From Antricoccus suffuscus (GTDB lineage Bacteria > Actinomycetota > Actinomycetes > Mycobacteriales > Antricoccaceae): a stretch of 64,000 nucleotides of DNA. This document shows positions 1-64,000 of the stretch, piece by piece. The position numbers and the translations under genes were made by a program. Where the stretch lies: positions 1 through 64,000 of the forward strand of contig NZ_PVUE01000003.1 in assembly GCF_003003235.1 (NCBI RefSeq). The letters run 5' to 3'. Under the pieces are notes generated by a model, which worked only from the letters and a program-made list of their open reading frames with translations, did no database searches and was not told the DNA's origin. Within the stretch, counting starts at the first letter, position 1, and the number at the start of each line of letters is the position of its first letter.

Positions 1-95
1 TCACGGCTGATCGCCGCTTGACCCGCCGACTACATCAGTTACCGTGTCCCATATCTACCTAGACACCGGTGTCCCCCATCAACCTAGACAGCACA

Positions 96-126
96 GCTCC
101 CATAGCGCCCAATCTCTACACACGAG
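96..126. repeat. Partial copy of an intergenic repeat (second copy at 1545-1575)
   Basis: The 31 bases match 1545-1575 at 28 positions: a 15-base block (96-110), three differing bases, then a 13-base block (114-126). At the second site the sequence is one arm and the loop of a perfect hairpin; here the partner arm is absent. The two copies bracket the peptide/MauE cassette. Apart from this repeat and the promoter listed separately, bases 1-325 contain no gene I can support. Confidence 0.7.
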
Positions 127-230
127 GCTTGCCGCGCGCCAGGTACGCCCGCCGATATACATCGGCGACGGGTCTCTGCTGATTGGTATAGACGCCCCTA
201 TTTCTTTAGATATATATCGGATCTAGACCA

Positions 231-259
231 TTGACCAACGTTCGTTCGGCCTCTAAATT
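231..259 (+). promoter_or_regulatory. Putative vegetative promoter of the Cys-rich peptide gene
   Basis: TTGACC (231-236) and TAAATT (254-259) are separated by exactly 17 bases, which fits a sigma-70-class promoter. It lies in a visibly AT-rich stretch in otherwise GC-rich DNA. It would give a leader of about 60 nt before the ribosome-binding site at 312-318. This is inferred from sequence only. Confidence 0.45.
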
Positions 260-325
260 TCTGGTCATCGGCCAGATCAGTCAGGCACATGCCCGGCCCA
301 AGCCGAACCACAAGGGGGAACCGTG

Positions 326-541
326 ATGAGTACCAAAACGCTCGAGGAAGACTTCGCCGCTGTCATGGCGGCGTACCGCGCGATGCCGCCGGCATCCAAA
401 CGACCGAATGAAGAGCCGGAACCGGGTCCGTCACTCAGGAGCGCCTACTGTCGCGTGGTCGGGACCACCACGATTTGTCACAGCGGCAGCGTCTATTGCT
501 ACTGGTTCGGCGACACGTTCCGGACTTGCAACAGCTACTAG
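326..541 (+). CDS. Small Cys-rich peptide, 71 aa (candidate precursor or redox-substrate peptide)
   Basis: ATG at 326 is preceded by a strong AAGGGGG Shine-Dalgarno (312-318) at 7-nt spacing. The first half is polar and charged with no hydrophobic signal (MSTKTLEEDFAAVMAAY..., then a Pro/Glu-rich linker). The second half holds four cysteines (C42, C51, C58, C68) among Gly, Ser, Thr and aromatic residues. That layout of leader, linker and Cys-rich C-terminus is typical of peptides matured after translation, but I recognise no family. The next gene in the same direction encodes a MauE-type membrane protein fused to a thioredoxin-like domain, so disulphide formation or another thiol-based modification of this peptide is a reasonable inference. 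No export signal is visible. The gene itself is confident; the function is unknown. Confidence 0.72.
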   Translation: MSTKTLEEDFAAVMAAYRAMPPASKRPNEEPEPGPSLRSAYCRVVGTTTICHSGSVYCYWFGDTFRTCNSY

Positions 542-558
542 ATCGCACCTGTCAGCTG

Positions 559-590
559 CTCGGGTTCCGCCCGCGCAGGCGGAACCCGAG
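559..590 (+). promoter_or_regulatory. Perfect 13-bp stem-loop between the peptide gene and the MauE-Trx gene
   Basis: Arms 559-571 and 578-590 are exact reverse complements with a 6-nt loop (572-577). No T-tract follows, so it is not a canonical intrinsic terminator. The 3' arm ends inside the GAGGAG Shine-Dalgarno (588-593) of the next gene. Folding would therefore partly mask that ribosome-binding site and could also protect or attenuate the peptide mRNA. Confidence 0.65.
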
Positions 591-598
591 GAGTGGTG

Positions 599-1513
599 AT
601 GATGATTTTGATAGAGGCTTCCGGCATTGTGCTGGCCGCGCTGTTTGCGATGTCAGCGATCGGGAAGGCTGCCGATCCTTCAGCATCTGCGGACATGATG
701 CGTGAGCTCGGGCTGCCAGCGCGGTGGACCGACGTCGCGGGACGAACCTTGATATTCGGCGAGTTGCTCATCGCTGCCGGCCTGCTCGACGGGCCGTTTC
801 GCCGTGGTGCGGCGGATGCAGCGCTTGTGCTGCTCATCGCCTTCACCGTCGCGGTGACGGTGATCGCGTGGCCGGGGAAGCAGGTCCGGTGCGGCTGTTT
901 CGGTAGGTCGAAGGAGCCGCAGTCCGGCGCGACAATTATCGCCCGCAACCTCGCGCTGGGCGCATTGGCCGTACTGGCCAGCCACAGTGCGGACCCGGCA
1001 GCCGTCGGATGGGTTATCCCGACACCAATCGCGACCGGTCTCGGCGCACTCGGCCTGGCCATCCTGGTCGTCATCGGATTGCGCGCCAAGACGCTGGGAC
1101 CGCAAACGGACGCGACGCCCAAGACCGTGGTCCGCGATCGAGACGGCGGGCAGCTCGTCGTACGCCGCACGGTCGGGGACTCGACCACTCTGGCGCAGCT
1201 CGCGCCTACGCTGCCGGCGCTCGTGCTCTTCCTCGACACGGACTGTCCTGGCTGCGTCGCGCTTCTGGACCAGCCGGTGCCAGACCGAAGCGGCGTCGAC
1301 GTGGTGACCTTAGTGGTGGATTCGGCCAATGCCCGTCCTGACCTGCAAGAGCGAAGCGACGTGGTCGTCGTGGCGCCCGAAACATTTACCGACGCGGGGG
1401 TGCCTGGTACGCCGTGCGGGATGTTGTTTGGCCCCGACTGGCAGCTACTCGGCGAGCCATTGCTCGGCGAACGAGCGATCGGGTTCGCGCTCGCTGCGGC
1501 CGCTGCTACATAG
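599..1513 (+). CDS. MauE/DoxX-type membrane protein fused to a thioredoxin-like domain
   Basis: The protein is about 304 aa, starting at ATG 599 or 602 downstream of GAGGAG (588-593). The N-terminal part has several hydrophobic segments (roughly residues 3-22, 45-60, 70-95, 108-122, 132-160) and the MauE-family RCGCFG motif (C98, C100). The C-terminal part (from about 180) resembles a thioredoxin or MauD domain, with LVLFLDTDCPGC (C216, C219) and a later GVPGTPCG segment that may be the cis-Pro region. MauE-family proteins are linked to disulphide formation in methylamine dehydrogenase biogenesis. Here no mau structural genes are present and the likely client is the upstream 71-aa Cys-rich peptide. 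The fusion would combine a membrane electron conduit and a thiol oxidoreductase in one chain. The family call is confident; the client is inferred. Confidence 0.8.
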   Translation: MMILIEASGIVLAALFAMSAIGKAADPSASADMMRELGLPARWTDVAGRTLIFGELLIAAGLLDGPFRRGAADAALVLLIAFTVAVTVIAWPGKQVRCGCFGRSKEPQSGATIIARNLALGALAVLASHSADPAAVGWVIPTPIATGLGALGLAILVVIGLRAKTLGPQTDATPKTVVRDRDGGQLVVRRTVGDSTTLAQLAPTLPALVLFLDTDCPGCVALLDQPVPDRSGVDVVTLVVDSANARPDLQERSDVVVVAPETFTDAGVPGTPCGMLFGPDWQLLGEPLLGERAIGFALAAAAAT

Positions 1514-1524
1514 ACCCGACGTGG

Positions 1525-1577
1525 ATCTCGTGTGTAGAGGAAGGGCTCCCATAGCGCCCTTCCTCTACACACGAGAT
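1525..1577. repeat. Perfect 22-bp inverted repeat (hairpin), full copy of the repeated element
   Basis: Arms 1525-1546 and 1556-1577 are exact reverse complements around a 9-nt loop. It lies just after the MauE-Trx stop codon and before the DinB-like gene, so it could stop transcription or stabilise the transcript end, although no T-tract follows. Loop and right arm recur at 96-126. Confidence 0.75.
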
Positions 1578-1607
1578 CGAAAGGGTGGCCGCGCATAGAC
1601 TGTCGCC

Positions 1608-2126
1608 ATGCCGATCACGCCTGATGCCAAAGACTGGACCTGGGTCATCGAGAAGCCGTGCCCCGCATGCGGCTTTGCTGCCTTCGAGACCTCGCCAGCG
1701 GACGTCGGGCCGACGATCAGGTCACATATTCCCAGGTGGCGTAAGGCTTTGGAGCGGGATGATGTCGCCGTACGCCCCGACGACTCGACCTGGTCGACGC
1801 TCGAGTACGCCGCGCACGTGCGTGATGTGTTCGGAGTATTCGAACAGCGGCTGCGGCTGATGCTGGCCGAGGACGGACCGGATTTCGCGGACTGGGACCA
1901 GGACGCCGCTGCCGCCGACGGTGACTACGCCGGCTTGCGTCCGAGCACGGTCGCCGCAGAGTTGGATACCGCCGGTCAGGCGACCGCATCGACGTACGAC
2001 GCGGTACGCCGTGAGCAGTGGGCGCGGACCGGCAGGCGCAGCAACGGCTCGCAGTTCACCGTCGAGACGCTATCGCAGTATCTGCTACATGACCTGGTAC
2101 ATCACCTGCATGACGTCGACGCGTGA
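1608..2126 (+). CDS. DinB-superfamily protein (putative thiol/metal-dependent enzyme)
   Basis: A 172-aa protein of the DinB/YfiT four-helix-bundle type common in actinobacteria. It begins with a WTWVIEKPCPACGF segment containing a CxxC pair, continues with WSTLEYAAHVRDVF, and ends with an LLHDLVHHLHDV helix. The spaced histidines are the expected metal ligands of this fold. Mycothiol-using members of the superfamily act as thiol transferases, and mshB in this window shows that the cell makes mycothiol. The specific reaction cannot be read from sequence. ATG 1608 is the natural start. Confidence 0.7.
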   Translation: MPITPDAKDWTWVIEKPCPACGFAAFETSPADVGPTIRSHIPRWRKALERDDVAVRPDDSTWSTLEYAAHVRDVFGVFEQRLRLMLAEDGPDFADWDQDAAAADGDYAGLRPSTVAAELDTAGQATASTYDAVRREQWARTGRRSNGSQFTVETLSQYLLHDLVHHLHDVDA

Positions 2127-2153
2127 GCGCCCCCCGGGACTACAAAAATGCGG

Positions 2154-2167
2154 TTACCTTGAGGTAA
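2154..2167. promoter_or_regulatory. Palindrome, possible operator
   Basis: TTACCT and AGGTAA flank a two-base centre. The site is 32 bp upstream of the small membrane-protein ORF at 2199, where a repressor site would be expected. I cannot match it to a known regulator. Confidence 0.35.
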
Positions 2168-2198
2168 GCAATTCCCATTGAACCAAAGAAGGTACGCC

Positions 2199-2354
2199 AT
2201 GCAGATCGTGTTGATAATCCTGGCAGTCTGGCTCGTGTTGGCCGTGCTCGGCTTCGTCATCAAGGCGTTGTTCTGGCTCGGCGTCATTGCCGCGATCGCG
2301 TTCGTGGTGACGTTGGCGGTCGGCTCGGCGAAGCGCAAGCAAATCGGCAGATAG
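2199..2354 (+). CDS. Small membrane protein, 51 aa
   Basis: ATG 2199 follows AAAGAAGG (2185-2192) at 6-nt spacing. The product (MQIVLIILAVWLVLAVLGF...) has two hydrophobic stretches, about residues 3-20 and 22-42, and a basic tail ending KRKQIGR. This is typical of small actinobacterial membrane proteins of unknown role. It abuts the converging MFS gene without a gap. Confidence 0.65.
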   Translation: MQIVLIILAVWLVLAVLGFVIKALFWLGVIAAIAFVVTLAVGSAKRKQIGR

Positions 2355-3656
2355 CTAGTCCTGCAACTCGTCCTCGATCGTCCATCGGCTGACACTGACC
2401 AGCCCGATGACGGTCTGAAACACCGTAAGCACAACGAGCACGATGATGGCCGCGTCCCACACCTTCGAGTTGCCATGCACGATTCCGAAAAGCAGCAGTC
2501 CCGCACCGGCGAGCACATAACCGGCGCCTTGCATGAAGCCGGACAGCGACAGTACGCCGCCATGGGTCCGGGCCCGCATCGTTACGACGAACAGCGTGAG
2601 CGTGAAGTAGGAGCTGCCGATCCCGATCAGGCTGGTCCACAACCAGGTCAGGTGCAGCGGCTGAAAGTAGAGGCCGACGTATCCGCCGATGTAGAACGCC
2701 GACAGCGCCCACACGACGAGGGACGGGTGGTGCAGGCGGTGCATCAGGGTGGGGACGAAGATTGAGGCGCCCATCGAGACCAACGAAACGAGTCCGACGT
2801 ACGCCGCGGCCGCGACTAGACCGTGCCCCTCGTCGTGGAGGATCGTCGGCATCCAGCCGAAGATGATGTAGGCCTGAAACGCCTGTACGCCGAAGAACAG
2901 CGCCAGGATCCATGCTTTGAACGAGTGGGCGATCTGCAGGAGCTTGAGATGACCGCCGTTGTTGCTGAAGTCGACGGCGCGGTCCCGGGCGCCGATGATG
3001 AGCCACGGCAAGATCGCGACCAGGGAGAACGCCGCCCATGAGCCAAGACCGACTCGCCAGTCACCGCCGACGGCGTTCTCGAATGGCAGCGTGAGGATCG
3101 ACGCCGCGGAGGAGAACGCGGCCAGCGTGACGGTATAGACCGCGGTCAGGGCCGCGACGTTCCTGGGGAAGTAGTAGCGCACCAAGCTCGGCATGAGGAC
3201 GTTGGCGATGGCGATCGCCGCGAGCGTGATGGCCGAGCCGGTAAACAGCGCCGGCCTGCCCGGCACGAACGCGCGCACCAACTGCCCTAGCGTCATCACC
3301 ACGAGCGCCACGATGACGGTCCGGCTCGGCCCGAGCTTGCGCGCGACGAACGGCCCCGCGGCCCCCAGAAAACCGAAGCAAAACGCCGGCAGAGCCGTGA
3401 GGAGGCCAGCCTCGGCGCCGGAGAGGTCCAGCGCCTCGCGCATCTGTGGAAGTACGGCGCCTATCACGTTGACCGCGGCGCGCAGGTTGCCGGCCAGCAG
3501 GATGATCGCCCCGATGACCAGCCACCGAGGTAGGCGCAGGTCGCTCCTAGACGGTGGAGCCGGACGGGTCGGAGGGTCGGTGTCGATCACGGGTACGCCG
3601 CCCGCGGCGGTGGCGACCTCGGCGACGATCTCCGGGTCTCGGCTCATATCTGTCAT
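2355..3656 (-). CDS. MFS transporter, CynX/NimT-like family
   Basis: A 433-aa polytopic membrane protein with a soluble 40-residue N-terminus and about twelve hydrophobic helices. The first helix carries the LAGNLRAAVNVIGAVLP signature seen in CynX/NimT/YeaN transporters, and a GxxADR-like loop variant (VARKLGPSR) follows helix 2. Relatives move cyanate, 2-nitroimidazole or other small compounds; the substrate is not predictable here. A methionine four residues in (3647) is an alternative start, and neither has a clear Shine-Dalgarno. It is divergent from the malic enzyme gene and convergent with the 51-aa membrane protein gene. Confidence 0.85.
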   Translation of the reverse strand: MTDMSRDPEIVAEVATAAGGVPVIDTDPPTRPAPPSRSDLRLPRWLVIGAIILLAGNLRAAVNVIGAVLPQMREALDLSGAEAGLLTALPAFCFGFLGAAGPFVARKLGPSRTVIVALVVMTLGQLVRAFVPGRPALFTGSAITLAAIAIANVLMPSLVRYYFPRNVAALTAVYTVTLAAFSSAASILTLPFENAVGGDWRVGLGSWAAFSLVAILPWLIIGARDRAVDFSNNGGHLKLLQIAHSFKAWILALFFGVQAFQAYIIFGWMPTILHDEGHGLVAAAAYVGLVSLVSMGASIFVPTLMHRLHHPSLVVWALSAFYIGGYVGLYFQPLHLTWLWTSLIGIGSSYFTLTLFVVTMRARTHGGVLSLSGFMQGAGYVLAGAGLLLFGIVHGNSKVWDAAIIVLVVLTVFQTVIGLVSVSRWTIEDELQD

Positions 3657-3771
3657 TAGCTTGGATCGTACGGCGCGGGCCGATGTGCGCTAGCCCCGGC
3701 GGGTGCCGCGAAACCCGCGCAGACGGCGAAGGTGAGCCAGGTCGCGGTGGGCCTCGTGCAAGGATGTATTT

Positions 3772-5190
3772 ATGCCGAATACTCCACCGGAATCGTCGAA
3801 GCCGACCAAGAAGCACCGTGTCGCGACGACGGGCTCGTATTCGATCACCGTCCGCCTGCACACCGGCACCGACCCGGCGGTCATCGGTCAGCTTGCGACG
3901 ACGGTATCCGAAGCCGGTGGCATCGTGACTGCCCTCGATATCGCCGAGTCACGACACGACCGGCTGGTCATCGATCTCACCTGCTCGGCGAGCGATGGCG
4001 AGCACGCCGAGGAAATCGTGGAGGCGATGCGCGGCCTCGGCGGGGTCACGGTCTACAAGGTGTCTGATCGCACGTTCCTGCTACACCTGGGCGGCAAGAT
4101 TTCGGTCGAGTCCAAGGTCCCGCTGAAGACCCGTGACGATCTGTCGATGGCTTACACGCCTGGAGTCGGTCGCGTCTCGTTGGCGCTCGCCGCACATCCG
4201 GAAGACGTAAGCCGACTGACCATCAAAGGCAACACGGTCGCCGTCGTCACCGACGGGTCCGCCGTACTCGGCCTGGGCAACCTCGGCCCCGGCGCGGCAT
4301 TGCCGGTCATGGAAGGAAAGGCAGCGCTTTTCAAGCGATTTGCCAACATCGACGCGTGGCCGATCTGCTTGGCCACTCAAGACGTCGATGAGATCGTGCG
4401 CACCGTGGAGCTGATCTCGCCGGGATTCGGTGGGATCAATCTCGAAGACATTGCCGCGCCGCGCTGCTTCGAGATCGAGGCTCGGCTGCGTGAACGGCTG
4501 GACATCCCGGTGTTTCACGATGACCAGCACGGTACGGCGATCGTCGTCCTCGCGGCGCTGACCAATGCGCTTCGGTGCCTCGAGAAGTCGCTCGAGGGGG
4601 CGCGAATCGTGGTGGCCGGCGCGGGAGCGGCCGGTACGGCGATTGTCACGCTGCTGCTCGAGGCGGGCGCCAAAGACGTCGTGGTCTGGGACAAGGAAGG
4701 CATCCTCAACAAGGAAGACGCGGAGCTGTCGACGGCTAAACGCGGGCTTGCTGAGAGAACGAACCCGCGCGGCATGACCGGCGACCTGCACGACGCGCTG
4801 CGCGGCGCCGACGTGTTCATCGGGGTCAGCGCCGGCGGCGTACTCGACCCGGAGTGGATCGACGACATGGCCGACGGCAATGTCGTGTTCGCGCTGGCCA
4901 ATCCAGATCCCGAGGTCGATATCGCGGAGGCAGGCCGTCGGGCGGCCATCGTCGCCAGCGGGCGTAGCGACTATCCCAACCAGATCAACAATGTGCTCGC
5001 GTTTCCCGGCGTGTTCCGGGGCTTGCTCGACGCGCGGGCAAGTGAGGTCACGACGGCCATGCTGCTGCGTGCGGCCGACGCGATCGCCAGCGTCGTCACC
5101 GACGAAGAGCTCAATGCCAACTACATCATCCCTAGTGTCTTTGATCCGGACGTCGCCCCGACCGTGGCGCAAGCGATCGCGGGCGAATGA
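3772..5190 (+). CDS. NAD(P)-dependent malic enzyme with N-terminal ACT domain
   Basis: A 472-aa protein; ATG 3772 has a CAAGGA Shine-Dalgarno (3759-3764). Residues about 20-95 form an ACT-type regulatory domain. The malic N-domain follows with the [11 protein letters not shown] segment and [18 protein letters not shown], which carries the catalytic Lys. [18 protein letters not shown] and [12 protein letters not shown] follow as metal and substrate motifs. The C-terminal Rossmann domain has [10 protein letters not shown]. It decarboxylates malate to pyruvate. The short bacterial form with an ACT domain suggests allosteric control by a small metabolite. It is the first gene of a run with overlapping or near-abutting downstream genes (ATGA overlap at 5187). 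Confidence 0.93.
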
Positions 5191-5693
5191 GATTTACGGC
5201 AGCCACCCTCGACCAGCTGCGGATGATCGCGCTGCGTTTTTTTGGGCTCGGTGCTGTCGCCGTCTTTGTGCCGATGATGTTCCTTGTGTTGATGCGGGGG
5301 ATGCCAACGGCGATACGGATCGTGCTGATCGTGGTGGAGGTGGTTGGCGTGATGCTGGTGGGCGCCGGGCTCGGTGCGTTCATGACCGCGGACAAGTGGA
5401 ACAAGAAGCGGCGTGCGGGCTGGACTCCCATCGACATCCACGTCGTACCCGATGACGCCGCAGGCGAGATCGACAAGACGCTGCTCGACACCAACGACCG
5501 CCGGTGGCGCATAGCGATGGCGCGATATCCACTCGCCGTCCGCGACGTGCTGATCGCGGACCACACGATCGAGTACGTCGGCGAGCTCGAACATGACAAG
5601 CCAGTGTTGCTCCGCCCGGCCGCTGACGCCGGCCGGTCTTACGAGTCGTTCGGTCATGTGAAGTCCCTCGCCGAGCTCAAGCCGGACGGTTAA
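5187..5693 (+). CDS. Hypothetical membrane protein, 168 aa
   Basis: The start overlaps the malic enzyme stop as ATGA, implying translational coupling. Two transmembrane helices (about residues 18-38 and 44-66) are followed by a soluble domain of about 100 residues. The next gene encodes a protein of the same architecture, so the two may act as a pair. No recognised family. Confidence 0.7.
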   Translation: MRFTAATLDQLRMIALRFFGLGAVAVFVPMMFLVLMRGMPTAIRIVLIVVEVVGVMLVGAGLGAFMTADKWNKKRRAGWTPIDIHVVPDDAAGEIDKTLLDTNDRRWRIAMARYPLAVRDVLIADHTIEYVGELEHDKPVLLRPAADAGRSYESFGHVKSLAELKPDG

Positions 5694-5696
5694 GAC

Positions 5697-6221
5697 ATGA
5701 CCCAGCACGAGGACCGGCCCGCCTCAGAGGATCCAGCCACCCGCCGGCACGAACGGACCAAAGATCGCGCCTTTATGTTCGCGATTATCGTCGGGCTCAT
5801 TTTCATCGCCGGCGGCATCTACCTGACCACGCTCGGCGCGACGGGCGTGCTGTTCGGGGTCCTGATGTTCCTGCTCGGCGCGATGGTTGGAATCGCGGCC
5901 ATATTAGGTTTTCTCTACCGTGGTCGTGCTCGGCGTACGCTCGCGCGGCATCCATGGCGAGCGGTGCCGGTCAAGATTCTGGCCCGCCCTGCGCCCGGCA
6001 AACGGGGACGGCTGGTCGTGCAGACCACCGACGAGGCTCAAGTGCCGATCGGGATCACCGGAGTCAGTAACGAATTCATCGACGCTATCGAGCGGGATGG
6101 AATGATCGAGTACGCCGGGGATCTGGGCGACAGCGGAATGCTCTTCGCGAGGATTCCCGACGGAGAGTTCGTATATGTAGCAGTGATTTCGTCACGTGCG
6201 ATTAGGGGAGAGCAACCATGA
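5697..6221 (+). CDS. Hypothetical membrane protein, 174 aa
   Basis: It begins 4 nt after the previous gene. A charged N-terminus (HEDRPASEDPATRRHERTKDR) is followed by two hydrophobic helices (about 22-42 and 48-72) and a soluble C-terminal domain of mostly predicted beta character. Architecture and position make it a likely partner of the 168-aa protein upstream. It overlaps the next start as ATGA. Function unknown. Confidence 0.7.
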   Translation: MTQHEDRPASEDPATRRHERTKDRAFMFAIIVGLIFIAGGIYLTTLGATGVLFGVLMFLLGAMVGIAAILGFLYRGRARRTLARHPWRAVPVKILARPAPGKRGRLVVQTTDEAQVPIGITGVSNEFIDAIERDGMIEYAGDLGDSGMLFARIPDGEFVYVAVISSRAIRGEQP

Positions 6222-7270
6222 GCACCGTCCGGATCGTTGCCGGCGTACCGCTGAGCGAACACCTCGCGGATCGGATCCGCGAGGTCGATCCCGGAGTCGA
6301 GCTGATCTCCGATCCTGCGCTCTTTCCGGCCACGCGCGTGCTCGGTGACCATCACGGCCCGCCGCCGGGGTTCAAGCGCAGCGCTGATGAGCAGGCGCGC
6401 TACGAGTCTCTGATCGACTCCGCCGATGTGCTTTACGCGGTTCCCGACGGCCGACGTTCCGCGTTGGAGCGGGCCGTCGCGACCAACAAGAAGCTGCGAT
6501 GGATACACACTCAGATGGCTGGTGGCGGTGCCATGGTTGCCTCGGCCAACATCTCGGACGAGGATTTGCAACGGGTCACGTTTACGACGTCCGCCGGCGT
6601 ACACGCGGACATGCTTGCCGAGTTCACGATCCTCGGGATCTTCGCGGGCGCCAAGAACCTCGCACGCCTTCAGGCTCAGCAGTCGTTGCATGAGTGGCCA
6701 CGGCAACGAGCGTCCGTGCGATCGGTCGGCGGTGCCACGCTTCTGATTGTTGGCCTCGGCGAGATCGGTACGGCGATCGCGGACCGGGCGACAGCTCTGG
6801 GGATGCGGGTGATCGGCACGAAGCGCACGATCACCGACGTACCTGGTGTCGAGAGTGTCTACCCCAATGACGATCTGCCGCAGATCGTCGGCGAGGCCGA
6901 CCACATCGTGATTACCCTGCCCGGCACGAAATACACCGAAGGGCTCTTCGACGCGGACCTGCTTGCGAAGGCGAAGAAGGGCGTCAACCTCATCAACGTC
7001 GGGCGCGGCACCGTGATCGACGAAGGTGCGCTCATCGCCGCGCTGCAGTCCGGTCAGGTCGGATCGGCGGCGCTCGACGTATTCGCAAAAGAGCCGCTGG
7101 CAGAGGAAAGTCCGCTGTGGGACTTCCCGCAAGTTATCGTCAGCCCGCACAGTGCCGCCCTCGACGAGCTTGAGGAAGACCGGTTGGTGGACTCCTTCAT
7201 TGCCAACCTGCGCAAATTTCTCGCAGGTCAACCCATGGCGCACATCGTGCAGCCTGAGCTCGGCTACTGA
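6218..7270 (+). CDS. D-2-hydroxyacid dehydrogenase family protein
   Basis: A 350-aa NAD-dependent dehydrogenase. The Rossmann motif is LLIVGLGEIGTAIADRATALG, the catalytic Arg lies in NVGRGTVIDE, the Glu in DVFAKEPLAEESPLW and the His in VIVSPHSAA. The family interconverts 2-hydroxy and 2-oxo acids. The substrate is not readable; the adjacent pheA would suit a phenylpyruvate-type acid, but that is speculation. ATG 6218 overlaps the previous stop. Confidence 0.88.
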   Translation: MSTVRIVAGVPLSEHLADRIREVDPGVELISDPALFPATRVLGDHHGPPPGFKRSADEQARYESLIDSADVLYAVPDGRRSALERAVATNKKLRWIHTQMAGGGAMVASANISDEDLQRVTFTTSAGVHADMLAEFTILGIFAGAKNLARLQAQQSLHEWPRQRASVRSVGGATLLIVGLGEIGTAIADRATALGMRVIGTKRTITDVPGVESVYPNDDLPQIVGEADHIVITLPGTKYTEGLFDADLLAKAKKGVNLINVGRGTVIDEGALIAALQSGQVGSAALDVFAKEPLAEESPLWDFPQVIVSPHSAALDELEEDRLVDSFIANLRKFLAGQPMAHIVQPELGY

Positions 7271-7328
7271 TATCTCGACCAACCGCAAGATCCCGACCCA
7301 CCCCAAAATCCCGGTTACTCTCGAAGAC

Positions 7329-8255
7329 GTGTCAGATCGTTACGCTTACCTCGGTCCCGCAGGGACCTTCACCCAGCAGGGTCTGCTGAGCCTGCCCGAC
7401 CTTCCACCGGATGCGCAGTTTGTGCCGTGTTCCGGCGTACCGGCAGTGTGTGCCGCCGTTCGTGCCGGCGACGCGGACTTCGGGCTGATTCCGATGGAAA
7501 ACTCGGTCGAGGGCCCGGTGCCGACGACGACCGACGAGCTAGTGCTCGGTGAACCGCTGCTTGTGGTGCGCGAGGTGTTCGTCAACGTGACGTTTGTGCT
7601 GTGCGCGCGCCCCGGCACGACGATGCAGGACGTGCGGACCGTCTCGACGCATCCACACGGGCACGCGCAGGTGCGTGGCTGGCTGGACACTCACCTGCCT
7701 GCGGCGCAGTACGTCGCGGCGCCGTCGACCTCTGAAGCGGCCGGCATGGTGGCGGCGGGGCAGTACGACGCCGCGGTCTGTGCCGAGATAGCGGCACAGA
7801 ACCATTCACTTGAGGTGCTTGCCGCAGGGATCGAGGACAGCGCCGGCGCGGTCACCCGGTTCGCCCTCGTCTCGTTGCCCGCCGCCTTGCCGGAGCCGAC
7901 GGGAAACGACCGTACGACGTTCGTGGTGCACATCGCGCAAGAGCGGCACGGCGCGCTGAACGGCGTACTCACTGAGCTGGCGGCGCGGTCGATTAACTTG
8001 ACGAGGATCGAGTCGCGTCCGTGGCGTGAGCGGATTGGCGAGTATCACTTCATTCTCGAGTGCGAGGGGCATGTGGCCGATCCACGCGTGGGCGAGGCGC
8101 TCGCATCTCTGCGCCGCATCTGTGCCGATGTGCGGTTCATCGGTTCCTACCCGCGGGCGGACCGGCAGAATGAAGACCTGCCGCATTTTGCTACGGATAA
8201 GGCATTTCACGCCGCGCAGGGCTGGTTGGCGAAGATTCGCAAAGGCGAGGTTTAG
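7329..8255 (+). CDS. pheA: Prephenate dehydratase
   Basis: A 308-aa monofunctional enzyme that converts prephenate to phenylpyruvate for phenylalanine synthesis. GTG 7329 gives MSDRYAYLGPAGTFTQQGLL, the conserved N-terminus. The frame stays open upstream into the preceding gene, but that part is antisense-free overlap and not homologous. The catalytic segment includes IPMENSVEGPV and the TRF motif (AVTRFALVS). A C-terminal ACT domain (about 200-280, with the ESRP motif) should bind phenylalanine for feedback inhibition. It abuts the next gene exactly. Confidence 0.93.
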   Translation: MSDRYAYLGPAGTFTQQGLLSLPDLPPDAQFVPCSGVPAVCAAVRAGDADFGLIPMENSVEGPVPTTTDELVLGEPLLVVREVFVNVTFVLCARPGTTMQDVRTVSTHPHGHAQVRGWLDTHLPAAQYVAAPSTSEAAGMVAAGQYDAAVCAEIAAQNHSLEVLAAGIEDSAGAVTRFALVSLPAALPEPTGNDRTTFVVHIAQERHGALNGVLTELAARSINLTRIESRPWRERIGEYHFILECEGHVADPRVGEALASLRRICADVRFIGSYPRADRQNEDLPHFATDKAFHAAQGWLAKIRKGEV

Positions 8256-8879
8256 ATGAAGCTGTATCTAGTGCGGCACGCGCAGTCGGTGGCCAACACG
8301 ACGCACGTGATCGCTTGCGAGATTCCGGGCAGCGAACTGTCGGAGGCAGGTCTGGAACAGGCCGAAGCGCTGGCCGACACGCTCGGAGACCGAGACATAT
8401 CGGCGATCTATCACAGTCGGATGGTGCGCACGGCGCAGACCGCGGCACCGCTTGCGCGGCGACTCGGTCTGCAGATGACTGAGCTGCAAGGGTTCCACGA
8501 GGTGCAGCTCGGGGATCTTGCGGAGCGCCGCGATAGCGAGGCGCACACCGCCCTGGACGAGACCGCGAGCCTATGGAACATCAAAGAGGACCTTGAGGTC
8601 GCGCGGGCCGGTGGCGAAACCGGTCAGCAGGTCGTCGACCGCATGACCGCCGAGTTGGACGGGATCCGGCAGCGGCACGGAGAGTCCGACCTCGGCGTCG
8701 TCGCGGTCGCACATGGCCTGTGCCTGCGGACCGCCGCACAGCGCTGGGCGGACGGTGTCTCGCTGGAGTTCGCGTTTGAAAATCTGTTGCCTAATACGGG
8801 AGTCATCGAAATCGACGTACCCGCAGATCTCGACAAGCGACCGCAGATCGTCGATTGGGTCGGCCTCGGCATCGGCTAG
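8256..8879 (+). CDS. Histidine phosphatase (phosphoglycerate mutase) family protein
   Basis: A 207-aa protein starting MKLYLVRHAQSVAN, with the catalytic RHxx motif at residues 7-8, the acid loop around the LGDLAERRDSE segment and the second His in VAVAHGLCLR. It begins directly after the pheA stop, so it is probably cotranscribed. The pheA/phosphoglycerate-mutase order is also found near serS in mycobacteria. Members of this family are usually phosphatases rather than mutases; the substrate is unknown. Confidence 0.88.
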   Translation: MKLYLVRHAQSVANTTHVIACEIPGSELSEAGLEQAEALADTLGDRDISAIYHSRMVRTAQTAAPLARRLGLQMTELQGFHEVQLGDLAERRDSEAHTALDETASLWNIKEDLEVARAGGETGQQVVDRMTAELDGIRQRHGESDLGVVAVAHGLCLRTAAQRWADGVSLEFAFENLLPNTGVIEIDVPADLDKRPQIVDWVGLGIG

Positions 8880-8908
8880 CTCGCGCTTCTGGTCCCGCTC
8901 GTCGTAGC

Positions 8909-8948
8909 GTCCGGCAAAGTGGTCGCTATGGCGACCATTTTGCCGGAC
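8909..8948. repeat. Dispersed inverted-repeat element, copy 1 (terminator-like)
   Basis: The 18-bp arms (8909-8926 and 8931-8948) form a stem with one G-U pair, in the convergent gap between the phosphatase and VOC genes. The left arm and adjoining bases are nearly identical to those of the hairpin at 16017-16068. A bidirectional terminator role is plausible. Confidence 0.7.
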
Positions 8949-9002
8949 CTTACGGCGTTCGGATCGCCGTCGGACGCGCACAGCTGGCAGCGTCGAATGG
9001 GG

Positions 9003-9380
9003 TCAGTCGTCTGGCGACGCCGTGTGGCAGACCGCTTCGACGTTGTTGCCGTCCGGATCCCTGACGAACGCACCGTAGTAGTGCTCGTGGTATTCCGGCC
9101 AGAGGCGCGGCTCGTGCAGGACCTCGGCGCCCGCGTCGACCGCGGCAGCAAACCAGGTCCGCACCGCCGCGGCGGACTGTGCGGTAAACGCGACGTGCGT
9201 CTCGCGATTGGCCCCGACGCCGTCGAAGGTGGAGATCCAGAACTGTGGCTGATCGGTGCCGTAGCCGATCGCCACACCGAAGTCCATCAGCCGCTTGTGC
9301 CCGAACGTGCCGAGGACCGAGTCGTAGAAGGCCGCCGCGCGGGGCAGGTCGGCCACGTTAATGCCAAAGTGATCAATCAT
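9003..9380 (-). CDS. VOC (glyoxalase/bleomycin-resistance-like) family protein
   Basis: A 125-aa protein with the chosen start MIDHFGINVADLPRAAAFYDSVLG, the usual VOC N-terminus; a 34-residue upstream extension in frame is not family-like. The metal-ligand pattern is visible: H4, the His of ETHVAFTA and the Glu of GNNVEAV. The sequence RDPDGNNVEAVCH is a standard VOC ending. The reaction is unknown. Confidence 0.85.
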   Translation of the reverse strand: MIDHFGINVADLPRAAAFYDSVLGTFGHKRLMDFGVAIGYGTDQPQFWISTFDGVGANRETHVAFTAQSAAAVRTWFAAAVDAGAEVLHEPRLWPEYHEHYYGAFVRDPDGNNVEAVCHTASPDD

Positions 9381-9438
9381 GTTGCTATCGAAACACGGCG
9401 CACCGACAGTTTTGAGTGAACGCGTCGATCGATGGGGC

Positions 9439-9486
9439 TTAGCTGAAACAGATTGACTCAACGGTGGTGCAATGTGTTGCACCTAA
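9439..9486. repeat. Dispersed inverted-repeat element of a second family, copy 1
   Basis: TTAGCTGAAACAGATTGACT and TGTTGCACCTAA flank a short centre. The ends and left arm match the element at 31208-31255, where the palindrome is more complete. It sits between the divergent or convergent boundaries of the VOC and GroES genes. Confidence 0.6.
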
Positions 9487-9497
9487 GGATTTTGGAT

Positions 9498-9833
9498 CTA
9501 CAGGTAGAGACCGGTGGAGACCTCGACACGTTCGGCGGCGATGGCATGAATGTCGCGTTCGCGCAGCAGGATGTAGGTCTCGGCGTGGATCTCGACTTCA
9601 TGCTGATCTTCCGGCGCGAAAAGCACCCGGTCATCGACCTTGACGTTGCGCGCGTTGGGTCCGGCCGCGAGGACCGTGCCCCACAGCAGCCGCTTGGCTA
9701 CCTGCGCGGTCGCCGGGATCAAGATGCCACCGGCCGAGCGCCGGTCACCGTCCTCGGTCGACACTTTTACGAGGACTCGGTCGTGCAGCATCATGATCGG
9801 CAGCTTGCCGTCTTCTGTCGTTTTCTCTACCAC
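9498..9833 (-). CDS. GroES-like co-chaperonin paralogue
   Basis: A 111-aa Cpn10 domain: MLHDRVLVKV, the mobile-loop-like RRSAGGILIPATAQV, then GTVLAAGPNARNVKVDDRVLFAPEDQ and a C-terminal ILLRERDIHAI. No groEL lies next to it, so this is probably a stand-alone second GroES of actinobacteria rather than the groESL copy. Start ATG 9833; a methionine at residue 14 is an alternative. Confidence 0.82.
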   Translation of the reverse strand: MVEKTTEDGKLPIMMLHDRVLVKVSTEDGDRRSAGGILIPATAQVAKRLLWGTVLAAGPNARNVKVDDRVLFAPEDQHEVEIHAETYILLRERDIHAIAAERVEVSTGLYL

Positions 9834-9886
9834 GAGGTTAACGGTATCGAACGGTCCCCAGCGTGTGCACGGCGCTGGTCGGCCCG

Positions 9887-11143
9887 TTAGGGAAGTACGA
9901 CGTGCCGCGGATCGAGATCGGCGACCTTGCCGACGCCGAGCAACTGCATCGTGCGGGTGACCTCGGCGGTCAGGATGTCGATGGTCCGGCGTACGCCGCG
10001 ATATCCACCGGCCATCAGCCCGTAGAGGTAGGCGCGGCCGACCAGCGCGAAGTCCGCGCCAAGGGCGATGGCGGCGACGATGTCACCGCCGTTCATGATG
10101 CCGCCGTCGATCATGATCTGAGCATCGGGACCGAGTGCCTCGCGCATCTCTGGCAACAGTCGGAGCGGTGGTCGCCCGCGATCGAGTTGACGCCCGCCGT
10201 GGTTGGACAGCAGGACCGCATCCGCGCCGGCGGCGATGGCCTGCTTACCATCCTCGACGCTCTGGATTCCCTTGACGACGAGCTTCCCAGGCCAGATCCC
10301 GCGCAGCCACTCGACGTCGTCGAATGTCAGCGTCGGGTCGAACATCCGGTTGATCATCCCTGCCACTGTGCCGCCGGATTGACGCAGCGACGCGAACTCC
10401 AGTGGAGCGGTGGTGAGAAGGTTCGCCCACCATGCCGGGTGCAGGGACATGTCGAAGAAGGTCTTCGGCGTCAGCTGCGGCGGGATCGTGAGGCCGTTAC
10501 GTACGTCGCGCTGGCGTTGGCCGGCGACCGCAGTGTCGACCGTCAGGAGGAGGGCGCCGTAGCCATTTGCGCTGGCACGTTCGACAAGCTCCTTGGTACC
10601 GACGCGCTCTTTCCAGACATAGAGCTGGAACCAGCGCTGCGTGTCCGGGGTCAGTTTCGCGACGTCCTCAAGCGAGGTCGTGCCCATCGTCGACAACGCG
10701 TAGGGGATGCCCGCGGTGTTGGCCTCGTGGGCCACCGCGACCTCGCCTTGGTACTGCATCATCCGGGTGAAGCCGGTCGGCGCGAAACCAAATGGCCGCG
10801 TGGAGGGACCGCCCAGGATGGTCGTGCTCAGGTCAACCGTGGAGATATCGCGCAGCACATTGGCGCGAAACTCGACATTGTTGAAGAGCTCGCGAGAGCG
10901 GCGCAGCGACGCCTCATGGTCGGCCGCGCCGTCGGTGTAGTCGAACGCGGACCGAGGTGTACGACGCCGCGCCAACAGCCGCAGGTCCTCGATGCTGACC
11001 GCGCGCGAGAGCCGGCGTTCGGTGCCGTCGAGTTGAAACTTACGAAAGCCCAGCAGCGGCTTCAGATCCTCCCACTTGGGGATCTGCCGCGGAATCTTCG
11101 GCATCGGTGGCGGGGTCTGCGAGGACACATTTGCTTCGACCAT
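9887..11143 (-). CDS. FMN-dependent alpha-hydroxy-acid oxidase/dehydrogenase (LldD-like)
   Basis: About 418 aa from MVEANVSSQ; upstream methionines at 11155 and 11176 are possible, the latter overlapping the preceding gene. Family features: SAFDYTDGAADHE near the N-terminus, FGFAPTGFTRMMQ, the Lys in LVVKGIQS and the catalytic LSNHGGRQLDRG containing His and Arg. FMN-binding IMIDGGIMNGGDIVAAIALGADFALVGRAYLYGLM follows. It probably oxidises L-lactate or a similar hydroxyacid. An mft cluster is not visible, so the mycofactocin-linked MftD assignment is not supported. Confidence 0.85.
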   Translation of the reverse strand: MVEANVSSQTPPPMPKIPRQIPKWEDLKPLLGFRKFQLDGTERRLSRAVSIEDLRLLARRRTPRSAFDYTDGAADHEASLRRSRELFNNVEFRANVLRDISTVDLSTTILGGPSTRPFGFAPTGFTRMMQYQGEVAVAHEANTAGIPYALSTMGTTSLEDVAKLTPDTQRWFQLYVWKERVGTKELVERASANGYGALLLTVDTAVAGQRQRDVRNGLTIPPQLTPKTFFDMSLHPAWWANLLTTAPLEFASLRQSGGTVAGMINRMFDPTLTFDDVEWLRGIWPGKLVVKGIQSVEDGKQAIAAGADAVLLSNHGGRQLDRGRPPLRLLPEMREALGPDAQIMIDGGIMNGGDIVAAIALGADFALVGRAYLYGLMAGGYRGVRRTIDILTAEVTRTMQLLGVGKVADLDPRHVVLP

Positions 11144-11166
11144 GTCTCGGACCATACCCCGACGGC

Positions 11167-11505
11167 CTAGGACCATCCGAGGTCGTGCAGGCGGGCGTCG
11201 TCGATCCCGAAGTGGTGCGCGATCTCGTGTACGACGGTGATCAGCACCTCTTCGCGTACGTCGTCCTCGGTCTCGCAGATGTCGAGAATGGCGTCGCGGT
11301 AGATCCAGATCGTGTCGGGCATCGCGCCGGCGTACTCGTGGCCGCGTTCGGTCAGGGCGATGCCGTCGTACAGTCCGAGGATGGAGGGGTCGTCGCGGTT
11401 GCGGTCCTCGACCATGACCACGACGTTGTCCATCTGGCGAGTCAGCTCGGGCGGGACCTCGTCGAGCGCGTCACTGACGAGCCGTTCGAACTTCCGCCGG
11501 CCCAT
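11167..11505 (-). CDS. Metallopeptidase family protein (minimal zincin)
   Basis: A 112-aa protein with the chosen start MGRRKFERLVSDALDEVP; a GTG four codons upstream (11517) is possible. The VVHEIAHHFGIDD segment holds an HEXXH zinc site followed by H and D. The rest matches the small actinobacterial possibly-zincin family (PF06262 type). It lies between the guaB1 and LldD-like genes on the same strand. The substrate is unknown. Confidence 0.85.
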   Translation of the reverse strand: MGRRKFERLVSDALDEVPPELTRQMDNVVVMVEDRNRDDPSILGLYDGIALTERGHEYAGAMPDTIWIYRDAILDICETEDDVREEVLITVVHEIAHHFGIDDARLHDLGWS

Positions 11506-11521
11506 GACGATCGGCACGGCC

Positions 11522-12979
11522 TCACCACGACTCGGAACGCGGCCGGCCCTCGTCGTACCCTGCCGCGCTCTGGATGCCGACGGTTGCGCGGTCGTGGAAG
11601 TCCGGGATCGTGCCGGCGCCGGCGTACGTGAACGAGCTGCGTACGCCGGCGATAATCGAGTCGACGAGGTCTTCGACACCGGGGCGTTGCTGGTCGAGAT
11701 ACATCCGCGAGGACGAGATGCCCTCCTCGAACAGTGCCGAACGGGCCCGGTCGAATGCGGACTGGTCCTTCGTGCGGTTCTTGACTGCGCGCGCCGAGGC
11801 CATCCCGAAGCTCTCCTTGTAGAGCCTGCCATCGGCGTCGCGAACGATGTCGCCAGCTGATTCGTGGGTGCCGGCGAACCACGATCCGATCATCACGTTG
11901 GCCGCCCCCGCGGCGAGTGCCAGCGCGACGTCGCGTGGGTATTTCACGCCGCCGTCTGCCCAGACGGTTGCGCCACTGTCGCGGGCGGCGTCGGAGCACT
12001 CGAGTACGGCGGAGAACTGCGGGCGTCCCACTCCGGTCATCATGCGGGTAGTGCACATCGCGCCCGGCCCGACACCGACCTTGATGATGTCCGCGCCGGC
12101 ACCTGCGAGGTCACGGGCGCCATCGGACGAGACGACGTTGCCTGCCACGATGGGAATCCGTCGTCCGGAGGTATCGGCGTACGCGTCGCGGGCGGCGACG
12201 ACGAGGGGCAGCACGGCGAACATCTTCTCCTGGTGCCCGTGCGCGGTGTCGACGACGAGTACGTCGGCGCCGGACTTCAGCAGCGACTCGGCCTTGTCGC
12301 GGACGTCGCCATTGATGCCGACGGCCGCGCCGACCATGAGCTTGCCGTCGGGGTCGAGCGCGGGCTGATAGATCGCCGAACGCAGGACGCCCTTGCGAGT
12401 CAGTACGCCGGCCATCCGGCCACCATCGAGCACCGGTACGACGTCAAGGTGGTGGCTGGCGAGGGTGTCGAACGCGCTCATCAGATCGTGGTCGGCGGTC
12501 GTCGTCACCACGTCGCTGGTCATCACGTCTTTGGCCTGGGAAAACCGGTCGACCTCGATGCAGTCGCGTTCGGTGATGATGCCGACCGGCTTCTCGTCGT
12601 CGACGACGACGGCGGCGCCGTGCGCACGCTTGCCCAACAGCGCCAGGACCTCGGCCACGACGGTCGTGCTATCGACGATCACGGGCGTCTCAAAAACCGG
12701 GTGCGCGGCCTTGACCTGCGCGATCGCGCGGGCGACGACATCGTGTGGGATGTCTTGAGGGAGGATCGCCATTCCGCCGCGGCGGGCGATGGTTTCGGCC
12801 ATCCGCTTGCCGGAGACGGCCGTCATATTGGCGACGATCAGCGGGATCGTCGTACCCACGTTGTCCGGCGTGCGCAGGTCGACGTCGAGCCGGGACGACA
12901 CCGCCGAGCGATTCGGCACCATGAACACATCGGAGTAGGTCAGGTCGTAACTAGGCAGTTGGCCGTTGAGGAACTTCAC
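11522..12979 (-). CDS. guaB1: GuaB1-family IMP dehydrogenase-related protein (possible GMP reductase)
   Basis: 485 aa from GTG 12979 (MKFLNGQLPSYDLTYSDVFMVPN); the frame is open further upstream but that part is non-homologous. It has an (alpha/beta)8 IMPDH fold with two CBS domains inserted at about 95-210 and the active-site loop GVGPGAMCTTRMMTGVGRPQ with the catalytic Cys. The DGGVKYPRD phosphate-binding stretch is also present. In mycobacteria the GuaB1 paralogue is reported to act as GMP reductase rather than IMPDH. It is divergent from serS with about 100 bp between. Confidence 0.9.
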   Translation of the reverse strand: MKFLNGQLPSYDLTYSDVFMVPNRSAVSSRLDVDLRTPDNVGTTIPLIVANMTAVSGKRMAETIARRGGMAILPQDIPHDVVARAIAQVKAAHPVFETPVIVDSTTVVAEVLALLGKRAHGAAVVVDDEKPVGIITERDCIEVDRFSQAKDVMTSDVVTTTADHDLMSAFDTLASHHLDVVPVLDGGRMAGVLTRKGVLRSAIYQPALDPDGKLMVGAAVGINGDVRDKAESLLKSGADVLVVDTAHGHQEKMFAVLPLVVAARDAYADTSGRRIPIVAGNVVSSDGARDLAGAGADIIKVGVGPGAMCTTRMMTGVGRPQFSAVLECSDAARDSGATVWADGGVKYPRDVALALAAGAANVMIGSWFAGTHESAGDIVRDADGRLYKESFGMASARAVKNRTKDQSAFDRARSALFEEGISSSRMYLDQQRPGVEDLVDSIIAGVRSSFTYAGAGTIPDFHDRATVGIQSAAGYDEGRPRSESW

Positions 12980-13080
12980 GACGACTGATGGTACCCGGCT
13001 CGTGCCGTGAGTTGGCCAGATCACCGCTTGGTCGGTAGCGCAGCGGTACGTCGTACGCCGGCCATCGGTAACCTGGACAG

Positions 13081-14355
13081 GTGATTGATCTGCGATTTGT
13101 CCGCGAAAACCTCGACGCCGTCCGCTCCAGCCAGGAAGCGCGCGGTGCCGACCCCTCGTCCGCTGATGCGCTGTTTGCCGCAGATGAGCGTCGACGCGGC
13201 GTTGTTTCGGAGTTTGAGGCGCTGCGTGCCGCGCAGAAGACAATGGGTCAGCAGGTCAAGAAGGCGTCCAAGGAAGAGCGCCCCGCGCTGCTGGAATCGG
13301 CGAAGTCGCTGGCAGCGCAGGTGAAGGACGCCGAGGGCGCCGTCACCGAGGCCGAGTCGGAGTTGCGCGAGGCGCAGGGCGCGGTGGCCAACATCGTGCT
13401 CGACGGCGTACCGCCCGGCCCGGAGGAAAACTTCGTCACCATTGAGACGGTCGGCGAGGTGCCGCAGCTCGACTTCGAACCCAAGGACCACGATGAGCTC
13501 GGCGCCGACCTCGGTGTCTTCGACATTCCGCGTGGCGCGAAGGTGTCCGGCGCGCGCTTCTATTTCCTGACCGGGATCGGTGCAAGGCTGGAAATGGCAC
13601 TGATGAACATGGCGATGACCCAGGCCATGGCCTCCGGATTTACGCCGATCATCGCGCCGGCCCTGGTACGCCCCGAAGCGATGGAAGGCACCGGGTTTTT
13701 AGGCGCGCACGCCGAAGAGGTCTATCACCTCGAACGCGACGACCTTTATCTCGTCGGTACGTCGGAGGTCGCGCTCGCCGGTTTCCATTCGGGCGAGATT
13801 GTCGACCTATCCGGTGGTCCGCTGCGGTACGCCGGCTTCTCCTCCTGTTTCCGGCGCGAGGCCGGCTCGTACGGCAAGGACACCAAGGGCGTTTTCCGGG
13901 TGCACTGGTTCGACAAGGTCGAGATGTTCTGCTACACCACGCCGGACCAGGCCGAGGCCGAGCACCAGAGGCTGCTGGACTGGGAAAAGCAGTTCCTGAC
14001 GGCGCTCGAGCTGCCGTTCCGCGTTATCGACGTCGCGGCCGGCGACCTCGGCTCATCCGCGGCTCGCAAATACGACTGTGAAGCGTGGTTCCCGTCGCAG
14101 GGACGCTACCGCGAGCTGACCAGCGCCTCGAACTGTACGACGTACCAGGCCCGCCGGCTAAACGTGCGCTACCGCGGCGAGGACGGCAAGCCCGCCACCG
14201 CGGCCACCCTCAACGGGACCTTGTGCGCGATCACCCGCACCATTGCCTGCCTGCTCGATGCCCACCAGCAGAAAGACGGATCGGTGCACATCCCGGCGGC
14301 GCTGCAGCCGTTCCTCGGCGGCCTCGAGGTCATCGAGCCGGTAGGCAAGCCGTGA
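13081..14355 (+). CDS. serS: Seryl-tRNA synthetase
   Basis: 424 aa, GTG start giving [22 protein letters not shown]. Residues about 25-105 form the coiled-coil tRNA-binding arm. The class II core has motif 2 [26 protein letters not shown] and motif 3 in [20 protein letters not shown]. It charges tRNA-Ser, and all four serine isoacceptor genes lie within this same window. The end overlaps the next gene by GTGA. Confidence 0.96.
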
Positions 14356-15191
14356 CACTCGCTGCCCACAAGGCCGCCGCGACTCGGGACGGCTGGCTGC
14401 CGAAGCTGATTGTCTCCGACCTAGACGGCACACTGGTCTCGCACTATCACGGTATGTCCGACGGGCACCGGGACATGATGGAATACCTGGTGCATAAGGG
14501 AATCCCCGTCGTTCCCGCGACCGGGCGCGGACCGCGGCTCCTCGACCTCACCCGTGCCGAGGTCGGCGGCGGCGATGGCTACCTGATCATGGCCCAAGGG
14601 GCGGTGGTCTTCGAAGGTCACACTCTGTTGCACGTCGATTCCATGCCATACGACGACGCGCTCACGATCACCGACAAGGTCCGTGGCGCGCTCGGCGAGA
14701 TCCGCATCGGCGCTGAGGACGCTCGCGACTTCGGCGGACCGCTACGGCTGCAGCATGGTTTTCAATGGCCCTACTCGCTGGATGAGGCGGCGTACGTCGA
14801 CCCCGCCGACGTCGTGATCGGCGACGTGCTGAAGATCTTCGTGGAATCCGGCGTACAAGACATTGACGACCTGTTGCAGACCGTGCGGACGGTGATCCCG
14901 CCGGACACCGCGTCCGTCACGCACTCGGGGATCGGCTTCGTGGAGATCAGCCCGGTCGGTGTCACTAAGGCGACCGGGCTGGCTTTCGTCGCCGAGCGTC
15001 TCGGAATCGACGCGGCCGACGTACTGTGCTTCGGTGACATGCCTAACGACATTCCGATGTTCGAATGGGCCGGCCGGTCGGTCGCGATGGCCAACGCGCA
15101 TCCCGACGTACTCGCCGTCGCCGACGACGTCACTGGCACCTGTGAAGAGCTCGGTTTTTCAACATATATAAAGGAACTGTTCAATTGGTAG
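14352..15191 (+). CDS. HAD-superfamily (Cof-type) hydrolase
   Basis: 279 aa from GTG 14352, which overlaps the serS stop (GTGA); coupling is likely. HAD motif I is [12 protein letters not shown], motif II lies in [10 protein letters not shown], the Lys in [10 protein letters not shown] and motif IV in [16 protein letters not shown]. The IIB cap is typical of sugar or nucleotide phosphatases. The adjacent gene is a paralogue. Confidence 0.87.
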
Positions 15192-16012
15192 GCTCCGGTA
15201 GCAAGGTCGTGCAGCCTCCGAAGAGGCCCAAGCTAATCGCCAGTGACCTTGACGGCACGCTGTTTAACAGGGCCGAGATGTCCGACCGCACCTGGAAAGC
15301 CGTGCAGGCCGTCCAGGAGTCGGGCATCAAGTTCGTCGCGGCCACAGGCCGGGCGACCTCGCTGCTCGGTCCGTTGGAGGCGCGCGGGTACGACGGCATC
15401 GCGGTGTGCGACAACGGCGCCATCACCTATGACGTCGGCCGTGACCACGTGATCGGCTGCCAGCTGCTCGAAGCCGAGCTGGTGGGTGAGCTGGTGGAGG
15501 AATTCAGTCGGCGCGCGCCGGACATCAATCTCGGAGTCAGCCGTCTGACGCCGCACAACAAGTCGATGTTTTCCGACCCCAAGCTCCTCGACTTCTACTC
15601 TTTCGGCCAAGAACCGCTGGAACTTAAGGACTTTGGCGACGAACCCGCGGGCAAGCTCTTTGCGCTTCACCGCGGCAAGGACAGCATGCAGATCGCGCGC
15701 GAGTTCGCAGATCTCACGGACGGGCGGGTGACCGTCTCCTGGTCGGCTAACGCCAGTGGACTTATCGAGATCACAGCGGACGGTGTCACCAAGGAGTTCG
15801 GCCTGGCGGCGCTGACTCGGCGTTGGCGCATCGACGCGATCGACGTCGTCGCGATCGGGGACGGCAACAACGACCTCGAGATGCTCGCCTGGGCCGGGAC
15901 GGCTGTCGTGCCCGAAAACGGATCGAGTTCGGCGAAGGTTCTCGCCGACAAGGTCATCGGTCCCATCACCGAGGACGGAACCGCGATATATCTCGAATCC
16001 CTCCTCGACTGA
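15185..16012 (+). CDS. HAD-superfamily (Cof-type) hydrolase, paralogue
   Basis: 275 aa; TTG 15185 overlaps the previous gene by 7 nt. Motifs: LIASDLDGTLFN, FVAATGR, GVTKEFGLAAL and AIGDGNNDLEMLAWAG. It belongs to the same subfamily as the preceding gene, so the pair probably arose by duplication within the serS operon. The phosphate-ester substrate is unknown. Confidence 0.87.
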   Translation: MVGSGSKVVQPPKRPKLIASDLDGTLFNRAEMSDRTWKAVQAVQESGIKFVAATGRATSLLGPLEARGYDGIAVCDNGAITYDVGRDHVIGCQLLEAELVGELVEEFSRRAPDINLGVSRLTPHNKSMFSDPKLLDFYSFGQEPLELKDFGDEPAGKLFALHRGKDSMQIAREFADLTDGRVTVSWSANASGLIEITADGVTKEFGLAALTRRWRIDAIDVVAIGDGNNDLEMLAWAGTAVVPENGSSSAKVLADKVIGPITEDGTAIYLESLLD

Positions 16013-16016
16013 TCTT

Positions 16017-16068
16017 GCTAACGTCCGGCAAAGTGGTCGCTATAACGACCACTTTGTCGGACGTTAGC
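16017..16068. terminator. Bidirectional hairpin terminator; dispersed inverted-repeat element, copy 2
   Basis: The 23-bp arms (16017-16039 and 16046-16068), with one G-U pair and a 6-nt loop, sit in the 51-bp convergent gap. The stop codon of the MocR gene is inside the right arm. The sequence is closely related to 8909-8948. Confidence 0.75.
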
Positions 16069-17494
16069 GGGTGTGGCTACGGAGTTCGGCGCAGATCTCG
16101 TGCGCCACGAGCGCCGCTTGCGACTCCGGGAGCCGCGCATATCCGCAGATGATTCCGCGGCTAGGTCGTTCGGTCAGCGTGTACGACGACAGGCCGGCCG
16201 CACCGACTCCACGAGCGGCGAGCGCCGTTAAAAACCGATCCTCGTCGGTGCCGTCCGGCAGCGGAATTGTGACGTGCAGCCCCGCGTCGATTCCACGGAC
16301 CTCCAAGTCAGGCTGCTCGCGGCGCAGCGCACCTAGAAACGCTGACCTGCGGGCATAGTAGGTGCGCGCGGCGCGCGCGAGATGACGGGTGAGCGCGCCC
16401 GACGCTACAAAATGGGCGAGCGCGGTCGTGGAGGTTGCGCACACGTCGAGCGCTGAGTCGTCGATGACCGCGCGGACACGTTCGGCGAGGTGTGGTGGCG
16501 GCGCCAGCCACGCGATCCGCAGGGTCGGCGTCAGGATCTTGGACGCCGTACCGATATACGCAACGACGTCGGTGGCGCCCGCCAACGAGGCGACGGCGGG
16601 CATCGGTGACACGTCGTACCGGAACTCGCCGTCGTAGTCGTCTTCGATAATCGTCCGCCCGCCAGCGCGTGCCCAGTCGATTAGCTCTGCGCGACGGTCA
16701 ACAGAAAGCCTGCTCCCTAAGGGATATTGGTTCGCGGGTGTCGTGTACGCCATGATCGCGGCCCGGCTGATCGACGCGGGGTCGATGCCGTGCTCGTCGA
16801 CCCTCGCGGACTGAAGTTTCGCTCCGGTGGCGGTGAGCGCCCGATGTGCGTTGGTATATCCGGGGTCTTCCACGGCAACCGCGCGCCGGTTGGCGCCGGC
16901 CGCCTCAGCGATGACGCGTACGGCGGCGGCGACTCCGGGCAAGATGAACAAGTCGTCGGGTCCGTAGTTGACGCCGCGGCTGCGCCGCAGGTGGTCGCTC
17001 AGTGCCTCGCGCAGACCGACATGACCGAGGGAGCGCGGTGGCTGATCGCCGATGGGAGCGGCCGCAGCAGCCCGCCATGCCCGGTTCCAATCCGCACGGT
17101 TGATTAGCGTGCTGTCGGGGCTGCCCGGCTGCAGACTCCACTTGTGGACGGGAAGTGACCTCGGTCTGCTGGCCGATCGAGCGCGTTTCGGTGCGGCGTG
17201 CGTGCTGGCCCCCGCGCGCATCGCTCGGTCGGCGCCGGTCGCGATCTGCGTCCCCGAGCCCGGTTTGGCGATCAAATAGCCGGCCGCGAGCAGTTCGTCG
17301 TACGCCGCGACGACCGCTCCGCGCGAGACGCGCAGAGTTTGAGCAAGCATGCGGGTCGACGGGACGTGATCGCCAGGCTGAAGCGTGCCGTCGGCGACTT
17401 TAGCGAGTAGCGCATCGCAGATTCTGTGTCGCAGTGGGGAAGCGTTGCGGGGGAGGGTGATGGCGAAAGTCGGTTGGTGTGAAATTCGGGGCAT
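16064..17494 (-). CDS. MocR/PdxR-type transcriptional regulator (GntR HTH + aminotransferase domain)
   Basis: 476 aa. The N-terminal winged helix (about 20-85, RHRICDALLAKVADGTLQPGDHVPSTRMLAQTLRVSRGAVV) is followed by a linker and a fold-type I aminotransferase domain. The PLP-lysine region is YIGTASKILTPTLRIAWL. Members sense pyridoxal phosphate or similar amines. It is divergent from a pyridoxamine-phosphate-oxidase-family gene, and the 80-bp intergenic region holds five ACTGG/CCAGT boxes. A role like PdxR in vitamin B6 control is likely but not proven. Confidence 0.88.
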   Translation of the reverse strand: MPRISHQPTFAITLPRNASPLRHRICDALLAKVADGTLQPGDHVPSTRMLAQTLRVSRGAVVAAYDELLAAGYLIAKPGSGTQIATGADRAMRAGASTHAAPKRARSASRPRSLPVHKWSLQPGSPDSTLINRADWNRAWRAAAAAPIGDQPPRSLGHVGLREALSDHLRRSRGVNYGPDDLFILPGVAAAVRVIAEAAGANRRAVAVEDPGYTNAHRALTATGAKLQSARVDEHGIDPASISRAAIMAYTTPANQYPLGSRLSVDRRAELIDWARAGGRTIIEDDYDGEFRYDVSPMPAVASLAGATDVVAYIGTASKILTPTLRIAWLAPPPHLAERVRAVIDDSALDVCATSTTALAHFVASGALTRHLARAARTYYARRSAFLGALRREQPDLEVRGIDAGLHVTIPLPDGTDEDRFLTALAARGVGAAGLSSYTLTERPSRGIICGYARLPESQAALVAHEICAELRSHTR

Positions 17495-17507
17495 ATCGCA
17501 CCTGGAT

Positions 17508-17562
17508 ACTGGTCTCTAGGTTTTAGAAATACTGGATCTTCCAGTGAGGCCAGTATGCCAGT
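17508..17562. promoter_or_regulatory. ACTGG/CCAGT box array, probable MocR operator
   Basis: ACTGG occurs at 17508-17512 and 17531-17535, CCAGT at 17541-17545, 17550-17554 and 17558-17562. Boxes two and three form a 15-bp palindrome. Five copies in 55 bp between divergent regulator and target gene is the classic arrangement for an autoregulated MocR-family site. Confidence 0.65.
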
Positions 17563-17574
17563 CACGATTGGCAC

Positions 17575-18219
17575 ATGGAAAAACTACGCCGCAAACCTGA
17601 ACGCGGGCGCAGCGAGCGCGCCGACCTCTACGACATCCTCGACGCGACCAACGTCGGCGTACTCGCGACCGTGAAGGATGGCGAGCCGTGGACGGTCCCG
17701 CTGCTCTACGGACGGGTCGACGACATGCTGGTGCTGCACGGCTCGACCGGCGCCGGGGCACTTCGGCACGTCGCGCAGGGCGCGAAAGCCTCATTCTGCG
17801 TGCATCTCATGGACGGCGTCGTCGTCGCAGACAACCTCTTCAACTCCAGCGCCAACTACCGCTCGGTGGTGGTTCGCGGCACGCTGACTGAGCTGCCTAA
17901 GGACACGGCGTACGACGCACTTGCCGTCATGAGCGACGGCATCATCCCCGGGCGAAGCAAGGAAGTAGTCACCGCGACGCCGAAGGAAATGGCCGCGACA
18001 CTCGCGATCGGTCTCGCGATTGAGGATGACAACTGGATCGCGAAGGTGCGGACCGGCGGGCCGGGGGAGCCGAGCGAAGATGCGACGGCATGGACCGGTG
18101 TCGTACCGGCGTACACGGTGTACGGCGAACCCGAGCCGAGCGAGTTCGTCCCGGCGGGTACGGCGGTGCCGGCCTCGGTGCGCGCGCTCGTCGAGCGTGG
18201 CCGCACCCTCGGTGTATGA
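17575..18219 (+). CDS. Pyridoxamine 5'-phosphate oxidase-family (split-barrel flavin-binding) protein
   Basis: 214 aa from ATG 17575 with almost no leader sequence suited to a Shine-Dalgarno. It has a split-barrel pattern: GVLATVKDGEPWTVPLLYGRVDDMLVLHGSTGAGALRH, then SANYRSVVVRGTLTEL. It binds flavin or F420; the true PNPOx active-site signature is not evident, so it may instead be a general PPOX or haem-related oxidoreductase. Control by the divergent MocR protein suggests a link to B6 or amine metabolism. The stop codon is the first base triplet of a tandem repeat. Confidence 0.82.
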   Translation: MEKLRRKPERGRSERADLYDILDATNVGVLATVKDGEPWTVPLLYGRVDDMLVLHGSTGAGALRHVAQGAKASFCVHLMDGVVVADNLFNSSANYRSVVVRGTLTELPKDTAYDALAVMSDGIIPGRSKEVVTATPKEMAATLAIGLAIEDDNWIAKVRTGGPGEPSEDATAWTGVVPAYTVYGEPEPSEFVPAGTAVPASVRALVERGRTLGV

Positions 18220-18272
18220 CGGATCGGCACGGACTTTGTGACGGATCGGCACGGACTTTGTGACGGATCGCG
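18217..18272. repeat. 22-nt tandem repeat, locus A (2.5 units)
   Basis: Units at 18217-18238 and 18239-18260 are identical and a third is cut after 12 bases. The core GGACTTTGTGACGGAT recurs in reverse orientation at 23944-24019 and, slightly changed, at 30967-31023. The first three bases are the stop codon of the preceding gene. Confidence 0.8.
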
Positions 18273-18275
18273 AGG

Positions 18276-18902
18276 TTAGAGGTATTGGCCGGAGGCGTGG
18301 TCTTCGCCACCGGGCTGCCCTCCTGGCCGCTGGATGCTCATGCCGCCGGGCAGCGCGTGCTGAGCGCCACCGCCGCGCATCTGCTCCAACGCGACCCGCG
18401 ATGCCATCTGTTGCGCGAATAGCGCGGTCTGAATCCCGTGGAACAGTCCCTCGAGCCAGCCGACCAGCTGCGCCTGGGCGATCCGCAGCTCGGACTCGCT
18501 CGGTACGACATCCTCGGTGAACGGCAGCGACAACCGGTCGAGCTCTTCCTTGAGCTCGGGTGCGAGACCCTTCTCTAGCTCGACGATCGACTGCTGGTAG
18601 ATCTCCTTGAGCCGTGCTCGGGATGCCTCGTCCAACGGCGCCTGGCGGACCTCTTCGAGTAGCTGCTTGACCATGGTGCCGATACGCATGACCATGGCTG
18701 GCTGTTCGACCATGTCGGCGACATTCTTGTTCTGTCCGCTCTCGTCATCCTCGATCTCGGCGTCCTCAGGTACGTCGACCTGGCCGATTGGCTGCCCATC
18801 GGGACCGACGACGATCACCCGCTTGGTCTTCCCGGAGCCGGCTTCGTGCCCGGACGTCGCGGTGTCACCGGATTCAGGCGAGTCGTTTGTTGGTTCTGAC
18901 AT
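18276..18902 (-). CDS. bpa: Bacterial proteasome activator
   Basis: 208 aa. An acidic N-terminus is followed by RVIVVGPDGQPIGQV, then a helical bundle (about 65-180, MVKQLLEEVRQAPLDEASRARLKEIYQQSIVELEKGL...). The extreme C-terminus is GQYL, the docking motif that opens the 20S proteasome gate in mycobacterial Bpa. It delivers substrates to the proteasome without ATP. Its presence implies that the organism has a 20S proteasome. Confidence 0.93.
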   Translation of the reverse strand: MSEPTNDSPESGDTATSGHEAGSGKTKRVIVVGPDGQPIGQVDVPEDAEIEDDESGQNKNVADMVEQPAMVMRIGTMVKQLLEEVRQAPLDEASRARLKEIYQQSIVELEKGLAPELKEELDRLSLPFTEDVVPSESELRIAQAQLVGWLEGLFHGIQTALFAQQMASRVALEQMRGGGAQHALPGGMSIQRPGGQPGGEDHASGQYL

Positions 18903-18910
18903 GGGCTCTC

Positions 18911-19918
18911 CTAGTTGCCTTCGCGGTTGCTGAGGATGATCTTGCCAATGTGGCTCGAACCTTCGAGGCGTTCGTGCGCGGCCTTGGCGTCGGACATCGG
19001 TATGACGCGGTCAACGATCGGCTTGATCTTGCCCGCTTCGACCAGCGGCCACAGATCACCGACGACGCCGGCGACGACCTCGGCCTTGCTGTTTGCACCC
19101 GTGACCGGCCTCCCGCGTAGCCCCACCGCAGAGAGCGAGAGGCGTTTCGGCAGGAGGCTGCCGATGTTGAGCTCCGCCTTGCGCCCGCCCTGCATCCCGA
19201 GGATCACCAGTCGCCCATCCGGTGCGAGTACGTCGAGGTTGCGTTCTAGGTACTTCGCACCGATCAGGTCGAGTACGACGTCGACACCCTTGCCGTCGGT
19301 GTATTCGCGGGCCTTCGCGACGAAGTCTTCGTCGCGGTAGTTGATCGCGGCTGTGGCGCCGAGCGCGAGGCACGCGTCGGCCTTGTCCTTGCTGCCGACG
19401 GTGACGATCACCTGGATGCCTTTGGCGGTCGCCATCTGGATGGCCATGGTGCCAATCCCCGAGGACCCGCCGTGCGCGAGCAGGGTCTCACCCTCGACCA
19501 ACTGGCCGGTGGAGAACGGCGCGAACAGGTTGGACCACACCGTGCAGGCCACCTCTGGGAGCGCGGCCGCGGACACCAGGTCGACTCCCTTGGGCACCGG
19601 CATCACCTGTACGGCGGGGACGGCCACTTTTTCGGCGTACCCGCCACCGGCGAGGAGAGCGCACACTTCGTCGCCGACGGACCATCCGGTGACGTTTGCA
19701 CCGATGCTCGCGATCGTGCCGGAACACTCCAGCCCGATGATGTCGCTCGCACCCGGCGGCGGCGGGTAGTGACCCATCCGCTGCATCACATCGGCGCGGT
19801 TGACCGCCGTGGCGGCGACCTCGATGACCACTTCATCAGGCCCTGCCGTGGGATCTGGTGCATCGCCCCAGGTCAGCGCTTCGGGACCACCGGGCTCGGT
19901 TACGACGATTGCCTTCAT
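18911..19918 (-). CDS. NAD(P)H quinone oxidoreductase, zinc-type alcohol dehydrogenase superfamily
   Basis: 335 aa, MDR fold without structural zinc cysteines: MKAIVVTEPGGPEALTWGD, AVNRADVMQRMGHYPPPPGASDIIGLECSG and the nucleotide-binding LLAHGGSSGIGTMAIQMA. It resembles the quinone oxidoreductase PIG3 subfamily (one-electron reduction of quinones). It ends 8 bp before the start of the bpa gene on the same strand, so cotranscription is likely. Confidence 0.9.
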   Translation of the reverse strand: MKAIVVTEPGGPEALTWGDAPDPTAGPDEVVIEVAATAVNRADVMQRMGHYPPPPGASDIIGLECSGTIASIGANVTGWSVGDEVCALLAGGGYAEKVAVPAVQVMPVPKGVDLVSAAALPEVACTVWSNLFAPFSTGQLVEGETLLAHGGSSGIGTMAIQMATAKGIQVIVTVGSKDKADACLALGATAAINYRDEDFVAKAREYTDGKGVDVVLDLIGAKYLERNLDVLAPDGRLVILGMQGGRKAELNIGSLLPKRLSLSAVGLRGRPVTGANSKAEVVAGVVGDLWPLVEAGKIKPIVDRVIPMSDAKAAHERLEGSSHIGKIILSNREGN

Positions 19919-19984
19919 TCTTGGCAGCCTATTCCATTCTGTGTAGGTGAGTGTGCCTCGTAGCAGCGCTGTTGGATTCGGTTG

Positions 19985-20395
19985 CTACTTCCAGAGCACG
20001 GCCTGCGTGCAGCGAAACAGCGCGATCTTGCGGCCGGATTCGACGTGTGTAACGACGGCGTCCCAGACCTGCGTGGTGCGGCCGGCGTGCGCGGCGGTGG
20101 CCTCGACCTCCAGCGTGCCTTCGCGGGCGGTGCTGAGGTGGTTGCTCTTCAGCTCGAGCGTGGTGAAGCCGGTCGCGCCCTCGGGCAGTACGCCGCGGGC
20201 ACCGAGCCCGCACGCAGTGTCGGCAAACGTCACGACGGCGCCCGCGTGCAGATAACCGTTTGGCGCCAAGTTGTCCGGCGTAATCGTCATCCGTGCGCTG
20301 ACGGAACCGACCTCACTTTTTACCGCTTCGAAGCCGAGTACGCCGGGAAACCGGCCCTCGCACGCGGCATTGAACTCTTCAGCTGATGTCAACAT
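19985..20395 (-). CDS. PaaI-family thioesterase (hotdog fold)
   Basis: 136 aa: GYLHAGAVVTFADTACGLGARGVLPEGATGFTTLELKSNHLSTAREGTLEVEATAAHAGRTTQVWDAVVT. The H-G-x-x-x-x-x-x-D pattern of the hotdog catalytic helix is present. It probably hydrolyses an acyl- or aryl-CoA thioester. It lies upstream of the quinone oxidoreductase on the same strand, with 66 bp between. Confidence 0.85.
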   Translation of the reverse strand: MLTSAEEFNAACEGRFPGVLGFEAVKSEVGSVSARMTITPDNLAPNGYLHAGAVVTFADTACGLGARGVLPEGATGFTTLELKSNHLSTAREGTLEVEATAAHAGRTTQVWDAVVTHVESGRKIALFRCTQAVLWK

Positions 20396-20516
20396 AAGGA
20401 GTACCTTATTCGTTCACACATTGTGGTCTTCACCGCTATGGGCTGCGTAATTGGCAATAACTTAGGAAATTTGGACGAGACGCCTTTAGTGTGTGCTAGG
20501 CATTAACCGGAACCGA

Positions 20517-20544
20517 TGGGGTCACACCCACGTCGGACCCCACG
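20517..20544 (+). promoter_or_regulatory. Hairpin in the leader of the small lipoprotein gene
   Basis: ATGGGGTC and GACCCCAC-type arms enclose about 12 bases, 55 bp before the lipoprotein start. It may be a leader RNA element. The rest of the 200-bp gap shows no other feature. Confidence 0.3.
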
Positions 20545-20597
20545 TCTGTTGATCGATCACCGTTGTGGTCGGCCCCCTCTTTAGAAGGATTTGCTTG

Positions 20598-20900
20598 ATG
20601 AAGAAGAAGATCGCATCCCTCGCGTTGCTCGCCGCGCCGATGATCCTGCTCGCCGGCTGCAGCAAGCCCGATGAGGGCAAGGTTCACGACAAGCTGGTCA
20701 AGGAAGGCACGTCGCAGGGTCTTAACAAGGACCAGGCCGGCAAGTTCGCCGACTGCGCCGCGCCGAAGCTGCACGACAAGCTGTCGGCCAGCAGCCTCGA
20801 CACCTTTATCAAGGACGGCATCGGTTCGAAGATCAAGAAGGACGATGCCACCGAGGGCAGCAAGATCATCGAAGACTGCGCCAAGTCCAGCATCAAGTAA
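20598..20900 (+). CDS. Small secreted lipoprotein, 100 aa
   Basis: ATG 20598 has AGAAGGA (20583-20589) upstream. The lipoprotein signal MKKKIASLALLAAPMILLAGC has a lipobox LLAGC and lipidated C21. The mature domain is Lys/Asp-rich with two further cysteines (FADCAAPKLHDK..., IIEDCAKSS) that could form a disulphide. It resembles small actinobacterial lipoproteins of unknown role. It is followed by a strong intrinsic terminator. Confidence 0.8.
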   Translation: MKKKIASLALLAAPMILLAGCSKPDEGKVHDKLVKEGTSQGLNKDQAGKFADCAAPKLHDKLSASSLDTFIKDGIGSKIKKDDATEGSKIIEDCAKSSIK

Positions 20901-20916
20901 ATGCACTACCACTCGT

Positions 20917-20953
20917 AATGCTGTCTGGGCCGCGAGGCCCGGACAGCATTTTT
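20917..20953 (+). terminator. Intrinsic terminator of the lipoprotein gene
   Basis: 15-bp arms (20917-20931, 20936-20950) with one G-U pair and a GCGA loop are followed by a run of five T. Confidence 0.9.
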
Positions 20954-20959
20954 GGTTGG

Positions 20960-21044
20960 TGGAAGGTGTGGGATTTGAACCCACGGACGGTCTCCCGTCG
21001 CGCGCTTTCAAGGCGCGTGCACTCGGCCACTATGCGAACCTTCC
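20960..21044 (-). tRNA. tRNA-Ser (anticodon TGA)
   Basis: Read on the minus strand it folds with acceptor GGAAGGT/ACCTTCC, an anticodon loop CTTGAAA within a GC-rich stem, a long variable arm and a T-arm GTGGGTTCAAATCCCAC. The discriminator appears to be A and is followed by an encoded CCA, unlike the G of the other serine tRNAs here. Confidence 0.92.
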
Positions 21045-21089
21045 GGGTCCACTAGTTTGCCATTGCCCGACCGCTCACCTGCAGCAGGT

Positions 21090-21560
21090 CTAGGTTGCCG
21101 GTTCCTTCATCGGTCCACCGGCGCGACCGTACGACGTAGCGACGATATGCGCGACGATTGACAACGCCATCTCCGGTCCGCTGCGGCCGCCGAGATTGAG
21201 CCCGACCGGCATCTGCAAGCGCGCAAGTTTCTCGGCAGGGGTGTTGCGCGCGGCGTACTCCTCGAAAACCCCGGCCGCGCGCCCTCGGCTGCCGACCATC
21301 CCGACGTACGACGCAGGACCGTCGAGGACCAAGTCACGCATCTGCGCCGCATCCGGTTCGTCGTGATCGCAAAACACCACCGCATCGCGGACGGTCAGCG
21401 GGTTCGCACGAAACCAGTCGAGCGGCTTGTCGGTCAGCAGGACCGTCTCACGCTCCACGGTCGAGGCGATGGCGAGAATCGACTGGCTGATCGGATTGTC
21501 GGTCACCACGACGATCCGTCCATGCACCGAATCATCGTCAGACCAGGGCTGGTTGGCCAT
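21090..21560 (-). CDS. XdhC-family protein, Rossmann (C-terminal) domain only
   Basis: 156 aa. The motifs VVFCDHDEPD, YVGMVGSRGRA, LARLQMPVGLNLGGRSGPEMALSIVAHIVA are those of the XdhC C-terminal domain, which matures or inserts molybdenum cofactor in xanthine dehydrogenase-type enzymes. The N-terminal XdhC domain is missing, and no molybdenum enzyme gene is adjacent. It may be a stand-alone accessory or a redox sensor-like protein. Confidence 0.82.
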   Translation of the reverse strand: MANQPWSDDDSVHGRIVVVTDNPISQSILAIASTVERETVLLTDKPLDWFRANPLTVRDAVVFCDHDEPDAAQMRDLVLDGPASYVGMVGSRGRAAGVFEEYAARNTPAEKLARLQMPVGLNLGGRSGPEMALSIVAHIVATSYGRAGGPMKEPAT

Positions 21561-21670
21561 ATCGTCTCCTTGATGGGTCCGGAGGAACTGCTACGCCGAG
21601 GTTAGCTGAAGTGCCTCACGGGGTGGTCTAAGGTCGTGCCGATGAGCCAGCACACCAAGGAGTACCGCTA

Positions 21671-22756
21671 ATGCCGAAGACGTCGACCGAGGAACGACGA
21701 TGGGTCGACGAGGCGGTGCGTCGGGTCGAGGCCGACGCCAACCGAAGTGCGGACACCCATCTGCACGTGTTCCCGCTACCGGGTCCACCGGGCGTCGACC
21801 TCTACCTCAAGGACGAGTCGGTCCACCCCACCGGGAGTCTCAAGCATCGACTCGCGCGCTCGCTGTTTCTATACGCGTTGTGCAACGGTTGGGTCGGCCC
21901 GAAGACGACCATCATCGAGGCCTCCAGCGGATCGACGGCGGTGAGTGAGGCGTACTTCGCCAGATTGATCGGGCTGCCGTTCGTTGCGGTGATGCCGTCG
22001 ACGACGAGCGCAGAGAAGATCGAGCTGATCGAGTGGTACGGCGGGCGCTGTCATCTGGTGGACCACGCCCCGCAGATCTATGACGTGGCGCGCGAACTCG
22101 CATCCTCGTGCGGCGGGCACTACATGGACCAGTTCACCTTCGCTGAGCGGGCGACGGACTGGCGCGGCAACAACAACATCGCCGAATCGATCTTCGAGCA
22201 GATGCAGCGTGAGACACACCCCATCCCGACCTGGATCGTGGTCAGTGCGGGGACCGGCGGAACGTCCGCGACGATTGGGCGATTCGTCCGCTATCGGCGT
22301 CACCCCACGCGTGTCTACGTGGTCGATCCGGAAAACTCCGCGTTCTACGACGGATGGGAGCAAGACACCTCGGACTGGACGACGGGGCTGCCGTCGCGGA
22401 TCGAGGGCATCGGCCGGCCGCGGGTCGAGCCGTCCTTCGTCGCTGGGGTCATCGACGACATGCAACGCGTGCCGGACGCGGCCTCGATCGCGGCGATGCG
22501 CTGGTGCTCCAAGGTGACCGGGCGCCACGTCGGCGGGTCGACCGGAACGAACCTATGGGGCGCGCTCACCGTGATCGATCGGATGCGTTCCGCGGGTGAG
22601 ACGGGCAGCGTCGTGACGCTGCTGTGCGACGGTGGCGAGCGTTATCGAAGCAGCTACTACGACGACGAGTGGCTCGCCGCACGCGGTATCGACATCACAC
22701 CTCACATGAAGACGCTCGAGGACTTCGGCGCCACTGGGGTGTGGCGGGCGCAGTAG
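21671..22756 (+). CDS. cds1: PLP-dependent cysteine synthase-family enzyme, Cds1-like cysteine desulfhydrase
   Basis: 361 aa with AAGGAG upstream of ATG 21671. Fold-type II PLP enzyme: the Lys in [15 protein letters not shown] binds [28 protein letters not shown] binds substrate, and [14 protein letters not shown] is the phosphate loop. Overall it matches the mycobacterial Cds1 group, which degrades cysteine to pyruvate, H2S and ammonia. A cysteine synthase role is the alternative. Confidence 0.85.
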
Positions 22757-22799
22757 GCGCGCGGGGAAGAGGGTCTGGCGCGTGCGCCGTTAGGGCAGA

Positions 22800-23582
22800 A
22801 TGCTCAGCGTGAGCGATCCCGAACTGATGCCGACCCTCGATCGACCGCGCATCCGCCGTGAAGTGTGGATCGTGCTGGGCCTGTCGCTGGGTCAGTCTGC
22901 GCTCTACTCGATCGTCGCGATCATCGGCCGGCTCACCGCGCCGACGAAGCTGTCCAGCCAGACCGCGACACTCAACTCGTCGCAGTCGACGCAGTCGTTG
23001 CTGGACCTGACCTACCAGCTGATGGGCATCTTCTTCGCGCTGATGCCCGTCCTGCTGGCGCTGTACCTGCTGTCCGGACCGGGTCACTCGGCGATGCGGC
23101 TGCTCGGGTTTGACTGGCGAGGACGGCGTACGGCGGGCGCCGACGTACTGCAGGGCGTCGTACTGGCCGCGCTCATCGGCATCCCCGGACTCGCGTTCTA
23201 CTACCTCGCGGTCGCGCTCAACATCAACGCGACCGTCGTACCGACCGCGCTGAACACGCACTGGTGGACCCTTCCGATCCTGATCCTCGCGGCGATTCAG
23301 AACGCCGTACTCGAGGAGGTAGTCGTCGTCGGCTACCTGTTCACTCGGCTGCGCCAACTCGGCGCCAGCCGGTGGGCGATGTACGCCGCATCGTCGCTGC
23401 TGCGTGGCAGCTACCACCTCTACCAGGGGTTCGGCGGCTTCCTCGGCAACATCGTGATGGGGCTGGTGTTCTGTTTCTGGTACGAGCGGCGCGGCCGGGT
23501 TATGCCGCTCGTGGTCGCGCACTCGATCCTCGATATCGCGGCTTTCGTCGGCTACGCGCTGTTCAAAGACCTCCTCACCTGA
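22800..23582 (+). CDS. CPBP-family intramembrane glutamic protease
   Basis: 260 aa with about seven hydrophobic helices. ABI/CPBP motifs: EEVVVVGYLFTRL (motif 1, with Tyr/Phe rather than the usual Arg spacing), SSLLRGSYHLYQGF (motif 2 with His) and VVAHSILDIAAF (motif 3). Family members cleave membrane substrates such as prenylated proteins or anti-sigma factors; the target here is unknown. A GTG three codons in is an alternative start. Confidence 0.87.
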   Translation: MLSVSDPELMPTLDRPRIRREVWIVLGLSLGQSALYSIVAIIGRLTAPTKLSSQTATLNSSQSTQSLLDLTYQLMGIFFALMPVLLALYLLSGPGHSAMRLLGFDWRGRRTAGADVLQGVVLAALIGIPGLAFYYLAVALNINATVVPTALNTHWWTLPILILAAIQNAVLEEVVVVGYLFTRLRQLGASRWAMYAASSLLRGSYHLYQGFGGFLGNIVMGLVFCFWYERRGRVMPLVVAHSILDIAAFVGYALFKDLLT

Positions 23583-23682
23583 CCTGCGTGGGGGGAAACC
23601 GCCGGGCACATGTATTCTTACCCGCTGCAGATGGTCTCGGCAATCAAGGACGCACGGCGCCCGGGTCGAGCATTGTCAGCGT

Positions 23683-23767
23683 GGAGGATTCGCCTAGTGG
23701 CCTATGGCGCCGCACTGCTAATGCGGTTGGGGTTCGCCCCTCCCGGGTTCAAATCCCGGATCCTCCG
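23683..23767 (+). tRNA. tRNA-Ser (anticodon GCT)
   Basis: 85 nt. Acceptor GGAGGAT/ATCCTCC, anticodon loop with GCT, long variable arm, T-loop GGTTCAAATCC and discriminator G. CCA is not encoded. Confidence 0.95.
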
Positions 23768-23844
23768 CTGCGTGTCGTGATTTACGTATGCGATACTATT
23801 TGGCGCTGCCACTCGCGGGCAGTGCACAACAGAACACGCGTAAT

Positions 23845-23918
<74 letters not shown>

Positions 23919-23943
23919 CAAAATGGCGATGGTCGGTAGTTTC

Positions 23944-24019
23944 CGCGATCCGTCACAAAATCCCTCGCGATCCGTCACAAAGTCCCCCGCGATCCGTCAC
24001 AAAGTCCCCCGCGATCCGT
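23944..24019. repeat. 22-nt tandem repeat, locus B (3.5 units, reverse orientation)
   Basis: Units at 23944-23965, 23966-23987 and 23988-24009 and a 10-base partial differ by only two bases. Reverse-complemented they carry the GGACTTTGTGACGGAT core of locus A. The remainder of the 23919-24328 gap holds no gene I can support. Confidence 0.8.
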
Positions 24020-24328
24020 GGGTATGCACTGGCGCCTTGGCGCCTCGCATGTTCTGTAGCCGGGGGTTCACGCAGGCTCAACGCGGGTGTGTCGCTCACG
24101 CTCGGATCGTGCGCTGACGTCGCGACCGACCTCGCACCCCCACACGTGTGCCGTTTCGCTGCGCCGCTGGCGAAATGCTGCTGCCGAACCCCGCATTTGT
24201 ACGACTCAGGTGCCCAGATGAACGCGAGGTGAACTGGCGGCAAAATGTCCTTCTGGCCGCCTGTTTGCTACGCCTCATTGGGCGCGGATTTGCTGGACAG
24301 CGGACGCTTTGGCCCGCACCATTAACGC

Positions 24329-25699
24329 ATGGCCGAAATGGTGATCCTGGTTCTGGTTGTCGCAACCGCACTAGCGTTTGATTTCACCAACGGTTTTCAC
24401 GACACCGGCAATGCCATGGCCACATCTATCGCCACTGGGGCGCTCAAGCCCAAGGTCGCCGTCGCCATCTCCGCGGTCCTCAATCTGGTCGGCGCGTTCC
24501 TGTCGATTCAAGTCGCCAAGACAGTCTCCAAAGTCGTCAACATCCAGTACACGAAAGACACGACCGGACCCGACGGCGTCGTACATCACGCGGGAGAGCC
24601 GATAGCAGGACTCTCCGGTCACGCGCTGATCATGATCGTGTTTGCCGGCCTCGTCGGCGGCATCCTCTGGAACCTGATCACCTGGCTGCTCGGACTCCCG
24701 TCCAGCTCGTCGCACGCGTTGTTCGGCGGCCTGATCGGTGCGGCCATCGCAGGACTCGGGTTCAGCAACGGCGTCGACTGGCCACTCGTGCTCAGCAGCA
24801 TCATCGTGCCGGCCGTACTCGCGCCGGTTGTCGCGGGAATCGTCGCCGCGTTGGGCACCTTCTTCGTGTACCGGCTGACCCGCAACGTCGCCGAAAGCGC
24901 GAAGGAAAAAGGATTCCGAATCGGTCAGATCGGCTCTGCCTCGCTCGTGTCTCTCGCGCACGGCACCGGAGACGCGCAGAAGACGATGGGCGTGATCTTC
25001 CTAGCGCTCGTCGCACACGGGACCGTCAGCGTGGATGGCGACATCCCGTTCTGGGTCAAGTTCGCATGCGCGGCAGCAATCGCCCTTGGCACCTACATTG
25101 GCGGCTGGCGCATTATCCGCACCCTCGGCAAGGGACTAGTGGAGATCAGTGCGCCGCAGGGTATGGCGGCCGAATCCGCGTCCGCGGCGGTCATCTTGTC
25201 CTCCAGCCACCTGGGTATGGCGCTGTCGACGACCCATGTCGCGACCGGTTCGATCCTCGGCACCGGACTCGGCAAGAAAGGCGCCGAGGTCCGCTGGAAG
25301 GTCGCCGGCCGAATGGCGGCCGGTTGGATCATCACACTGCCGGTAGCCGCGTTGGTCGGCGCCGCGTGCTGGTGGATCGCCAACTTGCTCAAAGGCCCGG
25401 CCGACGGTCTGCTGGGCATACTCGTGGTATTCGCGATTCTGGTCGTCTCGGCGACCTTCATCTACCGCCGGTCTCGCAAGACCCCCGTCGGCGCCGACAA
25501 TGTCAATGCCGAATGGTCCGAGGAAAACCCGCTCCAGCCCACTCGTCCGGTTTCGGCCGAGCATCCGGCCGGCACCTTGATCGACGAGGGACTCGCGAAG
25601 ATGTTGCGCGAGGGCGAGTTGACCGTGGACGGAAGGCTCACCGACAAGGGCATACAGGCATCTGAGGCCAGAGCGTACGACGACGCGAAAGGGCGCTAG
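24329..25699 (+). CDS. PiT-family inorganic phosphate transporter
   Basis: 456 aa, about ten hydrophobic helices. The two duplicated PiT signatures are visible: ALAFDFTNGFHDTGNAMATSIATGALKP near the N-terminus and GSASLVSLAHGTGDAQKTMGVI in the second half. The C-terminal 80 residues are hydrophilic and cytosolic. It is a low-affinity proton-coupled phosphate uptake system, cotranscribed with two small genes. Confidence 0.92.
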   Translation: MAEMVILVLVVATALAFDFTNGFHDTGNAMATSIATGALKPKVAVAISAVLNLVGAFLSIQVAKTVSKVVNIQYTKDTTGPDGVVHHAGEPIAGLSGHALIMIVFAGLVGGILWNLITWLLGLPSSSSHALFGGLIGAAIAGLGFSNGVDWPLVLSSIIVPAVLAPVVAGIVAALGTFFVYRLTRNVAESAKEKGFRIGQIGSASLVSLAHGTGDAQKTMGVIFLALVAHGTVSVDGDIPFWVKFACAAAIALGTYIGGWRIIRTLGKGLVEISAPQGMAAESASAAVILSSSHLGMALSTTHVATGSILGTGLGKKGAEVRWKVAGRMAAGWIITLPVAALVGAACWWIANLLKGPADGLLGILVVFAILVVSATFIYRRSRKTPVGADNVNAEWSEENPLQPTRPVSAEHPAGTLIDEGLAKMLREGELTVDGRLTDKGIQASEARAYDDAKGR

Positions 25700-25701
25700 C
25701 A

Positions 25702-25965
25702 ATGGACTTCATCGCGACCATCGCCCCGATCTGGAAGGTCCTGTCTGTTGGGATCCTGCTCGGTGCCGGACTTCCGGCGATCTTCGCCATTGGAATGCGT
25801 CTCCAGAGCCCGGCAGCGTCGGATGGGGCCGTATCCACAGCACCCACCGTCGGGAGGCGTGTCGCCGGAATCGCGTGCTTCGGCGTCGTTGTCGTGGCCG
25901 TGCTGTTTGGGCTCGCCGTACTCGTAGGCGGCGACGGCGTACTCAACGCAATAGGACTGGGCTGA
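25702..25965 (+). CDS. Small membrane protein, 87 aa, beside the phosphate transporter
   Basis: It starts 3 nt after the PiT stop. Two transmembrane helices (about 10-32 and 50-75) are joined by a short polar loop. Its location suggests a subunit or accessory of the transporter. Confidence 0.7.
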   Translation: MDFIATIAPIWKVLSVGILLGAGLPAIFAIGMRLQSPAASDGAVSTAPTVGRRVAGIACFGVVVVAVLFGLAVLVGGDGVLNAIGLG

Positions 25966-25987
25966 CCGTGGGCGAGAGGAAACTGTC

Positions 25988-26335
25988 GTGAGCGCCGCGG
26001 ACGAGTCTGGAGTTTCGGGTGATCGCCCGCGCCCGGGCATTTTGACTGCGATCCTCGACTGGCTGCGCCTGGGCTATCCGCAAGGAGTGCCGCCGCAAGA
26101 TCGGTTCCCGCTGATCGCGCTACTCGCACGCAGGCTGACCGACGAACAGGTCGAGTGGGTGGCAGAGCAAGTAACCGCCAACGATGCGGCGCCGATCTCT
26201 AGGGTGGATGCTCAGGTGCTGATCACCAAGGTGACCAACGAACTGCCGTCAGGGGATGACATCGAGCGGGTACGTCGTCATCTGGTCGCCGCTGGCGTCG
26301 ACATCGATTGGGACGCTCCCCGCAATAACGACTGA
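25988..26335 (+). CDS. DUF3349-family protein
   Basis: 115 aa from GTG 25988. ILDWLRLGYPQGVPPQDRFPLIALLARRLTDEQV and the later DAQVLITKVTNELPSGDDIERVRRHLVAAG match the small actinobacterial DUF3349 fold. It is third in the phosphate-transporter run. Function unknown. Confidence 0.8.
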   Translation: MSAADESGVSGDRPRPGILTAILDWLRLGYPQGVPPQDRFPLIALLARRLTDEQVEWVAEQVTANDAAPISRVDAQVLITKVTNELPSGDDIERVRRHLVAAGVDIDWDAPRNND

Positions 26336-26360
26336 CGCCGTCACGTTTGCACCAAGTGCG

Positions 26361-27167
26361 CTACGGCGCGTCAGGCGCTGCGGGCCCGGGCGCCAACGGA
26401 GCGCTGATTGCTTCCGGCGTACGGTTCAGCGGATCCTCGGCGCTGCGGCCATCCACGTTGAGGACACCTTCGATCTCGATCTTGTCCTGCCCCCAGATCA
26501 GGTTGTAGAACAACGCGCCGATCACGGCACCAATCAGCGGCGCGACGATGAACAGCCACAGTTGACCGAGCGCCGTACCGCCGGAGAACACCGCCGATCC
26601 CAGGCTCCGTGCCGGGTTGGCCGAACCGCCGGTGACCGGGATGCTCACGAGATAGACGACCGCGAGGGTGAAGCCGATCCCGACGCTCGCGCTCGCGGCC
26701 GTGCCGATCCGGTCGGTTGCGGCGAGAACGACGAAGACCATCACAAACGTCAGCGCGATCTCGATGCCGAACGCGGAGGTCTGGGAGTAGCCGTCCGGGC
26801 TCGCCGTACCCCATCCGTTGGGCGCAAGGCGATCGACGCCCGAGTGGTAGCCGGGTCGACCGCTCGCGACGCCGAAGATGACTGCGGCACCCGCGATCGC
26901 ACCCAGCAGTTGCGCCACGACGTAGGCGATGGCGTCCTTGACGGCGATCTTGCTGGTCACCATGAGCCCGACCGTGACGGCTGGATTGACGTGACAGCCG
27001 GAGATCGGACCGATGGCATAGACGAGGAAGGTCAGTGTGAGACCGAACGCGAGCGCTACGCCGAGGTGGCCCACACCGGTGCCGCCGAGGACCGCAGCGC
27101 CGACGCCGGCCATGACGAGAATTCCAGTACCGACGAATTCGGCGAGGTAGCTGCGCCAGGCGTTCAT
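26361..27167 (-). CDS. aqpZ: Aquaporin (AqpZ-like, MIP family)
   Basis: 268 aa from MNAWRSYLAEFVGTGILVM, with GGAAGGA upstream; the open frame extends further but without homology. It has six helices and two half-helices, with both NPA boxes present (HVNPAVTVG and SANPARSLG, the Arg being the selectivity-filter Arg). It transports water; the tail carries a soluble 35-residue extension. Confidence 0.92.
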   Translation of the reverse strand: MNAWRSYLAEFVGTGILVMAGVGAAVLGGTGVGHLGVALAFGLTLTFLVYAIGPISGCHVNPAVTVGLMVTSKIAVKDAIAYVVAQLLGAIAGAAVIFGVASGRPGYHSGVDRLAPNGWGTASPDGYSQTSAFGIEIALTFVMVFVVLAATDRIGTAASASVGIGFTLAVVYLVSIPVTGGSANPARSLGSAVFSGGTALGQLWLFIVAPLIGAVIGALFYNLIWGQDKIEIEGVLNVDGRSAEDPLNRTPEAISAPLAPGPAAPDAP

Positions 27168-27323
27168 TCTTGGTCCTTCCAGACACGAATACGAGTAACC
27201 AGCCGAAGCGCACACGCGCCGCGTGAAATCTATCAGCGAGTGGCCGGGTCGCGCCTCTTTTCGGCCTCTGAAGGCGGATCGCCTGTCGGCCGCGTCGCCG
27301 GTCGCCGGCGTACTGTCTGAGGC

Positions 27324-27755
27324 ATGACGACCTGGACCCAACCGACCGAGGCCGAGCGGTTCGCGCTGTTGCGTGATGCCAAGACGATCGCGATCGTCGG
27401 GGCCTCGCCGAACCCGGAGCGTTCCTCCAACGAGATCGCGCGCTATCTGAAGGCGCGGGCGTCGTACGAGCTCTACTACGTCAATCCGACCGTCGAGGAG
27501 GTATTGGGGGAGAAGGCCTACGACTCGCTCGCGGACCTGCCCGTCGTGCCGGACATCGTCGATGTGTTCCGCCGGTCTTCGCAGTTTCCGGCCGTTGCGG
27601 ACGAGGCGATCAGCGTGGGAGCCAAGGCTGTGTGGGGCCAGCTCGGCGTCGCCGATCAAGACGCTGCGCAGAAGGCGACCGATGCGGGACTCACCGTAGT
27701 GATGGACGCGTGTATCGCCGTGGAGCACTCGAAGTACCGCTCCGAGCTCGGTTAG
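27324..27755 (+). CDS. CoA-binding domain protein (YccU-like)
   Basis: 143 aa: AKTIAIVGASPNPERSSNEIARYLKARASYELYYVNPTVEEVLGEKAYDSLADLP and a C-terminal DACIAVEHSKY. It has the small CoA-binding Rossmann fold found in YccU and the succinyl-CoA synthetase alpha subunit. Role unknown. It overlaps the end of the AlkD gene by 4 bp in convergent orientation. Confidence 0.87.
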   Translation: MTTWTQPTEAERFALLRDAKTIAIVGASPNPERSSNEIARYLKARASYELYYVNPTVEEVLGEKAYDSLADLPVVPDIVDVFRRSSQFPAVADEAISVGAKAVWGQLGVADQDAAQKATDAGLTVVMDACIAVEHSKYRSELG

Positions 27756-28444
27756 AGGTGCTTGAGCGCCTCTCGTTTGCTCAGCCCGGATAGCTCGCCT
27801 TCGTGCGCCGCGACATAGTCACGCACCCACTCGGGGTCGTGCCTGGCGTACTGCCGAAGTGCCCACCCGATGGCCTTGCGGATGAAGAACTCCTTGTCGC
27901 CGAGGTTGGGCTCGATAGCGGCCGAGAGTAGCTCGGTGTCGGTCTGCTCACGCATCGCGAGCTGCGCGATGATCGACGTACGCCGCAGCCACATGTCCGA
28001 GTCTTGCGACCAGGTAAGCAAAGTAGGCGTGATCTTGGCGGGGTAGCGCTTGAGTAGTACGCCGATCCGATTGCCGGCCACCTCGTCGACGATGTCCCAC
28101 CACGCGCCGTGAGTGATGAGGTGCTTATACAGAGGTACGGCGGCGGGCCGCTGATATACGTCGTACGCGCGGTAACCGCTCAGCGCGACCGCGGCGTACC
28201 ACTCCTCACGAAACCGGGCATTGTCGAACATCGCGCGCACCGTTTGCCGCCACGACGTGACGTCCGGGAGGGTGTGCTGCGCGAAGGCCTGTTGGGAAAT
28301 CTTGCGTACCGTCGGCATGGGTACGCCGTAGTAGGGCATCGCAGATTTCATGTATGCCTGCATTTTGGGGGCACGCGAACGATCGGCGACACTCTGGAGT
28401 TGCTGACGAAGGTCCGTGATCAGACGCTCGCCGATTGGATGCAC
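27752..28444 (-). CDS. DNA alkylation repair protein (AlkD-like HEAT-repeat glycosylase)
   Basis: 230 aa of helical repeats with MKSAMPYYGVPMPTVRKISQQ and LLTWSQDSDMWLRRTSIIAQL. It resembles AlkC/AlkD glycosylases that remove N-alkylated purines without base flipping. The DWG/W-R-x-x pattern needed for catalysis is only partly recognisable. Confidence 0.82.
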   Translation of the reverse strand: MHPIGERLITDLRQQLQSVADRSRAPKMQAYMKSAMPYYGVPMPTVRKISQQAFAQHTLPDVTSWRQTVRAMFDNARFREEWYAAVALSGYRAYDVYQRPAAVPLYKHLITHGAWWDIVDEVAGNRIGVLLKRYPAKITPTLLTWSQDSDMWLRRTSIIAQLAMREQTDTELLSAAIEPNLGDKEFFIRKAIGWALRQYARHDPEWVRDYVAAHEGELSGLSKREALKHL

Positions 28445-28447
28445 GTC

Positions 28448-29386
28448 TTAAATGCTTCCGCTGAAGGTGTCGCACTTGGCCATATCGCCGGAGTCGATGC
28501 CGCGCTTGAACCACTTGTAGCGCTGGGCCGATGTGCCGTGGGTGAAGGACTCCGGGTTGACCCCGCCCCCGCCTTGCGACTGGATGTGGTCGTCTCCGAT
28601 GGCTTGCGCTGCGTCGAGGCCCGCCTTGATGTCCGCGTCGGTGATCTCGGTGATGATCTTGACGCCTTGGCTGTCCGTTGTGCCGGTCGCATGATTGGCC
28701 CACACGCCCGCGTAGCAGTCGGCCTGCAGCTCGATGCGTACGGAGCTGCTGTTGGCCCCGCTCTGCCCGTCCTGGGCCTGTGACAAGGTGCCGAGCAGGT
28801 CCTGGATGTGGTGGCCGTATTCGTGGGCGACGACGTACGCCTGCACAAATGGGACGTTCTGGGCGCCGAGCTGCTGCAGCATCGTGTCGAAGAACGACGG
28901 GTCGATGTAGACGACCTTGTCATTTGGGCAGTAGAACGGGCCGACTGCTGACGTCGCTTGGCCGCAGCCGGTGTTGGTGCCCTGGCTGAACAGTTGCGTG
29001 ATCGACGGTTCGTAAGGGACGTGCTGAGGGGTGTGGCCCGGGAGGTAGCCGTTCCAGAACTGCTGGACGCTGTTGACGATGAGATTGAGCCTGCAGTCAG
29101 TGCGGTCGACGGCGTTGGGGTCGGTCTGGCAGGTGGCGATGTCACCGCCGCCGACCTGTGGCGACGCACCCTGAGCGGAGCTGCCGTCGTTACCGAACAG
29201 TCCGCCCCCGCCACCGCCGAGGAATTGCATAACGATGAAGATGATGACCCCAACGACGCCGAGACCACCTGCGCTGCCGCCGATCCCGCCCGGCAGGCGA
29301 ATACCGCCGCCACCGCCTCCACCTCCGCTACCGCGCACGTCCGAAATCTGTGACGTGTCGATCTGGGCGTTCTTGTTGAATTGCAT
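28448..29386 (-). CDS. Neutral zinc metallopeptidase (YpfJ family), membrane-anchored
   Basis: 312 aa. A Gly-rich N-terminus precedes one transmembrane helix (about 36-56). The catalytic AYVVAHEYGHHIQDLLG segment holds the HEXXH-like zinc site, and YDQNxx/QADCYAGVWANHA follows with the third ligand region. Domain outside the membrane. It ends 4 bp before the AlkD start. Confidence 0.9.
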   Translation of the reverse strand: MQFNKNAQIDTSQISDVRGSGGGGGGGGIRLPGGIGGSAGGLGVVGVIIFIVMQFLGGGGGGLFGNDGSSAQGASPQVGGGDIATCQTDPNAVDRTDCRLNLIVNSVQQFWNGYLPGHTPQHVPYEPSITQLFSQGTNTGCGQATSAVGPFYCPNDKVVYIDPSFFDTMLQQLGAQNVPFVQAYVVAHEYGHHIQDLLGTLSQAQDGQSGANSSSVRIELQADCYAGVWANHATGTTDSQGVKIITEITDADIKAGLDAAQAIGDDHIQSQGGGGVNPESFTHGTSAQRYKWFKRGIDSGDMAKCDTFSGSI

Positions 29387-29434
29387 GGCGGAGCCTCACT
29401 CGGGCGGTCTACGGCTGCGGGACTTCGGATGCAC

Positions 29435-30424
29435 CTATTTCTCCGGCTCAAAGACTAGTGCAGTGGCCCGCGCCGTAGTGCATGAAACGACATATCCGCC
29501 CGTCGTACCGATCGCGATCAGGCGTTCGGCGGCATCCGGCGCATCTAGGTGGACGATGACTTGACCTTGGTCGAGTGCCTCGTCCTTGATCTGCTCCCAT
29601 CGGCGCCGAGCCTGGTGCCCGTCGGTGAGTAGCCCGGCGACATCGCCGGTGCGAAGTAGCTCGCGTGCCTGCATGAGTTGTTCGATGTAGTTGCCGAGCG
29701 TCGCATCCAGGTGCGGGTTACCGGCGATAATCGCCTCGACCAGTTCCGGTCGCGTGGAGGCGACTCGAGTGGCGTCGCGAAACGATCCGGCGCCGAGGCC
29801 GAGCGCGGGCTGCCAGTCGCTGCCGATCGCGAGCGTCTCGGCGAGGATGTGCGGCAGGTGACTGATCCAGGCCACCGACCGGTCGTGCGCGTCGCTTGAG
29901 GCCGGGGTGATCTGCCCGGTTGTCGCGGTGACGATCTGCGCGACCTGCGCCCACCGGGTGAGGTCCGTGCGCCGGTCGAGGGTGAGCACCCAGCGCGCGC
30001 TGTCCAGCAGATCAACTCTCGCGGCGTGAAACCCGGATTCCGACGTACCGGCCATCGGATGCGCGCCGACAAACCGGTGCGCGTGCGGCGTACGGGCGGC
30101 GGCGTCGCGCAGCGGCGACTTCACCGACACGACGTCGGTCACGGTGACCGACTCAGGCGTCTGGTCCAGCACCTTGGGAAGCATCTCGAGCACCGGTTCG
30201 AGCGGCGCGGCGAGTACGACGAGGGCGTGGTCCGGTAGCTGCTGCAGGAGCTCGTCCTGGCTGTCGGCCGTGCCGATTCCGGCGTCGTTCGCTGCGGCGC
30301 GGGTGTCCGGGTCCCGTGAAAAGCCGCGTACGTCGTACCCGAGGGACTGCGCCTTGAGCGCGAGTGAGCCACCGATCAGGCCGAGGCCGAGGACCGCGAC
30401 GGTGGGTTTCGTGAGTGTCGCCAT
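29435..30424 (-). CDS. tyrA: Prephenate dehydrogenase
   Basis: About 329 aa from ATG 30424 (a start six codons upstream, 30442, is also possible). A TAATCT -10-like hexamer sits just upstream, suggesting leaderless transcription. The Rossmann motif is AVLGLGLIGGSLALKAQSLG, with PLEPVLEMLPKVL, GAHPMAGTSESGFHAA and the catalytic His in ISHLPHILAETLA. It makes 4-hydroxyphenylpyruvate for tyrosine. A C-terminal domain of about 50 residues may be regulatory. It is divergent from tadA. Confidence 0.88.
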   Translation of the reverse strand: MATLTKPTVAVLGLGLIGGSLALKAQSLGYDVRGFSRDPDTRAAANDAGIGTADSQDELLQQLPDHALVVLAAPLEPVLEMLPKVLDQTPESVTVTDVVSVKSPLRDAAARTPHAHRFVGAHPMAGTSESGFHAARVDLLDSARWVLTLDRRTDLTRWAQVAQIVTATTGQITPASSDAHDRSVAWISHLPHILAETLAIGSDWQPALGLGAGSFRDATRVASTRPELVEAIIAGNPHLDATLGNYIEQLMQARELLRTGDVAGLLTDGHQARRRWEQIKDEALDQGQVIVHLDAPDAAERLIAIGTTGGYVVSCTTARATALVFEPEK

Positions 30425-30479
30425 GCAGTAGAGATTAGCCATCCAGGTGTGCCGCTATCTAGAGCCGTAACCTTGGCGC

Positions 30480-30977
30480 ATGAGTTTTGCGGCTGGGGCG
30501 GCGTACGACGGGGCGATGCGTGCCGCGATCGGCCAGGGTCAGCGGGCGCTCGAGTCGGGCGACGTACCGGTCGGCGCCGTACTGGTCGACTCCGCCGGCC
30601 TCGTGGTCGCGACCGGTTTCAATGCCCGCGAACGGGACGGCGACTCGACCGCGCACGCTGAGATCGTGGCGATCCGGGCGGCCTCATCGGCGCTGGGCAA
30701 CTGGCGGCTGGACGGCCTGACTCTGGTCGTCACGCTGGAACCGTGCACGATGTGCGCGGGCGCAGCGGTGCTGGCGCGGGTCGACCGGATCGTGTTTGGC
30801 GCGGCAGAGCCGAAGACTGGTGCGGTGGGTTCGGTGTGGGACGTCGTACGGGACCCGCGTAACAACCACCGCCCCGAAGTCCTCGGGCCCTGGGATCTCG
30901 CGCCGGACGTCAGTGCCGAGTGCGCCGATCTTGTGCGGGACTTTTTCGCCGATCGGCGGGGCGCGAGTGACGGATGA
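30480..30977 (+). CDS. tadA: tRNA adenosine(34) deaminase
   Basis: 165 aa. Zinc motif HAEIVAIRAA and PCTMCAGAAVLARVDRIVFGA, with RNNHRPEV in the substrate-binding C-terminus. It makes inosine at position 34 of tRNA-Arg(ACG), whose gene is at 23845. The stop codon is inside the first unit of the tandem repeat at 30967. Confidence 0.93.
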   Translation: MSFAAGAAYDGAMRAAIGQGQRALESGDVPVGAVLVDSAGLVVATGFNARERDGDSTAHAEIVAIRAASSALGNWRLDGLTLVVTLEPCTMCAGAAVLARVDRIVFGAAEPKTGAVGSVWDVVRDPRNNHRPEVLGPWDLAPDVSAECADLVRDFFADRRGASDG

Positions 30978-31023
30978 GCGGACTTTCGTGACGGATGAGC
31001 GGACTTTCGTGACGGATCGCGGG
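30967..31023. repeat. 21-nt tandem repeat, locus C (2.7 units)
   Basis: Units at 30967-30987 and 30988-31008 are identical; a third is truncated. They contain GGACTTTCGTGACGGAT, the locus A core plus one base. The tadA stop is within the first unit. Confidence 0.8.
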
Positions 31024-31065
31024 GTGGTGCCGGGGCGGGCCGGGTGATCGCGTACCCTTTTTCGC

Positions 31066-31153
31066 GGTGGCGTGTCCGAGCGGCCGAAGGTGCAACACTC
31101 GAAATGTTGTGTAGGGCAACCTACCGTGGGTTCAAATCCCACCGCCACCGCCA
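31066..31153 (+). tRNA. tRNA-Ser (anticodon CGA)
   Basis: Acceptor GGTGGCG/CGCCACC, anticodon loop with CGA (CTCGAAA), long variable arm, discriminator G at 31150, with CCA encoded at 31151-31153. Confidence 0.95.
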
Positions 31154-31157
31154 AGTG

Positions 31158-31191
31158 AAATGGCCCCCGACGTCAGCGTCGGGGGCCATTT
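31158..31191 (+). terminator. Hairpin terminator downstream of tRNA-Ser(CGA)
   Basis: 15-bp perfect arms (31158-31172 and 31177-31191) with a TCAG loop. It begins 4 nt after the CCA end. Confidence 0.8.
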
Positions 31192-31207
31192 GGCATTGTG
31201 TGCCGCG

Positions 31208-31255
31208 TTAGGTGAAACAGATCGACTCAATGGTGAGTCAATCTGTTGCACCTAA
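31208..31255. repeat. Dispersed inverted-repeat element of a second family, copy 2
   Basis: 22-base arms with two mismatches (31208-31229 and 31234-31255) around a 4-nt centre. Arms share ends and left half with 9439-9486. It may double as terminator for the converging mhuD gene. Confidence 0.65.
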
Positions 31256-31280
31256 GACGCATCGTGGGGTGACGGCGCGA

Positions 31281-31586
31281 CTAATCCTCGAGGTCGACGA
31301 TCTCGAACTCGAGGAGATCGGCGCCGGTTGCGACCACTGACTGTCCGTTTTGGGCGGCCGTGTGCGCCGCGGGAGCGCGCTTGTCAGCCCAGTCGCGGAA
31401 GGCTTCTTCGGTCTCCCACGTGGTCACGACGAAATAGCGCGTCTCGCCCTTGGTCGGGCGTAGCAGCTGAAATCCTTCGAAACCCGGTGATGAATCGACC
31501 GCGTGCTTCCGCGCGGCGAAGCGCTTCTCGAGTTCGGGTCCGGCGCCGTCCGGCACCGAGATGGCGTTGATCTTCACGACAGACAT
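31281..31586 (-). CDS. mhuD: Haem-degrading monooxygenase, MhuD-like
   Basis: 101 aa from MSVVKINAISVPDGAGPELEK, an N-terminus close to that of mycobacterial MhuD. The three key residues of that enzyme are in register: N7, W66 (in FRDWADKR) and H75. It degrades haem to an iron-free tetrapyrrole and releases iron. Family length and sequence agree throughout (SPGFEGFQLLRP, RYFVVTTWETEEAF). Iron-related regulation is expected but I see no Fe-box. Confidence 0.88.
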   Translation of the reverse strand: MSVVKINAISVPDGAGPELEKRFAARKHAVDSSPGFEGFQLLRPTKGETRYFVVTTWETEEAFRDWADKRAPAAHTAAQNGQSVVATGADLLEFEIVDLED

Positions 31587-31725
31587 GCTCCAAGGGTACG
31601 GCGACCCGCGCCGGTCGCGACGGTGTCGGTCCGCCGCGCACTCTGCTATACCGAATATGTACCGGCTCGACCTTCCCGGTGGATTGGTCGGGCGGCGCAG
31701 CGAATGCGGTCGCGGGGGTAGCAAA

Positions 31726-34656
31726 ATGCGCGCTTCGCAAAGCGGTGATGGCCCGCCGAATGGCGGGGCGTTCATCGGACGCTGCGCTGAACTTGCCCGG
31801 ATCGAGTCCGCGGTCGCATCGGTGGCGAGTGGCGCTCCCGGGATCCTGCTGTTCACCGGTCTGGAGGGGATCGGTACGACGCGGCTCGCATACGAGGCGC
31901 TGGATAGTGCCGCGGCGGCCGGGTTCGCGACGTTCCGTGGCCGAGCCACCGAGCTGGACCGCGACCTGGCGTACGGGCCGTTCGTGGGTGCTTTTAGCGG
32001 CTATCTTGGTCGCCTCGAGCGCGACGAGCGCGACTCGCTGTTGTTGGACCTGTCGCAGTTAGGACTGTTATTCGCCGGTCTCGGTCTTAGCGCGGTGCGG
32101 CCGGTCGGCGATCCGGAGGTGGAACGCGTACGGCTGTTGAGCGCGATGGCCTGCCTCATCGAACGACTTGCGAGCCTTCGTCCGATGGCGCTCCTGGTTG
32201 ATGACGCGCACTTCATGGACGCCTCGAGCGCGTCGCTGTTGCGTCACCTCACTGACTCCTTGACTGGTGCGCCGGTGCTCGTCGTACTGACCGCGCAGCC
32301 GGACCGAGCGGCGGCCAAGCCGATGCGCGTACTCCTCCACCACCTCAGTACGTCGCCGTGGTGGTTGGATCGAGTCCAGGTGGATCCGTTAAGTGACAGC
32401 GAATCTGCTGATCTTTTCGCTAGAGCGCTGAGCCGACCCGCCGGCGTCCACCTCCTCGACGAGGTGATTGCTCGATGCGCCGGCCGGCCGTTGTTTCTCG
32501 AGTCCTTGGCACACACGCTCAACGACGCCGAACGGTTGGCCGAGCGGCCGACGAATTTTGTCCTTAACAGCTCGCGGATTACGCTCCCACGAGACATCCA
32601 AGACGAGCTCGGCTCGCGGCTGGCCACGCTGGATGATGATGAAAGGGCGATCACCCGGATCCTCGCCACCGCAGTCGACGCCTGCAATCTGCGGTTGCTG
32701 CGGGCCGCGTGCGATCTCGCCGATCCGGCGTTGACCGCAGCAATCGATCGGCTCGAACGTCGGCATCTGATCGTGTCGTCCGATCGCGGTTACGTCCTCG
32801 CCCACCGGATGCTCATCGATACGGTGATGGCGCGGTTGACGCAGATCCAGCGACAGCTGTTGCACGCCCGTCTTGCTAGGACAATCGCCGATGTAGAGCC
32901 GAATAATCCGGCATGCGCTGAGCATGTCATTCTCGCCGGCGACGTGATACCCGACGATGAAGCGTTGCCACTTCTGCTCGTCGGTGCGCATCATGCGCGA
33001 TCGGTCGGCGCGGTCGACGACGCGGTCCGCTATCTGGAGATCGCGCTGACGGCCGCCACGACGGATCCGATCGACCTTCAGGCGCAGATTCTCGGAGAGC
33101 TTGGGGACCTTTCGCGGACGGCGGGGCGATTGGACGTCGCGCGCGGTTACTGGACGGACGCCCTCACCATTTATGTGGCAAACGCCGACCCGCTCGGGAC
33201 GAGCCGGGCGCACCGCGAGCTGGGAATGCTGACTTGGTCCGCGGGCGACTTGACCGGGGCCAGGCAGCATCTGGACGAGGCCGGCCAATCGCTCGCGCAG
33301 AGCCAACCGAGCGCGGAGCACGCCGAGTTGATGCACGCACGGACAATGATGGCGACCCGGCTGGGTGATGCCGAAGAGGTCACTGCAACCGCGGCCGAAC
33401 TGCGTCGGCTCGCCGACGAGCTCGGCGCGCCCGAGTTCAGTGCGCGCGCCTATCTGGCCGAAGCGTTCAATGCTTTCGCGGTCACCGATTTTGAACGGGC
33501 GGACGCCAGCAACGAGCTTGCATTGACCGCTGCGCGAGCAGCCGGGCAGCCGATGCTCGAGGCCCGCGCCTACGACCAGTTTTCGATTGTCGCGGCGTCG
33601 GCTGCCGATATCGAGCGACTACGCCGTTTCAGTGCGGCAAGCCTGAAGATCGCGACGCAGCTGGGTGCGCCGATGATGGAGGCGTGGCCGCGCAGCAGGC
33701 TCATGATGGCCGATTTTCTCGCAGGCGACTGGAACTCCGCGCTGGCGACGGCCGGCGAGGTGATTGAGCTGGGACACCAGTACGGCGACCATCGGGGGCG
33801 GGTCAGCTCGCACGCGATGTATGCATGGCTACTCGCGCACCGCGGCCGGCTGACCGAGGCTCGTCAGTATCTCGATCGCGCGACCGAGATCGCCAGGGGC
33901 GGACGTGGGCCGAGCAGCACCAACATGAACGTCGTCGTGGCGAGTACGACGCTCGCGCTCGCTGAGGGCCATCTGTCCCTAGCCGCAGAGCTCGGCGCAC
34001 CGTTGGCCAACCTCGCCATCGCGTGGTATCCCATCGTCGCCCTCGAACCACTGGCCGTCGCGCTCGCTACCAGCGGTCAAGCGGCGGAGGCGACAGAGCT
34101 TACCGGTCGGTTGCGCTCACTGAAATCCTGCGGCACGGAGTTTCCGGCCGCGATCGCCGACTGGGTGGACGGCCTCGCGCTGCCGGAACACTCCGAGGCG
34201 TTACTCGCGCGCGCCGCCGACGCCTTCGACCGGGTGGGTACGCCGTACTACGCGGCACGAGCGAGACTCTCGCGCGCCACTGCACTGCGGCGTACCGACA
34301 CGACGTCGGCGGTCCGGGACGGGACCGCCGCGCTGGTTGTGTTCGACCGGCTTGGCGCCGCACGGCACTCGAAACTGGCCAGGGAGCTTTTGCGCGACCT
34401 AGGCACGACGCCGTCGCGGGGGCGTTCACACCATGCAACCGGCAGCCCGCTCAGCACGCGTGAGCTGGAGGTCGCGCGGCTCGTGGCCTCCGGGCGCAGC
34501 AACGCTGATGTCGCTACCGAGCTATTTATCAGCCCACGCACGGTGACTACGCACCTAGACCGTATTTATGCCCGTCTCGGCCTCAACTCGAGGGTCGCGT
34601 TGACGCGCTATCTCGCCGACTCCGGGCTGTTGGATGAGAGCCGCCCGGGTACGTAA
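31726..34656 (+). CDS. LuxR-family (LAL-type) transcriptional regulator with AAA ATPase-like domain
   Basis: 976 aa from ATG 31726, chosen for the CGGGGG Shine-Dalgarno at 31713-31718 (an upstream ATG at 31657 lacks one). An N-terminal NTPase module is followed by about 500 residues of TPR-like helical repeats. A C-terminal LuxR HTH ends the protein (LSTRELEVARLVASGRSNADVATELFISPRTVTTHLDRIYARLGLNSR). The Walker B LLVDDAHFMD is intact, but the Walker A lysine is threonine (GLEGIGTTRL, T51). It sits upstream of the dikinase/oxygenase/ligase cluster and most likely controls it. Confidence 0.87.
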   Translation: MRASQSGDGPPNGGAFIGRCAELARIESAVASVASGAPGILLFTGLEGIGTTRLAYEALDSAAAAGFATFRGRATELDRDLAYGPFVGAFSGYLGRLERDERDSLLLDLSQLGLLFAGLGLSAVRPVGDPEVERVRLLSAMACLIERLASLRPMALLVDDAHFMDASSASLLRHLTDSLTGAPVLVVLTAQPDRAAAKPMRVLLHHLSTSPWWLDRVQVDPLSDSESADLFARALSRPAGVHLLDEVIARCAGRPLFLESLAHTLNDAERLAERPTNFVLNSSRITLPRDIQDELGSRLATLDDDERAITRILATAVDACNLRLLRAACDLADPALTAAIDRLERRHLIVSSDRGYVLAHRMLIDTVMARLTQIQRQLLHARLARTIADVEPNNPACAEHVILAGDVIPDDEALPLLLVGAHHARSVGAVDDAVRYLEIALTAATTDPIDLQAQILGELGDLSRTAGRLDVARGYWTDALTIYVANADPLGTSRAHRELGMLTWSAGDLTGARQHLDEAGQSLAQSQPSAEHAELMHARTMMATRLGDAEEVTATAAELRRLADELGAPEFSARAYLAEAFNAFAVTDFERADASNELALTAARAAGQPMLEARAYDQFSIVAASAADIERLRRFSAASLKIATQLGAPMMEAWPRSRLMMADFLAGDWNSALATAGEVIELGHQYGDHRGRVSSHAMYAWLLAHRGRLTEARQYLDRATEIARGGRGPSSTNMNVVVASTTLALAEGHLSLAAELGAPLANLAIAWYPIVALEPLAVALATSGQAAEATELTGRLRSLKSCGTEFPAAIADWVDGLALPEHSEALLARAADAFDRVGTPYYAARARLSRATALRRTDTTSAVRDGTAALVVFDRLGAARHSKLARELLRDLGTTPSRGRSHHATGSPLSTRELEVARLVASGRSNADVATELFISPRTVTTHLDRIYARLGLNSRVALTRYLADSGLLDESRPGT

Positions 34657-34743
34657 CGGCGCGAATACGCAATTGTGCCGATACCGGCGACAACGGTGGC
34701 GGCGCATGCTGATCGTGCACTTCGAATCCGCTGGGGGATAGAG

Positions 34744-37200
34744 ATGAGCCCGGTAACCGATGATCGGTACGTCGTCAGTCTCGCGCGCGTCCGCGAGTAC
34801 GACGTCGCCAAGGTGGGACGCAAGGCCGCCACCTTGGCCGAGTTGATCAACGCGGGTTTCGCGGTGCCCGAGGGAATCGTCCTCACGACGAGCGCCTTTG
34901 TGGATTGCTGCGACGGCGGGGGCGGCGGCAGACCACAAAGGCACTCGATCGAGACGGATTCCTCTGTGGCCGCGGCGGTGGCGACGATCGCCGACCACTT
35001 CGCCGGCGACACGGTAGTAGTGCGATCGTCCGCCATCGACGAGGACTTGCCGCACGCGTCGTACGCCGGCCAGTACGACTCCATCCTCGACGTACGTGGT
35101 GGCACCGACCTGTGCGCCGCGATAGAGAAGTGTTGGGCGTCCGCGAATGCCGATCGAGCACGCTCGTACCGATCTGCGGCCGATACTTCGATGGCCGTGC
35201 TGGTCCAGCGGCAGCTGTCGCCAGATATCGCGGGCGTGGCGTTCACGGCCAACCCGGTCACCGGCGACCGCAACGAGGTGTTGGTCTCGGCCGTTCCCGG
35301 CCTGGGCATTGGCGTCGTCGACGGTACGACGAATCCCGACGAATGGGTCGTCGCCGGGACGACGGCGACGCCGGTGCGGGTCGATAACGGTGCGCTCACC
35401 GCCGCGCAGGCTCGCTCGGTCGCCGTACTCGCCCGTCGGGTTGAAGCGCGTCTGGGATGCCCGCAGGACATCGAGTGGGCGATGCAGTCCGGCCTCCTGA
35501 TGGTGCTGCAGGCTCGCCCGATCACCGCGTTGCCGACCGCGCCGGCCGTCGAACTGCCGCCCGGGCCGTGGTTTAAGGAGACCGACCGGTACGCCGAGCC
35601 GATGACGGCGTTGGGAGCGTCGATCGTCGAGCGATGCATCGGCGTCGGCCTGGGTGGGATGTTCCGGCGTTACGGAGCGATGATCGACCGGGTCGAGGTG
35701 CGTTCGATCGGCGGCGAGATCTACCAGCAGCTGTTGCCTTTCCACGGCAAACCGGAAGATCGGCCCCCGCCGTGGTGGGTGCTCGCCGTCGTCGCCCGGG
35801 TGGTGCCTTCGATGCGGACCCGGATGCGAACCGCCGGCCGGGCCGCAGACCGTGAACGGCTCAATGAGACGGTACGTAGCTGGTACGACGTCTGGCGTCC
35901 CGATATCGAGCGTCGCGTCGCGGAGCATCGTTCCGTTGCAATCGACGGGCTCAGCAACTCCGAGCTCGCCGCGCACTTCGATCGCCTTGGCGCCTTCGTT
36001 GAGGAAACAATCCGCCTGCATTTTCGCTTGATGCCGCCGCACATCGTGCCGCTCTATCGGCTCGTTGCGTTGTGCCACAGGCTCTTCGGCTGGGACACCG
36101 CGCGTGCGCTGGACCTCGTGTCGGGGACGTCCGCGGTGACGTCCGCGCCGTCGGAGGAACTGCACGACCTCGCGGCACAGGTACAGGAGTCGCCGGAGCT
36201 GTGCGCCGCGCTGGCCGCCGGCGCCGACCCGGGCAGCACGATTCGGGCGTACTCGCCTTCTCTAGGCGCCGCTTTTGACGACTGGTGTGACCGGTACGCC
36301 GACCGAAACATCAGCGACGACCCCGGCTCGCCGACGTTGCGGGAGCGGCCGGTGCTGTTGAGCAGGCTGCTGCTCGATGGCCGCCCCGACCTTAGCGGGC
36401 AGACAGCCGACGTACGCCAAGCGGCGATCGACGACGCGCGCCGCTTGTTGGCGGGGCGTCGGGCGCGGGACCGGCAGGAATTCGAACGCGCCTACAACGA
36501 CGTACTGGCCAGCTACTGCCTGCGGGAGGACTCCGCATTCTGGACCGCGTCGATGCCGGCCGCGCTTGTCCGGCCTATCGCGTTGGAGATCGGACGGCGG
36601 CTCGTCGCGGCCGGCCGGCTCGACCGGGCCGAAGACGCGGTGCAGCTCGAGTTCGACGTACTGTCGCGTGCTTTGGGCGACGACACGGACCTACATCAGT
36701 TGGTGATCAAGGCGACGGCGGAACGGGCGTGGGCCCGGCAGCACCCCGGACCTATCAGTGTCGGGCCCGAGATGGCGCCGCCGCCGGACATTCGCGGCCT
36801 TCCGCGGTCGGCGCGCGAGCTGAATGCGGCGCTCCTGTGGTCGCGCTTCGGCGATGCCGAGAAGCCCGAAGAGCACACCGATGCGCTTCTCGTCGGTACG
36901 GCGGGCGCGCCCGGCCGCTACACCGGTCCGGTCCGGGTGATCACTGACGTATCGCATTTCGACCGGATACAACAGGGTGACGTGCTGGTCTGCCACACGA
37001 CAGACCCGGCGTGGTCCGTGCTGTTCGGAGTCGCATCGGCACTCATCACCAATGTCGGCGGGGTGCTGTCACACGCCGCGATCGTTGCCCGCGAATACGG
37101 ATTGCCGGCGGCACTAGGCACCGGGACGGCGACCGCCGTACTGCACGACGGTCAGATCGTGACGGTCGACGGTTCTACCGGGACGGTCACCGCCGGATAG
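34744..37200 (+). CDS. PEP-utilising dikinase/phosphotransferase-like enzyme (rifampicin phosphotransferase/PEP synthase family)
   Basis: 818 aa from ATG 34744 behind a G-rich Shine-Dalgarno. An N-terminal ATP-grasp domain (GRKAATLAELINAGFAVPEG, VVRSSAIDEDLPHASYAGQYDSILDV, AFTANPVTGDRNEVLVSAVPGLG) leads into a middle helical region of about 450 residues. The C-terminal swivelling domain has the phospho-histidine motif GGVLSHAAIVAREYGLPAALG (H777). The typical C-terminal PEP/pyruvate barrel of PpsA is absent. That layout matches Rph-type phosphotransferases, which phosphorylate a hydroxyl group with ATP beta-phosphate. The acceptor is unknown; rifamycins, phenols or a pathway intermediate are all possible. 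It lies downstream of the LAL regulator. Confidence 0.82.
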   Translation: MSPVTDDRYVVSLARVREYDVAKVGRKAATLAELINAGFAVPEGIVLTTSAFVDCCDGGGGGRPQRHSIETDSSVAAAVATIADHFAGDTVVVRSSAIDEDLPHASYAGQYDSILDVRGGTDLCAAIEKCWASANADRARSYRSAADTSMAVLVQRQLSPDIAGVAFTANPVTGDRNEVLVSAVPGLGIGVVDGTTNPDEWVVAGTTATPVRVDNGALTAAQARSVAVLARRVEARLGCPQDIEWAMQSGLLMVLQARPITALPTAPAVELPPGPWFKETDRYAEPMTALGASIVERCIGVGLGGMFRRYGAMIDRVEVRSIGGEIYQQLLPFHGKPEDRPPPWWVLAVVARVVPSMRTRMRTAGRAADRERLNETVRSWYDVWRPDIERRVAEHRSVAIDGLSNSELAAHFDRLGAFVEETIRLHFRLMPPHIVPLYRLVALCHRLFGWDTARALDLVSGTSAVTSAPSEELHDLAAQVQESPELCAALAAGADPGSTIRAYSPSLGAAFDDWCDRYADRNISDDPGSPTLRERPVLLSRLLLDGRPDLSGQTADVRQAAIDDARRLLAGRRARDRQEFERAYNDVLASYCLREDSAFWTASMPAALVRPIALEIGRRLVAAGRLDRAEDAVQLEFDVLSRALGDDTDLHQLVIKATAERAWARQHPGPISVGPEMAPPPDIRGLPRSARELNAALLWSRFGDAEKPEEHTDALLVGTAGAPGRYTGPVRVITDVSHFDRIQQGDVLVCHTTDPAWSVLFGVASALITNVGGVLSHAAIVAREYGLPAALGTGTATAVLHDGQIVTVDGSTGTVTAG

Positions 37201-37253
37201 CTGCGAATTGTCACACAGTCGCCAAATATTGGCGAAAGTAACAAGGGGGAGAG

Positions 37254-37718
37254 ATGAACACTGCAGTTCTGCGTGGACAAAAGGCGACGGCCAAGGCCGC
37301 ACCGCACTACCGCGTTGTTGCGGATCGAGTGCAGGCATGGGGCGCGCTACTGGGGGTAATGTTGTGCGCCGTACAGGTCGCGCTCGCCGCGCTCGGTTTC
37401 TGGGGCGTCGAGGAACGTCCGGGTAACAAGGAGGCCGGAGAGGCGGCGTTCGGCCCGCACGCCATGAACGGGACGATCTTGCAGTACCTCGCGCTGGCAC
37501 TGCTGATACTGGGCATCGTGACGATGGTGAACTGGAAGGTGTGGGCAATTCCGCTGGTGCTGGCGATCCTGTTGTTTGCGGTGCAGGGTCTGCTCGTCGG
37601 GCTTGGATTTGATGTCAGCAAGTGGTTCGGGGCGTTGCATGCCCTCAGCGGCATGGTGATCACCGCCGGGTTCGTGTGGCTAACGCTCGACCGGTTCCGC
37701 CATCCGCTGCGCCATTAA
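37254..37718 (+). CDS. DUF6220-like small membrane protein
   Basis: 154 aa, AAGGGGGA upstream of ATG 37254. Four hydrophobic helices (about 26-46, 60-85, 88-108, 118-140); the last holds SGMVITAGFVWLTLDRF. It may be a transport or electron-transfer accessory for the cluster. Family call is tentative. Confidence 0.65.
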   Translation: MNTAVLRGQKATAKAAPHYRVVADRVQAWGALLGVMLCAVQVALAALGFWGVEERPGNKEAGEAAFGPHAMNGTILQYLALALLILGIVTMVNWKVWAIPLVLAILLFAVQGLLVGLGFDVSKWFGALHALSGMVITAGFVWLTLDRFRHPLRH

Positions 37719-37836
37719 ATTTCGTGTGACAAGGAAGCGAGGACGTCGGCTCGCTTGGCCCGACGGTAGGGGCGGCGCACCGTGAGCAGGCGACCGTCGT
37801 ACGTTGTTACGACACTCGCCAACTCAAGGAGAACCG

Positions 37837-38808
37837 ATGAAGTTCGGAGTCACGCCGCAGACTTGGATGGGACGGCCGCAAGATGAGGTCATCGAGGTAG
37901 CCAAACACGCTGACGCGGTGGGCTACGCGTCGCTTTGGCTGCCCGAGGCCGCGGCGTACGACGTGTTCGCGCTCGCGACCTACATCGGCCTACAGACCGA
38001 ACAGATCGAGATGGTGCTCGGCGCGTTGCCGGTCACAGTGCGTGACCCAGCCATGATCGCCCGCGGAATCTCGTCAGTTCAGGCGCTGACCGGACGCACC
38101 GTGTCGGCCTGTCTTGGTACGTCGAGCAACTTCATCGTCGAGACGTGGCACGGTCGCTCCCGGGAGCACAGCGGCACCGCGCTTGGCGAGTCGGCGCAGG
38201 CGCTGCGCTCGCTATTGGCGGGCGAGAAGTCGCGGCTCAACGGAAAAGTGCTCAGCACCAATGGCTTCAAGCTGCGGCTTGGCACTCCCGCGACGCCGGT
38301 GACGATGGCAGCCTTCGGGCCCTATGCCCTGAAGATGGCCGCACAGTACGCCGACCGGCTGGTGCTCAATTTGCTCGATGCCGACACGGCGAAGTCAGTG
38401 ATCGACCAGTTCTCGGCGTACTGCAAGGACGCCGGCCGGGAGGTGCCGCCGGTGGCCCTGTGGGTCGGTACGGCGGTCGACCAGGACGAAGCGGCGTTCG
38501 AACAACTCCGGTCCGCAACGGTCGGCTACCTGATGGCACCGGGCTACAGTGACATGTTCGCGAAGGCGGGCTATGGCGAGCTCATCGACTACGCGCGGAC
38601 GAGGCCACACCCGCGGGAACTGATGGCGAAGGTACCTGACGAGCTGGTCCGCGGGGTCAGCATTATTGGCGACCAGGACATGGTGACCGCCCGGATCGCG
38701 CAGTACGCCGCGGCCGGGATCGATGAGTTGATCTTCCAGCCCACCTCCACCGAAAGTGACCCCGGCGCGAAGCAGACGCTCACCAAAGTCGCAGACGTCG
38801 CGTTCTAG
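37837..38808 (+). CDS. LLM-class flavin-dependent oxidoreductase (F420-type), copy 1
   Basis: 323 aa, AAGGAGA upstream of ATG 37837. Bacterial-luciferase-like TIM barrel: MKFGVTPQTWMGRPQDEVIEVAKHADAVGYASLWLPE, LGTSSNFIVETWHGRSRE, IGDQDMVTARIAQYAAAGIDELIFQP. It probably uses F420 or FMN. It is closely related to the gene at 42128. The gene lies between the DUF6220-like protein and the dioxygenase. Confidence 0.88.
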   Translation: MKFGVTPQTWMGRPQDEVIEVAKHADAVGYASLWLPEAAAYDVFALATYIGLQTEQIEMVLGALPVTVRDPAMIARGISSVQALTGRTVSACLGTSSNFIVETWHGRSREHSGTALGESAQALRSLLAGEKSRLNGKVLSTNGFKLRLGTPATPVTMAAFGPYALKMAAQYADRLVLNLLDADTAKSVIDQFSAYCKDAGREVPPVALWVGTAVDQDEAAFEQLRSATVGYLMAPGYSDMFAKAGYGELIDYARTRPHPRELMAKVPDELVRGVSIIGDQDMVTARIAQYAAAGIDELIFQPTSTESDPGAKQTLTKVADVAF

Positions 38809-38988
38809 CGGATCCGAGGGACGATGGAACCACATATGTGCCGATCGGCATCACCCTCGGGAAATTCTTGCTGCGTAGTCATACATTTGTGCCGGAGTGT
38901 CGCGTTCTGGCGATTGGGCGCGGACGATTGAACAAGAGCGGTTTGCCGCTTAGGGTCGTCTCAAGCCCATCGACCATTGGAGCGCGCC

Positions 38989-40461
38989 ATGTCGATCACC
39001 GAGAACTCCCGGCCCACGGCCGTCGCCAGCGTCACGGGCGATGAGCAGAACCCCTACCTGCTAGGCATCTACGCGCCGGTTCATGAAGAGATCAGCGCCG
39101 AGGACATGGTGGTTATTGGCGAGATTCCCAAGGACCTCAACGGCGTATACCTGCGCAACGGTCCTAACCGCAAGTACGAGACGCCCGGTCGCTATCACTG
39201 GTTCGACGGCGACGGGATGATCCACGCGATACATTTCGACAACGGCAAGGTCCGCTATCAAAACCGGTGGGTGCGCACCGAGGCCTTCAAGGCCGAAAGC
39301 GCAGCCGGCAGAGCGCTGTTCAGCGGCGTCAGCGAAAATCCCGAGAACAACCCGTTCGGCAACAGCCACGGCCTCAACATCAAGGACTCGGCCAACACCG
39401 ATCTGATCTACCACCGCGGCAAGGTCCTCGCGACGTGGTACCTGTGTGGCGCGCCGATGGCGATTGACCCGCTCTCGCTCGACACCCTCGGGGCGGAGGA
39501 CTTCTTAGGCACGCTGGTGGGCGACATGATGGCGCACCCGAAGGTGGACGAGCGTACCGGTGAACTGTTCTGGTTCGACTACGGTCCGCAGGCGCCGTAC
39601 ATGCGGTACGGCGTCATGGGCGCGGACGGCAAACAGAAGCACGTCACCGATATCGAGCTGCCTGGACCACGGTTGCCGCATGACATGGGGATCACCGACA
39701 ACTACGCCATACTGATGGATCTGCCGTTGATTCAGGATGAGCGTGCGCGCCAGGCTGGGCGTTACAAGATCCAGTTCGACCACACGCTGCCAGCGCGTTT
39801 TGCAGTGATTCCGCGCTATTCCGACGCCAGCAAGTTGCGCTGGTTTGAAGCGTCACCGTGCTATATCTACCACGTCGTCAACGCCTGGGAGGAAGGCGAC
39901 GAGGTGGTCATGGACGTCTGCAGGATGCGTCAGGGTCAGCACGCTCAGGCTCAGATCAAGACACCGCTCGCGCAGATGCTCGCCTATCTGAAGATGGACG
40001 CTCGCATCTGGCGCTACCGGTTCAACGTCAAGACCGGGCAGACGATCGAGGGCCCACGCGACGACGACAACACCGAGTTTCCGAGCATTGACTCGCGCGT
40101 CGTCGGCCAGCGCAACCGGTTCACCTACAACGCGCACATCGCGCAGGCCGACACGGTGCTGTTTGACGGAATCGTGCGCTATGACCTGCACAGCGGGGAT
40201 TCGGAGCACTATCGGTACGGCGAGGGGCGGTGGGGCAGCGAGTCGCCATTCGCGCCCCGAGACAATTCGACCGGCGAGGACGACGGCTACCTCGTGTCCT
40301 TTGTGACCGATGAGCGCGACCAACACAGTGAAGTCGAGGTCCTCGACGCGTCCGATATCGCGGCCGGACCGGTAGCCCGCGTCGTACTCCCGCAGCGAGT
40401 GCCGCTCGGTTTCCATGCCACGTGGGTCCGCGAAGACCAGCTGCGCAAGGCGGCCTCGTGA
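38989..40461 (+). CDS. Carotenoid-cleavage/lignostilbene-type dioxygenase (RPE65 family)
   Basis: 490 aa. A GGAG Shine-Dalgarno precedes ATG 38989. Seven-bladed propeller family signatures: NGPNRKYETPGRYHWFDGDGMIHAIHF, MMAHPKVDERTGELFWFDYGP, LPHDMGITDNYAILMDLPL, CYIYHVVNAWEEGDE and PLGFHATWV. The four iron-binding histidines are H183, H231, H295 and H476. It cleaves C=C bonds of carotenoids, apocarotenoids or stilbenes oxidatively to aldehydes or ketones. The natural substrate is unknown; the downstream acyl-CoA ligase suggests degradation of an aromatic or isoprenoid acid. It overlaps the ligase by GTGA. Confidence 0.9.
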   Translation: MSITENSRPTAVASVTGDEQNPYLLGIYAPVHEEISAEDMVVIGEIPKDLNGVYLRNGPNRKYETPGRYHWFDGDGMIHAIHFDNGKVRYQNRWVRTEAFKAESAAGRALFSGVSENPENNPFGNSHGLNIKDSANTDLIYHRGKVLATWYLCGAPMAIDPLSLDTLGAEDFLGTLVGDMMAHPKVDERTGELFWFDYGPQAPYMRYGVMGADGKQKHVTDIELPGPRLPHDMGITDNYAILMDLPLIQDERARQAGRYKIQFDHTLPARFAVIPRYSDASKLRWFEASPCYIYHVVNAWEEGDEVVMDVCRMRQGQHAQAQIKTPLAQMLAYLKMDARIWRYRFNVKTGQTIEGPRDDDNTEFPSIDSRVVGQRNRFTYNAHIAQADTVLFDGIVRYDLHSGDSEHYRYGEGRWGSESPFAPRDNSTGEDDGYLVSFVTDERDQHSEVEVLDASDIAAGPVARVVLPQRVPLGFHATWVREDQLRKAAS

Positions 40462-42131
40462 AGCTGCATCCCGAGGAACGGGTCCGCGACTACGTCGAGG
40501 CCGGCTACTGGGGCGCGCCGACGTGGCCGCAGATGCTCGACGCGCACATCGCCGCGACCCCGGACAAGCTCGCGATCGTCGATCCGGCCAACCTTGAGGC
40601 GCTGTGCGGTACGCCGCCTCAGCAGTGGACTTGGCGAGAGCTCGGCGATTACACCGATCGGCTCGCGGCAGTCTTGCGCGACTACGGCATCGGCGCCGAC
40701 GACGTGGTCGCGTGCGCCTTACCCAACCGGGTCGAGCTTGCCGCGCTCTACCTTGCGGTCGCGAAGCTCGGCGCCATCGTGTCGCCATGCCCGGTGCAAT
40801 ACCGCCAGCACGAGTACCTGCAGATCTGCGCGGCGGTAAAACCGAAAGTCTTCGTTACGGTGACTGCCTTCGCGGACCGGGCGCTGGCGGCCGAGGTAGC
40901 AGCGGCCAAGATCCCCTCTGTGCAGTCGATCTTGGCATACGGCGACGAACGGCCGGACGGCGTACTGTCGCTCGACCGGCTCGTGTCCGAAGCCGCGCCA
41001 GCACAGTTCGATCGGGAGCCCGACGGTAACGACTGCGTAACCGTGTGCTGGACGTCCGGCACCGAGGCCGCGCCCAAAGGTGTCCCGCGATGCGCAAACG
41101 ACTGGTATCCGATGGCGTACGCCAGCATCGACGCGGCCGAGCTCACGGGGAACGACGTATTGCTCAATCCGTTTCCGATGGTCAATATGGCAGGTATAGC
41201 GGGAATGTTCGTGCCGTGGCTGATCACCGGCGCGACGCTCGTGCAACATCACCCGTTCGACCCGCAGACGTTCTTCGGCCAGCTGGCCGCCCACCGAGTG
41301 ACCTATACGGTTGCGCCTCCGGCGTTGCTGATGATGGTGCTCGCCCGTGAGGACATCCCGGCTGTCGTATTCGACTCGCTGCGGATCGTCGGGTCCGGAT
41401 CGGCGCCGCTGTCGCCGCACATGACTAATGGCTGGAAAGACCGGTTCGGCATCGAGATCATCAACTGCTTCGGATCCAATGAGGGAGTTTGCATCGCCGG
41501 CGACCCCAAGACGGTGCCCGACCAGGACCTTCGCGCGACACTGTTCCCGCGGTTCGGGTCGCCGTCGCACGAGTGGCCCAACACCGGTGCACATGGCATG
41601 CGTTCGCGCATCGTCGATCTCGGGACCGGCCAGCAGATTGATGAGGCGGATAGGACCGGTGAGTTCCGAATCAAAGGGCCCGGAGTGTTCGCCGGTTACT
41701 GGCCCGGCACCGGATCGACGGACGCGTTTGACGAGGACGGCTACTTCTGCACCGGCGACCTTTTCCAGTATGTCGCCGACGACAGCGGCGACCTGCGCTA
41801 CCTCAAGTACCTCGACCGTGCGAAAGACATCATCGTCCGAGGCGGGCAAAACATCTCTGCCGCGGAAGTCGAGGGACTGCTCGTGGGCCATCCCGCGGTC
41901 GCCGAGGTGGCGGTCGTCGGCGTACCGGACGAGGTGTACGGCGAGCGGGTTTGCGCCGTCATCGTGTCCAGCGCCGGGGCGCCGCCCACGCTCGAGTCAC
42001 TCGTCGAGTTCTTGCGTGGCAGCCAGATCGCGTCTTACAAATTGCCGGAGTCGCTGCACATCGTCGAGGCTCTGCCGCGTAACCCGGTCGGCAAGATCCT
42101 CAAGCGGGAAGTCAGGTCGATGCTCGGATGA
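40458..42131 (+). CDS. Acyl-CoA synthetase (AMP-binding family)
   Basis: 557 aa from GTG 40458, overlapping the dioxygenase stop. Adenylation motifs: WTSGTEAAPKGVP (A3-like), NCFGSNEGVC, TGEFRIKGPGVFAGYWPGTG, FCTGDLFQY, KYLDRAKDIIVRGGQNISAAEVE and the catalytic Lys in RNPVGKILKREV. It resembles cyclohexanecarboxylate/benzoate-type CoA ligases and would activate an acid formed after the dioxygenase step. Next gene overlaps as ATGA. Confidence 0.9.
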   Translation: MKLHPEERVRDYVEAGYWGAPTWPQMLDAHIAATPDKLAIVDPANLEALCGTPPQQWTWRELGDYTDRLAAVLRDYGIGADDVVACALPNRVELAALYLAVAKLGAIVSPCPVQYRQHEYLQICAAVKPKVFVTVTAFADRALAAEVAAAKIPSVQSILAYGDERPDGVLSLDRLVSEAAPAQFDREPDGNDCVTVCWTSGTEAAPKGVPRCANDWYPMAYASIDAAELTGNDVLLNPFPMVNMAGIAGMFVPWLITGATLVQHHPFDPQTFFGQLAAHRVTYTVAPPALLMMVLAREDIPAVVFDSLRIVGSGSAPLSPHMTNGWKDRFGIEIINCFGSNEGVCIAGDPKTVPDQDLRATLFPRFGSPSHEWPNTGAHGMRSRIVDLGTGQQIDEADRTGEFRIKGPGVFAGYWPGTGSTDAFDEDGYFCTGDLFQYVADDSGDLRYLKYLDRAKDIIVRGGQNISAAEVEGLLVGHPAVAEVAVVGVPDEVYGERVCAVIVSSAGAPPTLESLVEFLRGSQIASYKLPESLHIVEALPRNPVGKILKREVRSMLG

Positions 42132-43111
42132 GCCGCGAGCAACGACTGAGCATCTCGCTCGGCCTCTGGCAGGATCGGCCGCCACAGGAATCGCTCGCCG
42201 TGGCACAGCACGCCGATCGGCTTGGCTACGACGAGCTGTGGGTCGGCGAGATGGCGACATACGACGCGTTTGCTCTCGGCACCGCCGTCGGACTACAGAC
42301 CGCTCGGATCCCCTTAGTGCTGGGCGCGATGGCCGTGACCGTGCGTGACCCGATGATGCTTGCGATGGGCGTTGCATCGGTTGCGGACCTCACGGGACGG
42401 GCAACCCATCTGGCCCTCGGCACGTCGAGCACGCACGTTGTCGAGGCGTGGCACGGCCGGTCACGCGGGCGGGCCACTGAGGCGCTGGTCGAGTCGGCGC
42501 GGGCAGTCCGGAGCCTACTGCACGGCGAGAAGGTCAAGTTTAACGGCGAAGTGCTGAGCACCAACGGTTATCACCTCCGGCTTGCGCCGCCGCAGACATC
42601 GATCTCGATGGCCGCATTTGGGCCGCGCGCGCTCATGGCGGCTGCGGAGCACGCCGACCGGTTGGTGATCAACCTGGTCGACGTACCGACCGCGAAGCTT
42701 CTTGTCGATGAGTTTTCCGAATATTGCGGGGAAGTCGGACGCGTGCGTCCGCCAGTGGCGATGTGGGTCTGTGCGGCGCCACACTCCAGTGGGGCGGCGA
42801 TGTTGCAGCTTCGCACCGGTCTCGTGGGCTATCTGATGGCGCCTGGGTATGCCGAGATGTTTGCCCGTGCTGGATTTGGAGACCTGGTCGACTTCGCTCG
42901 CCGACGACCGCATCCACGCGAACTGCTCGAGCGAATCCCGGACGAATTGATCGATGGTGTGAGCCTGATCGGCTCGGAAAGCCATGTGCGCCAGCGGATC
43001 TCGGACTATCGAGCCGCTGGTATCGACGAGATTGTCGTCGTACCTTCGTGCACCGACGACGATCCGGCCGGCGAGCGCTCGCTGACCAGCATCGCCGCAG
43101 TCGGGCGCTGA
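42128..43111 (+). CDS. LLM-class flavin-dependent oxidoreductase (F420-type), copy 2
   Basis: 327 aa, ATGA overlap with the ligase. It shares long blocks with the first LLM gene (VTVRDPMMLAMG, VEAWHGRSRGR, EVLSTNGYHLRL, GYLMAPGYAEMFARAG, RRPHPRELLERIPDELIDG). The two therefore derive from a duplication flanking the dioxygenase and ligase genes. They may act on successive intermediates or have split substrate range. Confidence 0.88.
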   Translation: MSREQRLSISLGLWQDRPPQESLAVAQHADRLGYDELWVGEMATYDAFALGTAVGLQTARIPLVLGAMAVTVRDPMMLAMGVASVADLTGRATHLALGTSSTHVVEAWHGRSRGRATEALVESARAVRSLLHGEKVKFNGEVLSTNGYHLRLAPPQTSISMAAFGPRALMAAAEHADRLVINLVDVPTAKLLVDEFSEYCGEVGRVRPPVAMWVCAAPHSSGAAMLQLRTGLVGYLMAPGYAEMFARAGFGDLVDFARRRPHPRELLERIPDELIDGVSLIGSESHVRQRISDYRAAGIDEIVVVPSCTDDDPAGERSLTSIAAVGR

Positions 43112-43116
43112 CGAAT

Positions 43117-43566
43117 TTAGCTGAGATGCTCGGTGAGGATCTCGAACGCCGACGCCCAGCCGTCGTACACGCCGTAGTCGCCTGGTTGACCGTCGGCGCC
43201 GCGCAAGTGAAACATCATCTCGGTCTGGCCCGGGGCGGTCTCGGTCAGGACAACGGTGATCACGGGCGCCTCGGAGTCGGTGGGCATGCCCCAGGTGAAG
43301 ACGAGGCGCTCAGGCTCGACAACTTCGAGGTATTCGCCGGACGTCGGAAACTCGGTGCCGTCCGGCGCGATCATCATGTATTCGTAACTGCCACCGACGC
43401 GCGCGTCGATGCGCACGGACTCGCGAGGCGTCCGCACGTTGCGCGGATGCCACCACTGGGCGGCTTCATCGGGATCGGTCCAGGCCCGCCAGAGGATCTC
43501 ACGAGGCGCGTCGAAGACGCGGGTGATGGTGAATTCCTTCTGCTGGGTAGCGCTTTTGTCAGCCAT
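43117..43566 (-). CDS. SRPBCC-family (AHSA1-like) protein
   Basis: 149 aa. FTITRVFDAPREILWRAWTDPDEAAQWWHPRNVRTPRES, YLEVVEPERLVFTWGM and DGWASAFEILTEHLS are typical of the START/AHSA1 fold. It overlaps the ArsR gene by 8 nt. Such pairs are common; the regulator probably controls its neighbour. Ligand unknown. Confidence 0.88.
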   Translation of the reverse strand: MADKSATQQKEFTITRVFDAPREILWRAWTDPDEAAQWWHPRNVRTPRESVRIDARVGGSYEYMMIAPDGTEFPTSGEYLEVVEPERLVFTWGMPTDSEAPVITVVLTETAPGQTEMMFHLRGADGQPGDYGVYDGWASAFEILTEHLS

Positions 43567-43903
43567 GAGGCTTCCCTTTCTTTAGCTCTTGGAGTCGCTC
43601 GTCGAGCAGGTCGAAGCGCTCGTTCCAGTGGCGGCGATGGTGATCGACCCAGGTCGAGACCTCGTCCAATGGCTCGGTGCGCAGGGTGCAGGTGCGCCAC
43701 TGCGCATGCGTCGTGCGTTCGATCAGGCCCGCCGTCTCGAGCACTTTGAGGTGCTGCGAGATCGCCGGCTTGCTCACCGCGAACGGGGTAGCGAGCTCGC
43801 CGACCGTGGTCGGGCCTTCCGCCAGCCGCGACAGGATCGCGCGACGAGTCGGATCGGCGAGCGCCGCAAAGACGGTGCTCAAAGGATCGTCCGAACCCCG
43901 CAT
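43559..43903 (-). CDS. ArsR-family transcriptional regulator
   Basis: 114 aa winged helix: FAALADPTRRAILSRLAEGPTTVGELATPFAVSKPAISQHLKVLETAGLIERTTHAQWRTC. No metal-binding cysteine pair is in the recognition helix, so it is likely metal-independent. It is the first gene of a two-gene unit with the SRPBCC gene. Confidence 0.9.
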   Translation of the reverse strand: MRGSDDPLSTVFAALADPTRRAILSRLAEGPTTVGELATPFAVSKPAISQHLKVLETAGLIERTTHAQWRTCTLRTEPLDEVSTWVDHHRRHWNERFDLLDERLQELKKGKPHG

Positions 43904-43916
43904 GTAAGCGACTCCT

Positions 43917-43937
43917 TAATTAATGAATGACTTAACT
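43917..43937. promoter_or_regulatory. AT-rich palindromic site upstream of arsR, probable operator/promoter
   Basis: TTAATTAA followed by TGAATGACTTAA lies 14 bp upstream of the ArsR start in GC-rich DNA. This is typical of ArsR autoregulatory sites. Confidence 0.4.
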
Positions 43938-43979
43938 ATAGACTCGCGACACCCGATGTCAAGAGAAAGGTGCGTTCGA

Positions 43980-44939
43980 TCAGGTCTGGAGGCCCGCAAA
44001 GATGTCGTCGGCCGGACCGTCGAACGGCACCCCTCCGGCGTATCGGAAGCATTCGCCCCACACGGGCCCGGGCGGAGCATCCTGAAACTTGAAGAAAAAC
44101 TCGTCGGCGCGGATCTGCGTGGCGTGGGCCCGCAGAGCGCCGAAGCGATGGGCCGCATAGGGGTATCCATCGACCCGGACCGCGATATCGGAGTCATCGA
44201 CGCTCATCAATGGCGGCTCGTCGGATTCGAGATCAAACGAATCGAAGAACTCGTTGGACTCGCCTGCGTCGCGGGCCTGCTTAATCATCGTGCGGATCAC
44301 GCCCGCAGACATCGCGATCCACAGCGTGCGGTCGACCTGCCATGCCGGGCCAAGATCGCGACGGTACGACGGAATAGCCGCGAGCGAAATGGCGTACGTC
44401 GCCACCTGATGGGCCTTGATGTGGTCGGGGTGCCCGTAGTGCCCGTTCTGGTCGTAGGTGATCAGCACCTGCGGACGGCGGTCCCGGATCAGCGAGACCA
44501 GCTCGTTTGCCGCCTCCAGTAGGTCTGCATTCCAAAACGAGTCGTCGTGCGGATCGGGGACCGGGATCACCCCGTGGTTTTCGTCGTACGCCATCCCGGA
44601 GTCACGCCAGCGCCCGTCGCCACCAAGCCGGACGAAATCGGTGACGCCAAGCTCGGCCATCGCCTTTGTCAGCTCCTCGAGACGGCGTGGCGCAAGCGCG
44701 TTGTCCCGGTCGGCGTGCAGGTGCTCTAACTCCGGTAGGACAACCTCGCCGAGCTCACCGAGCGTGCACGTCACAAGGGTGACGGCTGCGCCTTCGGCGA
44801 CATAGCGCGCCATCGTGCCGCCGGTGCTGCTGGACTCGTCGTCCGGATGCGCGTGGACCAGCATCAGCCGGCGGTCGGGGGTAGGGGCGGGTTCGTGTGG
44901 GGTGTTTGCGTTGCTCACCCCATCACGGTAGTCAGTCAC
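43980..44939 (-). CDS. mshB: N-acetyl-1-D-myo-inositol-2-amino-2-deoxy-alpha-D-glucopyranoside deacetylase (mycothiol synthesis)
   Basis: 319 aa (a GTG start at 44918 is an alternative). LmbE-type metal motifs: LMLVHAHPDDESSSTGGTMARY and GHYGHPDHIKAHQ. FVRLGGDGRWRDSGMAYDENH is typical of MshB. It deacetylates GlcNAc-inositol in mycothiol biosynthesis. Mycothiol is an actinobacterial marker and fits the DinB-like and F420-type genes here. Confidence 0.93.
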   Translation of the reverse strand: MTDYRDGVSNANTPHEPAPTPDRRLMLVHAHPDDESSSTGGTMARYVAEGAAVTLVTCTLGELGEVVLPELEHLHADRDNALAPRRLEELTKAMAELGVTDFVRLGGDGRWRDSGMAYDENHGVIPVPDPHDDSFWNADLLEAANELVSLIRDRRPQVLITYDQNGHYGHPDHIKAHQVATYAISLAAIPSYRRDLGPAWQVDRTLWIAMSAGVIRTMIKQARDAGESNEFFDSFDLESDEPPLMSVDDSDIAVRVDGYPYAAHRFGALRAHATQIRADEFFFKFQDAPPGPVWGECFRYAGGVPFDGPADDIFAGLQT

Positions 44940-44990
44940 ACCGACAGATCGCTCGCATATTTTTCGGCTGAGCGCATAATTCGGGCGCCG

Positions 44991-45024
44991 CGTAATTCGG
45001 ACATTAACGTAATTCGGACACTAA
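44991..45024. repeat. 17-nt tandem repeat near the next gene's stop
   Basis: Two units (44991-45007, 45008-45024) share CGTAATTCGGACA, and a partial third copy lies at about 44975. The stop codon of the 187-aa protein (minus strand) lies in the second unit. Confidence 0.65.
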
Positions 45025-45584
45025 GGAGTGTTGGCGAACGAGACCGGCTCGGCCAGGTCGATCACCGTCACCTCGAAGTCGACAGGTATGACGATCGGGT
45101 ACCCCGTCGAGACTGGAATCGAGATGGTCTGGTCGGCCTCCATCGTGGGCGAGGGCAACGGGCCATCGACGTACTCCGGCAGGCCGGTGACCTGAACCGC
45201 GCGGCTGAGGCCCTCGTCGCGCATCATCAGCCACTGACCCGGTCGAAGGTCCCGAGTAGGGACAGGACGTGGGTTGGAAGCGCCAACCTCGGGCCTGACC
45301 AGTCGCCACACGATTGGCGCGATGAGATGCCCGGCGAGTGCGCCGAGCGCCGAGCAGCCTGCAATGCCGAGCAGCAGCTCCCAGAATTGCAGGCTCTGAC
45401 TGATGTTGATCATCACGATCGCGCCGAGAAATGCGCCCAGCAGCCAACCGGTGATGCGCCCGAAGCCGGCGGCGTTCATCTGCTCAACCTGGTGTTCGTG
45501 CCAGGCGGGACGGATTCGGACGTAACCCTCACTGGTGGCCGCCCGGCTAGGTCCGCGCCTGCGGGAATTGTTGTGCATCTTCAA
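45021..45584 (-). CDS. Hypothetical membrane protein, 187 aa
   Basis: Basic N-terminus, two transmembrane helices (about 46-62 and 68-92) then a soluble C-terminal domain. The layout resembles the paired membrane proteins at 5187-6221 but no sequence family is clear. The gap 45585-45830 holds a hairpin and no gene. Confidence 0.6.
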   Translation of the reverse strand: MKMHNNSRRRGPSRAATSEGYVRIRPAWHEHQVEQMNAAGFGRITGWLLGAFLGAIVMINISQSLQFWELLLGIAGCSALGALAGHLIAPIVWRLVRPEVGASNPRPVPTRDLRPGQWLMMRDEGLSRAVQVTGLPEYVDGPLPSPTMEADQTISIPVSTGYPIVIPVDFEVTVIDLAEPVSFANTP

Positions 45585-45783
45585 TGCCTAACCCCCACCC
45601 CATGACGAGAGACTTACGCCGGCAGCGCCGATACCCGCCTACGTCCATGATGTACCCAGTCGATTTTCTACCGCAATGGCGCGGCCTCAGTCAGGTGCCG
45701 GAACTGCTTCGGCGAGGCGCTCTTGGAGCCACGCAGACTGTGCGGCATGAGGACGCAGTCTCAATAGTTTGCTCCGAAACGCG

Positions 45784-45820
45784 CACGAGCCCGTCGGGAT
45801 CTAGTCCCGACGAGCTCGTG
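45784..45820 (-). terminator. Hairpin downstream of tRNA-Ser(GGA)
   Basis: CACGAG and CTCGTG outer arms plus a CGTCGGGA/TCCCGACG inner stem fold just past the 3' end of the tRNA on the minus strand. Confidence 0.6.
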
Positions 45821-45830
45821 AGCGACATGG

Positions 45831-45915
45831 CGGAGGATACGAGATTTGAACTCGTGAGGGCGTGAACCCAACCCGCTTTCCAAGCGAGCGCCATAGGCCT
45901 CTAGGCGAATCCTCC
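45831..45915 (-). tRNA. tRNA-Ser (anticodon GGA)
   Basis: Minus-strand fold with acceptor GGAGGAT/ATCCTCC, loop TTGGAAA (anticodon GGA), long variable arm and discriminator G. CCA is encoded at 45828-45830. Confidence 0.95.
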
Positions 45916-46024
45916 TACAGCACCTCTGGTGAGGCGCCGTGTGAGTCTACCGGATGGATCGACGCACACGACCGGATAGGCCGCGGACTGGTTATCGAGT
46001 GACTGTCGCCACTACGCTTCGGCC

Positions 46025-47641
46025 ATGGGAAATCAACGCACACGCTCGTGGTGGGGGTGGGGCTGGGAGGACGCGGCCTTTTCTGACGAGGAATGTCTGG
46101 CATATGGGGCGCGAATGCCTGGCCTGGCATCCGCGCCTTATCCGGTGCCGGACGCGCGAGCGCTGGACCTTGCTGCGCCGCGCACGAAGGCGCCGCAGTC
46201 ACTGCAGCCGTTGATGTCCGACGCGCCGCTCGATCGGGCAAGCCACACATATGGCAAGGCCTACCGGGACGTTATCCGCGCTTTGCGCGGTCAACTGGAT
46301 GCGGCGCCGGATCTGGTTGCGTACCCGAGCGACGAAGCGGACGTCGTCAACGTGCTCGACTGGGCGACCACGGCGGAGGTGGCCGTGGTGCCCTTCGGCG
46401 GTGGCAGTTCCGTGGTGGGAGGTGTGGAGTTCTCGGGCGAAGGTTATGCCGGGGTTGTCTCCCTCGATCTATCTCGTCTCGATCGCGTTCTGGAGATCGA
46501 TCCCGTGAATCGAGCCGCACGGATCCAGGCCGGCGCGTTTGGTCCCGCCTTGGAGGACCAGCTGCGGCCGGACGGCTACACGCTGCGGCACTATCCGCAG
46601 AGCTTCGAGTTCTCGACGCTGGGCGGCTGGCTTGCTACCCGATCCGGCGGTCATTACGCGACGCTACACACCCATATCGACGATTTCGTCGAGTCGATGC
46701 GGGTCGTCACCCCGGTGGGGATCAGCGAGTCGTGGCGTCTGCCAGGCTCCGGCGCCGGGCCTTCGCCGGATCGGCTTTTCCTGGGTTCGGAGGGCGCGCT
46801 CGGCGTGATCACCGAAGCCTGGATGCGCATTCAACAGCGTCCGCAGTTTCGCCGTTCGGTCTCGGCTGTCTTTGCCGAGGCCACCCGCGCGCTCGCCGCG
46901 GTCCGGGAGATTGCTCAGTCCGGACTGAACCCCGCCAACTGCCGACTGCTCGACCCGGGTGAGGCGGCGATGTCTGGGACGTCCGGCGACGGTCAGTGGG
47001 TCCTGGTGCTTGGCGTCGAATCTGCTCACCATCCGGTCGACGACGCGCTCAATCTGCTTGTGGAGATCGCGCGTGCGCACGGTGGAACTGTGGCGACACT
47101 TGCGCCTTCGGCGGTCAGTGCATCCGAGGCGAAGCCCGAAACCCGGGACCAGGCCGCCGCGAACTGGCGGTCGGCGTTCTTGCGCATGCCGTACGCGCGT
47201 GACGGGCTGGCCCGGATGAGCGGAATCGTCGAGACCTTTGAGACGGCCACGACCTGGGACCGCATCGAGGCGCTCTACGACGACGTCACTACCGAGATGG
47301 GCGAGGTTATCGCGAAGGTTACCGGCGCTCCCGGCCGGGTGAACTGCCGCCTGACCCACGTGTATCCCGATGGCCCGGCGCCGTATTTCAGCGTCATGGC
47401 CACCGGGCGCCGCGGCTCCGAGGCGGCCATGTGGGACGACATCAAGGCGGCCGCGATGGATATCCTCACTCGGCACCGGGCCACGGTGACTCACCATCAC
47501 GCGGTAGGCCGCGACCACCGGCCGGGCTACGACCGACAGCGCCCCGACGTATTCGCCGCGGCTCTCACCGCGTCGAAGGCTGCGCTGGACCCCGCCGGCA
47601 TCCTCAACCCGGGGGTCTTACTGCCCGCGCCGAAACGCTAA
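46025..47641 (+). CDS. FAD-linked oxidase (alkyl-DHAP synthase/glycolate oxidase type)
   Basis: 538 aa. The FAD-binding PP-loop AVVPFGGGSSVVGGVEF, EFSTLGGWLATRSGGHYATLHTHIDDFV and FLGSEGALGVITEAWMRI belong to the VAO/PCMH fold. The C-terminal cap ends with VTHHHAVGRDHRPGY, a covalent or catalytic His cluster seen in alkyldihydroxyacetonephosphate synthase-like enzymes. The N-terminal tryptophan-rich WWGWGWEDAAF is characteristic of the actinobacterial subgroup. Exact substrate unknown. Confidence 0.85.
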   Translation: MGNQRTRSWWGWGWEDAAFSDEECLAYGARMPGLASAPYPVPDARALDLAAPRTKAPQSLQPLMSDAPLDRASHTYGKAYRDVIRALRGQLDAAPDLVAYPSDEADVVNVLDWATTAEVAVVPFGGGSSVVGGVEFSGEGYAGVVSLDLSRLDRVLEIDPVNRAARIQAGAFGPALEDQLRPDGYTLRHYPQSFEFSTLGGWLATRSGGHYATLHTHIDDFVESMRVVTPVGISESWRLPGSGAGPSPDRLFLGSEGALGVITEAWMRIQQRPQFRRSVSAVFAEATRALAAVREIAQSGLNPANCRLLDPGEAAMSGTSGDGQWVLVLGVESAHHPVDDALNLLVEIARAHGGTVATLAPSAVSASEAKPETRDQAAANWRSAFLRMPYARDGLARMSGIVETFETATTWDRIEALYDDVTTEMGEVIAKVTGAPGRVNCRLTHVYPDGPAPYFSVMATGRRGSEAAMWDDIKAAAMDILTRHRATVTHHHAVGRDHRPGYDRQRPDVFAAALTASKAALDPAGILNPGVLLPAPKR

Positions 47642-47663
47642 GGCCATGGAGCCGACCAGTGGC

Positions 47664-48851
47664 CTAGGAGAAGGCGTTCTGGCCGGTGATCAGCTGACCG
47701 AGCACGAGCGTGTGCACCTCTTCGGTGCCCTCGTAGGTCAGCACCGACTCGAGGTTATTGGCGTGTCGCATCAGCGGGTATTCGTGGCTGATGCCGTTGC
47801 CACCCAGAATCGTGCGGGCGGTCCGCGCGGCGTCGATCGACACGCGCACGTTGTTGAGCTTGCCGAAGCTCACCTGCTCCGGCGCCAGCCCAGCGTCGCT
47901 GTCCTTGAGCCGCCCGAGGTGCAGCGCCAGCAGCTCACCCTTGGCGAGATCCATGGCCATCTTGACCAGTTTCTGCTGAGTGAGCTGGAACCCGCCGATC
48001 GGCTTGCCGAACTGGATCCGCGATGCGGCGTAGTCACGTGCCGTCTCGTAGCAGGAGCGACCCGCGCCGAGCGCGCCGAACAGGATGCCGAACCGGGCCT
48101 CGCTGAGGCATGACAGCGGGCCACGCAGGCCCTTGACCTCGGGGAGTACGGCGTCGGCGGGCAGACGCAGGTTGTCGAAGACCAGCTCGCCGGTCTTGCT
48201 CATCCGTAGAGAGCCCTTGTGCTTGATCTCGTTGGCGGTGAATCCGGGGGTATCGGTCGGTACGACGAAACCGCGTACTCCCTCTTCGGTATCGGCCCAG
48301 ACGACCGCGACGTCGGCGATCGGTCCGTTGGTAATCCACATCTTCGCGCCGTTGATGATCCAGTCACTGCCGTCCTTCTTGGCGCGCGTGGACATGTGGC
48401 CTGGGTCCGAACCGTGGTCGGGTTCGGTCAGCCCGAAGCAGCCGATCTTCTTGCCGGCCGCCATATCGGGCAGCCACTGCTGCTTCTGCTCTTCACTGCC
48501 GTACTTCCAGATCGGGAACATCGCGAGCGAGCCCTGCACCGAGACGAACGACCGGAGACCGGAGTCGCCTGCCTCGAGCTCGCGGCAGGCCAGGCCATAG
48601 GAGACCGCGTTGGTTCCGGCGCACCCGTAGCCCTCGAGGTGCATGCCCAGCAGTCCCATCTCGCCCAGCGTGGGGATGATCTCGTCGGGGAAGGTCCCGT
48701 CCTCAAACCACTGCCCGGCATGCGGGGTGATCTCTGACTCGACGTACTTGCGCACTGTGTCGGTTATCGCCCGCTCCTCTTCGCTGAGCATCGAACGGAC
48801 GCCGAGAAGGTCGGTGGGGCTAGGCGCTGCTGCGCGCGGTGAGTTGCTCAT
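47664..48851 (-). CDS. Acyl-CoA dehydrogenase, glutaryl-CoA dehydrogenase-like
   Basis: 395 aa from MSNSPRAAAPSPTD (AAGGAG upstream); the frame extends upstream without homology. The CRELEAGDSGLRSFVSVQGSLAMFPI segment and the catalytic Glu in LTYEGTEEVHTLVLGQLITGQNAF match the GcdH branch. FGLTEPDHGSDP and LGGNGISHEYPLMRHANNLESV are FAD- and substrate-binding. It could oxidise glutaryl-CoA in lysine or aromatic catabolism. Confidence 0.9.
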   Translation of the reverse strand: MSNSPRAAAPSPTDLLGVRSMLSEEERAITDTVRKYVESEITPHAGQWFEDGTFPDEIIPTLGEMGLLGMHLEGYGCAGTNAVSYGLACRELEAGDSGLRSFVSVQGSLAMFPIWKYGSEEQKQQWLPDMAAGKKIGCFGLTEPDHGSDPGHMSTRAKKDGSDWIINGAKMWITNGPIADVAVVWADTEEGVRGFVVPTDTPGFTANEIKHKGSLRMSKTGELVFDNLRLPADAVLPEVKGLRGPLSCLSEARFGILFGALGAGRSCYETARDYAASRIQFGKPIGGFQLTQQKLVKMAMDLAKGELLALHLGRLKDSDAGLAPEQVSFGKLNNVRVSIDAARTARTILGGNGISHEYPLMRHANNLESVLTYEGTEEVHTLVLGQLITGQNAFS

Positions 48852-49020
48852 GGTGGGCTCCTTGTTGCTGTTGCCGGGTGCTTCGCTGCTCAATAATCGA
48901 ACGCCGGACGGCGGGCGCGACGATTCGGGCAGGCCCACAGTACCGCTTGCGCGCGACGACATATTAATTAAGTGTGGACGGGGCACACGCGGGCACGTGG
49001 GGACCTATACGATAGTGCGC

Positions 49021-49107
49021 GACCCCTCGTGCGGCGTCATCCTGTGAACCTCCCCAGGGCCGGAAGGCAGCAAGGATAAGCGGGCTCTGTCGGGTGTGCG
49101 AGGGGTC
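49021..49107 (+). ncRNA. ffs: Small SRP RNA (4.5S type)
   Basis: Terminal stem GACCCCTCG/CGAGGGGTC encloses the conserved apical sequence GGAAGGCAGCAAGGATAAGC-like internal loop. It lies just upstream of dnaX, the same order as in many actinobacteria. Ends are estimates from the terminal helix. Confidence 0.9.
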
Positions 49108-49181
49108 CCTTATCGTTTGGGACCGATTTGTGTGGGCCGCCGTCGCGGTCGCTCCAACTGAACTGTGACATGAGGTGGCAC

Positions 49182-51464
49182 ATGGGCCTGGCGCTGTATC
49201 GCAAATATCGCCCTGCGACGTTTGCTGAGGTCGTTGGCCAGGAGCACGTCACCGAACCGCTGATGACCGCCGTCGAATCCGGTCGTATCAACCACGCCTA
49301 TCTCTTCTCCGGTCCACGTGGCTGCGGCAAGACGTCGTCGGCGCGCATCCTCGCCCGGTCGCTCAACTGTGAGCAGGGTCCGACGAGTACGCCGTGCGGT
49401 ACCTGTCAGTCGTGCATCGATCTCGCGCCTGACGGTTCGGGCAATATCGATGTCATCGAGATCGATGCGGCCAGTCACGGTGGCGTTGACGACGCGCGTG
49501 ACCTGCGCGAACGCGCATTTCAACTGCCGGTCGCGTCGCGCTACAAGATCTACATCATCGACGAAGCGCACATGGTCTCCAACCAAGGATTCAACGCGTT
49601 GCTCAAGGTCGTCGAAGAGCCGCCAGACTCGGTCGTGTTCATCTTCGCCACGACCGAACCGGACAAGGTGCTGCCGACGATCCGATCGCGCACGCACCAC
49701 TATCCATTCCGGCTCGTGCCGCCTCCGGCGATGCGGACACTGCTGGAGAAGAACTGCGAGTCCGAGGGGATCACCGCACAGAATGCTGTGATCCCGCTCG
49801 TCGTACGTGCCGGCGGCGGGTCGGTGCGCGACTCGCAGTCGCTGCTGGACCAGTTGATCTCGGGCGCTGGTCCGGACGGAATCACCTATGAGTCGGCACT
49901 TGCGCTGCTCGGTGTCACCGATGCGGCACTGCTCGACGACATGATCGAGGCGATCGCCGCCGTTGATGGTGCGACCGTCTTCGGTACCGTCAACCGGCTC
50001 GTCGACGCCGGGCACGATCCGCGACGGTTTGGCGCGGACCTGCTGGACCGGCTGCGAGACTTAATCCTGATGGCCGCCGTACCGGACGCCGGGCCCAAGG
50101 GTCTGATCGACGCGCCCGGAGACCAGGTCGAACGGATGGCGGACCAGGCCGATCGGATCGGATTGTCGACGCTGTCCCGGCTCGCCGACATCGTGCACGT
50201 CGGGCTGACTGAGATGCGCGGTACGACGACTCCGCGGCTCGGACTCGAGCTGATCTGTGCGCGGATGCTGCTCCCGCAGGCCAGTGGTGACGGTGGTGCG
50301 CTAGTGCAGCGCGTCGACCGACTCGAGCGCCGGATGAGTATCGGCGGCGGTCAGGCCGCGGCGGATTCTCTCCCTGCTCGCGAGCAGGGCGCGCCGACCG
50401 CCGGGCCGCGGTCCGAACGCCCGGCGCCTCGTCGTCCTGGAGAACCATCGCCGCGCGAACGTGCGCAAGCCGCGCTCGCCCAGGAGCGCGCCACCTCGAC
50501 GCCGGCGCCTGCTGTATCTGCGCCCCCTGGACCCGCAGCCCCTCCTGAACCCGCCGCAGCCACTGAATCCGTCGCCGCTGAACAGAAGCCCTCCGCCGAA
50601 CCAGCTCGTGCGGCCAGCCCCGCGCCGTCAGCGCATCCCGTCGAACGGCGCGCACGGTCGGCCGAAAAGGCGCCCGACAACGGGGGATGGGCGGTACCGG
50701 GTGTGACGAACCCGGGGACTGCGGACTGGCCCGAGGTGGTCGCGCCCGGCTCGGGCGGCAAGAAAACCGTCTCGGAGAAGCCCAGCCCGGATGTAAACAC
50801 GACGCCGGCAACTCGGACCGCGCAAGCCGACGTACCGGTGGCGCCCGCGACTGCGCCCGCGCCGACGGCCGAGCCCGCATCCTCGCGCGTCGCTCCAGCT
50901 GCATCGCGTCCCGTTACCACCGAGCAGGCCGGCCCGGACCAACCGGCGCAGCCGCCATGGGACAGCGAGCCGGAGGAGTCCCGGGGTAGTCAGCCGGTGT
51001 CGACGACTCGATCTGCGTCCCCGCCGCAGCGCCCGCAGTCGGTTGCCGGCGGCGACTTCGACGTCGCCGAGCTGCGGCGACAGTGGCCGACGATCGTCGA
51101 CGCGCTGAAGAAGCACAGCCGCGCGGTCGCCGCTCTCGTCGAGGCCGCTACGGCGTCGTCGGTCGATGGTGGCACGCTGACGGTGATCACGCCGCCCGGG
51201 CTCGTACGACGGCTGTCTGATCCTTCTCAGCATGGTCCGCTGAGCGCCGTACTCGAAGAAGTCCTGGGTGTCACCTGGGACATCAAGGTCGTCGCCCGTG
51301 ACGATGTGGGGCGGGCGCCTGCAGAGCCGGAGCCGGAGGACGAGTCCGAGTCGGACCCGGACGACCAAGTCATTGACCGGCCGACCGCCGCGTCGGTTGA
51401 CCCCGAGTCCGCAGCGATGGCGCTTCTGCAAGAGCAGCTAGGTGCCAAGGTCATGGACGAGTAA
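49182..51464 (+). CDS. dnaX: DNA polymerase III subunits gamma/tau
   Basis: 760 aa from ATG 49182 (MGLALYRKYRPATF; a GAGGTGG ribosome-binding site lies upstream, and an ATG four codons earlier is possible). AAA+ domain: FSGPRGCGKTSSARILARSLNC (Walker A), zinc cysteines in CEQGPTSTPCGTCQSC, IDEAHMVS (Walker B), EPDKVLPTIRSRTHHYPF (SRC). Residues about 400-620 are Pro/Ala-rich linker; the C-terminal domain binds polymerase. It loads the beta clamp. Confidence 0.96.
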   Translation: MGLALYRKYRPATFAEVVGQEHVTEPLMTAVESGRINHAYLFSGPRGCGKTSSARILARSLNCEQGPTSTPCGTCQSCIDLAPDGSGNIDVIEIDAASHGGVDDARDLRERAFQLPVASRYKIYIIDEAHMVSNQGFNALLKVVEEPPDSVVFIFATTEPDKVLPTIRSRTHHYPFRLVPPPAMRTLLEKNCESEGITAQNAVIPLVVRAGGGSVRDSQSLLDQLISGAGPDGITYESALALLGVTDAALLDDMIEAIAAVDGATVFGTVNRLVDAGHDPRRFGADLLDRLRDLILMAAVPDAGPKGLIDAPGDQVERMADQADRIGLSTLSRLADIVHVGLTEMRGTTTPRLGLELICARMLLPQASGDGGALVQRVDRLERRMSIGGGQAAADSLPAREQGAPTAGPRSERPAPRRPGEPSPRERAQAALAQERATSTPAPAVSAPPGPAAPPEPAAATESVAAEQKPSAEPARAASPAPSAHPVERRARSAEKAPDNGGWAVPGVTNPGTADWPEVVAPGSGGKKTVSEKPSPDVNTTPATRTAQADVPVAPATAPAPTAEPASSRVAPAASRPVTTEQAGPDQPAQPPWDSEPEESRGSQPVSTTRSASPPQRPQSVAGGDFDVAELRRQWPTIVDALKKHSRAVAALVEAATASSVDGGTLTVITPPGLVRRLSDPSQHGPLSAVLEEVLGVTWDIKVVARDDVGRAPAEPEPEDESESDPDDQVIDRPTAASVDPESAAMALLQEQLGAKVMDE

Positions 51465-51565
51465 CCGACAAGTACTCAGTTGGCAATCAGTGGGCGGGCT
51501 TTGGACGGCGCCAGGACGTGGAGAGTGATTGCGCAAGCACGAGAGGAAGCAATTAGCCGGCCCAA

Positions 51566-51790
51566 CTAAGCACCGGTGGTCAGGTCCTCTGCGTCGACCT
51601 TGCTCGCGGTGCCAGGCCGCGGGCCGGGCCCGTTGAGCACGAGGATGTCGATCTGCCCCACCTCGGTGACCGCCGCGTCATACAGCTTGCGGGCGCCGTC
51701 GACGCTGCTCAGGTCGGCCTCGATGCCGACGCAGCCGGGGTACGCCGCCGCCTCAGCAGCCGCCGTCTCGCCACGCTCGCCGCTGAACAC
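51566..51790 (-). pseudogene. Short-chain dehydrogenase fragment
   Basis: 74 codons of SDR sequence (VFSGERGETAAAEAAAYPGCVGIEADLSSVDGARKLYDAAVTEVGQIDILVLNGPG). The frame continues upstream with RRRVV but lacks the TGxxxGxG segment. It stops right after AEDL. Both ends of the gene are missing, so it is a remnant at the border of the RHS island. Confidence 0.7.
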
Positions 51791-51880
51791 GACCCGGCGC
51801 CTGGTACCTGCCGCGCAGCCGAGACACGTTCGCCGACCAGCACTCGATCAACGCGACGGCCAGATGACTGTTAGCGGCCT

Positions 51881-51903
51881 GTTGGTACCGGATCGTTACC
51901 AAC
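51881..51903. promoter_or_regulatory. Inverted repeat upstream of the RHS gene, possible operator
   Basis: GTTGGTA and TACCAAC flank 9 bases. It is about 90 bp upstream of the likely ancestral start at 51992. Confidence 0.4.
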
Positions 51904-51927
51904 GGCGTATTTACAGGTATTTGTTTC

Positions 51928-53499
51928 GTGTTGCAGGATTCTGGATTAGTCGACGCAGCTGTGGCGTCCCTCTTTTGTCGGAGTTCCCCAGTTGCCTCGC
52001 CGTATACGCCTGTCTCTACGTGTCCTTATCGCCGTATACGCCTGTCTCTACGTGTCCTTATCGCCGTACTATCGACGGCCCTGTTCGTGTCGGTGGCGCA
52101 GATTCCCGCCCACGCGGCGCCGCCGAGTAGCCCGCCCGCGCCGCCGGCGGTGACGGTGGACCCGCTCGCGCCGGGCGGCGGGGCGCAGGCCACGCCGCCG
52201 CCCGCGACGGAGTCGGGGGATTTCTCCAACCCGCCCGCGGACTCGGTGGTCCCGCCGGAACCTCCGGCGGCGCCGCCGGCGAAGACCGGATATGACGAGG
52301 CGTCATCGAAGTTGACCAGCCAGAGCGCGTCGCAGGATATCTACACCAACACCGATGGCACGACCACGGTGAAGCAGTACACCGAGGCGGTGAACGCGGT
52401 CGATGCGAAGACCGGGAAATGGGTCGACGCGGACCCCACGCTGACCAAGGCCACCAGCAGCGACCTGTCCCCGGCCGCGGACGACGTCAGCGGCGTGAAA
52501 GACCAGAGCGCGGCGTTGAAGGCCAAGCAGCACAGCCTGCATCCGGTGTTCGGCGTGGACGCCTCCGGTGGGACGCTGTCGGCCTCGACCAATGGCGTGA
52601 GTGTGAAAGTGACGCCAGTGAAGGCGCCGTCGTCGTCGAAGGTGAAGAAGGACTCCGCGACGCAGGTGACGTACCCGGCCGCGGCCTCGGGCTCGGACCT
52701 GACCTACGACGTGAGCACCGGGACGGTGAAGGAGTCCATCGTGCTGGATGCTGCGCCGGGCGAGTCCGGTGCGGCGGCGTGGTCGTTTTGGCTGGATATC
52801 GATGGTGGGTCCGACCCGGCTATTACCGACCTGGGTGCGGTGGAGGTCCTCGATACGGATGGGGAGGTCGCGTTCGGGATCCCGGTGCCGTACGTGTTCG
52901 ACTCCTCCGCGCAGGAGGGCGTGCACGAGGCCGAGGACACCAACGGGCACTACGTCCTCGAGCAGGTCGGGAAGCGGTGGAAGCTGACCGTGCAGGTGGA
53001 CCGGGCCTGGTTGAACGACCCGGCGCTGGTGTATCCGGTGATGGTCGATCCGACTCTCGGCGGCGTGGGGTATGACGCGGCACTGTCGATCGCTAGTGAC
53101 GGCACCATCGTGCAGGGCGGACCGATGAAGGTCGGCAATCCGAACGACGGGCGGAAAGTGTGGCGCGGGTTCGCGCATTACGACTACTTGTCGTGGGCGC
53201 AGTGGGGGTATCAAGTCGTCCACGTGTCGGCGTACCTGCACCGCGTCGGCGGCACCCCGAACGGGTATGCGATGTCGATGTGGCATGCGGGCTCGTTCAC
53301 GTTTGGCGGGAACGTGGAGTACATGGGGTTGGTGCGAACATCGAGACCGAGCAGTACCTCTACGGCGGCGGGCTGGTGTCGTATCTACGCGGGCAGTTCG
53401 GGGCGCGGAACGCGGACGCGTGGTACTTGTTCGCGGGGAACGAGGGCGCCGGGGTGTATTCGTATAAGCAGGTCGAGACCGCGCTGTACATCACGATGA
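51928..53499 (+). CDS. N-terminal part of the RHS toxin gene (frame 1; frameshifted)
   Basis: A TTG at 51928 opens the frame, but the real start was probably TTG 51992 (GGAG at 51980-51983), reading MPRRIRLSLRVLIAVLSTALF. A 32-bp tandem duplication at 51997-52060 puts that start out of frame with the rest. The protein then has a secretory signal ending near AQIPAHA, a Pro-rich stretch and a domain like the N-terminal passenger of actinobacterial RHS proteins (DYTNTDGTTTVKQYTEAVN-like). Homology leaves this frame at a G run, 53325-53328, and resumes at 53326 in the next frame; residues after that point are spurious. Confidence 0.75.
   Translation: MLQDSGLVDAAVASLFCRSSPVASPYTPVSTCPYRRIRLSLRVLIAVLSTALFVSVAQIPAHAAPPSSPPAPPAVTVDPLAPGGGAQATPPPATESGDFSNPPADSVVPPEPPAAPPAKTGYDEASSKLTSQSASQDIYTNTDGTTTVKQYTEAVNAVDAKTGKWVDADPTLTKATSSDLSPAADDVSGVKDQSAALKAKQHSLHPVFGVDASGGTLSASTNGVSVKVTPVKAPSSSKVKKDSATQVTYPAAASGSDLTYDVSTGTVKESIVLDAAPGESGAAAWSFWLDIDGGSDPAITDLGAVEVLDTDGEVAFGIPVPYVFDSSAQEGVHEAEDTNGHYVLEQVGKRWKLTVQVDRAWLNDPALVYPVMVDPTLGGVGYDAALSIASDGTIVQGGPMKVGNPNDGRKVWRGFAHYDYLSWAQWGYQVVHVSAYLHRVGGTPNGYAMSMWHAGSFTFGGNVEYMGLVRTSRPSSTSTAAGWCRIYAGSSGRGTRTRGTCSRGTRAPGCIRISRSRPRCTSR
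51997..52060. repeat. 32-bp tandem duplication in the RHS signal-peptide region
   Basis: Bases 51997-52028 and 52029-52060 are identical, and 8 further bases repeat. Since 32 is not a multiple of 3, the duplication changes frame. Deleting one copy joins TTG 51992 in frame to the RHS protein. Confidence 0.85.
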
Positions 53500-56400
53500 A
53501 CGTGCCGGCGAATCCGCCGACGCAGCTCTCCCCGGCCGATGGGGCGACGGTCCAGCCGGTGCAGCCGACGCTGACCGCGTCTGCGTCCGATACCGAGGGC
53601 GACCCGGTGTATTACCTGTATCAGGTCTCGACGAACCCGGCGACCTGGGTGGACACGGCATGGGCGTCGGGCTGGGTGCCGTGGGCGGCGATGCAGGTCC
53701 CGTCGAACCTGTTGTTGGGTGGGACGAAGTATTACTGGCGGGTCTATACCAAGGACTACTGCCATCTCGATAACAATCCGTGCGGGTACGGCGAGCCGCT
53801 GGACTATAGAGCGTCGGCGGCGCCGTTCTCGTTTACCACGAATGCGCCGCCGGCGCCGTTGTCGGCGGCGGGCTCGAGCCCGGCCGGGACGGTCGCGACG
53901 ACCACGCCGACGCTGAGCGTGGCGGCGTCGGCGGGTGATCCCGATGGTGGTCCGCAGCCGGTGCGGTACTGGTTCAACGTCGTCACCGGTGCGGACGGGC
54001 GGACCGGGACGGTCATCTCGTCGGGCTGGGTAAATACCCCGTCGTGGACGGTCCCGGAGGGGTACCTCAAGGACGGGGTGAGCTATTCGTGGACGGCGTG
54101 GGCCGGCGACGGGATCGACCGTGACCAGGGCGTGTGGTCGAACAAGCTGGTGATCGATAAACGGGTCGGGGACCCGAAATCCTCCCCGGTGGATTCCCTG
54201 GGTTCGGCGAGTGTGAACCTGTCTAACGGGAATCTGATCGTGGCGACGGGATCACCGACGACGTCGTTCGGGAACAGCGAGGTCGCCTTGACGTACACGT
54301 ACAACTCGCAGGCCGCGAAGACCCTGGGCGGGTTGACCGCGACCTACTACCAGGACCGGGACTCCAACGCGGTCCTGGACGGGAACGATCCGCAGTTGCT
54401 GCAGCGCGTCGAGCCGCAGGTGAACGCGAACTTCACCGGCACCACGCCGTACCCGGGAGTGATCGGCGCGGAACGGTACTTCGCGGTCTGGACCGGTAAG
54501 GTCACGGCGCCGGCCACCGGGGACTACCTGTTCGGCGCGGCGAACGATGACGCGTTCACGATCACGGTGAATGGTACGACCGCCTACCAGGGCACCTGCT
54601 GTAATACCTCCGCGACGTTCCAGTCCGACAAGCCGATCCATCTGGAGGCGGGGCAGTCGGTCACGTTCTCCGCGACGCTGACCCAGGTCACGGGGCCTGC
54701 GTACGCGACGGTGTACGTCAAACGGGTCGACGGCGCGCCGTTGAGCAGTGGCGGCCCGGTGATGAGCGTGCTGCCGGCGGAATGGCTGTCCACCGCGGAC
54801 GTCCCGCCGCTGCCGGCGGGCTGGAACCTCTCGACCGATATCGACGAGTCCGCGTCCTACATCCGCGCGACTATCGCCAGCGAGTCGATCACGCTGATCG
54901 ACGCGTCCGGGTCCCCGCACCTCTACGACAAGACCACGTCGGCGACCGGTCTGGTCGCGTGGACACCACCCGAGGGTGAACACTCCACCCTGACGGTCGC
55001 GGCGGCGGGTGCGCCGGACGCGGGCAGTATCACCGTGCTTGATGAGGATGGCTCGCGTACCACGTTCACCAGCGGCGGAGCGGTCAGTTCGTTTCAGGCC
55101 GCGGACATGACCGGCACCGGCACCGCCCTGCAGTACACATACTCGGGCACGCCGGGGCGGCTCGCGTCGGTCACGGACCCGATCTCCGGGTTGACGATCA
55201 GCCTGTCCTACTTCCGCGGCGGAGATGACTGCTACACCAGCACCACCGTCCCGGCCGGTCTCTCGGCGATCGCGCCCGCGAACAGCCTGTGCAAGGTCAC
55301 CTACCCGGACGGATCGAAGTCGTTCCTGTTCTACAACAGCAGCGGCCAGCTCGCGCGGCTGAGTGATCCGGGGGAGGAGGTCACCGACTTCTCCTACGAT
55401 GTGAACGGGAAACTCGCGAAACTACGCGATCCGCTCGGCTACGACGCGGTGAAGGCTGGCGTCGCGGCGAACGACGACACCAGCGCGTCGCTGATCAGCT
55501 ACGACATTGCGGGCCGGGTGCAGACGGTCACGGGCCCGAAACCGTCCGCGACTGGGGCCAGGCCCGGGCACTCGTATGTCTACGAGTCGGCGCCGACACC
55601 GGCAGCGGACGGCGTGACGAAGGTGAGCGTGGACGGGCTCGCCTCGGCCGCCGGATACAGCACGAAGGCGCAGTTCAACGAGAAGTACCAGGCCACCTCC
55701 AGCACCGACGCCCTCGGGCGGGTCAGTACGACGGTGTATAACGGCGCGGACCAGCTGATCAAATCCACCGACCCCGCCGGGCGCGTGATGACGACGGTGT
55801 ATGACTACGCCGGAAGGCCCACCATCGCCTACGGCCCGGCGCCGGCGTCGTGCTTCGCCGGACAGGTCCCGACGAGTGCCTGCGCCGGATCAGTGCCGAG
55901 TACCACGACTGGGTATGACGAGGGCATGACGGGTTTGTATGCCGAGTGGTTCAACAACCGCACCCAGACCGGCGCCCCGGTTACGCGCACGAACGGTCTC
56001 GGTAACGGGGCGAGTGGCCCAATGGCGGCGGACTGGGGCACCGGATCACCGACCACGGGCGTGAATGCGGATAACTTCAGTGTCCGCGCGACCGGGTGGC
56101 TGACCTTCGCGTCGGTGGGGACGTATGCGATGACGTTCACCGCCAGTGACGGCGGGCGGGTGTGGGTCAACAACGTGCTGCTGGCAGATACCCTGACCTC
56201 GAAGATCCCGCTCACGTTCACCTTCGAGGTCCCGGCCGCGGGCACGGTGTGGCCGGTCAAGATCGAGGCCAACGACGAGACGAGTGCGGCGGGCGTGTCC
56301 CTGACCTGGAAACCACCCGGCGCGGGTGGGCAGGTCGCGGTCCCGGCCGCGAGTGTCGCCCCGGGTTACGGCAACGCCACGAGTACGACGAAGGCCGACA

Positions 56401-58712
56401 GCGGGGGCGCGACGCCGTCGATGGTCACCACGAACAGCTACGGTGCCGCGCCGTGGGAAGGGCTCATCGCCAGTACGACGCAGGCCGACGGCGCCAGCGG
56501 GCTCACGACCACGTTCAGCTATGACGCGCTGAAGCGGCGGACCGTGCGCGCCCTGCCGGCGGGGAGCATCGCTGATCCGAACAAGAGCTACACCGACTCG
56601 TATTACGGCAACACCCAGGCCGTGGTGAACCCGTGCGCGCCGTCCACGGCGGTAAACCAGGCCGGCCGGTTGTGGAAGAACACCGGCCCGGTGAACTCGG
56701 CCGGGACCCGGATCGTGACCGAGAACGTGTATGACCTGAATGGGAACGTGGTCGCGACCAGGGTCGGCAGCGGGGCGTGGACGTGCATGACGTACGACGC
56801 GCGGGGGCGTCTGCTCACGACCGCGTATCCGGCGACAGCGGACAATCCCGCCACCGTGGGGGTGAACGATGCCACCGCGGCGCGGACGGTCACGAACAGT
56901 TACGCCGTCGGCGGGAACCCGCTCGTTACCAGTATCAGCGACGCCAGTGGAACTGTCACGACCACCGCAGACCTGACTGCGAAGATCACGACCTACGTCG
57001 ACGCGGCGGGCGTGAGCACCGCGTCGGCGTATGACGCGGCAGGCCGGCTGACCGGGGAGACCACCACCAAGGGCGGCGTCAGCTCGGTCACCGCCTACGC
57101 CTACAACGATGCCGGACAGGTGGTCACGACGAAGCTGGACGGTGTCCCGGTCTCCACGGCCACCTACAACGCGACGAGTGGCGAGCTTGCCGGTGCGCAG
57201 TACGGTAACGGCACCAGCGGCACCGTGACTCGCGGCTCAGACGGAGCGCTGACCTCGCGGGTGTGGGGGCTATCCGGGACGACGGTGACCTCGGCGGTCA
57301 CCCGGTCGCTGTCGGGCCGGGTCACCAGCGACACGGCCACGGATTCGGCGACCAGCACCTCGGGATACGCGTGGTCGTACGGGTATGACACCGCGGGTCG
57401 GCTCACCACCGCATCGCTGGCCGCGAAAGGTGCCCGGCCGCCCGTCGCGAACACGTATACCTTCACCGGCTCCGCGCCCTCCGGCTGCCCGACGGGGTCG
57501 GTGGCGAACGCCGGCGCGAACACGAACCGCGTCACCAGTACGACCACCATCGGTGGCGCCCCGGCAGTGACAGGGTATTGCGTGGATGGCGCGGACCGCA
57601 TTCTCGCGACGACCGGGCCAGTCGCGAAAACGTATATCTACGACGGGCATGGCAACATCGCCAGCGTCGTAGATGCCGCTGGGACGACGGTGTTCGTGTA
57701 TGACTCGGCGGACCGGCACGTGAAGACGGTCGCGCCGAATGGCAGCGGCGGCACCGTCACTATTACCTACGCGCGGGACGCGACGAACCGGATCACCGGA
57801 CGCACGGTGACCGGGTCGGTGACTGCGAATGAAAACGGCGTGTTCGCGTCCGGCTACACCGCGGACGGAGACACCCCGGACCTGGACCTGAGCACCAGCG
57901 GCACGATCGCGACCAGGACACTGTCGCTGGCCGGCGGCGTGACTTGTACGAAGGACTACACGGACTCGTCCAAGTCGCGGTGGTTCTACCCGAACGTGCA
58001 CGGCGACAACATCGCCACCGCGACACCCGCCGGCCCGATCATCGGCGCCGTGGTGGCGTATGACGCGTACGGCACACCCGTCGCCGGGACAGGTGGACTC
58101 GATGCGGACGCGGGGCCCGATACGAACCCTGGCAGTCTGGACGCGGGGTATCTCGGTCAGCATCAACGCCTCGGGGAACACGCCGGAATCCTGAACTACA
58201 TCGAGATGGGCGCCCGCGTCTACGACCCGTCTACTGGCCGGTTCATGGCCGTCGACCCTGTGGAGGGCGGGTCGGCGAATGACTACGACTACGTCAGCGG
58301 AGACGCAATCAACTCCTTCGATCTTGACGGCAAAAAATGCTGGTCGCTGATCTCCTGGGCCTGCAAGGGCGCCAGCAAGATCAACAGGAGCGTCTCCAAG
58401 ATGATTGGAAGCGGCGCCCGAATGATCGCCAAGGCGGGCGGCGCGAAATGCGGCACCAAATATGGACTCAAGTACTGCAAGGGCGGCAAAATTAAACTCT
58501 ACGGACGAGGTGGTACCACCATCGGAAACACGTATTTCACGGGCCCCGGAAAAATAACTTACAAAGTGGCGCGCCACGAGAAGGTTCACGTAAGGCAATG
58601 GAACGCCTGGGGGCTTTCATTTCCAGTGCTTTATTTTATCTCGGGCCTTAACCCATGCAAGAACAAATATGAGAGGCAGGCCGGACTGAAGGCGGGAAAC
58701 TATAAATGCTAA
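53160..58712 (+). CDS. RHS/PA14 polymorphic toxin, main part, with C-terminal HEXXH metallopeptidase-like domain
   Basis: An open frame of about 1850 codons; true homology starts near 53326 (VGANIETEQYLYGGG). Order of modules: beta-rich domains with fibronectin-like stretches (to about 54300), a PA14-type domain (ATYYQDRDSN...GVIGAERYFAVWTGKVTAPATGDYLF), YD repeats (YDAAGRLT, YDALKRRT), a second PA14 (GLYAEWFNNRTQTG...), more YD repeats, then the RHS core end (YDPSTGRFMAVDPVEGGSANDYDYVSGDAINSFDLDGKK). The last about 125 residues (58336-58712) are a different, AT-richer tip. It has five cysteines, GNTYFTGPGKITYKVARHEKVHVRQWNAWGLSF and ERQAGLKAGNYKC; HEKVH (58575-58589) is a zinc-type HEXXH and the Glu in YERQA a possible third ligand. 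It is predicted to be secreted and to deliver a proteolytic tip to neighbouring cells. Confidence 0.85.
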   Translation: MARVRALRLLVVGAVGVSSRPRVGVPAPRRRHPERVCDVDVACGLVHVWRERGVHGVGANIETEQYLYGGGLVSYLRGQFGARNADAWYLFAGNEGAGVYSYKQVETALYITMNVPANPPTQLSPADGATVQPVQPTLTASASDTEGDPVYYLYQVSTNPATWVDTAWASGWVPWAAMQVPSNLLLGGTKYYWRVYTKDYCHLDNNPCGYGEPLDYRASAAPFSFTTNAPPAPLSAAGSSPAGTVATTTPTLSVAASAGDPDGGPQPVRYWFNVVTGADGRTGTVISSGWVNTPSWTVPEGYLKDGVSYSWTAWAGDGIDRDQGVWSNKLVIDKRVGDPKSSPVDSLGSASVNLSNGNLIVATGSPTTSFGNSEVALTYTYNSQAAKTLGGLTATYYQDRDSNAVLDGNDPQLLQRVEPQVNANFTGTTPYPGVIGAERYFAVWTGKVTAPATGDYLFGAANDDAFTITVNGTTAYQGTCCNTSATFQSDKPIHLEAGQSVTFSATLTQVTGPAYATVYVKRVDGAPLSSGGPVMSVLPAEWLSTADVPPLPAGWNLSTDIDESASYIRATIASESITLIDASGSPHLYDKTTSATGLVAWTPPEGEHSTLTVAAAGAPDAGSITVLDEDGSRTTFTSGGAVSSFQAADMTGTGTALQYTYSGTPGRLASVTDPISGLTISLSYFRGGDDCYTSTTVPAGLSAIAPANSLCKVTYPDGSKSFLFYNSSGQLARLSDPGEEVTDFSYDVNGKLAKLRDPLGYDAVKAGVAANDDTSASLISYDIAGRVQTVTGPKPSATGARPGHSYVYESAPTPAADGVTKVSVDGLASAAGYSTKAQFNEKYQATSSTDALGRVSTTVYNGADQLIKSTDPAGRVMTTVYDYAGRPTIAYGPAPASCFAGQVPTSACAGSVPSTTTGYDEGMTGLYAEWFNNRTQTGAPVTRTNGLGNGASGPMAADWGTGSPTTGVNADNFSVRATGWLTFASVGTYAMTFTASDGGRVWVNNVLLADTLTSKIPLTFTFEVPAAGTVWPVKIEANDETSAAGVSLTWKPPGAGGQVAVPAASVAPGYGNATSTTKADSGGATPSMVTTNSYGAAPWEGLIASTTQADGASGLTTTFSYDALKRRTVRALPAGSIADPNKSYTDSYYGNTQAVVNPCAPSTAVNQAGRLWKNTGPVNSAGTRIVTENVYDLNGNVVATRVGSGAWTCMTYDARGRLLTTAYPATADNPATVGVNDATAARTVTNSYAVGGNPLVTSISDASGTVTTTADLTAKITTYVDAAGVSTASAYDAAGRLTGETTTKGGVSSVTAYAYNDAGQVVTTKLDGVPVSTATYNATSGELAGAQYGNGTSGTVTRGSDGALTSRVWGLSGTTVTSAVTRSLSGRVTSDTATDSATSTSGYAWSYGYDTAGRLTTASLAAKGARPPVANTYTFTGSAPSGCPTGSVANAGANTNRVTSTTTIGGAPAVTGYCVDGADRILATTGPVAKTYIYDGHGNIASVVDAAGTTVFVYDSADRHVKTVAPNGSGGTVTITYARDATNRITGRTVTGSVTANENGVFASGYTADGDTPDLDLSTSGTIATRTLSLAGGVTCTKDYTDSSKSRWFYPNVHGDNIATATPAGPIIGAVVAYDAYGTPVAGTGGLDADAGPDTNPGSLDAGYLGQHQRLGEHAGILNYIEMGARVYDPSTGRFMAVDPVEGGSANDYDYVSGDAINSFDLDGKKCWSLISWACKGASKINRSVSKMIGSGARMIAKAGGAKCGTKYGLKYCKGGKIKLYGRGGTTIGNTYFTGPGKITYKVARHEKVHVRQWNAWGLSFPVLYFISGLNPCKNKYERQAGLKAGNYKC

Positions 58713-59188
58713 GAATCATATTGAAATCCGCCCAGGTCGCGATCGTCACGCTCCTCGCTAGCGGTTGTATCGTTGGGCCCGAAGCTTTCCTCCCATCCGA
58801 CCCTCCTACCCCAGAAGCCGGGCTAGCGGTGCGTGACGGCGTAATTGTTGCTTACCTTCCTAACTGTGACCACGGAGCGCCGGTGAGTGCTGAAGTGTAC
58901 GACGCTAACGAGAAATCCGTACACGCACCCTTCTGGTCTGCGGAACATTTTCGAGGCTATGGGGCTGATGGCGTGATCTACCTGTCAGCTCAATCCTGGA
59001 ATAGTCAATCGGGCGGTTATTCGGAAAACCTGTATCAAATTGACCTTGTAGTTTCGATTGAAACGGTAAAACTGTACTTTGTGGCAGTTGCTCCCGCTGG
59101 AACGAAGCTGATTGACCTTCCCGCCGGCGAGGTTCTGGTTAATGAGAAGAGCGTAGAGCTAGACAAGTTCCTATCAAAAGCTTGCTGA
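58706..59188 (+). CDS. Lipoprotein, candidate immunity protein of the RHS toxin
   Basis: 160 aa; its ATG overlaps the RHS stop by 7 nt, so translation is coupled. Signal MLRIILKSAQVAIVTLLASGC with lipobox and lipidated C21 places it on the outer face of the membrane. The mature part is acidic and beta-rich with two further cysteines, no known family. The position directly after the toxin tip, the lower GC content and the outer location fit an immunity protein against an extracellular metallopeptidase. Confidence 0.7.
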   Translation: MLRIILKSAQVAIVTLLASGCIVGPEAFLPSDPPTPEAGLAVRDGVIVAYLPNCDHGAPVSAEVYDANEKSVHAPFWSAEHFRGYGADGVIYLSAQSWNSQSGGYSENLYQIDLVVSIETVKLYFVAVAPAGTKLIDLPAGEVLVNEKSVELDKFLSKAC

Positions 59189-59900
59189 TGGGCAACCCCG
59201 GGTTCGCTTCGACCCACAAGCCCGCTCATCCCTTACGAGTGGGTCACGTCGTTGATGATGTGCCGCCGCACGACACGCCCCAATGCAGTACTGCGGGGTC
59301 CGGCCAGTCCGTCTGCGCGGGGCGGAGGCCATGAGAGACGTTCTCGATGGTCAATTCTTACGCGGATCCCGTTGCTTGCTCCCGCAGACTGTCTTAGACA
59401 GTTTGGGCGATGCTTAAGTGAACGGTGCTCGTGAATCGATGTACGTCAACGGACGCTACCGTACCGCTTGATCTGACCGCGGGTCGCTGAGGGCATCGCC
59501 GCAATTTCGCCGCAGGATGTTCATTCTCCATTGGAGATCGGTTTCAATGTCTACCGGGGCGATCCGGACTAGTTGAAACGTCTGACTAACCTTTCTGCGC
59601 ATGCGCCCTGCGGAAGGACGACCTTTTGGCAGTTGCACGGCGCGTCGCACCGGGCGCGTTGTCGAAAGACTTAAGATCGATCGGCCCTGGCGGTGTCCGA
59701 TAGGCGATCGTTCACCGGTACGTCGCGACGCTGCCGCTGATTTCGCGTTTACACAGGTCGCGCAGGTTTGGGTCAGTCCCGAATACCTGTACCGCAAGCA
59801 ATCCTGGTGAGGGTGCCTTTTCTGGGGCGCGCGAAGCAGCGCGATGGAGGGCGCGACGCTCGAGGCCCAGAGGTCTTAGCTCCGTCGCCGCTTCAGCGCG
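59189..59900. other. Region without a recognisable intact gene
   Basis: About 700 bp of mixed composition. A hairpin around 59206-59242 (CGACCCACAAG and GAGTGGGTCACG parts) may be the terminator of the lipoprotein gene. Short open frames exist on both strands, but none has a ribosome-binding site or family resemblance. It looks like decayed island DNA. Confidence 0.5.
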
Positions 59901-59910
59901 TGCGCTCGCT

Positions 59911-60349
59911 TTGCTATTTGACCTGGTCTTTACTGAGTCAAATGGCCATCTGAGCGGTCAGGCGATTCGCGCGCAGCAGGCGGGTATGGCACGCACATTT
60001 GTATGGACCACTACAGAGCAGCGCGAAAAAGTGTGGGCATACTTCCCTCTGGCGCCGACCGAACTGACCCGCGACACTCTCTCGGGTGGACAGGCGTCGG
60101 GCTATACCGTCGTTCCCGGTTACCTGCGTGCCAGGTTGGCGATTCACGCTGTTCGTCGCGGATTCGGCTATGGAGGGCAGGTGCTTGTTGACGCCCTGAG
60201 CCGGGCCACGCGTGCTGCCGAGCGTGGTAGTCGCCGCACTTGACGATTCCGCGGTGAGCATCTACCCGCATTACGCCTTCACTCCGGTCAAGGGTAACCC
60301 TCGCCGACTCGTCCTGAAGATGGCCAACGTCCGCAAGATCCCCGAGTGA
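59911..60349 (+). pseudogene. GNAT acetyltransferase toxin (TacT-like), frameshifted
   Basis: The first frame gives SGQAIRAQQAGMARTFVW and GYLRARLAIHAVRRGFGYGGQVLVDALSRATRAAERG, the acetyl-CoA region of a TacT-type GNAT. A second frame continues from about 60216 with VVVAALDDSAVSIYPHYAFTPVKGNPRRLVLKM up to TGA at 60347. The N-terminus is also broken. No TacA-like antitoxin is visible. Inactive remnant. Confidence 0.72.
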
Positions 60350-60399
60350 CTGTCAAAGCGGTAACGGCGCGGTTCCACTCGGCCAGGGAGGCGTGTACG

Positions 60400-60498
60400 C
60401 CGACCGCGATCTGCGCCCTGCCGATCTGGGCGCGGACGTTGACGCACGGTCCGCTGTGGTTGCCGTCTTGCCGGGTCAGTACGACGGCGATTCCCTTA
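60400..60498 (-). pseudogene. Fragment of an N-acetylmuramoyl-L-alanine amidase gene
   Basis: A 35-base stretch (60419-60453) is identical to 61607-61641 inside the intact amidase gene on the same strand, and similarity continues with a few differences to about 60497. Translated it gives GIAVVLTRQDGNHSGPCVNVRAQIG, like the TRQDD...GPCVNVRAQIGNDAHA part of the intact gene. A partial duplicate. Confidence 0.75.
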
Positions 60499-60542
60499 AC
60501 CCGTGATCGCAGGCAATCCGGACGTAGTGGAGATGGACCTCG

Positions 60543-60890
60543 TTATCGTTCGTCGGTTGCGAGGAAGCGCGCAAGGCAGCGTCGTATCTCGCGCATTGCT
60601 CCTTGGTCAAGTTGTCCGACCGCACGAGTAACGCGGCGCCGATCGATAGTCCGCGGCTGTTCGGTCATCGCGAAGCTCGAGTCTTCGAGCCCGGTGTTGC
60701 CGTGTAGCTGAATGTGGTTCGGCAGACCTCGGTCGCGAGTGGTTATCGGAAGAACGATCACGATGTTTGGGATCGCAGCGAGGTACTCGTCAGAGGACAC
60801 GATCACCGCGGGACGATGACCGGCCTGTTCGGGCCCGACAACCGGACTGAAATTCACCCATACGACCTGGTCGCAGAACAGGTCAGTCAT
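60543..60890 (-). CDS. MazF/PemK-type endoribonuclease toxin
   Basis: 115 aa from MTDLFCDQVVWVNFSPVVGPEQAGHRPAVIVSSDEYL. Family features: the G-P-E-x-x-x-x-R-P loop, VLPITTRDRGLPNHIQL, and AMTEQPRTIDRRRVTRAVGQLDQGAM. Expected sequence-specific mRNA interferase. Its start overlaps the stop of an antitoxin-like frame by 8 nt. Confidence 0.87.
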   Translation of the reverse strand: MTDLFCDQVVWVNFSPVVGPEQAGHRPAVIVSSDEYLAAIPNIVIVLPITTRDRGLPNHIQLHGNTGLEDSSFAMTEQPRTIDRRRVTRAVGQLDQGAMREIRRCLARFLATDER

Positions 60891-61122
60891 TGGTGAGCCC
60901 GTCAGCGATGGTCGTCTGCCCCCATTCGCTGATTTCTGCGGAATAGTCATCATCTGCTGGCAGAGCGCGGTAACGCAACCGAATCAAATCGAACCATTGA
61001 TCGCGCTCGTATCTGTCGACGAGTTCCTCGACCAAGATCCCGGGCGTGACACCTCGCGAAGCTGCCGTGGAGCTCAGTCGGTCTCTGACCTCAGACGTAA
61101 CCTTGATTGTGGTTGTTGCTGC
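60883..61122 (-). pseudogene. MazE-like ribbon-helix-helix antitoxin, no start codon visible
   Basis: The frame reads AATTTIKVTSEVRDRLSSTAA..., then SRGVTPGILVEELVDRYERDQWFDLIRLRYRALPADDDYS and ends TND-stop at 60883-60885, overlapping the MazF start. The beta-strand plus helices fit an RHH antitoxin with a toxin-binding tail. Upstream codons (KAFIYQQPG) run to a TGA at 61150-61152 without ATG, GTG or TTG. Either a rare start (ATT) is used or the 5' end has been lost. Confidence 0.65.
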
Positions 61123-61226
61123 CTTGGCAAAAATATACTGCTGCGGACCTCACGGGGCTACGAATTCAGGTTCAAGAACGTAGCCGAGTTCGTAGTCAGT
61201 TTAGCTGCAAGTGTCGTGCTGCTTGG

Positions 61227-62171
61227 CTACTCGGCCAGGTAGGCCAGTACGCCGGAGGCGAGTCCGGCCGCGATTTTGGCCCTGCCGGTGTCGCTCTTCT
61301 GGATCGCCGAGTCGATGTCCGAACGCATGTTGCCTAGTTCGCACATCGTCGTCGGAACCGTGCTCAGGTTGAGTCCCGCGAGGTCGCTGCGACTTCCATC
61401 CACTCCGTTGGTGCCCTCGTAGTTGGCGACCGGCATCACCCCACTGGCGACGACGGCATCACGCAGTAGTCCAGCGAGCCCGCTGGACTGGGTCTTGATC
61501 GCCTCGCCGCCCGGGGCGAGCGCAGTTGTCATACAGAAGAATCCGTGATTGCCGGCCGCGGAGCCGTCACCGTGGATGGAGACCACGGCGTTGGCGTGCG
61601 CATCGTTGCCGATCTGGGCGCGGACGTTGACGCACGGTCCGATGCCGTTGTCGTCTTGCCGGGTGAGTACGACGGTGACCCCGTTGGATTCGAGTATCGC
61701 CTTGAGCTTGGCGGAGAGATCCCAGGTGAAGGCGTGTTCGGCGTACCCGTCGTTGGTCGCCGTGCCGGTGGTATTGCACGCCTTCGTGCCGCCTGTGCCG
61801 TCCGGCACCTGCTTGTTGATCGCCGCGGAGTTGGCGCCGTTCGCGCCGTTGTGACCGGGGTCGATGACGACGACCTTGCCCGCGAGCGGGTTCGGCGGAG
61901 GAGGCGCCGGAGCAGCGGGAGTCGGACTGGGCGTGGCCGCGGGGGTCGGCGTGGGTGCCGTCGTGCTCGAGGTCGTCGTACTCGGGGCTGGTGTCGACGG
62001 GTCCGCTATCGAGGTGCGCGGCGTGCTCGAGGAGGAAGTTTTCCCGGCAGTATCCGGTGTGGCCGCGACCATGCAACCGCTCACGGCGAGCGTCACGGCC
62101 AGCATTGTGGCGCCGGCAACCGCCGCGGTGCGCGCCCGTGTCGCCAGTCCATGACACACTCGAACAGACAT
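61227..62171 (-). CDS. N-acetylmuramoyl-L-alanine amidase, lipoprotein (Ami1-like)
   Basis: 314 aa. Lipoprotein signal with VSGC (C33), Ser/Thr/Pro-rich linker (about 40-95), then an Amidase_3 domain: VVVIDPGHNGANG (His zinc ligand), EHAFTWDLSAKLKAILESNGVTVVLTRQDDN, VSIHGDGS (second His), and CELGNMRSDIDSAIQ with catalytic Glu. It splits the peptide from the glycan of peptidoglycan. Order with ebfC and recR resembles mycobacterial Ami1. Confidence 0.92.
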   Translation of the reverse strand: MSVRVCHGLATRARTAAVAGATMLAVTLAVSGCMVAATPDTAGKTSSSSTPRTSIADPSTPAPSTTTSSTTAPTPTPAATPSPTPAAPAPPPPNPLAGKVVVIDPGHNGANGANSAAINKQVPDGTGGTKACNTTGTATNDGYAEHAFTWDLSAKLKAILESNGVTVVLTRQDDNGIGPCVNVRAQIGNDAHANAVVSIHGDGSAAGNHGFFCMTTALAPGGEAIKTQSSGLAGLLRDAVVASGVMPVANYEGTNGVDGSRSDLAGLNLSTVPTTMCELGNMRSDIDSAIQKSDTGRAKIAAGLASGVLAYLAE

Positions 62172-62265
62172 GGCGACACTCTTTCACGCCCCGAGTCGTT
62201 GTCCCACATGAGTACGGCGCACCGACGACGTCGTTACCCAACATTCACCTCAAGGAGTACGGCAC

Positions 62266-62598
62266 ATGCAGCCTGGCGGCCAGCCCGATATGCAGCAGAT
62301 CATGAAGCAGGCGCAGCAGATGCAGGAGCAGCTGCAAAAGGCGCAGCAGGAAATTCAGAGCGCAACGGTCGAGGGTTCGGCCGGCAGCGGGCTCGTGAAG
62401 GTCGTCATGACCGGCGGCGGTGAGCTGCAGTCGATCGAGATTGATCCGAAGGCTGTCGATCCGGACGATGTCGAGACCCTCCAGGATCTGATCATCGCGG
62501 CCGTCCGCGACGGATCGCGTGAGGCGAGCGAGCTCGCGCAGAAGGCGATGGGACCGCTCGCCGGCGGCATGGGCGGACTCGGCCTGCCAGGCATGTAA
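62266..62598 (+). CDS. YbaB/EbfC family nucleoid-associated protein
   Basis: 110 aa; AAGGAG-like site upstream. [82 protein letters not shown] matches the dimeric DNA-binding YbaB fold with a Gly-rich tail. It precedes recR, as in most bacteria. Confidence 0.94.
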
Positions 62599-62676
62599 CC
62601 CGCCAGCGTCGTATTCGATCCGAGACGTTTCCAACCGGACTCGTTCCCCAGCCCGTACTAGCAAGAAAGAATCCAC

Positions 62677-63282
62677 GTGTTCGAAGGCGCCGTTCAGGAC
62701 CTCATCGATGAGCTGGGCAGACTGCCGGGCATCGGTCCCAAAAGCGCGCAGCGTATCGCATTTCACCTGCTGAGCGTGGACAGTTCCGTCATCGAGGACC
62801 TGGTCGGCGCACTGACCAAGGTCAAGGACGACGTACGTTTCTGCGTGACCTGTGGAAACGTCAGCGAGCAAGACACCTGCCGCATCTGTCGTGATCCTCG
62901 CCGAGTCGATGACGTGATCTGTGTAGTCGAGGAGTCTAAGGACGTTGCGGCGATCGAACGGACCAATGAGTTCCGCGGTCGCTACCACGTCCTCGGCGGC
63001 GCCATCAACCCGATGGACGGCATCGGCCCGGACGACCTACGCGTCAAAGAGTTACTGGCGCGCCTCGGTGACGGGACGGTGCGCGAGATCATTCTCGCGA
63101 CCGACCCCAACCTCGAGGGCGAGGCGACGGCGACGTACCTGACCCGGATGCTCTCGCCAATGGGGCTCGTCGTATCGCGATTGGCAAGTGGCCTGCCCGT
63201 GGGCGGCGACCTGGAGTACGCCGATGAAGTGACGCTCGGCCGCGCGTTCGCGGGGCGGCGTACGGTGTCGCAAACCGTCTAG
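62677..63282 (+). CDS. recR: Recombination protein RecR
   Basis: 201 aa, GTG start. HhH motif [17 protein letters not shown], zinc finger [16 protein letters not shown], then Toprim domain with [14 protein letters not shown] and [17 protein letters not shown]. Acts with RecF/RecO in daughter-strand gap repair. Confidence 0.95.
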
Positions 63283-63312
63283 CGCTCTCGCTGGCCTTCT
63301 ACACTGGTTTCA

Positions 63313-64000
63313 TGTCCGCCGAAGACCTCGTCCGCAAGCCGCATCCGAGTTTGCGTCGGTACGTCGGTGACTAAGTCGGCTATGATTTCGCCGGTTTACC
63401 GCCCGGAACACATCTTGGGCTGCCTTCGGGATCGCTGACGTTCATCGTGTCGATCGATGAGCCGATTCGGCTGTACGACGAGTCGCTCGAGACCGATGAG
63501 GACTACGGCGTACTGCTGGCCGGGCTGCATCTGCGTCGTACCCTGGTCCGTCACAACGGCACTATGGCGGGGATCCAGATCAACTTCAGCCCGATCGCAC
63601 CGCGCGCGTTCTTCGGGATCCCGGCGGGAGAAGTCGCGCATCGCAGCTACCAATTGGACGTCATCGCACGGTCGATGGCCGACGAGCTGCATGAGCGCGT
63701 CAACGAGACGTCGTCGTGGGCCGCGCGGTTCGGAGCGATTGACGATGTACTCCTACGCGCCACGCGTGAAGTAGAGGGCCCCCGCGACGAGGTCGTCGAC
63801 TCGTGGCGGCAGATAGCGCTCAGCCATGGCGGACTGCCGATCTCGCTTGTCGCCGACCAGGTCGGCTGGAGTAGACGGCATCTCAACACGCAGTTCAACG
63901 CGGAGTTCGGCATCGGCCCGAAGGATGCGGCTCGCGTGCTGCGTTACGACCGTGCGCGGCGAATGATCTCGTCGGGAGACTTGAAGATCGCGGATATAGC
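63313..64000 (+). pseudogene. AraC-family regulator with an in-frame stop (runs off the window end)
   Basis: ATG 63313 reads MSAEDLVRKPHPSLRRYVGD, then TAA at 63373-63375, then VGYDFAGLPPGTHLGLPSGSLTFIVSIDEPIRLYDES in the same frame. The C-terminal HTH (LVADQVGWSRRHLNTQFNAEFGIGPKDAARVLRYDRARRMI) is clear. A TAC-to-TAA change is the simplest explanation. A shorter product from GTG 63448 is possible. The gene continues beyond base 64000. Confidence 0.75.

Follow-up and report, generated by a model that had tools for sequence, protein, structure and literature searches.

A MauE-MauD fusion beside an orphan four-cysteine peptide in Antricoccus suffuscus: a possible dedicated disulfide catalyst

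What does a MauE-type protein serve in a genome without a detected methylamine dehydrogenase light chain, and what is the short cysteine-rich product encoded just before it? We analysed a stretch of 64,000 nucleotides of Antricoccus suffuscus DNA (the window), position 1 of which is base 1 of contig C3 (NZ_PVUE01000003.1) in a genome of 4.68 Mb and 43 contigs. An initial annotation had described a two-gene cassette near its start and had proposed that disulfide machinery serves a secreted small peptide there. The coordinates of the features discussed below are collected in Table 1.

The second gene of the cassette is, judging from its sequence, a MauE-MauD fusion (P0002). Pfam MauE (PF07291) matched its residues 1-127 with an E-value of 9.4e-24 (84.6 bits, for a curated cut-off of 27). 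The protein has five predicted transmembrane helices, a CGCFG motif (98-102) in the loop between the third and fourth helices, and a C-terminal thioredoxin domain with the motif DCPGC (215-219; CPGC at 216-219) and a GTP motif resembling a cis-proline motif. No Pfam thioredoxin family reached an E-value of 5 with P0002 itself, and P0002 used alone in a single-sequence BLASTP search gave no significant match to MauD. A profile of 12 sequences led by P0002 (A4) matched Paracoccus MauE (98.7%, E 2.7e-16) and Paracoccus MauD (98.5%, E 1.6e-15), and the features of MauD-type proteins, a transmembrane anchor followed by a CxxC thioredoxin domain, were found. A Nocardia relative compared with plasmids by tblastn matched annotated Paracoccus mauD over the thioredoxin part (3e-6 to 3e-8); 788 of the 876 records in that search were from Escherichia, and the Escherichia matches listed were thioredoxin/TlpA-like, with E-values of about 2e-3. 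The AlphaFold model of P0002 (12 sequences, mean pLDDT 73.8, pTM 0.51) showed five long, potentially membrane-spanning helices and a thioredoxin-like C-terminal domain, and the best Foldseek rows were thioredoxin folds: the PilB N-domain (8.4e-4), ResA (1.6e-3) and CcmG (5.1e-3). Thus, the description of this protein as a MauE membrane protein fused to a CPGC thioredoxin-like domain was borne out by Pfam, by the CPGC motif, by the profile match to MauD and by Foldseek.

The first gene had been described as a small ORF with four cysteines in the C-terminal half of its product and a strong ribosome-binding site. The ORF and its cysteines (residues 42, 51, 58 and 68) were as described; a Shine-Dalgarno (SD)-like stretch is indeed present, but "strong" is generous for a G-rich stretch credited with a 4-base match by the gene caller. 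The coding signal was moderate, with a GC3 of 0.76 and a mean codon log-odds of 0.104. Just 8% of the true 71-codon segments in the window had a codon score this low or lower, while 9.6% of 219 spurious ORFs had one this high or higher; an antisense frame of the stretch, interrupted by stops and with 65 of about 70 codons counted, scored higher (0.136). At the cysteine frequency of the window, the probability of finding at least four cysteines is 0.004 in 71 residues and 1.5e-4 in the last 30, and the peptide is the sole called ORF of at most 120 aa in the window with at least four.

By sequence, the peptide is an orphan in all searches made. It belongs to no family in Pfam or NCBIfam. Apart from itself, only chance-like matches were found at an E-value of 1 in five genomes of the family (own included). 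In 394 class genomes, its own among them, matches went down to an E-value of 0.002; they had 24-52% identity, many lay in frames with stops, and they were judged to be due to chance. A pattern scan of genome contigs, requiring exact 8-residue matches, returned 96 stretches and the viral contigs 20, none of them confirmed; plasmids gave no match, phages four weak ones (E 0.6-0.8), and PDB sequences nothing better than 0.26. With no known relative of the peptide, conservation cannot test its pairing with the fusion. Looking for a conserved peptide next to MauE genes, the check that had been suggested, thus brought up no relative of it, which is no refutation because no close relative of the MauE-MauD gene was found either.

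AlphaFold, run on the single sequence, predicted a helix (residues 6-18) and, after a stretch of low confidence, four strands within residues 41-70, with one of the four cysteines in each strand. In the best model the pLDDT of this core was 87-89 by ten-residue block; the five models diverged widely (mean pLDDT from 69.8 to 46.4). Foldseek found no PDB match at E ≤0.001. A WD40-type blade fold, the best VIA-align hit (Z 3.6), was rejected, as it tied with many rows and pointed to a generic meander only. No signal-like segment was apparent by hydropathy, the maximum over 15 residues being 0.79 in the first 45 residues. The claim that the peptide is secreted thus found no backing in a signal-peptide-like segment, nor in an exporter gene visible downstream.

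Table 1. Coordinates of features in the window, in the 71-aa peptide and at loci with related proteins
Feature	Position	Strand	Remarks
Contig end shared with the end of C17	1..95	.	identity over the full 95 bases
Two imperfect 22-nt direct repeats	44-65, 69-90		within contig end 1..95
Dispersed hairpin element, loop and 3' half only	96-126		followed by spacer and weak promoter-like site
SD-like AAGGGGG	312..318	+	7 nt 5' of peptide ATG; read directly
Orphan peptide, 71 aa	326..541	+	ATG 326 (in-frame GTG 323 possible), stop 539-541
Peptide parts	residues 1-39 and 40-71		leader-like and predicted four-stranded core, respectively (AlphaFold and hydropathy)
Strong predicted RNA hairpin	556..593	+	3' arm holds SD GAGGAG (588-593) of the fusion gene
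MauE-MauD fusion P0002, 304 aa	599..1513	+	ATG 599 (GTG 593 possible)
Perfect 23-bp hairpin 3' of the cassette	1524..1578	.	dispersed-repeat member
Leader-family peptide	L102:6146-6328
Leader-family peptide	L103:11035-11235	-
Leader-family peptide	L104:4166-4327
Leader-family peptide	L105:5612-5809	-
Leader-family peptide	L107:7631-7843
Leader-family peptide	L163:4644-4844
Leader-family peptide	L173:5368-5580	-
Triple fusion	L034:4893-6341		catalyst and apparent substrate
Triple fusion	L035:4102-5556		catalyst and apparent substrate
Triple fusion	L177:5372-6823		catalyst and apparent substrate
Triple fusion	L181:5986-7512		catalyst and apparent substrate

The intergenic sequence (542-598) had a predicted folding energy of -36.3 kcal/mol (z -5.1), and none of 200 shuffled versions folded as well. 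A hairpin over the SD of the fusion gene may keep the fusion protein scarce relative to the peptide. The palindromic element on either side of the cassette (GTGTGTAGA...TCTACACAC) is dispersed over at least seven genome sites, among them window 96-126 and 1524-1578 and sites on C1, C9, C10, C16 and C24 (seven sites at up to three mismatches; none with the reversed pattern used as control). The direct repeat that it creates around the cassette (96-126 and 1545-1575) was therefore rejected as the boundary of a mobile cassette. The copy downstream is a plausible transcription end. Upstream, a promoter-like TTGACC-17-TAAATT occurs at 231..259 (+), a weak site, as one was found for 0.5 expected by shuffling; because the half-element is followed by a spacer and this site, the peptide gene looks like the first of its unit.

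The cassette lies close to the contig end, and the only full-length match to its 95 terminal bases was the end of C17; contigs C26-C43 (up to the first 20 kb of each, the ends of C39-C43 being N and these five yielding no genes) gave no match of more than 15 bases. These bases are probably the end of a repeated element, presumably an insertion sequence. Since the window starts in repeated DNA, the context upstream of the peptide gene is lost. Downstream are a gene for a DinB-like protein, a 51-aa membrane ORF and genes for an MFS transporter and malic enzyme, none of them visibly linked with the cassette. The 51-aa ORF (2199-2354) has two predicted hydrophobic segments and no Pfam family.

Matches to P0002, its own genome included, were found in 13 of 200 and 14 of 397 genomes of the order (overlapping samples), in 28 of 394 genomes of the class and at 15 loci on GTDB contigs; none of these searches yielded a close relative. 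Many of the class matches form a separate subfamily, here called DsbA-type, whose members have the motif CGCFGG together with either a DsbA-like domain or a DsbA-like partner. Relatives of the fusion often, though not always, have small cysteine-rich neighbours, the type of which differs by clade. At eight Nocardia loci (L151, L153, L154, L157, L160-L162 and L165) a MauE-MauD fusion is followed by a BP74_N protein, at L155 the BP74_N protein precedes the fusion, and L109 likewise has one beside MauE. These partners (111-119 aa) lack a signal-like segment and share four invariant cysteines in the nine sequences aligned, L155 included; Pfam was run on two of them, and L160 matched in its MauE part only. 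The Nocardia-type MauE-MauD/BP74_N arrangement is in itself a conserved pairing.

A different family of partners, of 54-71 aa with 6-10 cysteines, shares a leader with an invariant proline and alanine and has a hypervariable core (L102-L105, L107, L163 and L173, the near-identical L107 and L173 being from one genus and not independent). An ABC exporter, MauE and a MauD-like protein are encoded near these genes, joined by an S26-like peptidase everywhere except at L163; one S26 protein (L104) and one exporter (L102) were assigned with Pfam, the others by motif. These peptides look like a distinct RiPP-like class. By eye, the peptide of the window, which was not in that alignment, lacks their proline/alanine leader motif. 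Class III-type lanthipeptide-like precursors accompany L116 (score 24.8 for a cut-off of 25), L174 and L172, with a synthetase shown for the first two. Among the longer matches to P0002, that in genome G706 (residues 7-275) has at its locus an ABC-type exporter and a cysteine-rich precursor resembling those of lanthipeptides, while a 45-aa precursor with four cysteines, a JmjC-domain enzyme and an ABC exporter go with the G521 match (residues 14-258; L110). In genome G411 (L106:4024-8935), MauE and MauD-like genes are grouped, as in a graspetide cluster, with those for an MvdD-type ATP-grasp enzyme, a ClpP-like SDH protease and an ABC exporter. Tat-like cysteine-rich partners were found at L176 and L182; that of L159 is doubtful (low-scoring gene call, weak Tat-like stretch). 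The L182 genes, on a Streptomyces anthocyanicus plasmid (L182:5408-12447), encode MauE, a thioredoxin-like protein and a Tat-like protein with eight cysteines. A few genes further downstream come selD, selA and a gene with a SelB domain, and there may be a connection with selenocysteine. Finally, L034, L035, L177 and L181 unite MauE, thioredoxin, a twin-arginine-like segment and a cysteine-rich domain in one chain.

Gene calls gave no credible partner at L108, L111-L115, L152, L156, L158 and L164; one of these, L115 (G003), is the fusion of the nearest genome that has one, and it has no credible small cysteine-rich partner. When small ORFs were checked at 12 loci (L112, L113 and L156 not among them), a partner was found at four (L103, L105, L163 and L173) and none at eight; ORFs of L106 and L111 that passed the cysteine filter were judged by eye not to be credible. 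An ORF of at most 125 aa with at least four cysteines lay within 300 bp on the same strand for 9 of 27 called MauE genes not of DsbA-type, all of them BP74_N, compared with 9 of 275 other genes of at least 150 aa and 0 of 5 DsbA-type MauE genes; these counts come from a sample related by descent and do not amount to a test of significance, and the caller missed MauE of L104, L106, L111, L160 and L163.

We also examined on which side of the membrane the catalytic parts might lie, making use of the positive-inside rule, a statistical predictor of membrane topology. In 12 of 12 aligned fusions, the side comprising the N-terminus, L2 and L4 has 0-2 positive residues (K/R type), and the side with L1, the CxCFG loop and the C-terminus 7-12. 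The side bearing the CxC loop and thioredoxin was the richer one in 16 of 16 MauE proteins, fused and separate, including those of Paracoccus and of a Burkholderia relative, and in 0 of 4 DsbA-type proteins. (The tally started from 18 MauE-type and 7 DsbA-type sequences; L104 and L034, with four helices called, were dropped, as were L078 and L091, with six, and L097, with three. The Burkholderia "MauE", L183, lacks a CxCF motif, and in this unannotated record the names MauE, MauD and MauA were assigned by gene order.) Without loops L1 and L3, the C-terminal side won in only 10 of 16, with three ties; much of the signal in MauE thus comes from these loops, whose basic character could have a structural cause. 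The 12 separate MauD-like proteins, whose counts do not depend on L1 and L3, all have 0-1 K/R before their single transmembrane helix and 1-5 in the next 20 residues, with just 1 versus 0 in L176 and L182, while 11 precede the helix and 3-4 follow it in two DsbA-like controls, one of which is encoded in this genome. By the positive-inside rule, this bias places the CxCFG loop and the thioredoxin domain of MauE/MauD proteins, Paracoccus included, in the cytoplasm, and the DsbA-linked MauE-like subfamily is predicted by its charge bias to be the other way round. Since much of the MauE signal sits in two loops, the topology counts as a prediction.

The genome also contains a second MauE-domain gene (L001, G000 C2:225248-225634), of CGCFGG type, which adjoins a thioredoxin-like CPAC protein with 11 K/R before the transmembrane helix of its anchor. 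Judging from this anchor, the two MauE systems of this cell may face opposite sides.

Among 14 partners examined, those with clear hydrophobic leaders were those with twin-arginine motifs, including Paracoccus MauA (SRRSVIGK). The twin-arginine route exports folded proteins, and such leaders therefore fit a thioredoxin domain on the inside. In the triple fusions the twin-arginine segment comes directly after the thioredoxin domain, an arrangement that a thioredoxin domain on the inside would account for most naturally. Against the cytoplasmic reading, the L102-L107 peptide family has AxA leaders and S26-like peptidases that suggest signal-peptide processing outside the membrane, an oxidase facing the cytoplasm would work against a reducing cytosol, and the related DsbA-linked subfamily is predicted to have the reverse orientation. 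A location of the CxC loop and thioredoxin domain in the cytoplasm implies that disulfides form before export. We tentatively propose, as an idea more likely wrong than right, that MauE/MauD systems, fused or separate, form an inner-face disulfide pathway that folds cysteine-rich proteins before Tat or ABC export, of which the cassette would be a minimal form and the DsbA-linked subfamily a reversed one, acting outside. A literature search, with most subscription papers outside its scope, found no statement on MauE/MauD topology or on action at the inner face; what is new here is the predicted placement, by charge bias, of the catalytic parts of MauE and MauD on the cytoplasmic side.

A close parallel among known systems is the mauE-mauD-mauA group of Paracoccus denitrificans (NC_008688.1, L180), in which a MauE with a CxCF loop, a thioredoxin-like MauD and a cysteine-rich substrate are encoded side by side, with the same charge bias as in the cassette fusion. 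There, however, MauE and MauD are separate proteins, and the substrate is the 188-aa light chain of methylamine dehydrogenase (MADH), with 12 cysteines and a twin-arginine leader. The Nocardia fusions have the same architecture as P0002 (28-32% identity for those aligned) and a signal-less neighbour with four cysteines; in contrast to the peptide, this neighbour is a conserved BP74_N domain of unrelated sequence, and in all but L155 it lies 3' of the fusion, whereas the peptide gene precedes it. Disulfide-forming oxidoreductases of bacteriocin operons, such as BdbB of sublancin, are likewise dedicated thiol-disulfide catalysts encoded with a small peptide; they belong to other protein families and act outside the cytoplasm.

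The initial annotation had recognised no described system of this composition. This has to be amended, since MauE in candidate RiPP clusters already appears in the decRiPPter study, the only relevant paper found in a search for MauE with precursor peptides that left most subscription papers outside its scope. According to the parts of that paper covered here, there are three candidate RiPP families with mauE in Streptomyces, one also with mauD, whose predicted precursors each have at least eight cysteines and for which a modifying role was proposed, in clusters filtered for transporter, peptidase and regulator genes (PMC7794033). The cassette resembles them in having a MauE homologue beside a short predicted cysteine-rich precursor; it differs in that the peptide has four cysteines rather than eight or more and no transporter, peptidase or regulator was seen, and those parts of the paper mention no MauE fusion. 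The variant features of the cassette are the MauE-MauD fusion, the minimal two-gene layout, in which a hairpin covers the second SD, and the orphan core with four cysteines.

The best explanation, to which we give an even chance, is that the peptide is a precursor and the MauE-MauD fusion its dedicated disulfide catalyst. The 71-aa product would comprise a leader (about residues 1-39) and a core (about 40-71), in which the four cysteines would form two disulfides. Electrons would travel through the CGCFG loop of the MauE part towards the quinones of the membrane, and the disulfides of the peptide would be made or set by exchange with the MauD-type thioredoxin domain fused to it. The site of this exchange would be the inner membrane face, the peptide having no secretion signal that can be seen, and the hairpin over the mauE SD would hold the catalyst scarce; an exported peptide, if any, would use a transporter encoded elsewhere. 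The end use is most likely that of a secreted peptide of the RiPP kind, the main alternative being a cytosolic redox or metal protein. We infer translation of the peptide, its pairing with the catalyst, the oxidase direction, the quinone acceptor, the topology and export alike. The earlier idea of disulfide machinery serving a small peptide gains partial support by analogy, from relatives that lie beside cysteine-rich, leader-bearing peptides, and from the predicted four-stranded core with one cysteine per strand. Against the pairing it counts that only the position of its gene marks the peptide as a substrate, and against the catalyst-substrate reading that no exporter or peptidase was seen, with the contig ending 325 bases upstream of the peptide.

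That end in repeated DNA also leaves room for a larger RiPP-type cluster, with exporter, peptidase and enzymes lying beyond it and further modification of the peptide. The clusters of related actinobacterial MauE/MauD, with their ABC exporters, S26-type peptidases, class III lanthipeptide synthetase and JmjC or MvdD-type ATP-grasp enzymes, favour this possibility. We think it fairly unlikely, as the peptide gene looks like the first of its unit, judging from the half hairpin element, the spacer and the weak promoter-like site, and the genes seen downstream are unrelated in appearance. The cassette itself offers one candidate tailoring gene, with no transporter or peptidase gene immediately downstream. 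In addition, no LANC_like (PF05147) protein was found in the genome, which bears on the lanthipeptide classes with a LanC-type cyclase (control positive in 1 of 14). We give a similarly small chance to a peptide that is never exported, a small cytosolic thiol switch or a metal or redox carrier kept oxidised or reduced by the fusion. The low hydropathy of its N-terminal part, the equally signal-less Nocardia-type partners with their invariant cysteines and the predicted cytoplasmic thioredoxin domain all agree with such a role, but the N-terminal half of the peptide, charged and modelled with low confidence, resembles the leader of a precursor and its compact C-terminal part the core, and many other partners are precursor-like or Tat-like.

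It is quite improbable that the 71-aa ORF is untranslated or unrelated to its neighbour and that the fusion serves another protein. The ATG preceded by an SD-like stretch, the spacer with a hairpin between the genes, the clustering of four cysteines in the last 30 residues and the confident core of the best single-sequence model argue against this; on its side are the missing relatives, the fusions without a small partner, and a codon score within the range of spurious ORFs and below that of the interrupted antisense frame. Maturation of methylamine dehydrogenase, suggested by the names of the relatives of both fusion parts, has next to no probability: the light chain (PF02975) was found neither in the genome nor in any of the 394 class genomes (own included), 0 of 14 control genomes being positive with a model that does recognise Paracoccus MauA, and the peptide has no match to the light-chain family.

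Actinobacterial genomes in which no MADH light chain was detected repeatedly contain MauE genes, so that many of these genes must have another role. As they are found time and again beside cysteine-rich precursors, they can guide the search for peptides with disulfide bonds. Should the charge bias correspond to the real topology, these membrane proteins work from the cytoplasmic side. This would account for the way in which the MADH light chain and other Tat-type substrates could gain their disulfides before export, and it would provide a means of producing disulfide peptides in the cytoplasm of bacteria.
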